DNA from: an uncultured Opitutia bacterium
GTDB lineage: Bacteria > Verrucomicrobiota > Verrucomicrobiia > Opitutales > Opitutaceae
Assembly (NCBI GenBank): GCA_903940425.1
Contig: CAJAKX010000255.1
Coordinates: 1-36,948, forward strand
DNA length: 36,948 nucleotides
Direction: 5' to 3'
In this document: one piece after another, positions 1 through 36,948 of the stretch
Layout of the letters: every line of letters begins with the position of its first letter
Position numbering within the stretch: position 1 is the stretch's first letter
Made by a program: the position numbers and the translations under genes
Notes under the pieces: generated by a model
Databases searched by the model: none
Told to the model about the DNA's origin: nothing
The model's input: the letters and a program-made list of their open reading frames with translations, nothing else

Positions 1-1
1 G

Positions 2-58
2 GCGCAGCTCCTCACCAAGATTGTCGAAACGTCCACCAAGGCTCCGGCCCGCACCTAA
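2..58 (+). CDS. 3' end of an upstream CDS ([18 protein letters not shown]), possibly elongation factor G by synteny
   Basis: Open frame from window start to TAA at 56-58, directly upstream of rpsJ; identity only from usual fusA-rpsJ order. Confidence 0.35.
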
Positions 59-78
59 ACCCCGTTCTTTGCACCGCC

Positions 79-387
79 ATGAAAGGCCAGCGCATTCGCA
101 TCAAGCTTCAAGGTTTTGACTATCGCGTCATCGACCAGTCGGCCTCGGAAATCGTCGAGACCGCCAAGCGCTCCGGCGCCCGCGTCTCCGGCCCGATCCC
201 GCTGCCGACCAGCATCGAGAAACTCTCGGTCAACCGCTCCCCGCACGTGGACAAGAAATCCATGGAGCAGTTCGAGACGCGCACCCACAAACGCCTCATC
301 GACATCATCGAGCCCACCGCCCAGACCGTCGATGAACTCAAAAAACTGAACCTCCCGTCCGGCGTCGACATCACCATCAACGTTTAA
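79..387 (+). CDS. rpsJ: 30S ribosomal protein S10
   Basis: [44 protein letters not shown]; first gene of S10 operon. Confidence 0.98.
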
Positions 388-491
388 CGCACACTTTCTG
401 ACAGACAGTTAGCAGCCAGCCAGCGGGCTCACCGCCGGCAATTGCTAATGTAGGTCTCACGAAACGGAACCCTCCACCTACCGCTTAGCCC

Positions 492-1142
492 ATGATCGCT
501 ACCCTTTTAGGCAAGAAGATCGGGATGACGCAGATCTATGACGCGCAAAACGTCCTGGTCCCCGTCACCGTGGTCGAAGCCGGCCCCTGCCCCGTGGTAC
601 AGGTGAAGACCGCTGAGAGTGACGGCTACAACGCCATCCAGCTCGGCTTCGCCAAAAAGAAGGTCAAGAACACCAGCAAGGCCGAACTCAACCACGCCAA
701 GAAAGCCGGCCTTACCGAAGCTCCGCGCGTGCTGAATGAGGTGCGCCTGGCCGAGCCGCCCGCCGTGAAGCCGGGTGAGATCGTCACGGTCGCCGCCTTC
801 AAAGAAGGCCAGCTCGTCGACGTCATCGGCATCTCGAAAGGCAAGGGCTTTCAGGGAGTCGTGCGTCGCTTCCGCGTCGCCGGCGGCCCCGCGGCTCACG
901 GCTCGATGTTCCATCGCCGTATCGGCTCCATCGGCATGCGCCAGACACCTGGCCGCTCGTGGAAAAACCAGGCGATGCCCGGGCACCTCGGTTCCGAGCA
1001 CTGCACCATGCAGAACCTGCATGTCGTGAAGGTGCTCCCTGAGAAAAACCTGCTCCTCGTGAAAGGCGCCATCCCCGGGGCGAATGGCGACGATGTCATC
1101 GTCCGCACCGCCATCAAGGGCCGGCTCAAGGCCGCGAAATAA
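492..1142 (+). CDS. rplC: 50S ribosomal protein L3
   Basis: LGKKIGMTQIYD start, GKGFQGVVRRF and HGSMFHRRIGSIG motifs. Confidence 0.98.
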   Translation: MIATLLGKKIGMTQIYDAQNVLVPVTVVEAGPCPVVQVKTAESDGYNAIQLGFAKKKVKNTSKAELNHAKKAGLTEAPRVLNEVRLAEPPAVKPGEIVTVAAFKEGQLVDVIGISKGKGFQGVVRRFRVAGGPAAHGSMFHRRIGSIGMRQTPGRSWKNQAMPGHLGSEHCTMQNLHVVKVLPEKNLLLVKGAIPGANGDDVIVRTAIKGRLKAAK

Positions 1143-1163
1143 CGAACCGGAGATTCCGCAGCC

Positions 1164-1796
1164 ATGAAGTTCAAAGTTTACAGTCCCGACGGCGCCCAAA
1201 GCCACGAAGCTGATTTCAGCATTCCCGCGTTCGAAGGCGAGAAGGGGGTGCAGGCCGTCAAGGAAGTCGTCGTGGCCCACCAGGCCAACGCCCGCCTCGG
1301 CACGCACTCCACCAAGAAGCGCGGCGAGGTCCGCGGCGGCGGCAGGAAGCCCTGGCGGCAGAAGGGCACCGGCCGCGCCCGCGCAGGCTCCATTCGTTCG
1401 CCCCTCTGGGGCGGTGGCGGCGTCGTGTTCGGCCCCAAGCCGCGTGACTACTCCAAGAAGATCAACGCCAAGGTGAAGGCGCTTGCCTTCAGCCGCGCCC
1501 TCTTTGATCGCGCCACAGCGGGTGACATCGACGTCATTGAGAAATTCGAGGTCAGCCCGGTAAAGACCAAGGTCATTGATCAGATCCTCACCCGCATCGC
1601 CCCCAAGGGGAAGGTGCTCATCGTCGACGATCCGTTCGCGCCCGAGATGCGCCGCGCCGCCCGCAACCTCGGGCGCATCACCCTGCAGGAGGCCGTCAAG
1701 CTCAACACCCTCGATCTCTGCCAGTACCGGAAGATCGTCATGTCGACCAAGGCCCTCGAAAAAATCATCGCCCGCGCGACCAACGGAGGCAATTGA
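1164..1796 (+). CDS. rplD: 50S ribosomal protein L4
   Basis: GGGRKPWRQKGTGRARAGSIRSPLWGGGGVVFGPKPRDYS motif. Confidence 0.98.
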   Translation: MKFKVYSPDGAQSHEADFSIPAFEGEKGVQAVKEVVVAHQANARLGTHSTKKRGEVRGGGRKPWRQKGTGRARAGSIRSPLWGGGGVVFGPKPRDYSKKINAKVKALAFSRALFDRATAGDIDVIEKFEVSPVKTKVIDQILTRIAPKGKVLIVDDPFAPEMRRAARNLGRITLQEAVKLNTLDLCQYRKIVMSTKALEKIIARATNGGN

Positions 1797-2080
1797 TGAT
1801 AAACGCCGACCAAGTGCTCAAGCACATGCGCCTGACGGAGAAGTCCAACAAGCTCTCCGCCAATTATAGCCAGTACACCTTTGAGGTCGCGCCGGCCGCC
1901 ACCAAGCACACCGTGCGCGAGGCCGTCGAGCAGACTTTCAAGGTCACCGTCACGCGCGTGAACATCCAGAATGTCCGCGGCAAGAACAAGCGCAGCCGCC
2001 AGGGCCGGCCGAGCCGCACCTCGGATTACAAGAAGGCCATCGTGACCCTCAAGGAGGGCGACAAGATCGAGCTCGTCTGA
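1796..2080 (+). CDS. rplW: 50S ribosomal protein L23
   Basis: LRLTEKS...YTFEVAPAATKHTVREAVEQTFKVTVTRVN; ATG at 1796 overlaps the rplD TGA (TGATG); the track's TTG at 1793 is less likely. Confidence 0.95.
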   Translation: MINADQVLKHMRLTEKSNKLSANYSQYTFEVAPAATKHTVREAVEQTFKVTVTRVNIQNVRGKNKRSRQGRPSRTSDYKKAIVTLKEGDKIELV

Positions 2081-2117
2081 ACCGCGCCGACCATCCTGTC
2101 GAAAGGAGACCACCATC

Positions 2118-2984
2118 ATGCCACTCAAAACCTTCCATCCGATCACCCCGAGCCTCCGTTTCACCGAGCTGAACCGCCCGGAGGGGATCACCGACAAGCG
2201 CCCGGAGCGCGGTCTGACCGAGCACAAGCACAAGACCGGCGGCCGCAATTGCTACGGCCGGCTCACCTCGCGCCGCCGCGGCGGCGGCCACAAGCAGCTC
2301 TACCGCATCATCGATTTCAAGCGGGCCAAGCTCGCGGCGCGCGCCCAGGTGCAGGCGATCGAATACGATCCCAATCGCACCGCCCTCATCGCCCTCATCG
2401 CCTATGGCGACGGCACGAAAAACTACATTCTCGCGCCCAAGGGCCTCAAGGTCGGTGACACCGTGATCAGCGCCAGCAAGTGCGAGAACAACGAGTACCG
2501 TCCCGGCGACGCTTATCCGCTCGAGACCATCCCGCCCGCCACCCGCGTGCATGCCGTCGAGCTCGTTCCGGGCCGCGGCGCCCAGCTCGCCCGCTCGGCC
2601 GGCGCCGGCCTCGAACTCATCACCGTCGAGAACGGCAACGCCCAGCTCAAGCTGCCCTCGGGCGAAATGCGCCTCGTCAATGCGAAGTGTCGCGCGACCA
2701 TCGGCGAGGTCGGCAATGCCGACCACATCAACGAATCGCTCGGCAAAGCCGGCCGCAACCGCTGGCTCGGGCGCCGTCCGCGCGTGCGCGGCATGGCGAT
2801 GAATCCGGTCGACCACCCCAACGGCGGCGGCCAGGGCAAGTCCAAGGGCGGTGGCGGCCGCCAGCAGGTCGTCTCTCCGTGGGGCCAGCTCGCGAAGGGT
2901 TTCCCGACGCGCCGCCGCTCCCGGCCCTCCAACAGCCTCATTCTCATCCGCCACAACGGCCGTCCGCCGCGTGGCAAGAAGTAA
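2118..2984 (+). CDS. rplB: 50S ribosomal protein L2
   Basis: [46 protein letters not shown] near C-terminus. Confidence 0.98.
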
Positions 2985-3029
2985 ACCCGCCCGGCGTCCC
3001 ACGCCCATCGCCCATCCCCCCTTCCCACC

Positions 3030-3305
3030 ATGGCCCGTTCAATCAAGAAAGGTTACTTCGTCGATCCACACCTGATGGCGAAAATCGAGAAGGCCGGCAA
3101 GGCCAGCTCGCGCAAACCCATCCAGACCTGGTCCCGCCGCTCGACGATCACCCCCGACTTCGTCGGCCACACCTTCAACGTCCACAACGGCAAGGCGTTT
3201 GTCACCGTGTACGTGACCGAGAACATGGTCGGCCACAAACTCGGCGAGTTCGCCCCGACCCGCATCTTCAAGGCCCACGGCGGCATGACCCGCAAGGAGA
3301 TCTGA
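3030..3305 (+). CDS. rpsS: 30S ribosomal protein S19
   Basis: [65 protein letters not shown]. Confidence 0.98.
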
Positions 3306-3329
3306 ACGCGCTCCGCCGCCCAACCCACC

Positions 3330-3680
3330 ATGGAAGTCCAAGCCCTTACCCGCAACGCGCGCATGTCGCCGAAGAAAGTGCGCGAAGTCACCCGCCAGAT
3401 CCAGGGACACAAGGTCCCCGATGCGGTCGACCTGCTCTCGCTCATCCCGCGCAAGTCCGCGCGCCTGGTGCTCAAGACGCTCAAGAGCGCCATTGCCAAC
3501 GCGGAGAACAACCCGAAGGTCAACCTCACGGCGGACCAGCTGGTTGTCTACCGCGCCCTCGTGGAAAACGGTCCGGTGCTCCGCCGTTTCAAGGCCGGTC
3601 CCCGTGGCACCGCCATGCCGCGCCGCAAGAAGATGTCCCACATCCGCATCGTCCTCACCGACGAGGCGAAGAAAAACTAA
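3330..3680 (+). CDS. rplV: 50S ribosomal protein L22
   Basis: [37 protein letters not shown]. Confidence 0.98.
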
Positions 3681-3721
3681 CCCCCGCCCAACCCCGCCCG
3701 CCTCGGCCAACCTCCGCTCCC

Positions 3722-4357
3722 ATGGGTCAGAAGACACATCCCGTCGGTTTCCGCCTCGCCCTCACTCGCAACTGGCTGTCCCGCTGGTATGCGAGCAAGA
3801 AGGACTTTCCCGGCCTCCTCTACGAGGACCAGATCATCCGCCAGAAGCTCATGGAGAAGCTCAAACAGGCCTCCGTGCCGCGCATCTTCATCGAGCGCGC
3901 CTCCAACCGGGTCCGCGTGAAGATCTTCACGGCGCGCCCCGGCATCGTCATCGGCCGCAAGGGTCAGGAAATCGAGAAGATCAAGGACGAACTCGCCAAG
4001 CTCACCGGCAAGGAGATCCTCCTCGACATCCAGGAGGTCAAGAAGCCGGAGATCGAGGCCCAGCTCGTCGCGGAGAACGTCGCGCTCCAGCTCGAGCGCC
4101 GCATCGCCTTCCGCCGGGCCATGAAGAAGGCCATCGAGATGGCCATGACGCTCGGGGCCGAGGGCATCAAGATCCAGTGTTCCGGCCGCCTCGGCGGCTC
4201 CGAAATCGCCCGCCGCGAATGGCAGCGCAAGGGCCGCGTCCCGCTCCACACGCTCCGGGAGAACATCGACTACGGTTTTGCCGAGGCCCACACCCTCTAC
4301 GGCAAGATCGGCGTCAAATGCTGGATCTGCAAAAAAGACGCCGACATGACCAACTGA
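3722..4357 (+). CDS. rpsC: 30S ribosomal protein S3
   Basis: [26 protein letters not shown] region [18 protein letters not shown]; the track's longer ORF (2480-4357) is a frame shadow upstream of 3722. Confidence 0.97.
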
Positions 4358-4368
4358 GCCGAAACCTT

Positions 4369-4396
4369 CGACTCCCGACCACCGACTCTCGACCCT
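4369..4396 (+). repeat. Heptad tandem array H1: CGACTCC CGACCAC CGACTCT CGACCCT
   Basis: Four contiguous 7-mers sharing CGAC in the rpsC-rplP gap. Confidence 0.75.
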
Positions 4397-4405
4397 TTTT
4401 AAGCC

Positions 4406-4828
4406 ATGGCTCTCTCTCCCGCCCGCAGCAAATACCGCAAGATGCAGAAAGGCAGCCTCGCCGGCAAAGCCAAGCGTGGCAACACGCTCGCCTTCGGCGA
4501 ATTCGGCCTGCAGTCCCTGACGCGCGGCCCCATGACCGGCGCACAGATCGAGGCCGCGCGCGTGGCCATCACCCGTCATCTCAAACGCAAGGGCAAACTC
4601 TGGATCCGCGTGTTCCCGCACAAGCCCGTCACCAAGAAGCCCGCCGAAACCCGCATGGGTCACGGCAAGGGCCCGGTGGAGTACTACGTGGCGCGGATCA
4701 AACCCGGCGTGGTGCTCTTCGAAATCGGCGGCATTCCCGCCAAGATCGCCAAGGAGGCCTTCCGCCTCGCCGACACCAAACTGCCGTTCAAGTGCCGCTT
4801 CATCGTCCGCGAAGGCGCGGTGGTGTGA
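4406..4828 (+). CDS. rplP: 50S ribosomal protein L16
   Basis: KYRKMQKG...[36 protein letters not shown]. Confidence 0.98.
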
Positions 4829-4868
4829 GCCCGGCCATAACCGCCAACCTCGTCCCTCCGCCTCCACC

Positions 4869-5075
4869 ATGACGACGAAAGAGATTCGCGAGCTTTCCCC
4901 CGCGGAGCTTGCCACCAAGCTGCGCGAGACCCGCGAACAGCTGCTCCAGCTCCGGCTGCGCAAACAAACCGGCCAGGTCGAAAAGCCGCATCTTCTGCAC
5001 GTACACCGCAAGGACATCGCCCGCCTCGAAACCATCCTGCATGCCAAGAAGCAGGCTCCCCCCACGGCCGCCTGA
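4869..5075 (+). CDS. rpmC: 50S ribosomal protein L29
   Basis: [36 protein letters not shown]; position between L16 and S17. Confidence 0.95.
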
Positions 5076-5100
5076 CGCGCATCTCCAACCGATTTTCCAC

Positions 5101-5490
5101 ATGTCCGCTCCCACCCGCAGCAAGCGCAAGACTTTCATCGGCTTCGTCACCAGCCGCATGGGCGCCAAGTCCGTCAAGGTCACCGTCCCTTATCGGACCC
5201 CGCATCCGCGTTACCAGAAGGTCATCAACCGCCAGACCGTCGTGCACGCGCATGACGAGAAGAACGAGGCCAAGGTCGGCGACAAGGTCGAAGTCATGGA
5301 GACCCGCCCGCTCAGCCGGCTGAAGCGCTGGCGGGTCATCCGCGTGGTCGAGGCCGCCAAGACCGGCATCGCCCAGGCCATCTCCGAGCAGGACGTGGCC
5401 CAGACCGTTCCCACCAAGCTCACGCCCGCCCCGGCTCCGGCCGCCAGTCACGCCGAAACCCCGGCGGCGGCGGGCGCACCGTCGGCCTGA
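5101..5490 (+). CDS. rpsQ: 30S ribosomal protein S17 with Ala/Pro-rich C-terminal tail
   Basis: RKTFIGFVTSRMGAKSVKVTVPYRTPHPRYQKVINRQTVVHAHDEKNEAKVGDKVEVMETRPLSRLKRWRVIRVVEAA, then ~40 aa low-complexity tail. Confidence 0.95.
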   Translation: MSAPTRSKRKTFIGFVTSRMGAKSVKVTVPYRTPHPRYQKVINRQTVVHAHDEKNEAKVGDKVEVMETRPLSRLKRWRVIRVVEAAKTGIAQAISEQDVAQTVPTKLTPAPAPAASHAETPAAAGAPSA

Positions 5491-5528
5491 ACCCGCAACC
5501 CTGAACGCCGCCAACCCGGAGGCCCGCC

Positions 5529-5894
5529 ATGATTCAACTGCGCTCCATTCTCGAAATCGCCGACAACACCGGCGCCCGCAGGGCGGCGCTGATCCAGCGC
5601 ATGGGTCAGACCACGCCTTACGCCCACGTCGGTGACATTGTCACCGTCCACATCAAGGAAAGCTCGACCGACGCCACGGTGAAGAAGGGCGAGGTGGTGA
5701 AGGCCGTGGTGGTCCGCACCAAGGCGCCCATCCGCCGGAATGACGGCAGCTATCTTCGCTTCGACAGCAACGCGATCGTCATCATCGACCCCGACGGCAA
5801 CCCGCGGGGCACGCGCATCTTCGGCCCGGTGGCCCGTGAACTGCGCGCGAAAAACTTCATGAAGATCATCTCGCTCGCCCCGGAGGTTCTCTGA
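5529..5894 (+). CDS. rplN: 50S ribosomal protein L14
   Basis: [50 protein letters not shown]. Confidence 0.98.
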
Positions 5895-5896
5895 CC

Positions 5897-6172
5897 ATGC
5901 AGAAGTTTCACATCAAACGCGGCGACACGGTCGTCGTCATCGCCGGCGCCCACCGGGGCAAGCAGGGCAAGGTGCTCGAGATCCTGGCCGACAAGCAGCG
6001 GGCGCGCGTGGAGGGCGTGGCCATGGTCAAGCGCCACCTCAAGAAATCGCAGGAGCATCCGCAGGGCACCATCGCCGAGCGCGAGGGCTCCGTCCACGTC
6101 TCCAACCTCATGGCTCTCGCCCGCTGGGAGCAGAGCAAGGCGGCCAAAAAAGAGGCTGCCGCCAAAACCTGA
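5897..6172 (+). CDS. rplX: 50S ribosomal protein L24
   Basis: IKRGDTVVVIAGAHRGKQGKVLEI KOW motif. Confidence 0.97.
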   Translation: MQKFHIKRGDTVVVIAGAHRGKQGKVLEILADKQRARVEGVAMVKRHLKKSQEHPQGTIAEREGSVHVSNLMALARWEQSKAAKKEAAAKT

Positions 6173-6273
6173 AGGGCGGAGGCCGCCGCCGTCCCGCTGC
6201 CCTTTGCCGATCCACTTCTCTTTTCCCATCAACACTCAATCCGCCTCCGGCTCGGAAACCCGGTCGCATCACC

Positions 6274-6855
6274 ATGAGTTACACTCCCTCCCTTAGGAAA
6301 CAATACCTCGAGCACGTCGTGCCCGAGCTGATGAAGCTGCGCGGCTACACGAACAAGCACGAGGTGCCCCGCCTGCAGAAGATCACCATCAACACCGGCA
6401 TCGACGCCGAGGCGGACAAGAACGCGATCGCCGATGTGCAGCGCGATGTCGCCACCCTGGCCGGCCAGAAGCCCGTGCTGGCGAAGTCGCGGAAGGCCAT
6501 CGCCAACTTCAAGCTCAAGCAGGGCCAGATCGTCGGCTGCCACGTCACGCTCCGCGGCTCCAGCATGTGGGAGTTTCTCCTCCGCCTCATCGCCGTGGCG
6601 CTGCCGACCATCCGCGACTTCCGCGGCATGTCCCCCAAGCTCGACGGCCAGGGCAACTACACCATCGGCATCACCGACCACACCATCTTTCCCGAGATCA
6701 CCGTCGACAACGTGAAGAAGCACATCGGCCTCGACATCACCATTGTCACGAGCGCCAACACCGACGACGAGGCGCGCGAACTCCTGCGGCTGCTCGGCAT
6801 GCCTTTCCGCCGGGTCGAGGGCCCCGCCAAACCCACCGCCACCAAGGCCGCCTGA
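6274..6855 (+). CDS. rplE: 50S ribosomal protein L5
   Basis: [56 protein letters not shown]. Confidence 0.98.
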
Positions 6856-6874
6856 CCTTCCAACCTCTCCGACC

Positions 6875-7180
6875 ATGCCCAAGACCTCCGCCATCGAGCG
6901 CAACAAGAAACGCCGGCGCCTCGTCGAAAAGTACAAGGCCAAGCGCGCCGAACTGAAGGCCATCCTCGCCAACCCGAAGACCACGGACGTGGAATTCTTT
7001 GCCGCGCAGAAGAAGATCGCCAAGCTCCCGCGCAACTCCTCGGCTGTGCGCATCCGCAACCGCTGCTCCCTCAGCGGCCGCCCGCGCGGCTACATCGGCA
7101 AATTCGGCGTCTCGCGCATCACCTTCCGCGAGCTGGCCCTCGCCGGCAAGATTCCCGGCGTGATCAAATCCTCCTGGTGA
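6875..7180 (+). CDS. rpsN: 30S ribosomal protein S14, long form without zinc motif
   Basis: [41 protein letters not shown]; start ATG at 6875. Confidence 0.97.
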
Positions 7181-7240
7181 CCACTTTTGCCGGCGGGAGT
7201 GGGATATGACCCGCCCGGCGCCAACCCAACAACATCCAAC

Positions 7241-7633
7241 ATGACCGACCCGATCAGTGATTTCCTGACCCGCCTGCGCAACGCCAGCAAGGCCCGTCTC
7301 GAAGAGTGCGCCGCCCCGTACTCGAAACTCAAGGAAGGCCTCGCCGCCATCCTCAAGGCCGAGGGCTATGTCGCCGACTATTCAACCGGTGCCGACGAAC
7401 TGGGCCACAAGACCCTCGTGGTGAAGCTCAAATATGTCGACAGCGCGCCCGCCATCACCGGCATCCGCCGCATGAGCACGCCCGGCCGCCGGCTCTATTG
7501 CCGGGCCGGCGAGATTGCGCTCGTCCTCAACGGCCTCGGCATCTCGATTCTTTCCACTTCCAAGGGTCTCTTGAAGGACCAGGACTGCCGCCGCCACAAG
7601 CTTGGCGGCGAACTCATCTGCAACGTTTGGTAA
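7241..7633 (+). CDS. rpsH: 30S ribosomal protein S8
   Basis: MTDPISDFLTRLRNASKA; ISILSTSKGLLKDQDCRRHKLGGELICNVW. Confidence 0.98.
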   Translation: MTDPISDFLTRLRNASKARLEECAAPYSKLKEGLAAILKAEGYVADYSTGADELGHKTLVVKLKYVDSAPAITGIRRMSTPGRRLYCRAGEIALVLNGLGISILSTSKGLLKDQDCRRHKLGGELICNVW

Positions 7634-7647
7634 GGAGACCCTCCGCC

Positions 7648-8187
7648 ATGAGCCGCATCGGCAAACAACCCGTTCCCATTCCCGACAAGGTCAAGGTCGA
7701 CGTGCAGGATCACTCCATCCTCGTGGAGGGCCCGAAGGGCAAGGTCAGCAAAACCTTCGCCGACGTCGTCAAGCTGTCGGTCAACGACAAGCACCAGATC
7801 ATCGTCACACCACTGGGGGAGAGCCGCTTCGCCAAGGCCATGTACGGCACCGCCCGCTCGGTCATTAACGGCATGGTCAAGGGCGTCACCGCGGGCTTCT
7901 CCAAGGACCTTGAAATCCAAGGCGTCGGCTTCAAGGCCGCCCTCAAGGGCAAGCAGCTCGATCTCACGCTCGGCTTTTCGCACCCGATCCTTTTCGACAT
8001 CCCCGAGGGCATCAAGGTGACCGTCACCGACAACACCAAGCTCAAGGTCGAAGGAGCCGACAAGCAGATGGTCGGCGCCGTCACTGCCGAGATTCGCAGC
8101 TTCTATCCGCCCGAGCCCTACAAGGGCAAGGGCGTGCGCATCGTCGGCGAGCGCGTCCGCCGCAAGGAAGGCAAGACCGTCGCGTAA
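7648..8187 (+). CDS. rplF: 50S ribosomal protein L6
   Basis: MSRIGKQPVPIPDKVKV; FYPPEPYKGKGVRIVGERVRRKEGKTVA. Confidence 0.98.
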   Translation: MSRIGKQPVPIPDKVKVDVQDHSILVEGPKGKVSKTFADVVKLSVNDKHQIIVTPLGESRFAKAMYGTARSVINGMVKGVTAGFSKDLEIQGVGFKAALKGKQLDLTLGFSHPILFDIPEGIKVTVTDNTKLKVEGADKQMVGAVTAEIRSFYPPEPYKGKGVRIVGERVRRKEGKTVA

Positions 8188-8225
8188 CGACTCCCGTTAC
8201 CAATTTTCACCGGGTCGCACCAGCC

Positions 8226-8588
8226 ATGAACACCATTCACAAAGCCCAGCTGCTGCAGAAGCGCAAGTGGCGCATCCGCCAGAAGATCGCCGGCACCGCC
8301 GCGCGGCCGCGCCTCAGCGTCAAGTTTTCGGGCAAGCACATCTACGCCCAGGCGATCAACGACGACAACGCCACCACGGTTGTCTTTCTCTCCAGCGTCG
8401 ATCCCGAACTCCGCAAACAGAACCTCAAGGCCAACCTGGCCGGCGCCAAGGCGCTCGGGACGGCCTTCGGCGCCAAGGCCCGGGCCGCCGGGCTTAGCCA
8501 GGTGGTCTTCGACCGCAACGGCCGGCCCTACCACGGCAAGGTGAAGAATTTTGCCGATGCCGCGCGCGCCGCCGGCCTTGTTTTTTAA
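8226..8588 (+). CDS. rplR: 50S ribosomal protein L18
   Basis: RPRLSVKFSGKHIYAQAIND; VVFDRNGRPYHGKVKNFADAARAAGLVF. Confidence 0.97.
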   Translation: MNTIHKAQLLQKRKWRIRQKIAGTAARPRLSVKFSGKHIYAQAINDDNATTVVFLSSVDPELRKQNLKANLAGAKALGTAFGAKARAAGLSQVVFDRNGRPYHGKVKNFADAARAAGLVF

Positions 8589-8597
8589 CCAACGCCC

Positions 8598-9116
8598 ATG
8601 AGCATCCCATTCAGAAATCCCACTGCCTCGCGAGCCCCCGAGTCCGCCTCCGGCGCGCCCGAGATGATCGAGAAGGTCGTCTTCATCAACCGTTGCGCCA
8701 AGGTCGTCAAGGGCGGCCGCCGTTTCAGCTTCTCCGCGCTCGCGGTTGTCGGCGATCAGAAGGGCAGGGTCGGCATCGGCTACGGCAAGGCCAACGAGGT
8801 GCCCGACGCGATCAAGAAGAGCACCGAGCATGCCCGCAAAAGCATGGTCTTGGTGAAACTCAAGGGCGACACCATTCCGCATGCGGTGCTCGGCAAATTC
8901 GATGGCGGCAAGGTGTTCCTCCGCCCTGCCAGCCCCGGCACCGGCATCATCGCCGGCGGCGGCGTCCGCGCCGTCCTCGAGGCCGCGGGCATCCGCAACA
9001 TCCTTTCCAAATCGATGGGTTCGAATAACCACATCGCCGTCGTCCACGCCACGCTCAACGGCCTGCGCCAGCTCCGCCTCGCCGCAGACGTCCACGCCCT
9101 CCGCAGCCATGGTTGA
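8598..9116 (+). CDS. rpsE: 30S ribosomal protein S5
   Basis: [50 protein letters not shown]. Confidence 0.98.
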
Positions 9117-9131
9117 AACCTCATCCTGCAG

Positions 9132-9150
9132 GCGGGGTCGCCGACCCCGC
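9132..9150 (+). promoter_or_regulatory. Perfect 8-bp stem / 3-nt loop hairpin in the rpsE-rplO gap
   Basis: GCGGGGTC-GCC-GACCCCGC; no U-tract. Confidence 0.6.
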
Positions 9151-9188
9151 TCCGGTCCCCGCAACGCCGGTCACCCTTCCAGACGCCC

Positions 9189-9635
9189 ATGAAACTCCAC
9201 GAACTTAAGAACGTCCCCGGTGCGGTCCACCGTCGCAAGCGTGTCGGCTGCGGCGAAGGCGGCGGCCATGGCAAGACCTCCGGTCGTGGCGGCAAGGGCC
9301 AGACGGCCCGCAGCGGTGGCTCCATCCGTCCCGGCTTTGAGGGCGGCCAGATGCCGCTTTACCGCAAGCTCCCGCAGCGCGGCTTCAACCGGGCCCGCTT
9401 CCGCGTCGCGTACGAAGTCGTCAACGTCGGCGATCTCGCCCGGCTCGACGCCGCCGTCACCGAGGTGACGCCCGCCGTGCTCGCCGCCGGTGGCTTGGTT
9501 CGCAGGGGTGTGCCGGTCAAGGTGCTGGGCGAAGGCGAGCTCAACCGCGCCCTCAAGATCACCGCCAGCAAGTTCTCCGGCACCGCCAAGGCCAAGATCG
9601 AGAAGGCCGGCGGGCAGGCCATTGTTGCCGCGTAA
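9189..9635 (+). CDS. rplO: 50S ribosomal protein L15
   Basis: MKLHELKNVPGAVHRRKRVGCGEGGGHGKTSGRGGKGQTARSGG. Confidence 0.98.
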   Translation: MKLHELKNVPGAVHRRKRVGCGEGGGHGKTSGRGGKGQTARSGGSIRPGFEGGQMPLYRKLPQRGFNRARFRVAYEVVNVGDLARLDAAVTEVTPAVLAAGGLVRRGVPVKVLGEGELNRALKITASKFSGTAKAKIEKAGGQAIVAA

Positions 9636-9702
9636 CGCCCGAATGTGGGGCGCGCCCCCCGCGCCCGTCCTCGTCCCCCGGTTTTCGACCTTTCAACCTC
9701 CC

Positions 9703-11202
9703 ATGCTCTCCGCCTTCACCAACTCGATGAAAATCCCCGAGCTGCGCTCGCGGATTCTCTATACGCTGGCGTTGCTGTTCGTCTCGCGCGTGGGCGCACA
9801 CATTCCGCTGCCCGGCCTCGATCCGAAACCGTTGCAGGACTTTTTCACGTCGCAGGTGGGCAGCACCGGCGGCGCGTTGATGGGTCTCTATAACATGTTC
9901 ACGGGCGGCGCGCTCGTGAAAGGCGCGGTCTGCGCGCTGGGCATCATGCCGTACATCAGCGCCTCGATCATCTTTCAGCTGATGACCGCCGTGGTGCCCA
10001 CCCTCAGCCGCCTGCAGCAGGAGGGCGACGTCGGCCGGCAGAAGCTCACCCAGTACACGCGCTACGCCACGGTGCTCATCTGCGTCATCCAGGGCGCGCT
10101 GCTGATCCTCGCGCTCGAAAATCCCGGCCGCCTCTTCAGCGGCTACGATGTCAATGTCTATGGCGACATCATCCTCATCAACCGGAGCTGGTTCCTGGCG
10201 ACCTCGGTCGTCTTCATGACCGCCGGCACGCTGCTGCTCATGTGGCTCGGCGAGCAGATCACCCAGCGCGGCATCGGCAACGGCGTCTCGCTCCTCATCA
10301 CCATCGGCATTCTCGCCGACATCCCCGGCGCGGCGCAGACGCTCAAGACGCTGATTCTCGCCCCCGTCGGCGTGCAGGCCATCAGCATGCCGCAGCTCCT
10401 CATGATGCTCGTGCTGTTCGTCATCGTCATCGCGGGCATCATCATGATCACCCAGGGACAGCGGAAAATCCCCGTGCAATACGCCAAGCGGGTGGTCGGC
10501 CAGAAGGTCTACGGCGGCCAGAGCTCCTTCCTGCCGCTCAAGGTCAACTACTCGGGCGTCATGCCGGTGATCTTCGCCGCGGCGATCCTGCTCTTCCCGC
10601 AGCAGGTTATTTCCCAGCTCGGCGCCGCCTTTAACCTCAAGTTTCTCAGCGAGTTTGCCGGCAATCTCCTGCGCGGCCACGTGGTGTACTACGCCAGCTA
10701 CACGATTCTCATCCTGTTTTTCAGCTACTTCTGGGTGTCGGTCATGTTCAAGCCGATCCAGATCGCCGACGATCTCAAGAAATACGGCGGTTACATCCCG
10801 GGCGTGCGCCCGGGCGAGCCCACCGCGCAATTCCTCGACTTCATCATGACCCGGCTCACCCTGGCCGGCGCGATTTTCCTGACCGTCATCGCCGTCATGC
10901 CTGACTTTCTGCTGTTCGAGTTCAAGGTGCCGCAGCGCATCGCCTATTTCTTCGGCGGCACCGGCATGCTCATCGTCGTGGGTGTGCTGCTCGACACGAT
11001 GCGGCAGCTGGAGACTTTCTTGCTCCAGCGGCACTACGACGGCTTCCTCCGCAAGGGGCGCATCCGCGCCCGCAGCACCGCCATCGCCTCGGCCATCGGC
11101 GAGGCCGCCGACCTCAAGACCGTCGGCCGGCTCTGGCTCATTCTGGGGCTTATTTTCCTGACTGGCATGGTCTTTTGGTTCATCCGTCACTTTGTTCTTT
11201 AA
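9703..11202 (+). CDS. secY: Preprotein translocase subunit SecY
   Basis: Hydrophobic multi-TM; SRVGAHIPLPG; MPYISASIIFQLMTAVVPTLSRLQQEGDVGRQKLTQYTRYATV; ATG at 9703. Confidence 0.97.
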   Translation: MLSAFTNSMKIPELRSRILYTLALLFVSRVGAHIPLPGLDPKPLQDFFTSQVGSTGGALMGLYNMFTGGALVKGAVCALGIMPYISASIIFQLMTAVVPTLSRLQQEGDVGRQKLTQYTRYATVLICVIQGALLILALENPGRLFSGYDVNVYGDIILINRSWFLATSVVFMTAGTLLLMWLGEQITQRGIGNGVSLLITIGILADIPGAAQTLKTLILAPVGVQAISMPQLLMMLVLFVIVIAGIIMITQGQRKIPVQYAKRVVGQKVYGGQSSFLPLKVNYSGVMPVIFAAAILLFPQQVISQLGAAFNLKFLSEFAGNLLRGHVVYYASYTILILFFSYFWVSVMFKPIQIADDLKKYGGYIPGVRPGEPTAQFLDFIMTRLTLAGAIFLTVIAVMPDFLLFEFKVPQRIAYFFGGTGMLIVVGVLLDTMRQLETFLLQRHYDGFLRKGRIRARSTAIASAIGEAADLKTVGRLWLILGLIFLTGMVFWFIRHFVL

Positions 11203-11686
11203 GGCTTTACTTCCCGGGAGATGCGTGTCATTCCCCACACCTTTTCGCTGTCCGGCAGCCTTTGCGGCCGGGGTGAAACTACTGTACTTCGGTGCCGCCA
11301 GCCCGCTGCCTGCGGGCTTGGCCGCCGAGGCCCGTTCTTTGAAGATAGAGCACGTCTCTCCTGAAGCGCTTGTGCATCAGGAGATTTGCCGTCGCACGCC
11401 GCTTGGCCGGCAGGCCTTGCAGGCGCGCCAGCACGGCGCCGCCGTGCCCGACCAGACCCTGCTCGCGATCCTGCGCAAGTGGTTCTGGGCGCGCAAACCT
11501 GATGCGGGATTCCTGTTGGAAGGATTCCCGGCTACGCTGCTCCATGCCCGCCTGTTCGATGAATGGCTTGAAGCCCGCGAGGAAGCCCTGACCGGCTGCC
11601 TCTGGGCCGGGCCCGCTGCCAATCCGGCGGTGCTCGAACATTACCGCACGTTGGGACTCCTACTGGAGCCCGACACAGTCCGATGA
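11192..11686 (+). CDS. Condensed, adenylate-kinase-like protein lacking P-loop and LID (probable pseudo-enzyme); true start may be GTG 11225 or GTG 11273
   Basis: Located between secY and map, the usual adk slot; ICRRTPLGRQALQARQHGAAVPDQTLLAIL...GFLLEGFPATLLHARLFDEWL...LEHYRTLGLLLEPD resembles Adk TPLG/VPDE/GFLLDGFPRT/YYRxxGxL blocks. Confidence 0.75.
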   Translation: MFFKALLPGRCVSFPTPFRCPAAFAAGVKLLYFGAASPLPAGLAAEARSLKIEHVSPEALVHQEICRRTPLGRQALQARQHGAAVPDQTLLAILRKWFWARKPDAGFLLEGFPATLLHARLFDEWLEAREEALTGCLWAGPAANPAVLEHYRTLGLLLEPDTVR

Positions 11687-12504
11687 TCCCCATCAAAGAC
11701 CGGGAAGCCATCGTGCGCATGCGCGAGTCGTGTGCCATCGCCGCCGCGGTGCTGCACCGTCTCAAGGCGCTCGTACAGCCGGGCATCAGCACCTATGACC
11801 TCGACCAGGCCGGTCGCGACCTGATCGCCGGTTACGGCGCGCGCAGCGCGGATTATGGTTATCAGATCGGTTCGCGCCGCTTCCCCGCCCACACCTGCCT
11901 CTCGGTCAACGAGGAGGTCGTCCACGGCATCGGCTCCCTCAAGCGCATCCTCCGCGAAGGTGACATCATCTCGCTCGATATCACCGTCGAATACCACGGA
12001 TACATCGGCGACAATGCCATCACCATGCCGGTCGGCGTCATCGCGCCGCGGGTCGCCGAGCTTCTCCAGACCACCGAGGAGGCCCTCCAGGTCGGCATCA
12101 AGCAGGCGCAGGTCGGCCATCGCATCGGCGACATCTCCCATGCCATCCAGACCCTTGTCGAGGCGCGCGGTTTCGGGGTCGTCCGCGACTTGGTCGGTCA
12201 TGGCGTCGGCCGGTCGATGCACGAGGAGCCGCAGATTCCCAACTTCGGCCGCCGCGGCACGGGGGAAAAAATCAAGCCCGGCATGACCCTCGCCATCGAA
12301 CCCATGGTCAATCTCGGAACCTGGCACGTGAAGACGCTCGCCGACGGCTGGACGGTCGTGACCGCCGATGGCCAGCCCTCCGCCCACTTCGAACACACCG
12401 TGCTCACCGCCGAGAAAGGCCCCGAGATTCTCACGATCTCGCGCCCGCTCCCGCCGCCCGTTTTTCCGCCTTCGTCCGTTTCCGCTGCCTCCACTCACAA
12501 TTAA
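11683..12504 (+). CDS. map: Methionine aminopeptidase type I
   Basis: HTCLSVNEEVVHGIGS; GDIISLDITVEYHGYIGDNA; GHGVGRSMHEEPQIPNFG; ATGA overlap with preceding ORF. Confidence 0.97.
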   Translation: MIPIKDREAIVRMRESCAIAAAVLHRLKALVQPGISTYDLDQAGRDLIAGYGARSADYGYQIGSRRFPAHTCLSVNEEVVHGIGSLKRILREGDIISLDITVEYHGYIGDNAITMPVGVIAPRVAELLQTTEEALQVGIKQAQVGHRIGDISHAIQTLVEARGFGVVRDLVGHGVGRSMHEEPQIPNFGRRGTGEKIKPGMTLAIEPMVNLGTWHVKTLADGWTVVTADGQPSAHFEHTVLTAEKGPEILTISRPLPPPVFPPSSVSAASTHN

Positions 12505-12522
12505 CCACCCTCAAATTTTCCC

Positions 12523-12915
12523 ATGCCACGTCTGCTTGGTGTCGACATCCCTCCGAAGAAGAAGATCGCCTTCTCTCTTTGCTACATTTACGGCATCGGT
12601 CCCACGCGGGCCCGCCTCGTCGTCAAGGACGCCGGCCTTGACCCCAACATGCGCGCTGCGGACCTCACCGAGGAGCAGCTCAACAAGATTCTCCACGTCA
12701 TCACGGACCGGAAGTGGAACGTCGAAGGCGACCTCCGTCGTGACATCACCGCCAATCTCAAGCGCCTCCAGGCCATCAACTGCTACCGCGGCGTCCGCCA
12801 TCGCAAGGGCCTGCCCGTCCGCGGCCAGCGCACCAGCACGAACGCGCGCACCCGCAAGGGCCCGCGCAAGACCGTCGGTGTCACCAAGGTAAAAGCTGAA
12901 CCTACCTCCGCTTAA
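12523..12915 (+). CDS. rpsM: 30S ribosomal protein S13
   Basis: [56 protein letters not shown]. Confidence 0.98.
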
Positions 12916-12923
12916 TCCCCGCC

Positions 12924-13625
12924 ATGGCTGAAGAAAAATCCACGCCCGTTCTGAAAAAGGAGAAGGCTCCGAAAAAGGAGGCTGCGCCCGCGCCGGCCGA
13001 GGCTCCCGCCAAGGCGGAGGCCGTCGAAAAGAAACCCGCCAGGGAGAAGGCCCCCAAGGCCTCCGCCGCTGGTGAGCACGGTCGAGCCGCTGGCGACAAG
13101 GGGGCGAAAAAAGACGCTCCCGCCGCGGAAGGTGCCGCGCCGGCCGCCGCGCCAGCCGCTGCCCCCGCGGACAAGCCGGTGGAGATGGTGGGTGGCGTCG
13201 CCAAGCAGCCCACGGCCGAGGAGCTGCTCAAGGAGGAGATGGGCGAGATCAAGGTTCGCAAGGCCAAGGGGGCGAAAAATATCACCACCGGCCTCGCGAA
13301 CATCCTCGCCTCGTTCAACAACACCGTTGTCACCATCACTGACCTCAAGGGCAACGTCATCGCCTGGTCCAGCGCCGGCAAATGCAACTTCCGTGGTTCG
13401 CGCAAGTCGACCGCCTACGCCGCCCAGATCGTCGCCCAGGACGCGGCGCGCAATGCCATGGCGCACGGACTCAAGGACGTGCAGATCCGCGTCAGCGGTC
13501 CCGGTCTGGGCCGTGACTCCGCCATCCGCGCCCTTCAGGCCATCGGCCTCGAAGTCACCTCCCTCGTTGACGTGACCCCCGTGCCGCACAACGGCTGCCG
13601 TCCGCGCAAGCGCCGCCGCGTGTAA
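12924..13625 (+). CDS. rpsK: 30S ribosomal protein S11 with ~105-residue low-complexity N-terminal extension
   Basis: C-terminal 124 aa is canonical S11 ([14 protein letters not shown]...[11 protein letters not shown]...[17 protein letters not shown]); upstream in-frame Ala/Pro/Lys/Glu-rich region. Confidence 0.93.
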
Positions 13626-13634
13626 GCCGCGCCC

Positions 13635-13648
13635 CGACCATCGACCCT
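13635..13648 (+). repeat. Two-unit heptad array H1b: CGACCAT CGACCCT
   Basis: Same CGACNNN unit and following TTTT run as the 4369-4396 array, again just upstream of an r-protein start codon. Confidence 0.45.
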
Positions 13649-13656
13649 TTTTCACC

Positions 13657-14268
13657 ATGGCCCGCTACATCGGTCCCAAAACCCGCATCAGCCGCCGCTT
13701 CGGCCAGTACATCCTTGGCTCCGGCAAGGCGTTTGAACGCCGCAACTTCCCGCCCGGCCAGCATGGCCCCAAGTCGCGCCGCAAAATGTCGGAGTATGCC
13801 GTCGGCCTTTCCGAGAAACAGAAGGCCCGCTACATTTACGGTTTGCTGGAACGGCAGTTCCGCCGCGTTTTCGCGGTCGCCAAGAAGGAACGCGGCGTCA
13901 CCGGCGAGCGGTTCCTGCAGCTCCTCGAGACGCGCCTTGACAGTGTCATTTATCACCTCGGTTTCACCAAGACGCGCGCCGCCGCGCGCCAGTTCGTCAA
14001 CCACGGCCACATCCGGGTGAACGGCCGCAAGGTCGACATCCCCAGTTACAACGTGAAGCCGGGCGATGAGATCGAGGTGAAGCCCGCCGCCTCCTCGCGC
14101 CAGATCGCCACGCGCGGCCTGGAGGAGAACCGCCTCCGCAACGTTCCCGGCTGGCTCTCGCTCAACGCCGAGGCCCTCAAGGCCACCGTCGTCCGCCTGC
14201 CCGTCCGCGACGAGATGGAGCCCACCATCAACGAGCAGCTCATCGTCGAGTACTACAGCCGTTTCTAA
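13657..14268 (+). CDS. rpsD: 30S ribosomal protein S4
   Basis: MARYIGPKTRISRRFGQYILG; LLETRLDSVIYHLGFTKTRAAARQFVNHGHIRVNGRKVDIPSYNVKPGDEI. Confidence 0.98.
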   Translation: MARYIGPKTRISRRFGQYILGSGKAFERRNFPPGQHGPKSRRKMSEYAVGLSEKQKARYIYGLLERQFRRVFAVAKKERGVTGERFLQLLETRLDSVIYHLGFTKTRAAARQFVNHGHIRVNGRKVDIPSYNVKPGDEIEVKPAASSRQIATRGLEENRLRNVPGWLSLNAEALKATVVRLPVRDEMEPTINEQLIVEYYSRF

Positions 14269-14317
14269 CCCTGCCTGCTTCCCATTTTGCGACTTAACCC
14301 TTAAACCTGTCTCCGCC

Positions 14318-15319
14318 ATGCCCAAACGCCTCGGAAAGTTCGAACTGCCCAACAAACTCACCAAGGTTGAGGAAGGCTCCAGCCCGACTTACGCCAAGTT
14401 CATCGCCGAGCCCTTCGAGGCCGGTTACGGTCACACCGTCGGCAATTCCCTCCGCCGCGTGCTCCTGAGCTCCATCGAGGGCGCCGCCATCAGCTCGATC
14501 AAGATCGAGAGCGTGCAGCACGAGTTCCAAAGCATCGACGGCGTGGTCGAGGATGTCACGGACATCGTCCTCAATCTCAAGAAGGTCCTGATCATTTCCC
14601 AGAAGCGGGAACCGGTGCGGCTCATCATCAAGGCCAACCGCGAGGGTCCCGTCACCGCCGCCGACATCCAGCCCGATCCGGCCATCCAGATCGTCAATCC
14701 CGAACAGCTGATCTGCACGCTCGACAAGAACCGCCCGGTCGAAGCCGAGATCGAGATCAAAACCGGCCGCGGCTACTGCCCGGGCGAGAGCAACAAGAAG
14801 GAGGACCAGGCCATCGGCGTCATCCCGATCGATTCGCTCTTCAGCCCGGTGCGCCTCGTCCGTTACACGGTCGAAAACACCCGCGTTGGCCAGATCACCG
14901 ACTATGACAAGCTCATCCTCGAGATCTGGACCGACGGCCGCATCACGCCCGATGACGCCCTCAAGCAGTCCGCCTCGATCCTCAAGCACCACCTCGATGT
15001 GTTCGACCGCGTCAGCGAGGAGCATTATGAGTTCGAGAGTCAGCAGAGCACCGTCAGCGAGGAGGAGAACAAGCTCCGCAAGCTGCTCAACATGTCGGTC
15101 AACGAGATCGAGCTCTCCGTGCGCGCGGCCAACTGCCTGAACAACGCGAACATCACCACGGTCGGCGAACTCGCCATGAAGACCGAGCAGGAGATGCTCA
15201 AGTACCGCAATTTCGGCAAGAAATCGCTCAACGAGATCAAGGAGAAGCTCGAGGCCCTCGGCCTCTCGCTCGGCATGAAGTTCGACGAGCGCCTCCTCGA
15301 CACCAAGAAGGAAATCTGA
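14318..15319 (+). CDS. rpoA: DNA-directed RNA polymerase subunit alpha
   Basis: AEPFEAGYGHTVGNSLRRVLLSSIEGAAI; C-terminal domain ELSVRAANCLNNANITTVGELAMKTEQEMLKYRNFGKKSLNEIKEKL. Confidence 0.98.
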   Translation: MPKRLGKFELPNKLTKVEEGSSPTYAKFIAEPFEAGYGHTVGNSLRRVLLSSIEGAAISSIKIESVQHEFQSIDGVVEDVTDIVLNLKKVLIISQKREPVRLIIKANREGPVTAADIQPDPAIQIVNPEQLICTLDKNRPVEAEIEIKTGRGYCPGESNKKEDQAIGVIPIDSLFSPVRLVRYTVENTRVGQITDYDKLILEIWTDGRITPDDALKQSASILKHHLDVFDRVSEEHYEFESQQSTVSEEENKLRKLLNMSVNEIELSVRAANCLNNANITTVGELAMKTEQEMLKYRNFGKKSLNEIKEKLEALGLSLGMKFDERLLDTKKEI

Positions 15320-15330
15320 CCGCTCCGCGG

Positions 15331-15352
15331 CAAACGCCAAACGTCAGGTTCC
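15331..15352 (+). repeat. Heptad array H2-left: CAAACGC CAAACGT plus GGTTCCCA (inverted relative to 15423-15450)
   Basis: Reverse complement reads TGACGTT TGGCGTT, matching the TGGNNTT-like unit of the downstream array. Confidence 0.45.
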
Positions 15353-15422
15353 CATACCTTTTACGCTCTAGACCCACACCAGCTCTGAATTAATCCCGCT
15401 TCGCAACTCCCCCTGCTTTTCC

Positions 15423-15450
15423 TTGGGATTTGGAACTTGGAACTTGGAGT
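15423..15450 (+). repeat. Heptad array H2-right: TTGGGAT TTGGAAC TTGGAAC TTGGAGT
   Basis: Four contiguous 7-mers in the rpoA-rplQ gap. Confidence 0.8.
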
Positions 15451-15461
15451 TTCTCCCCGCA

Positions 15462-15965
15462 ATGCGTCACCTCAAACATCGCCAATCCCTCGGCGTCACC
15501 CGCGAGCATCGCGCGGCCATGCTTTCCAATCTGGCGGCTTCACTCATCCGCCATGGTCGCATCGAGACCACGCTGGTGAAAGCCCGGGTCCTGCGTCCCT
15601 TCATCGAGAAGATCATCACCAAGGCCAAGAAGGCTGCGGCCGCCCCGGAGAAGAAGGACGCCATCCATCTCCGGCGCCACGCGCTGCGCAAGGTGCGCGA
15701 CGAGGATGCCATCACCCTCCTCTTCAACGAGAAGGCCGCCCAGTTTGCCAAGCGTTCCGGCGGTTACACCCGCATCTACAAGCTGGCCCCGCGCCGCGTC
15801 AGCGACGCCGCCGAGATGGCCCTTATCGAGTTCGTCGGCGCCGAGGACCCCGGCTACAAGAAACGCGGCAAGCGCGGTCCGGCCAAAAAGGCCGAGAAGA
15901 CCGAAGCGACCGCGACCGCCGCCCCCGAGACCCCGGGCAAGGCGGAAGAAGAGAAGAAAACCTGA
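15462..15965 (+). CDS. rplQ: 50S ribosomal protein L17 with charged/Ala-rich C-terminal tail
   Basis: MRHLKHRQSLGVTREHRAAMLSNLAASLIRHGRIETTLVKAR; RSGGYTRIYKLAPRRVSDAAEMALIEFV. Confidence 0.97.
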   Translation: MRHLKHRQSLGVTREHRAAMLSNLAASLIRHGRIETTLVKARVLRPFIEKIITKAKKAAAAPEKKDAIHLRRHALRKVRDEDAITLLFNEKAAQFAKRSGGYTRIYKLAPRRVSDAAEMALIEFVGAEDPGYKKRGKRGPAKKAEKTEATATAAPETPGKAEEEKKT

Positions 15966-16101
15966 AGCCGGCCCCGTCGCCGGGCATTTTTCCACGCACG
16001 CCGATCTCTTCCGGCGTGTTTTGTTTTCTCCCTTGGCGCCAGCCTGCCTTTGCGTGAGATTGCATCCGCGTTCCGCCCCTGTCTGCTGTCACCCTGCTTC
16101 C

Positions 16102-16326
16102 ATGGACCTCGCCCTCGGTGCCGTCGCCTACTGCCTGCTCGCCCTCGGCTTTTTCTACGGGGTCTGGCTCTATTACGATCGTCGTGATCACGCGCTTTAC
16201 GACACGGAGCGCCGCAAGGTTACCTTCCATTGCATCCGCTGCGGCCAGCTCTACACCGCGAAAGTCGGCACCGAGACCGCCGCCTGCCCCCGCTGCGGCC
16301 ACACCAACGCCCGTTTGAAATTCTAG
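16102..16326 (+). CDS. Small single-TM protein with C-terminal zinc ribbon (two CxxC knuckles)
   Basis: MDLALGAVAYCLLALGFFYGVWLYYDRRD...FHCIRCGQLYTAKVGTETAACPRCGHTNARLKF. Confidence 0.75.
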   Translation: MDLALGAVAYCLLALGFFYGVWLYYDRRDHALYDTERRKVTFHCIRCGQLYTAKVGTETAACPRCGHTNARLKF

Positions 16327-16347
16327 GGCCCCATCCGGCCGGTTGGG

Positions 16348-16470
16348 TCAACGATGTGGAAACGCCGCCCGCTGCCGCACCCGGGCGAGATTAGCCCGTA
16401 CCTCGACATAATCGGGTTTGATTTGCAGCGCTTGCTCGTAAGGGGTGACGGCTTCCCGCGTTGACTCCAT
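16348..16470 (-). pseudogene. Remnant of a TPR-repeat gene (one TPR-like unit)
   Basis: Minus-strand frame MESTREAVTPYEQALQIKPDYVEVRANLARVRQRAAFPHR* resembles the TPR pattern EAI..Y..AL.LKPDY.EA..NLA; an in-frame ATG also lies at 16509. Confidence 0.55.
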
Positions 16471-16517
16471 GTTTATTCGGTGTTGCTTCGCCGCGAACCC
16501 TGCCTGCATAACTTCAC

Positions 16518-18056
<1,539 letters not shown>

Positions 18057-18118
18057 GAGATTTTCCCGTTGCGAACCTTTTGCCCGCCGGCAAGTCTTAC
18101 GTGTTTGCGCGAACTGTC

Positions 18119-18943
18119 ATGATCAGATCTGCGACATTGATTCGTTTTCTCGCGGCCGTGGCCGGTTTGCTGGGCGCCGGCGCCCCCGCCCGGGCGCAGA
18201 CCGCCGAGCAGATCATCGCCAAGGCCCGTGCGTACTACGGCAACGAGGGCAAGCTCAACGCGATCAGGTCGGTGCATTTCGCCGGCACCATGGAAACCCG
18301 GCAGTTTACGGCGGCGGGCCCCAAACCCATCAGCTTCGCCATCGAGATCATCTTCCAGAAGCCCTGCCAGCAGCGCATCATCCGGACCGCGCCGAACGCC
18401 ATCCAGGTCACCGGACTGGATGAATACGAGGGCTGGCAGCGCCTGCAGGACGTTAAAAATGAGAGCCGCTGGCAGCTCACCCTGCTTGAGCCGGCGATCA
18501 TCAAGCAACTCCGCGCCAATACCTGGGAAAACCTGAATTTCTTCAAGGGCCTTGAGCAGCACGGCGGCAGCGTGAAGGTCATCGGGCCGGCCACCATCGA
18601 CGGTACCGCGACCGTCAAGGTCGCCTTCATCCATGAGCCCGGCATCATCTTCTACCGCTACTTCGATGCGACCACCGGCCGGCTCGTGCTCACGGAAACG
18701 GGCCTGGGTGACCGCATCAAGGAGGAAGGCGAGATCATGGTCGATGGCCTGCGCTTCCCGCAGAAGGTGACCTCCATCAGCAAGGTCACCGATGCGAACG
18801 GACAGATCGTCGAGAATCCGACGGTCATCGCCTTCGACAAGATCACGCTCAACGAGACGTTTCCCGGCAGTTACTTCGCAGTGCCGCCGTTGAGTCCGCC
18901 GGGGCCACCACCGCCCGCGCCTCCTCCAGGCGGTGCGCATTGA
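18119..18943 (+). CDS. Exported LolA/outer-membrane-lipoprotein-carrier-like protein with Pro-rich C-terminus
   Basis: Signal peptide MIRSATLIRFLAAVAGLLGAGAPARAQ; beta-rich body typical of the LolA-like fold; tail LSPPGPPPPAPPPGGAH. Confidence 0.6.
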   Translation: MIRSATLIRFLAAVAGLLGAGAPARAQTAEQIIAKARAYYGNEGKLNAIRSVHFAGTMETRQFTAAGPKPISFAIEIIFQKPCQQRIIRTAPNAIQVTGLDEYEGWQRLQDVKNESRWQLTLLEPAIIKQLRANTWENLNFFKGLEQHGGSVKVIGPATIDGTATVKVAFIHEPGIIFYRYFDATTGRLVLTETGLGDRIKEEGEIMVDGLRFPQKVTSISKVTDANGQIVENPTVIAFDKITLNETFPGSYFAVPPLSPPGPPPPAPPPGGAH

Positions 18944-19084
18944 GGAGCGTGTCGCCCGGGAGCGGGCACCACGGGATGGTCTCAGTCCCCGCCGGGGCGC
19001 CCGAGAATCCTCATCAAGGCCGGCGAGGATGCCCCGCCAAACGTTTTGACGCAGGGCGGGAGACCGCATAGCGGTTTCCTTTTC

Positions 19085-20380
19085 ATGCGCACGCTCCGCC
19101 ACGGTTCCCGCAACTTTCGCTCCCAGCTGGCCGCCTTCTGCCGGGGGGCGGCGCCGTCGCGGCAGATGCAGGCGGCGGTCGCCGCCATCCTTGACGACAT
19201 CCGCGCGCGCGGCGACACCGCCATTGTCCACCATGCCGCGCGCATCGATGGCGCCAGACTCACACCCGCCCGGTTCCGGGTAAAACCATCCGAATTGGCC
19301 CGCGCCGCGAAGATGCTGCCGCCCCGCGACCGCATTGCCCTCGAGGTCGCCCGCGCCAGCGTTCAAGCCTACAACCGGCTGACCCTCCCGCGCGACTGGA
19401 TGGGAAGCAACCGCCAGCATGCCCGGGTGGGGGAGAAGTACGACCCGATCCGTCGCATCGGCATCAATATCCCCGGCGGGCAGGTGCCGCTGGTCTCGAC
19501 GGTGGTGATGACCGTCACGCTCGCCCAGATCGCGCAGGTGCCCGAGATCGCCATCTTCACACCTTGCAACCGCGAGGGGCGCGTGGCCGACGGCCTCCTC
19601 GCCACGCTGCATCTCTGCGGAGTCACCGAGGTCTACCGCATCGGCGGGGTTTACGGCGTGGGCGCGATGGCCTACGGCACCCGGACCATCCCGGCGGTCG
19701 ACAAAATTTTTGGCCCCAGCAACGCCTATGTTTGCGAAGCCATGCGCCAGGTCTTCGGCACCGTCGGCGTGGGCGGCCTGCCCGGGCCGAGCGAACTCAT
19801 GGTCATCGCGGACGGCACCGCGCGTCCCGATTACGCCGCCGCCGACCTGCTGGCCCAGGCCGAGCATGGCTCGGGCCGGGAGAAGATCTACCTCGTGGCC
19901 ACGGCGCCGCGCGTGCTGGCCGCCGTCGCCGCCGAAATCAAGGCCCAGCTCAAACTCATTACCCGGGCCGGGATTGTGCGCCGGGTGCTCGCCAGCGGGT
20001 TTCTCGCCATCGAGGTGAAAACCCTCGATCAGGCTGCCGAGGTGGCCAACTACGTCGCGCCGGAACACCTTGAACTGCTCGTGACCGCGCGCGCGGTTCC
20101 CCGGCTGAGCGAAAAAATCACCACCGCTGGCGCCATCATGATCGGCAACGACACACCCACCGCGCTGGGCGATTTCATCGCCGGACCCAGTCATGTGCTG
20201 CCCACCGGCCGGAGCGGCCGTTTTTCCAGCGGCCTGCGCGTGACGGACTTTATGCGCCGCACGAGCCTGATGCACTACCATCGCACCAGTCTGCGCCGGG
20301 CCGCGCCGGTGGTGGCCGCCTTTGCCGCCATGGAGCAGCTCGACGCCCACGGCCGCTCGGTGGAGATCCGAAACATGTAG
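19085..20380 (+). CDS. hisD: Histidinol dehydrogenase
   Basis: RRIGINIPGGQVPLVSTVVMT; GVYGVGAMAYGT; DKIFGPSNAYV; GPSELMVIADGTARPDYAAADLLAQAEHG; DFIAGPSHVLPTGRSGRF. Confidence 0.97.
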   Translation: MRTLRHGSRNFRSQLAAFCRGAAPSRQMQAAVAAILDDIRARGDTAIVHHAARIDGARLTPARFRVKPSELARAAKMLPPRDRIALEVARASVQAYNRLTLPRDWMGSNRQHARVGEKYDPIRRIGINIPGGQVPLVSTVVMTVTLAQIAQVPEIAIFTPCNREGRVADGLLATLHLCGVTEVYRIGGVYGVGAMAYGTRTIPAVDKIFGPSNAYVCEAMRQVFGTVGVGGLPGPSELMVIADGTARPDYAAADLLAQAEHGSGREKIYLVATAPRVLAAVAAEIKAQLKLITRAGIVRRVLASGFLAIEVKTLDQAAEVANYVAPEHLELLVTARAVPRLSEKITTAGAIMIGNDTPTALGDFIAGPSHVLPTGRSGRFSSGLRVTDFMRRTSLMHYHRTSLRRAAPVVAAFAAMEQLDAHGRSVEIRNM

Positions 20381-20442
20381 GAGCGTTCTGCTGGCCAGCA
20401 GAATGCTCGCGATCCTTTGTCGCCTGCAAACAGGCTCCTACA
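20376..20442 (+). repeat. REP/BIME-like double palindrome overlapping the hisD stop codon
   Basis: Terminal 9-bp perfect inverted repeat TGTAGGAGC (20376-20384) / GCTCCTACA (20434-20442); inside it a 28-nt palindrome GAGCGTTCTGCTGG|CCAGCAGAATGCTC (20381-20408, one G-T pair) and a second hairpin GCCTG-CAAA-CAGGC (20422-20435). Confidence 0.8.
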
Positions 20443-20453
20443 GTTTCATTCCG

Positions 20454-21572
20454 ATGCCCTCCCGAAATCCAAAATCCAAGATCCAAGATCTGGCGCTGCC
20501 CCATGTGGCGGCGTTGCATGCCTACACGCCCGGCCTCCAGCCCGGCGAACCGGGCTGGATCAAACTCAACACCAACGAAAGTCCGTACCCGCCCAGTCCA
20601 CGGGTCGTGGAGGCGTTGCGCCGCGAAATCGGCGAAGACGGGGCCTCCCTGCGCCTTTACCCGAATCCCGCGAGTACGGCCCTGCGCGAGGCTGTCGCCC
20701 GCCTGCACGGGCTCGGGGCGGACCAGGTGTTCATCGGCAACGGCGCCGACGACGTCCTCAACCTCCTCGTGCGCTGTTTCTGTGCGCCGGCGTCCGCGGC
20801 GGGCTTCACCCTGCCGAGCTATTCGCTTTATCCGGTGCTGGTCGGCATCCAGGACGGGCGCGCCGTCTCGCTTGATTTCGACCGTTCGATGAAGCTGCCG
20901 GTGGACGCCATTGCCGCGTCGGCCGCGAAGGTTTTCTTTCTCACGTCGCCCAACGCGCCGACCGGGGTCGGTTTCCGCACGGCGGACATCGAGGCGATCC
21001 TGCTCCGTTTCCACGGATTGCTGGTGGTGGACGAGACGTATGCGGCTTTTGCCGAGGAGAACGCCGCCGGTCTCCTGCCCCAACACCCCACGCTCTGCAT
21101 CGTCCGCACGCTCTCCAAGTCGCATTGCCTGGCCGGCATGCGCGTGGGGTATGCGCTGGCGCGCCCCGAGGTGATCGGCCTGCTCGACCGTGTAAAGGAC
21201 AGCTACAACGTCAGCCGCCTCGCCCAGGCCGCGGCCCTGGCAGCCTTGGGCGATCCCGATTACTACGCGGCGCTGGTCCGGAAGATCAAGGCGACGCGCG
21301 ATCGCGTCCACGGGCAGTGGACGACCAAGCTCGGCTGGTTCACCCAGCCTTCACAGGCCAACTTCCTCTTTACCGAACCGCGGGACCGCGCCGGCCGCAC
21401 CGGCCCGGAGGTGGCCCGGGGGCTTTATGACTTCCTTTATGCCCGCAAAATCCTTGTCCGGCACTTCGGGAGCCACGCCTTGACCTCCTCCTTCCTCCGC
21501 ATCAGCGTCGGCACCGACGAAGCAATGCTCGTCCTGCAGGAGAACCTCGAGGCATGGCTAAAACACGCGTAG
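20454..21572 (+). CDS. hisC: Histidinol-phosphate aminotransferase
   Basis: [86 protein letters not shown]. Confidence 0.95.
20465..20492 (+). repeat. Heptad array H3: AAATCCA AAATCCA AGATCCA AGATCTG
   Basis: Four contiguous 7-mers inside the predicted 5' end of hisC. Confidence 0.75.
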
Positions 21573-22150
21573 CAACTCTCTCGCGCAAGACCGCCGAGAC
21601 CGACATCACCGTGAAGCTCACGGTGGACGGCAAGGGCATGTCGAAAATCGACACGGGCATCCCGTTCTTCGACCACATGCTCACGCTGTTTGCCAAGCAC
21701 GGGCTGTTCGACCTCGAGGTGAAGGCCCGCGGCGACGTGGCCGTCGACTACCACCATACCGTCGAGGACGTCGGCATCGTGCTGGGCGAGGCTTTCAAGA
21801 CCGCGCTGGGCGACAAGCTCGGCCTCAAGCGCTACGGCTTTTTCATCCTGCCGATGGACGAGGCGCTGGCCCGCGTGGTCATCGATCTTGGCGGCCGGCC
21901 CCACCTTGTCTACGACGTCAGCGCGCCGACGATGTTTGTGCGCGATTTCAACCTGGCGCTGGTGAAGGAATTTTTCCGCGCGTTCGCCAACACGGTCGGC
22001 GCCAACGTGCACGTGAAGCTCGTCTACGGCGAGGAGCCGCATCACGTGGTCGAGGCCGTTTTCAAGAGTTTCGCCCGCGCGCTTGACGCCGCCTCGCAGA
22101 TCGAGCCCCGCGCGGCGGACCGGCTGCCGTCGACCAAGGGGAAGCTCTGA
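21554..22150 (+). CDS. hisB: Imidazoleglycerol-phosphate dehydratase
   Basis: [49 protein letters not shown]. Confidence 0.97.
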
Positions 22151-22153
22151 TCA

Positions 22154-22181
22154 AGTTTTGAGCTTTGCGTTTTGAGTTTTG
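22154..22181 (+). repeat. Heptad array H4-left: AGTTTTG AGCTTTG CGTTTTG AGTTTTG
   Basis: Four contiguous 7-mers after the hisB stop. Confidence 0.8.
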
Positions 22182-22215
22182 GGTGGCGATCCCCCCTCAA
22201 CTCGGCACTGGCGCA

Positions 22216-22236
22216 ACGCAAAACCCACAACCCAAA
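22216..22236 (+). repeat. Heptad array H4-right (inverted): ACGCAAA ACCCACA ACCCAAA
   Basis: Reverse complement gives TTTGGGT TGTGGGT TTTGCGT, same unit family as H4-left; ends just before the hisH start. Confidence 0.75.
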
Positions 22237-22239
22237 ACC

Positions 22240-22893
22240 ATGAGTTTGGCCCCGCCCATGCTCGCCGTCATCGACAACGGCATCTGCAATCTCCGCAGCG
22301 TCACCAAGGCCGTCGAGGCCGTGGGCGGCGCCGTGCGCGTCGTGCGCACGCCGGCGGAGATGGCCGCGGCGCGCGCCGCCGGTCTCATCCTGCCGGGCGT
22401 GGGGGCGCTGCGCGATTGCGTGGCCGCGCTGCAGGCGACCGGCCTCGACGCCACGGTGCGCGACTGGATCGCCGCCGACCGGCCCTTCCTTGGCGTATGC
22501 CTCGGGATGCAGGCGTTGTTCGAGCACTCGGAGGAAGGCGGGGGTGTGACCGGACTCGGCATTTTCCCCGGACGGGTGGTGCGTTTTCAGCGTCCGCCGG
22601 AGTTCAAGGTGCCGCACATGGGCTGGAACACCGTGCGCTTCGTCCGGCTGGGGACTCCGCTCCAAACCGGCCTGCGCGACGAAGGCGAGGCCTTCTATTT
22701 TGTGCACAGCTATTATGTCGTGCCCGCGGAACGCGCGCTCGTGCTGGCGGAATGCGATTATGGCGGCCCGTTCGTGGCGGCCATTGTCCGGGGTTATTGC
22801 TACGGGACGCAATTCCACCCCGAGAAAAGCCAGGCCCGGGGATTGCAGATCTACCGGAATTTCGTTGCGCTCGCCGCCGCCCGCCAGGCTTGA
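22240..22893 (+). CDS. hisH: Imidazole glycerol phosphate synthase glutaminase subunit
   Basis: AVIDNGICNLRSVTKAVEAVGG; LPGVGALRDCVAAL; FLGVCLGMQALFEHSEEG; GTQFHPEKSQARGLQIYRNF. Start 22240 or 22258. Confidence 0.95.
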   Translation: MSLAPPMLAVIDNGICNLRSVTKAVEAVGGAVRVVRTPAEMAAARAAGLILPGVGALRDCVAALQATGLDATVRDWIAADRPFLGVCLGMQALFEHSEEGGGVTGLGIFPGRVVRFQRPPEFKVPHMGWNTVRFVRLGTPLQTGLRDEGEAFYFVHSYYVVPAERALVLAECDYGGPFVAAIVRGYCYGTQFHPEKSQARGLQIYRNFVALAAARQA

Positions 22894-22987
22894 GAAGCCG
22901 GGACTGCCGGGGCCGGCGCCGGTGAGAGACGGGAACCTGGCGCGAACATTGGTTGCATCGGAAAAATAATTGGCTCTTTATTATTCC

Positions 22988-24289
22988 ATGCCTCCGCAAG
23001 CCACCCTCAAGCTCGACAACAAGGACTATGATCTTCCCGTCATCACCGGCACGGAGGGCGAGAAGGCGGTCGACTTCCGCAACCTGCGCAGCGACTCCGG
23101 TTATGTCTCCTTTGACGAGGGCTACGGCAACACCGGCTCCTGCCTGAGCGCCGTCACCTTCATCGACGGCGAGGCGGGCATTCTCCGCTACCGCGGCTAT
23201 CCCATCGAGCAGCTTGCCGAGTATTCCTCCTTCATCGAGACGGCCTACCTCATCATCAACGGGGAGCTGCCGATTCCGGCGCAGCGCAAGCGGTTCTCCC
23301 AACTGCTCACGGAGAATTCGCCCATCCACTCGGGCATGGAGCACCTCTTCGAGGGTTTCCCGGCCGACGCCCATCCCATGGCGATCCTTTCGGCGATGCT
23401 GAACTCGCTGGGGTCCTACTATCCGCATCTCGCCACCAACGACCACCAGCACGACCTGGAAAACTTTGAGGAGACCTCGGCCATCATCATCTCCAAGGTG
23501 CGCACGATCGCGGCCTACTCATATCGCGCCAGCCGCGGCCTGCCTTACATTCATCCGCGCCGCGACCTGCCCTATTGCGAGAACTTCCTGCACATGATGT
23601 TCTCGACCCCCTACGAGCCCTACATCGCGCTCCCGGAGGTCGCCCAGGCCCTCAATCTGTTCCTGCTGCTGCACGCCGACCACGAGCAGAATTGCAGCAC
23701 TTCGACCGTGCGCATGGTGGCCTCCAGCGGCGCCAACCTGTTCGCCTCCACCGCGGCCGGGGTCTGCGCCCTCTGGGGACCGCTGCATGGCGGCGCCAAC
23801 ATGGCGGTGATCGAGATGCTCAAGAGCATTCACGCCGAGGGTGACGACGGCACCAAGTTCATCGAGCAGGCCAAGCTGGGCAAGGCGGACAAGCGCCTCA
23901 TGGGCTTCGGGCACCGCGTCTACAAGCACTACGACCCCCGCGCGAAGATCATCAAGGAGAGTTTCTACAGCGCCCTGGCCAGCCTCGGCATCAAGAACGA
24001 CCCGCTCCTCAACATCGCCATGCGCCTCGAGGAGGCCGCCCTCAGGGACGACTACTTCCTCTCGCGCAAGCTGTATCCGAACGTCGACTTCTACTCCGGC
24101 CTGATCATGCGGGCCATCGGCATCCCGGAAAACATGTTCACCGTCATGTTTGCCATCGGCCGCATGCCCGGTTGGATCGCCAATTGGAAGGAGGTCGCCG
24201 CCAACCCCAAGGGCCGCATCTACCGCCCGCGCCAAATCTACGTCGGCCCGCAGCAGCGCGACTACGTGCCGCCGCACAAGCGGAAGTAG
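22988..24289 (+). CDS. gltA: Citrate synthase
   Basis: [107 protein letters not shown]. Confidence 0.97.
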
Positions 24290-24313
24290 GCACGACCCGG
24301 CGGACGACAAAAC

Positions 24314-24328
24314 GCTCCGCGGCGGAGC
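24314..24328. terminator. Candidate hairpin GCTCCG-CGG-CGGAGC between convergent genes
   Basis: 6-bp perfect stem, 3-nt loop; no clear U-tract. Confidence 0.4.
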
Positions 24329-24348
24329 CGCCGCCCGACGACGGTTGT

Positions 24349-25101
24349 TCAGCCAGCCTTCTTTTCCGGCGGGGCGCGGAAGATGTCGTCCAGCTCCAGC
24401 CCGGTCAGGGCTTTGATGCCATGCAGCAGCCGCCAGAGCACCAGCATCATCATCGCCATGCTCGGCAGCACGATCACCGGCCAGCTCACCAGATGCATCT
24501 TTGCCAGCTCGCCGTTGAACGCCGCGGTGCCCGGCTGACTCCTGATGAGATGGCGGGCCAGAAAAAAGTTCAGGACCGCGCTTACAAAAAACGACAGCGA
24601 GAGCAGACCGGTGGCTCGTCGCAACAAGCCGGTGAACTCGGTCTGCGTGCCGCGTGCCGTCAGTTCCGCATCCACTTTTTCCACGTCGATCACCTGCGGA
24701 TTGTAGAGCAGCTCGTTCACCAGCGGGGTCTTCGCCCGCATCGAGGCCAGCACGGCGAGACCGATGATGCCGGGGATGGCGGCGTCCTTTACCGCAAACC
24801 AGAATCCCCCCACCTTCATCAGGCCGAACCCGCCGGAGATGAGCACGCTCGCAAAGCCGATGATCGAGATGAAGTTCCAGCGCCGCCGGGCGGCAAAATC
24901 ATGGAGGCCATAGCCGACGGGAAATCCGAGGGCGATGACCAGCCCCCATTTGGGACCAAGCCATTTCTCGCCACTGAATCCTGCAAGGATCACCGTCGGT
25001 ATGACGACGTTGCAGACTAGATTGAACAGCAGGTTTTCAGGCTTGGGCCGCGGGGTGGTCACGGAGAGATTGAATTCGGAGGGCACGAAGCCAGCAAGCA
25101 T
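24349..25101 (-). CDS. VC0807-like integral membrane protein
   Basis: NLLFNLVCNVVIPTVILAGFSGEKWLGPKWGLVIALGFPVGYGLHDFAARRRWNFISIIGFASVLISGGFGLMKVGGFWFAVKDAAIPGIIGLAVL; start ATG at 25101; the track's extension to 25980 is antisense to pdxJ. Confidence 0.75.
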   Translation of the reverse strand: MLAGFVPSEFNLSVTTPRPKPENLLFNLVCNVVIPTVILAGFSGEKWLGPKWGLVIALGFPVGYGLHDFAARRRWNFISIIGFASVLISGGFGLMKVGGFWFAVKDAAIPGIIGLAVLASMRAKTPLVNELLYNPQVIDVEKVDAELTARGTQTEFTGLLRRATGLLSLSFFVSAVLNFFLARHLIRSQPGTAAFNGELAKMHLVSWPVIVLPSMAMMMLVLWRLLHGIKALTGLELDDIFRAPPEKKAG

Positions 25102-25173
25102 GCGCTGGCGACTGCAATGATATTTTCGTGGTTTCCTGGCTCCTGAATTTATGCCAGCATCCCCTTTCCCCCC

Positions 25174-25923
25174 ATGATCCTCCTCGGCGTCAACATCGAC
25201 CACTGTGCCACGCTCCGCCAGGCGCGCTACCGCGAAAGCGGCCGCACCACCGGCGGCAATGTGGAACCCGATCCCGTCACGCTTGCCGTCCTCGCCGAGC
25301 GCGCCGGCGCCGACGGCATCACGGTGCACCTGCGCGAGGATCACCGCCACATCCAGGAGCGCGACGTCTGGCGGCTGCGCGAAGCCATCGCGACCCGCCT
25401 CAATCTCGAGATGGCCTGCACGCCGGCCATGACGGAGTTTGCCCTCAAGCTGAAGCCCGACTCGGTCTGTCTTGTGCCCGAAAACCGCAAGGAGATCACC
25501 ACCGAGGGCGGGCTCGATGTCGTGGGCAACGAGGACCGCGTCCGCGCCGTGGTCGAGGCGATGCGCGCCGCGGGCATCGTCACCAGCCTTTTCATCAGTC
25601 CCGACGAGCCGCAGATCGAACTTTCCGCCCGGCTCGGCAGCCCGTGGATTGAGCTGCACACCGGGGCCTATGCCGAGGCCTGTCACTCCCCGCGCCGCCC
25701 GGCGGAGCTGGAGCGCCTCCGCCGCGGGGCGGCGCTGGCCCACCAGCTGGGACTGGTGGTGAACGCCGGCCACGGCATCAACTACGTCAACATCGCCGAA
25801 ATCCGCACGCTGCCCCACCTGCACGAGCTGAATATCGGTCACAGCATCATCAGCCGCGCCCTCTTCACCGGCGTCGAGGAGGCCGTGCGCGAAATGAAAA
25901 CGCGGATGAACGTGGGCAAGTAG
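25174..25923 (+). CDS. pdxJ: Pyridoxine 5'-phosphate synthase
   Basis: [62 protein letters not shown]. Confidence 0.97.
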
Positions 25924-25948
25924 CGAGCATCGAGTAGCGAGCATTGAG
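25921..25948 (+). repeat. Heptad array H5-left: TAGCGAG CATCGAG TAGCGAG CATTGAG
   Basis: Four contiguous 7-mers; first unit contains the pdxJ TAG stop codon. Confidence 0.8.
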
Positions 25949-25972
25949 CATCTTGCCGTCGCCGTCTCCCTT

Positions 25973-26000
25973 CTACTCACTACCCGCTACTCACTACTTC
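25973..26000 (+). repeat. Heptad array H5-right (inverted): CTACTCA CTACCCG CTACTCA CTACTTC
   Basis: Reverse complement carries TAGTGAG TAGCGGG TAGTGAG units, matching H5-left; ends 3 nt before the acpS ATG. Confidence 0.8.
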
Positions 26001-26003
26001 CTC

Positions 26004-26420
26004 ATGAACCTCACTCTGCCTCCCGGCGGGATCCTGCTCGGCCTCGGCTGCGACGTCATCGAGGTCGAGCGCGTCCGTGGCGTGCTCGACCGGCAGGGCG
26101 GGCGCTTTCTCCAGCGCGTGTTCACCGACGAGGAACGCGCCTACTGCTTCGACCGTAAATTCCCCCACCGGCACCTGGCGGCGCGCTTCGCCGCCAAGGA
26201 GGCCGTGTCGAAGGCTTTCACCACCGGCATCGGCGCCGAGCTGGGCTGGAAATCGGTCTCCGTCTACCATGGCGCGCGCAACGAGCCGCTCGTGCGCCTC
26301 GACGAGCAGGGCCGGGCGCTGCTCGCCCAGGTCGGCGCCACGCACGTGCACATCTCGCTTTCACACACCGATACACTCGCAATGGCCGTCGCCGCGCTGG
26401 TGCGGCAGCCTCCGGCCTGA
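26004..26420 (+). CDS. acpS: Holo-[acyl-carrier-protein] synthase
   Basis: LGLGCDVIEVERVRGVLDRQGGRFLQRVFTDEERAYC; HLAARFAAKEAVSKAFTTGIGAELGWKSVSV; HISLSHTDTLAMAVAAL. Confidence 0.96.
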   Translation: MNLTLPPGGILLGLGCDVIEVERVRGVLDRQGGRFLQRVFTDEERAYCFDRKFPHRHLAARFAAKEAVSKAFTTGIGAELGWKSVSVYHGARNEPLVRLDEQGRALLAQVGATHVHISLSHTDTLAMAVAALVRQPPA

Positions 26421-26440
26421 GAAGGAGGATTCCTTCCGCC

Positions 26441-27997
26441 ATGAACTCCGCCTGGTCCGATCCCATCCTCCCCTGCGCCGAGGCGAAGGCGCTGGAGACG
26501 CGGCTGTTTGGCGGCGAGGAGGCACGCGAATGGCCGGCGATGCAGCAGGCCGGCGCCGCCGTGGGTCGGGCGGCGCTCGAGGATTTCAAGGAGATCGGCG
26601 GCTTTCCCGCCGCCGGCCGCGTGCTCGTGCTGGCCGGCAAGGGCCACAACGGCGGCGATGCCCTGTTCGCGGCGAAAACCATCCTTGAACAGCATCCGGC
26701 GGCGCAGGCGACCGTGCTGTTTGTCAGCGGGGAACGGGCCCTCCGGCCGCTGGCCTGGCGCGCCTGGCGGGAGCTGCTGCGCATCGCCCCCGGACGGGTG
26801 ACGAAATTGCCTCCGAAAAAGGGGAATCCGGAAGGCCGGGGGGAATACGACCTCTGCCTCGATGGCATCTTCGGCTTCCAGTTTCGTCCGCCTGTGGATG
26901 TCGCCACGGCCGAGGTGCTCCGCCGCGTCAACGCGCATCCCGGCATCCGTCTGCGGGCGGCCGTCGACCTGCCCAGCGGAGTGGGCGGGGAGGCGGGCGA
27001 CATCATCTTCCGCGCCGACTTCACTTATGCCACGGGCAGCGTGAAAGCGCCGTTGCTCGCGGAGCGCCATCGCGACATGGTGGGGCGGCTGCGTTACCTT
27101 GACCTCGGATTTTTTGAGGCGGAAAACAATATCGCGGGTGCGGTCGATCGGGTGCTCAAACCCTCGGTACTCGCTCCACTCGCCGCATTGCGCGCGCCCC
27201 AGTCGGACAAGCGCACCTTCGGACACCTTTTCGTGATCGGCGGGTCCCGCCACTACCCCGGTGCCGTGTTGATGTGCGTGCGGGCCGCACTGCGCAGCGG
27301 GGTGGGGCTGGTCACCGCTTTTGTGCCGGAATCGCTCGCGGCCGCCTACGCGGCGCGCGCCCCGGAGGCCATCTGGGTGGGCTGGCCGGAGACCCCCGCG
27401 GGCAGCCTCGCGCCCGAGGGTCTGCCGCTGTTCCGCGCGCAACTCGAGCGGGCCACCGCGCTGGTCATGGGTCCCGGGCTCGGCCCGGAGCGCGGCGCGC
27501 ACGCCCTGGCCGGCGAAATCGTCAAGCTGACCGATCTGCCGATCGTGCTCGACGCCGACGCACTGCAGCCCGCGGTGCTCGCCGCCGTCCGGGGCGAGCG
27601 CGTCGTCTGTCTGCCGCATGCCGGCGAATTCCAGCGGCTCGCCGGCGGGCGCGAGGCGAATTCCGCCGTGTTGCGCGCCGTCGCGCACGAGACGGGTGCG
27701 ACCGTCGTCCTCAAAGGCCCGGTCACGCGCATCGCCGATGGCGACCGCGTCTACCACAGTTTCTTTGGAGGACCGGTGTTGGCGCGCGGCGGCAGCGGCG
27801 ATCTGCTGGCGGGCCTGGTCGGCGGGCTGCTCGCCCAGTCGACGTGCGAGCCGGTGCCGGCGGCGTGCCGCGGGGTGGTGTGGCATGGTCTCGCCGCCGA
27901 TTTGCTCGCGCGGGACCGCGGCCAGGTGGCGGTGCAGGCGACCCAGTTGCTCGATTATCTTCCCGCCGCCCTCCGGCTCGCGTCCGATGCCCGTTGA
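26441..27997 (+). CDS. nnr: Bifunctional NAD(P)H-hydrate epimerase / ADP-dependent NAD(P)H-hydrate dehydratase
   Basis: N-terminal VLAGKGHNGGDALFAA; C-terminal KRTFGHLFVIGGSRHYPGAVLMCVRAALRSGVGLVTAF, GGPVLARGGSGDLLAGLVGGLLAQ. Confidence 0.93.
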   Translation: MNSAWSDPILPCAEAKALETRLFGGEEAREWPAMQQAGAAVGRAALEDFKEIGGFPAAGRVLVLAGKGHNGGDALFAAKTILEQHPAAQATVLFVSGERALRPLAWRAWRELLRIAPGRVTKLPPKKGNPEGRGEYDLCLDGIFGFQFRPPVDVATAEVLRRVNAHPGIRLRAAVDLPSGVGGEAGDIIFRADFTYATGSVKAPLLAERHRDMVGRLRYLDLGFFEAENNIAGAVDRVLKPSVLAPLAALRAPQSDKRTFGHLFVIGGSRHYPGAVLMCVRAALRSGVGLVTAFVPESLAAAYAARAPEAIWVGWPETPAGSLAPEGLPLFRAQLERATALVMGPGLGPERGAHALAGEIVKLTDLPIVLDADALQPAVLAAVRGERVVCLPHAGEFQRLAGGREANSAVLRAVAHETGATVVLKGPVTRIADGDRVYHSFFGGPVLARGGSGDLLAGLVGGLLAQSTCEPVPAACRGVVWHGLAADLLARDRGQVAVQATQLLDYLPAALRLASDAR

Positions 27998-29114
27998 ACT
28001 CACAGAACAGCAGGCGTTCCTGGTGCTGAACGCGCTGCCCAACATCGGCCCGATCACGACCAACCGTCTTCTCGAGGAGCTGGGCGGCGATCCCCGGGCG
28101 ATTTTTGCCGTCAGCGGGAACCGGCTGGGGGCCGTGAAGGGTGTCGGTCCGGCCATCAGCCGGACCCTCGCGCAGTGGGGCGAACATTTCGACCTTGCCC
28201 GTGAGGAAAAAAAGCTCGCCGACACGGGCGCGACCTTCATCACCACGCGCGATGACGCCTACCCCAAGCTGCTGCGCCAGATCCACGATCCGCCCATCGG
28301 TCTCTACCGCAAGGGCGCCTACGCCTTCGAACATCCGTGCATCGCGATCGTCGGCAGCCGCCGGACCACGCTTTATGGGCAGGCGGTCGCCCGCAAGCTC
28401 GGCGCCGAGCTTGCCGAACGCGGGTTCTGCGTGGTGAGCGGACTGGCGCGCGGCATCGACACCGCCGCGCATGAGGGCGCGCTGTCGGTCGGCGGCCGGA
28501 CGGCCGCGGTGCTCGGCACCGGCCTCGACCTCATCTACCCGCCGGAAAACCTCGACCTTTACCGGCGGATCGCCGAGACGGGCGCGATCCTGTCGGAGTT
28601 TCCCTTCGGCCGACGGGCCGACCGGCAGTCATTCGCCATGCGCAACCGCATCGTCGCCGGCATCTGCGAGGCGGTCGTGGTGGCGGAGAGCGACGTCGAT
28701 GGCGGCGCGATGATCACAGCGCGTTTTGCCGGCGAACAGGGCCGGCTCATCTTCGCCGTGCCGGGCCGGATCGATCAGCCCTCCAGTCACGGCTGTCACC
28801 AGCTCATTCGCGACGGCGCCACACTCCTCACCAGCGTGGACGACATCCTCGCCGAGTTGAACTACCTCGACGGCCTGCGACCGGCGCCGATCCCCGCGGG
28901 CGCGGCGGACAGCGCCATGGTGGGTGGACTGAGTGAGACGGAGCAACGCGTCTTCGAATGCTTCCGCGGCGGCTCCATTCTAAACATCGACGCCCTCGTC
29001 GGTCTCACGCAGATGCCGGCCCACGAGCTGGGTGCCACGCTCATGCTGCTCGAGTTGAAGCGGCTCGTGGTCAAGCGCGTCGACGGCGCCTTTGAGGCGC
29101 GCGGCGGCGCGTAG
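27987..29114 (+). CDS. dprA: DNA processing protein DprA
   Basis: IAIVGSRRTTLYGQAVARKLGAELAERGFCVVSGLARGIDTAAHEGAL; AVLGTGLDLIYPPEN; SEFPFGRRADRQSFAMRNRIVAG. Confidence 0.96.
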   Translation: MPVELTEQQAFLVLNALPNIGPITTNRLLEELGGDPRAIFAVSGNRLGAVKGVGPAISRTLAQWGEHFDLAREEKKLADTGATFITTRDDAYPKLLRQIHDPPIGLYRKGAYAFEHPCIAIVGSRRTTLYGQAVARKLGAELAERGFCVVSGLARGIDTAAHEGALSVGGRTAAVLGTGLDLIYPPENLDLYRRIAETGAILSEFPFGRRADRQSFAMRNRIVAGICEAVVVAESDVDGGAMITARFAGEQGRLIFAVPGRIDQPSSHGCHQLIRDGATLLTSVDDILAELNYLDGLRPAPIPAGAADSAMVGGLSETEQRVFECFRGGSILNIDALVGLTQMPAHELGATLMLLELKRLVVKRVDGAFEARGGA

Positions 29115-29119
29115 CGCCA

Positions 29120-29147
29120 ATTCAAGAAGGAGGATTCAAGATTGAGA
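29120..29147 (+). repeat. Heptad array H6-left: ATTCAAG AAGGAGG ATTCAAG ATTGAGA
   Basis: Contiguous 7-mers just after the dprA stop. Confidence 0.7.
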
Positions 29148-29187
29148 CGGTGCAGGCGGATCGATCTTCCGTCTTGAATCTTGAATC
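29133..29187. terminator. Long hairpin between convergent dprA and HIT genes built from inverted heptad arrays
   Basis: Arm GATTCAAGATTGAGACGG (29133-29150) vs reverse complement of CCGTCTTGAATCTTGAATC (29169-29187) = GATTCAAGATTCAAGACGG. Confidence 0.6.
29165..29185 (+). repeat. Heptad array H6-right (inverted): TCTTCCG TCTTGAA TCTTGAA
   Basis: Complement of the H6-left unit TTCAAGA. Confidence 0.7.
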
Positions 29188-29199
29188 AGCGTAAGCGGC

Positions 29200-29538
29200 T
29201 CAGCCCGGCGGCCAGTTCATCTGGCGTCCGGCCAGCAGGTGCACATGCAGGTGCGGCACGCTTTCGCAGGCGTCGGAGCCGTTGTTGATCACGAGGCGGT
29301 AGCCGCCGGCGAGGCCGAGTTTCCTGGCGACCACGCCCGCAGTGACGATCAGATGGCCGAGGATGGCCTCATCGGCGGCGGTGGCGTCACCGGCGCGCGC
29401 GATGACTTTCTTCGGGATGATGAGCAGGTGCACCGGTGCCTGCGGCTGGATGTCATGGATGACAATGCAGTGCTCGTCTTCGTGCTCGATCCGGGCGGGA
29501 ATCTCTCGCTCAATGATGCGCTGGAAGGCGGTTTTCAT
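29200..29538 (-). CDS. HIT-family protein (Hint/PKCI-like nucleotide hydrolase)
   Basis: FQRIIEREIPARIEHEDEHCIVIHDIQPQAPVHLLIIPKKVIAR; C-terminal HLHVHLLAGRQMNWPPG (HxHxH). Confidence 0.95.
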   Translation of the reverse strand: MKTAFQRIIEREIPARIEHEDEHCIVIHDIQPQAPVHLLIIPKKVIARAGDATAADEAILGHLIVTAGVVARKLGLAGGYRLVINNGSDACESVPHLHVHLLAGRQMNWPPG

Positions 29539-29545
29539 GAATTCA

Positions 29546-29576
29546 TTTCACAGGAGGGCGCAGAGCCAGCAGAGGA
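29546..29576 (-). repeat. 31-bp nonamer-built repeat, copy 1 (inverted relative to 29990-30020), abutting the GxxExxY stop codon
   Basis: Reverse complement TCCTCTGCTGGCTCTGCGCCCTCCTGTGAAA; 25/31 identical by hand alignment to 29990-30020. Confidence 0.75.
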
Positions 29577-29981
29577 TCACGCATCGGCGCCAGGCAGTAT
29601 GAGTCGGGACAAGCCGTCAGTGAGTCTGGCGACGTTGAAGTTGATCAGCAGTCCGAGCGGAACATCGAGAAGCTTCATGTAACTCAGAAGTTGGGCCTTG
29701 TGGATGGGCAAAATGGCCTCGACGGACTTTGTCTCAACCAATACGCATCCATTCACGAGCATATCGAAGCGCAGAGGCTCTTCCCTGACGAAGGTTTTAT
29801 ACCGGACCTTGACAATCTTCTGATTGAGCGAGTCCAGCCGCCGCCGCAGTTCGAGCTCCCTGGTGAGGCACCATTCATAGATGGATTCCACCAGTCCGGG
29901 GCCTTTGTCGCGGTGGACTTCGATGGCAGCGCCAATGATGACCTGCGTAAGATTGGAGGCTTTGGAGAATAGGGGATGCAT
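29577..29981 (-). CDS. GxxExxY family protein (PD-(D/E)XK-like candidate)
   Basis: VIIGAAIEVHRDKGPGLVESIYEWCL contains GLVESIY; RFDMLVNGCVLVETKSVEAILPIHKAQLLSYMKLLDVPLGLLINFNV. Confidence 0.92.
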   Translation of the reverse strand: MHPLFSKASNLTQVIIGAAIEVHRDKGPGLVESIYEWCLTRELELRRRLDSLNQKIVKVRYKTFVREEPLRFDMLVNGCVLVETKSVEAILPIHKAQLLSYMKLLDVPLGLLINFNVARLTDGLSRLILPGADA

Positions 29982-29989
29982 GGCATCCC

Positions 29990-30020
29990 TTCTCTGCTTC
30001 CTCTGCGGTCTCCTGTAAAA
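29990..30020 (+). repeat. 31-bp nonamer-built repeat, copy 2: TTCTCTGCT TCCTCTGCG GTCTCCTGT AAAA
   Basis: Inverted partner of 29546-29576, lying 8 nt upstream of the GxxExxY start. Confidence 0.75.
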
Positions 30021-30026
30021 ACAAAA

Positions 30027-30563
30027 CTACAGAAACAGCAGGTTCACGCTGGCGCTGCGGCGGCTGCGGGCCGCGGCGAGGTCGCGGATGAGCGCGAGCG
30101 ACTCGCGGTATTCGCGCTGGCGCCGGCTGGTCCAGCGGCGGCGCGGCGGACAGTGCGCCGGCCGGAGATTGGTGACGAGCAGGGTGGATTCGCGATAGCG
30201 CGCCAGGCGCCGGAGGCCCGTCAAAACATGCTCGCGGGCGAAGAGCGGCGTGACGGCGGCGGCGGACTCTGCTGCATCCCAGTGGAAAAAACCGTGATCC
30301 TGCCGGCCGTCGCAAAGGCGCTCGAGGAGACGCGCGGCGGCGGCGGCGAAAGCCGGGTCGCTGGGTTCGGCCCCTTCGATGCGCTCAGGGCCGGCCGGGT
30401 CCCCGTCGGGAGGCGGCCGTTCCGCCGGCCGGTCGGCCGGCTCGGCTAGGCTGGTGGTGATGGCCGTCTGAATCTGCTGCGCGAGGTAAAGGTCGTGGCC
30501 GGTGAGGCCCGCAAAAAGCGCGTTGATGAAGTGAAGACGGCGCAGATGGTCGCTGCTGGTCAT
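30027..30563 (-). CDS. Hypothetical protein translationally coupled to nrdR
   Basis: 178-aa ORF whose ATG overlaps the nrdR TGA (ATGA at 30560-30563); no family recognised. Confidence 0.7.
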   Translation of the reverse strand: MTSSDHLRRLHFINALFAGLTGHDLYLAQQIQTAITTSLAEPADRPAERPPPDGDPAGPERIEGAEPSDPAFAAAAARLLERLCDGRQDHGFFHWDAAESAAAVTPLFAREHVLTGLRRLARYRESTLLVTNLRPAHCPPRRRWTSRRQREYRESLALIRDLAAARSRRSASVNLLFL

Positions 30564-31018
30564 TGCTTCGGCTCTTCGGGATGGCTGATCTCCTCCATGA
30601 AATCGGAGAGGTCGCGGAATTCCTTATAGACGCTGGCGAAGCGCACGTAAGCCACCTGGTCGATGCGACGCAGATGGCGCATCACCTCGTCGCCGATGGC
30701 CCGGCTGGGAATCTCGCTTTCGTACTGGGCCTCCAGCGCGTCGATGACGTCGTCGACGATCATGGTGATCTGCTCGAGGTCGACCGGACGCTTGTGGCAG
30801 GCGGCGCGGATGGCGTGAAGGAGTTTTTCCCGGTCGAACTCTTCGCGGCGTCCGTCGCGCTTGGTGACCATGATGCCATCCCTCACCAGGGTTTCGATGG
30901 TGGTATAGCGGTGGCCGCATTCCAGGCACTCGCGGCGGCGGCGGATGGTGTTGCCCTCCTTGCTGATGCGGGAGTCAATCACTTTGTCCGCGATGGAAGT
31001 GCATTTGGGGCAGCGCAT
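30560..31018 (-). CDS. nrdR: Transcriptional repressor NrdR
   Basis: MRCPKCTSIADKVIDSRISKEGNTIRRRRECLECGHRYTTIE zinc ribbon; ATP-cone VTKRDGRREEFDREKLLHAIRAACHKRPV. Confidence 0.97.
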   Translation of the reverse strand: MRCPKCTSIADKVIDSRISKEGNTIRRRRECLECGHRYTTIETLVRDGIMVTKRDGRREEFDREKLLHAIRAACHKRPVDLEQITMIVDDVIDALEAQYESEIPSRAIGDEVMRHLRRIDQVAYVRFASVYKEFRDLSDFMEEISHPEEPKQ

Positions 31019-31065
31019 GAGCGGGGTGGGCGGTGGGAGCTGTCAGGGGGGAGACGGCGGGCGGC

Positions 31066-31632
31066 TCAATTGAGCGACAGGAAGTTTTGCAGAATGTTCA
31101 TTCCGTGCTCGGTGGCGATGGACTCGGGGTGGAACTGCACCCCCCAGACGGGCAGCGTCTGGTGGCGCAGCCCCATGATTTCGCCCTCGGCGGTCTCGGC
31201 GGTGACTTCGAGGCAGTCGGGCAGGGTGGCGCGCTCGACGAGCAGCGAATGATAACGCGTGGCGCGGAAGGGCGAGGGCAGACCGCGAAACACATCGGTG
31301 CCGCGGTGCAGGATGGGCGAGAGCTTGCCGTGCATGAGGCGGCCGGCCCGCACCACGCGCCCGCCGAAGTAGTGGCCGATGGCCTGGTGTCCGAGGCAGA
31401 CGCCGAGGATGGGTTTCCGGCCGGCGAAGGCCTTGATGATGTCCAGGGTGACGCCGGCCTCGCGCGGCGAGCAGGGGCCGGGGGAGAGCAGCACCCGGTC
31501 GGGATTGAGGGCCAGCGCCTGCTCCGGCGTGATCTCGTTGTTGCGGAAAACGCGCTGCGCCACGCCCAACTGGCCGAAGTATTGGACCAGGTTGAACGTG
31601 AAGGAATCGAAGTTGTCGATGACCAGCAGCAC
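31066..31632 (-). CDS. pabA: Anthranilate / aminodeoxychorismate synthase glutaminase component
   Basis: [69 protein letters not shown] start at 31632 more likely than the track's 31707. trpG cannot be excluded. Confidence 0.9.
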
Positions 31633-31716
31633 AGGGTACTCTACCCCCAGGAGGGAGGAACGGTCAAGTGCCGGGGCTTGCCAGTCGGCGCACACCATGC
31701 AAGTCATGCACGGTTC

Positions 31717-32652
31717 GTGGAACCCGCCGAATCAACTGTTTTCCACTCCTGGCAAAGCCCGCATGGCCGCCCGCTGCCGGTGCCGGACGGTCGCACGCTC
31801 GTCATGGGCGTGTTGAACCTCACTCCCGATTCCTTTTCCGACGGGGGACAGTTGCCCTCCGCCCAGGCGGTCGTGGATCGGGCCGGCGGAATGCTGGCGG
31901 CCGGCGCCGATGTGCTCGACATGGGCGGCGAATCGACGCGGCCGGGCGCGGCGCCGGTGAGTGCGGCCGAGGAATGTGACCGCGTGCTGCCGGCGCTGGC
32001 CGCGCTGCGTCGAACCTTTCCGGACGCGGCCATTTCCATCGACACCTACAAGGCGACGGTGGCGGACGCCGCGGTGCGGGCCGGCGCGGATATCGTCAAC
32101 GACATCTGGGGTTGCCTGCACGGATTTACGGCGGAGGAGCGGCGGCGCGGGATCGAGGCCCTGCAAAGCGGCGTCCCCGCACCGTCCCTGCCGCGTTCGC
32201 CCATGGCGGCGGCGGTGGCCGCGCTCCGCTGTCCGGTCATCCTCATGCACAACCGGCCCGACCGGAACTACGGCGACTTCTGGGCCGACCTGCTGCTCGA
32301 CCTGCGGCTGAGCCTTGCCGTGGCGCAGGCTGCGGGGGTGCCGGCGCACCAGCTCTGGCTCGACCCGGGCTTTGGCTTCGCGAAGGAACCGGAGCACAAT
32401 CTCGAGGTGCTTAAACACCTCGACCGGATCGTCGCGCTCGGCCACCCGGTCCTGCTCGGCACCTCGCGGAAGTCGACCATCGGCCTCGTGCTTGGCGCGC
32501 GGGTGGACGACCGGCTTGACGGCACGGGCGCCACGCTCGTGTGGGGCATCCGGCAGGGTTGCCAGATGGTGCGCGTCCATGACGTGGCGCCGATGTTGCG
32601 CTTCGTGCGGATGGCCGATGCAATCAGGGCCGGTCTCACCTGGAAACCATGA
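31717..32652 (+). CDS. folP: Dihydropteroate synthase (start uncertain)
   Basis: [93 protein letters not shown]. Confidence 0.94.
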
Positions 32653-33020
32653 CTCCCGACACGCTCACCCTTTCCCGCATGCATTTCTTCGGCCGCCACG
32701 GCGTGCTGCCCGAGGAGACGGCCCGCGGCCAGGATTTCGAGGTCACCGTGCAGCTGGAACTGCCGCTGGCCGAGGCCGGCCGGACCGATGATCTCACCCG
32801 CACCGTCGACTACCGGGCGGTGCACGCAACGGTGCGCACGGTCATGGAAGGACCGCCCTGCAAGCTCGCCGAGACGCTGGCGGAGGCCGTGGCGGCGGAA
32901 CTGCTGCGCGCGTTTCCCCTCGTGCGGGCGGTCGAGGTTGAGGTAATCAAACCAAAGCCGCCGGTGGATTTCATCTGCGCCGGTCTGGCGGTGCGGGTGC
33001 GCCGGACCCGGACCACATGA
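32649..33020 (+). CDS. folB: Dihydroneopterin aldolase
   Basis: MHFFGRHGVLPEETARGQDFEVTVQLELPLAEAGRTDDLTRTVDYRAV; KPKPPV; ATGA overlap with folP. Confidence 0.95.
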   Translation: MTPDTLTLSRMHFFGRHGVLPEETARGQDFEVTVQLELPLAEAGRTDDLTRTVDYRAVHATVRTVMEGPPCKLAETLAEAVAAELLRAFPLVRAVEVEVIKPKPPVDFICAGLAVRVRRTRTT

Positions 33021-33037
33021 CCTATACGACGTATAGG
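33021..33037. promoter_or_regulatory. Perfect odd palindrome CCTATACG-A-CGTATAGG overlapping the folK Shine-Dalgarno
   Basis: 8-bp perfect arms in the 21-nt folB-folK gap; AGGA at 33035-33038 precedes ATG 33042. Confidence 0.7.
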
Positions 33038-33041
33038 ACCC

Positions 33042-33563
33042 ATGTCTTCCAGCGTGCGACAGGCCTTCATTGGGGTGGGTGCCAATCTCGGTGACCGCTG
33101 GGCCACGATGCGCCGCGCCCTGGCGGCGCTGGCGCGTGAACCCGGCATAAAAACCGTGGAGGCATCGGCTGTTTACGAGACCGCGCCCGTCGGCGTGCTC
33201 GATCAGCCGGAGTTCCTCAACCTCGTGCTGGGCGTCGAGACGACGCTCACGCCCGAGGCGCTGCTGGCCGTCCTGCACCAACTGGAAAAGGCCGCGGGTC
33301 GCCGGCGCGAGCAGGAGGTGCGCTGGGGCCCGCGCCCGCTCGACCTCGACCTGCTGCTCTATGAAGGCGAGACGCGGGCCGGGCCGGAACTGATCCTGCC
33401 GCATCCGCGGATGTGGTCGCGGGCGTTCGTCACCGTGCCCTTGAGCGAACTACTCACCTGCGTGCCATGGTTGGACCGGCCCGAATGGACCGAGGCGCGT
33501 GTCCGGCTGGCCGCGGCGCCGCCGTCAACCGGCGTGACGCGCTGGACGCCTCCGCCGGCGTGA
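33042..33563 (+). CDS. folK: 2-amino-4-hydroxy-6-hydroxymethyldihydropteridine diphosphokinase
   Basis: AFIGVGANLGDRWATMRRAL; SAVYETAPVGVLDQPEFLNLVLGVET; RWGPRPLDLDLLLYEG; LPHPRMWSRAFVTVPLSEL. Confidence 0.96.
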   Translation: MSSSVRQAFIGVGANLGDRWATMRRALAALAREPGIKTVEASAVYETAPVGVLDQPEFLNLVLGVETTLTPEALLAVLHQLEKAAGRRREQEVRWGPRPLDLDLLLYEGETRAGPELILPHPRMWSRAFVTVPLSELLTCVPWLDRPEWTEARVRLAAAPPSTGVTRWTPPPA

Positions 33564-33608
33564 AACCGGTTGCGTTCACCAGCACCACATTCGAAGCTGC
33601 GCGCTTTG

Positions 33609-34748
33609 ATGTCTGCGCACTTTACGCTGCTCAAGACCGATCCGGTCACGGCCGCCCGTCGCGGCCGCCTCACCACCCGTCACGGCGTGGTAGAGACGCC
33701 TATTTTCATGCCGGTGGGCACCCAGGGAACGGTGAAGGCCGTCACACCGGCACACCTGCGCGAGATCGGCGCCCAGATCATCCTCGGCAACACCTATCAT
33801 CTCAACCTGCGGCCGGGCTCCGAACTCATCCGCGACCTTGGCGGCCTGCATGCCTTCATGGGCTGGGAGGGCCCCATCCTCACCGACAGCGGCGGTTTCC
33901 AGGTCTTCAGTCTCGCCAAGCTGCGCCGCGTGCGCGACGAGGGCATCACCTTCCAGTCGCACCTTGACGGTGCGACCATCTTCCTCGGTCCGCGCGAGGT
34001 GATGACCATCCAGCAAAACCTCGGCTCCGACATCGCCATGGTGCTGGACGAATGCCCGCCCTGGCCGGGCGAGCGCGAGGTCTGCCAGCGCGCGGTCGGA
34101 CGCAGCCATCGCTGGGCGCGCGAATGTCTGGCGGCGGCGCGCGACCTCGGAATGCCGGCCGCCGGCCAGCTGGTGTTTGCCATCGTGCAGGGCTCCATCT
34201 TTGACGACCTGCGGCGCGAGGCGGCGGAGGCGCTGACCGCGCTCGATTTTCCGGGATATGCGATCGGCGGCGTGAGCGTGGGCGAACCCGAGCCGGAGAT
34301 GTTCCGGCAGGTGGCTGCCACCACGCCGCACCTTCCGGCTGACAAGCCCCGTTACACGATGGGCCTCGGCTCGCCACCGCAATTGTTGAAGATGATCGCG
34401 CTGGGCGTCGACATGTTCGACTGCGTGCTGCCGACGCGCTGCGCCCGCAACGGCCAGGTGTTCACCCCGGACGGGCCGATGAACCTGCGCAACGAACAGT
34501 ATCGCGCCGACCCGCGGCCGGTCGTCGAGGGACTCGACAACTACACGTGCCGCCACTTTTCGCGCGCCTACCTGCGGCACCTGACGCTCGCCAACGAGAT
34601 GCTGGCTGGAACGCTGCTTACCATCCACAACCTGCACTTCTATCTCGATCTCATGGCGCAGGCGCGCGCCCACCTCGAAGCGGGCGATTTTGACCCCTGG
34701 CATCGCGCGTGGATCGAGCATTACGAGGGGGGCCGGGACAAGCCTTGA
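33609..34748 (+). CDS. tgt: Queuine tRNA-ribosyltransferase
   Basis: FMPVGTQGTVKAVTP; ILGNTYHLNLRPG; DSGGFQVFSLAKLR; MGLGSPPQLLKMIALGVDMFDCVLPTRCARNGQVF. Confidence 0.97.
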   Translation: MSAHFTLLKTDPVTAARRGRLTTRHGVVETPIFMPVGTQGTVKAVTPAHLREIGAQIILGNTYHLNLRPGSELIRDLGGLHAFMGWEGPILTDSGGFQVFSLAKLRRVRDEGITFQSHLDGATIFLGPREVMTIQQNLGSDIAMVLDECPPWPGEREVCQRAVGRSHRWARECLAAARDLGMPAAGQLVFAIVQGSIFDDLRREAAEALTALDFPGYAIGGVSVGEPEPEMFRQVAATTPHLPADKPRYTMGLGSPPQLLKMIALGVDMFDCVLPTRCARNGQVFTPDGPMNLRNEQYRADPRPVVEGLDNYTCRHFSRAYLRHLTLANEMLAGTLLTIHNLHFYLDLMAQARAHLEAGDFDPWHRAWIEHYEGGRDKP

Positions 34749-34774
34749 TTCTCGATTTTTGGTTTTAGATTTTC
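34747..34774 (+). repeat. Heptad array H7: GATTCTC GATTTTT GGTTTTA GATTTTC
   Basis: Four contiguous 7-mers starting inside the tgt TGA stop codon; possible degenerate inverted partner at 34829-34849 (ATCACCA ATCGGAA CTCCCCA). Confidence 0.7.
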
Positions 34775-34858
34775 GCCAAGCCTGCCACGCTGCGGCCGTT
34801 CATCCTCGCTTTTGCCCTGCCGGCAGCGATCACCAATCGGAACTCCCCAACCAAACAC

Positions 34859-35785
34859 ATGAGAATCCTCGTCACCGGCGGTGCCGGCTTCCTGGGCAGT
34901 CACCTCTGCGATCGGCTCATCAGCGACGGTCACGAGGTCATCTGCCTCGACAACCTGTTCACCGGCCGGAAGGAGAATGTCGTCCACCTGCTCTCCAACC
35001 CGCGCTTTGAATTTCTGCGGCACGACGTGGTCGATCCCTTCAAGGTCGAGGTCGACCAGATCTACAACCTCGCCTGCCCGGCCTCGCCGCCGCACTACCA
35101 GTACAATCCCATCAAGACGGTGAAGACGTCGGTGATGGGCGCCATCAACTGCCTGGGCCTGGCGAAGCGGGTGAAGGCGCGCGTGCTGCAGGCCTCCACC
35201 TCCGAGGTCTACGGCGACCCGCAGGTGCATCCGCAGCCCGAAACCTATTGGGGGTATGTCAATCCGGTGGGCCGCCGCTCGTGCTACGACGAAGGCAAGC
35301 GCTGCGCCGAGACGCTCTTCTTCGACTACCACCGGGAGAACCGCGTCGACATCCGGGTCGCGCGCATCTTCAACACCTACGGCCCCCGCATGCTGCCTGA
35401 CGACGGCCGGGTGGTCTCCAACTTCATCGTGCAGGCGCTGAAGGGCGAGCCGCTCACGGTCTACGGCGACGGCACCCAGACGCGCTCGTTTTGTTTCGTC
35501 GACGACCTCATCGAAGGTCTCGTGCGTTTTATGAAGCAGACGGAGACCGTCGGTCCGCTCAACCTCGGCAATCCCGACGAGTTCACCATGCTCCGCCTCG
35601 CCGAGCTCACGCTCAAACTTGTCGGCGGCAAATCGAAAATCGTGCACCAATCGCTCCCGGCCGATGACCCGAAGCAGCGCCGGCCCGACATCACCCAGGC
35701 CCGGCGGGCCCTGAAGTGGAAGCCGGCCATCGCACTTGAGGAAGGCCTGAAGCGCACCATCGCCTATTTCCGCGGGCGGGTGTGA
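34859..35785 (+). CDS. UDP-glucuronate decarboxylase (extended SDR)
   Basis: [113 protein letters not shown]. Confidence 0.93.
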
Positions 35786-35833
35786 AGGGGCTCCCGCCGG
35801 ACACTGCCTGCCGGTTGCAGGCGGGAAGGGGAC

Positions 35834-35854
35834 TGGCATTTGCCGTTTGCCAAG
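35834..35854 (+). repeat. Short heptad array H8: TGGCATT TGCCGTT TGCCAAG
   Basis: Three 7-mers with TGSC start, upstream of secA. Confidence 0.45.
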
Positions 35855-35888
35855 CCTCTCCGTGCCGATTTAGCTTCACCCTCTTTTC

Positions 35889-36948
35889 ATGATTTCCTGG
35901 CTCCTGAAGAAGTTCTCCGGCCGTCACTACCGTAAATTCCTCGAGCGGTGCCGGCCCATCGTCATCCGTATCAACGAATTTGAGCGTTCCTGCCAGTCGT
36001 TGACCGACGACCAGCTCCGGGCGAAGACCGGCGAGTTCCACGACCGCTTCAAGGCCGGCGAAACCCTCGACCAGCTTCTGCCCGAGGCCTTTGCCGTCGT
36101 CAAAAACACCGCCCGCCGCCTTTACGGCCGCAAGATCACCGTGTGCGAGCACGAACTCACGTGGGACATGGTGCACTACGACGTGCAGCTCATCGGCGGC
36201 ATCGCGCTCCACGAAGGCAAGATCGCCGAAATGGCCACCGGCGAGGGCAAGACCCTCGTCGCCACGCTCCCGCTCTACCTCAACGCCCTCTCCGGCCGCA
36301 ATGCGCAGCTTGTCACCGCCAACGACTACCTCGCCCGCCGCGACGCCGAGTGGATGGGCTACATCTACAATTTCCTCGGCGTTTCCGTCGGCTGCATCCA
36401 GCAGCTCATGCCCAACGATCCCCGGCGCGAGATGTACAACCGCGACATCACCTACGGCACCGCCTCGGAGTTCGGCTTCGACTACCTGCGCGACAACGGC
36501 ATGGCCACGCGCAAGGAGGACCAGGTGCAGCGCGACCACTACTACTGCATCGTCGACGAGGTCGACTCGATCCTCGTCGACGAGGCGCGCACGCCGCTCA
36601 TCATCTCCGGTCCCGCACCCATCGAGCGTGAACAGCCGTTCACGCGCATCCAGCCCTCGGTCGAGCAGCTCGTCAACGACCAGACGCGCCTCTGCAACCG
36701 GCTCATCACCGAGGCCCGGGAACTCCTCGAAAAAAATGGCGCGGCCCCGGACGACCGGCTGCTCGCCCTCCGGCGCATGCTGCAGGTCAAGATGGGCCAT
36801 CCCAAGAACAAGCAGCTCCTCCGGCTCATGGAGACGCCCGAATGGCGCAAGCTGCTCGACAAGGTCGAGACGGAGATAAACTCCGACCTCAACAAGGACG
36901 AACTCTTCCACCTCAAGGAGGAACTCTACTACGTCATCGATGAGCGCC
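35889..36948 (+). CDS. secA: Preprotein translocase subunit SecA (5' part; runs off the window)
   Basis: [94 protein letters not shown]. Not in the track because it has no stop in the window. Confidence 0.97.

Follow-up and report, generated by a model that had tools for sequence, protein, structure and literature searches.

The 475-bp segment at positions 29546 to 30020 of the window, the whole 36,948-nucleotide stretch of DNA analyzed here, is probably a complete minimal mobile element, in which a GxxExxY-family nuclease would act at the inverted arms enclosing its own gene and both such units and gene-less arm pairs would be moved. Mobility of the unit of gene and arms is well supported: it is present or absent at orthologous sites, and copies with sharp limits occur elsewhere. 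Judging from sequence comparisons, the nuclease likely recognizes its arms, and we infer that it may also drive the movement of the unit.

The GxxExxY gene (29577 to 29981, minus strand) encodes 134 residues and lies in a row of co-directed genes consisting of a DUF gene (30027 to 30563), the element and a HIT gene (29200 to 29538), with nrdR upstream. The arm on the 5' side of the gene (29990 to 30020; TTTTACAGGAGACCGCAGAGGAAGCAGAGAA in gene sense) contains two GCAGAG words and ends outward in TTTTACAGGAG, a terminus that recurs in the HIT-site elements of six relatives. Its inverted copy on the 3' side (29546 to 29576; TCCTCTGCTGGCTCTGCGCCCTCCTGTGAAA in gene sense) directly adjoins the stop codon (29577 to 29579), and a gap of 8 nt (29982 to 29989) separates the 5' arm from the ATG (29979 to 29981). 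An earlier sequence-only reading had proposed these arms and this placement, and it was exact in coordinates and sequences; 25 of the 31 positions agree between the reverse complement of one arm and the other arm. Scanned independently for inverted repeats, the whole window yields the pair 29546–29574/29992–30020 with a score of 33, the window maximum, tied with one coding-region pair. The CTCTGC nonamer named in the same reading holds as the word of this locus (NNCTCTGCN) but not as a fixed repeat, the word being locus-specific and tracking the protein. A search of the window for CTCTGCGNNCTCTGCG with up to three mismatches finds 13 occurrences against 10.9 expected, which is not above chance; the word alone therefore carries no signal, which resides in the pairing of words around the gene. 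In the 3.68-Mb genome, CTCTGCNNNCTCTGC occurs five times, two of these being the window arms.

The encoded protein belongs to the GxxExxY/PDDEXK_3 family, matching TIGR04256 (E = 2.7e-35, 121.2 bits against a cut-off of 35, model positions 2 to 114 of 116) and PF13366 (PDDEXK_3; E = 3.9e-33, 114.7 bits against a cut-off of 22) above the curated cut-offs. The PF13366 match agrees with the PD-(D/E)XK assignment of the sequence-only reading, an assignment already made in Pfam. Across ∼177 proteins, residues E32, D73, E83, K85, Q97 and Y101 are 94–99% conserved, as is Y35, and dN/dS values of 0.04–0.20 indicate strong purifying selection. A sequence search of the PDB with the window protein found no relative; relatives came by fold search (Foldseek) with an AF2 model (pLDDT 91.7, pTM 0.85). 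The top PDB match is Sulfolobus SSO0001 (4ic1, E = 6.7e-4), which we take to be a Cas4, followed by lambda exonuclease and the Cas4-like ACE1. With its D…ExK and QxxxY motifs and a matching modeled fold, the protein falls within the PD-(D/E)XK superfamily, as a minimal, Cas4/lambda-exonuclease-like nuclease of the RecB type whose activity is predicted. It shares the D-ExK and QxxxY motifs and the fold with Cas4, RecB and lambda exonuclease (4ic1 SSO0001, 3slp). Unlike Cas4, however, it is about two thirds the size of SSO0001, is embedded in its own inverted arms and has two cysteines only, as against a four-cysteine iron-sulfur cluster and a CRISPR neighborhood; its gene neighbors are HIT, DUF and nrdR, with no cas1 or cas2 beside it.

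Inverted arms are not peculiar to the window. GxxExxY genes are carried by 40 of the 57 genomes searched (the window's own and relatives), with up to 11 per genome and four in the window's own genome, where copy numbers rest on searches. For 96 of these genes, 150 nt on each side were taken and the upstream flank was aligned to the reverse complement of the downstream flank, with random placements within the same loci and flank pairs drawn from different loci as controls. An arm score of at least 24 is reached by 75% of genes, compared with 1.3% of random placements and 6.9% of cross-locus pairs; at a score of at least 36 the corresponding values are 52%, 0.13% and 1.9%. Under a nearly identical local-alignment score, pairs as good as that of the window (at least 32) are found at 61% of GxxExxY genes and at 0.13% of random placements in the same loci. 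Among 81 loci from GTDB species genomes of more than 15 phyla (Chloroflexota, Cyanobacteria, Acidobacteria, Proteobacteria, Bacteroidota, Planctomycetota, Spirochaetes, archaea and others), matched inverted arms are found at 69%, versus 1.7% at random. Given 75% and 69% against 1.3–1.7% at random, the arms are a regular companion of the GxxExxY family. The sequence-only reading would have been refuted by flanking repeats that were missing from other GxxExxY loci, or that were equally common around unrelated genes with no empty-site alleles; given these frequencies and the empty and swapped alleles described below, neither outcome was obtained. One unrelated family, S23, is enclosed by arms of like layout with a period of 7 nt. 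A minority of GxxExxY genes (L011, L028, L232, L236, L285 and L295) have arms turned outward, with GTGGTT towards the gene; here the gene perhaps sits between two neighboring elements.

Each GxxExxY arm is built from two to four copies of a 7-nt word spaced 8–10 nt apart. Word autocorrelation peaks at 9–10 nt, and the best period is 8–10 in 115 of 128 loci. Across loci the word follows the pattern C[AG]CNNA[G/T/A], and its actual form is locus-specific (CACGGAT, CACAGAG, CGCAAAG, CGCGAAT, GAAGCC; GCAGAG in the window), the left arm agreeing with the right. On a FastTree protein tree (176 proteins, 130 columns, near relatives included), the last letter of the word changes 7 times, whereas 300 shuffles average 28.1 changes and never go below 24, and letters 2, 4 and 5 likewise change fewer times than in every shuffle. 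One large clade has G as the last letter in 84 of 85 labeled members, and the other has T or A in 29 of 31. The word thus co-varies statistically with the GxxExxY protein clade. The word is not dictated by the host genome, since the four GxxExxY genes of the window's genome carry four different words. This covariation is the pattern expected if each protein reads its own arms.

Comparison of orthologous operon junctions inside the window's genus reveals occupied, empty and swapped alleles in sister species, as the sequence-only reading had anticipated for empty sites. At the DUF/HIT junction, the site of the window element, four species carry the GxxExxY element, another a gene-less CACTGAT hairpin and the last a sequence with the GTAGCG word. 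At gatA/gatB, genome G002 has GxxExxY and G000 a gene-less hairpin; G003 and G005 have an S23 four-helix gene whose words are TACTCGC. Two genomes have GxxExxY at the LytTR/ABC junction, and four have gene-less hairpins there with two different words. At pheS/pheT, G005 has GxxExxY and G003 a gene-less hairpin; G000 and, apparently, G002 and G004 have S23. One further site (L026) holds GxxExxY in G003, and its stop-to-start gap is four bases in G000 and G002; another (L117) is occupied in G002 and empty in G000, with flanks ∼90% identical. From these comparisons, insertion or loss leaves the neighboring genes in place. Members of the window's protein subclade are themselves spread over several sites, and G008 has two of them. 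Three of its genes (L146, L140 and L152 in G005, G008 and G010) lie ∼5–6 kb from gatB, the G005 copy at pheS/pheT, which suggests a shared old site.

The HIT-site copy appears to be of long standing. Across genera its synonymous sites are near saturation while nonsynonymous differences amount to ∼10% per site, and this combination with a strongly conserved protein implies long retention, which points to an element that is domesticated or moves slowly and less to a purely active transposon. Between another GxxExxY gene and HIT (L052, G001:C187) there are three successive right ends, and ahead of one of them lies what remains of a second GxxExxY gene, its C-terminal part, with the CTCTGC word; insertion has recurred at one spot. 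In G002 (L321, contig C67), an L001-type element with its 5' half deleted represents a decaying copy.

Copies at unrelated sites define the limits of the unit. Genome G043 carries two element copies 2.3 kb apart that are 96% identical from GGAATTGACTCTCGC to GCGAGAGGCCC; identity ends at, or a few bases from, the outer ends of the arms, and the flanks are unrelated. Together with the empty and swapped junctions, these copies bear out the one-gene mobile cassette proposed in the sequence-only reading. A search of the G043 unit against the same genome gives 80 matches, from which an estimated ∼35–40 further places with an arm remain, mostly gene-less, once the two full copies are excluded and double matches are counted once. 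The places that were fetched include 10 distinct gene-less inverted pairs of 104–311 bp, often with other hairpins nested inside. G043 is unusually rich in nested arm pairs (L393–L405, L410), arranged like Russian dolls, with inner hairpins that have GGCGCC cores and CTCATTC and CACGGAT words. For the window's unit, complete gene-less ACAGGAG/GCAGAG pairs also occur in the window's own genome and in congeners, with examples in G000 (C142, and C16 between gatC and gatA) and G002 (C35). G002 does not carry the window-subclade gene and has one detectable ACAGGAG/GCAGAG site, whereas gene-bearing congeners have several. Unbiased scans of 0.4 Mb each in two complete relatives found few hairpins; they do not form a general background.

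A second, unrelated gene family shows a parallel organization. S23/IVS four-helix-bundle genes (TIGR02436) have inverted word arms at 27 of 40 loci, compared with 8% of cross pairs, and in 24 of these 27 loci the word is exactly 7 nt and contiguous. S23 and GxxExxY units share junctions. That two gene families have two repeat grammars (7 nt for S23, 8–10 nt for GxxExxY) indicates that the gene matters to the arms. The window itself holds gene-less hairpins of the S23 type: one with the 7-nt word GATTCAA (29119 to 29187), at the dprA/HIT junction, immediately past the HIT gene; one with GTTTTG-type heptad words (22164 to 22236) at the hisB/hisH junction; and one with GTAGCGA heptad words (25918 to 25999) at the end of a pdxJ-like ORF (25174 to 25923) and before an acpS-like gene. 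The GTAGCGA words also surround S23 genes of relatives. Single-sided heptad runs at 15427 to 15452 (TTGGAACTTGGAACTTGGA, rpoA/rplQ junction) and 20465 to 20490 (AATCCAAAATCCAAGATCCAAGATC, hisD/hisC junction) are possibly half-decayed hairpins.

In the mechanism proposed here, the protein would read the word of its own arms, as an oligomer on the tandem copies, and would act there as a nuclease, by strand cleavage or by processing of hairpins or ends. The unit, and gene-less arm pairs in trans, would be cut out or copied and joined again at gene junctions, preferably behind stop codons, with host replication or repair probably completing the step. In overall mode this would resemble REPIN/RAYT or an IS/MITE pair, the enzyme being different. 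Counting against it are the long retention of HIT-site copies, the lack of a target-site duplication signal and the general character of Cas4/lambda-exonuclease-type enzymes, which are end-processing exonucleases and of which none is known to transpose. More broadly, and with somewhat less than even confidence, these units may represent a class of prokaryotic mobile DNA lacking a recognized transposase, in which a Cas4-like nuclease reads the arms, moves itself and gene-less pairs and re-tunes the word, with the S23 branch as a parallel and the rRNA intervening sequences (IVSs) as a special case.

Because S23 genes, whose product has another fold, carry arms of this kind as well, the GxxExxY gene might instead be a passenger of a shared mobilizer. 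Under this main rival, itself unlikely, a separate trans-acting enzyme moves the arms or hairpins, and GxxExxY and S23 are arm-binding cargo that controls or protects the element, for example by repressing, anchoring or silencing it, without catalyzing movement. Two unrelated gene families sharing one architecture and even junctions would fit such cargo, as would the abundance of gene-less hairpins. So would the result for target-site duplication, a check named in the sequence-only reading: none is seen, and direct matches beside the arms at 118 loci equal the shuffled value. The passenger model accounts poorly, however, for each family having its own period (7 nt in 24 of 27 S23 loci, 8–10 nt in 115 of 128 GxxExxY loci), for words that track the GxxExxY protein, for the single site in G002 against several in gene-bearing congeners and for nuclease residues that are almost invariant.

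The other explanations fare less well than movement by the nuclease. It is very improbable that selection acts on RNA, with the arms forming an mRNA stem and the gene a loop cut out by RNase III as in 23S rRNA IVSs. A precedent exists in Coxiella, where the rRNA intervening sequence consists of an S23 ORF with complementary arms on either side and RNase III cuts its 28-bp terminal stem (PMC4990558), and the window unit does fold with its arms paired (z = −3.9). Selection at the RNA level predicts more G-U than A-C mismatches in the arms, yet 78 loci give 99 G-U and 107 A-C (p = 0.63), no RNA-pairing excess, which favors recognition of the arms as DNA. Moreover, the spacers between words are often not complementary, pairing does not explain tandem word repetition within one arm, and RNA excision alone yields neither empty alleles nor gene-less DNA copies. 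An Rfam search gave no match. Static junction hairpins (serving termination, processing or mRNA stability) that flank a small gene by chance, with species differences due to recombination or deletion, are already disfavored and a slim prospect: hairpins do lie directly after stop codons in operons, and some are kept between sister species (L165 10848–10901 and L166 8951–9004), but what speaks against them is that nearly the same copy stands at two unrelated sites, that empty sites have flanks 90% identical, and that the locus-specific words agree over 400 bp and track the protein. Least probable of all is a defense or toxin-type nuclease islet with autoregulatory operators as arms and ordinary horizontal transfer, for although the nuclease fold and a protein-specific word suit a repressor/operator pair, the solitary gene matches none of the PADLOC defense families, GxxExxY occurs in none of 50,697 phage records and on few plasmids (8 records), and operators leave the 3' arm, the copy limits at the arms and the gene-less pairs unexplained.

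Among known systems, the nearest analogue in mode of working is REPIN/RAYT (PMC3116915, PMC8266576). In both, the location is extragenic and a gene is flanked by inverted, palindromic-type repeats; the same genome also has dispersed hairpins that lack the gene but share its repeat, the repeat varies together with the protein, and the protein is retained vertically at some sites; RAYTs are inherited largely along species lines (PMC3116915), as the HIT-site copy is retained. The present units are nonetheless not members of that system by enzyme or by arm structure: the enzyme is Cas4-like PD-(D/E)XK rather than an HUH/Y1 transposase, the arms are tandem 7-nt words every 8–10 nt rather than single REPs, and the gene lies inside the arms, often in multiple copies at many sites. 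The 23S rRNA IVS with an S23/IVP ORF (PMC4990558), which has been termed a selfish element, is likewise a one-gene unit of ∼0.45 kb with complementary arms, and the S23 genes of this analysis share its arm layout, and junctions with GxxExxY units. IVSs, however, lie inside rRNA genes and are excised from RNA, whereas the present units sit at protein-operon junctions and have arms without G-U bias, which sets them outside the IVSs. With IS elements and MITEs they have in common terminal inverted repeats, a single gene, gene-less derivatives and presence/absence alleles. They differ from a classical IS in that they encode no recombinase of the DDE, HUH, tyrosine or serine type, lack a target-site duplication and have word-repeat arms that vary from copy to copy.

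The open-access papers searched contain no account of the element or of S23 genes with word arms; the repeat sequences are absent from the relevant papers, and GxxExxY is mentioned in two, in one of these in passing as a Cas4 look-alike. GxxExxY genes are annotated without function in more than 15 bacterial and archaeal phyla, and the origin of S23/IVS elements has gone unexplained for decades. For both families there is now an anatomy, in which inverted word-repeat arms enclose a gene, together with a natural code of specificity pairing words with proteins and clean empty and occupied alleles, so that binding of a small protein to its own word, cutting there and movement of the DNA become directly testable. 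If the proposed reading is true, Cas4-type nucleases would join the short list of DNA-mobilizing enzymes, and non-autonomous copies would account for a large share of the hairpins at operon junctions in these phyla.
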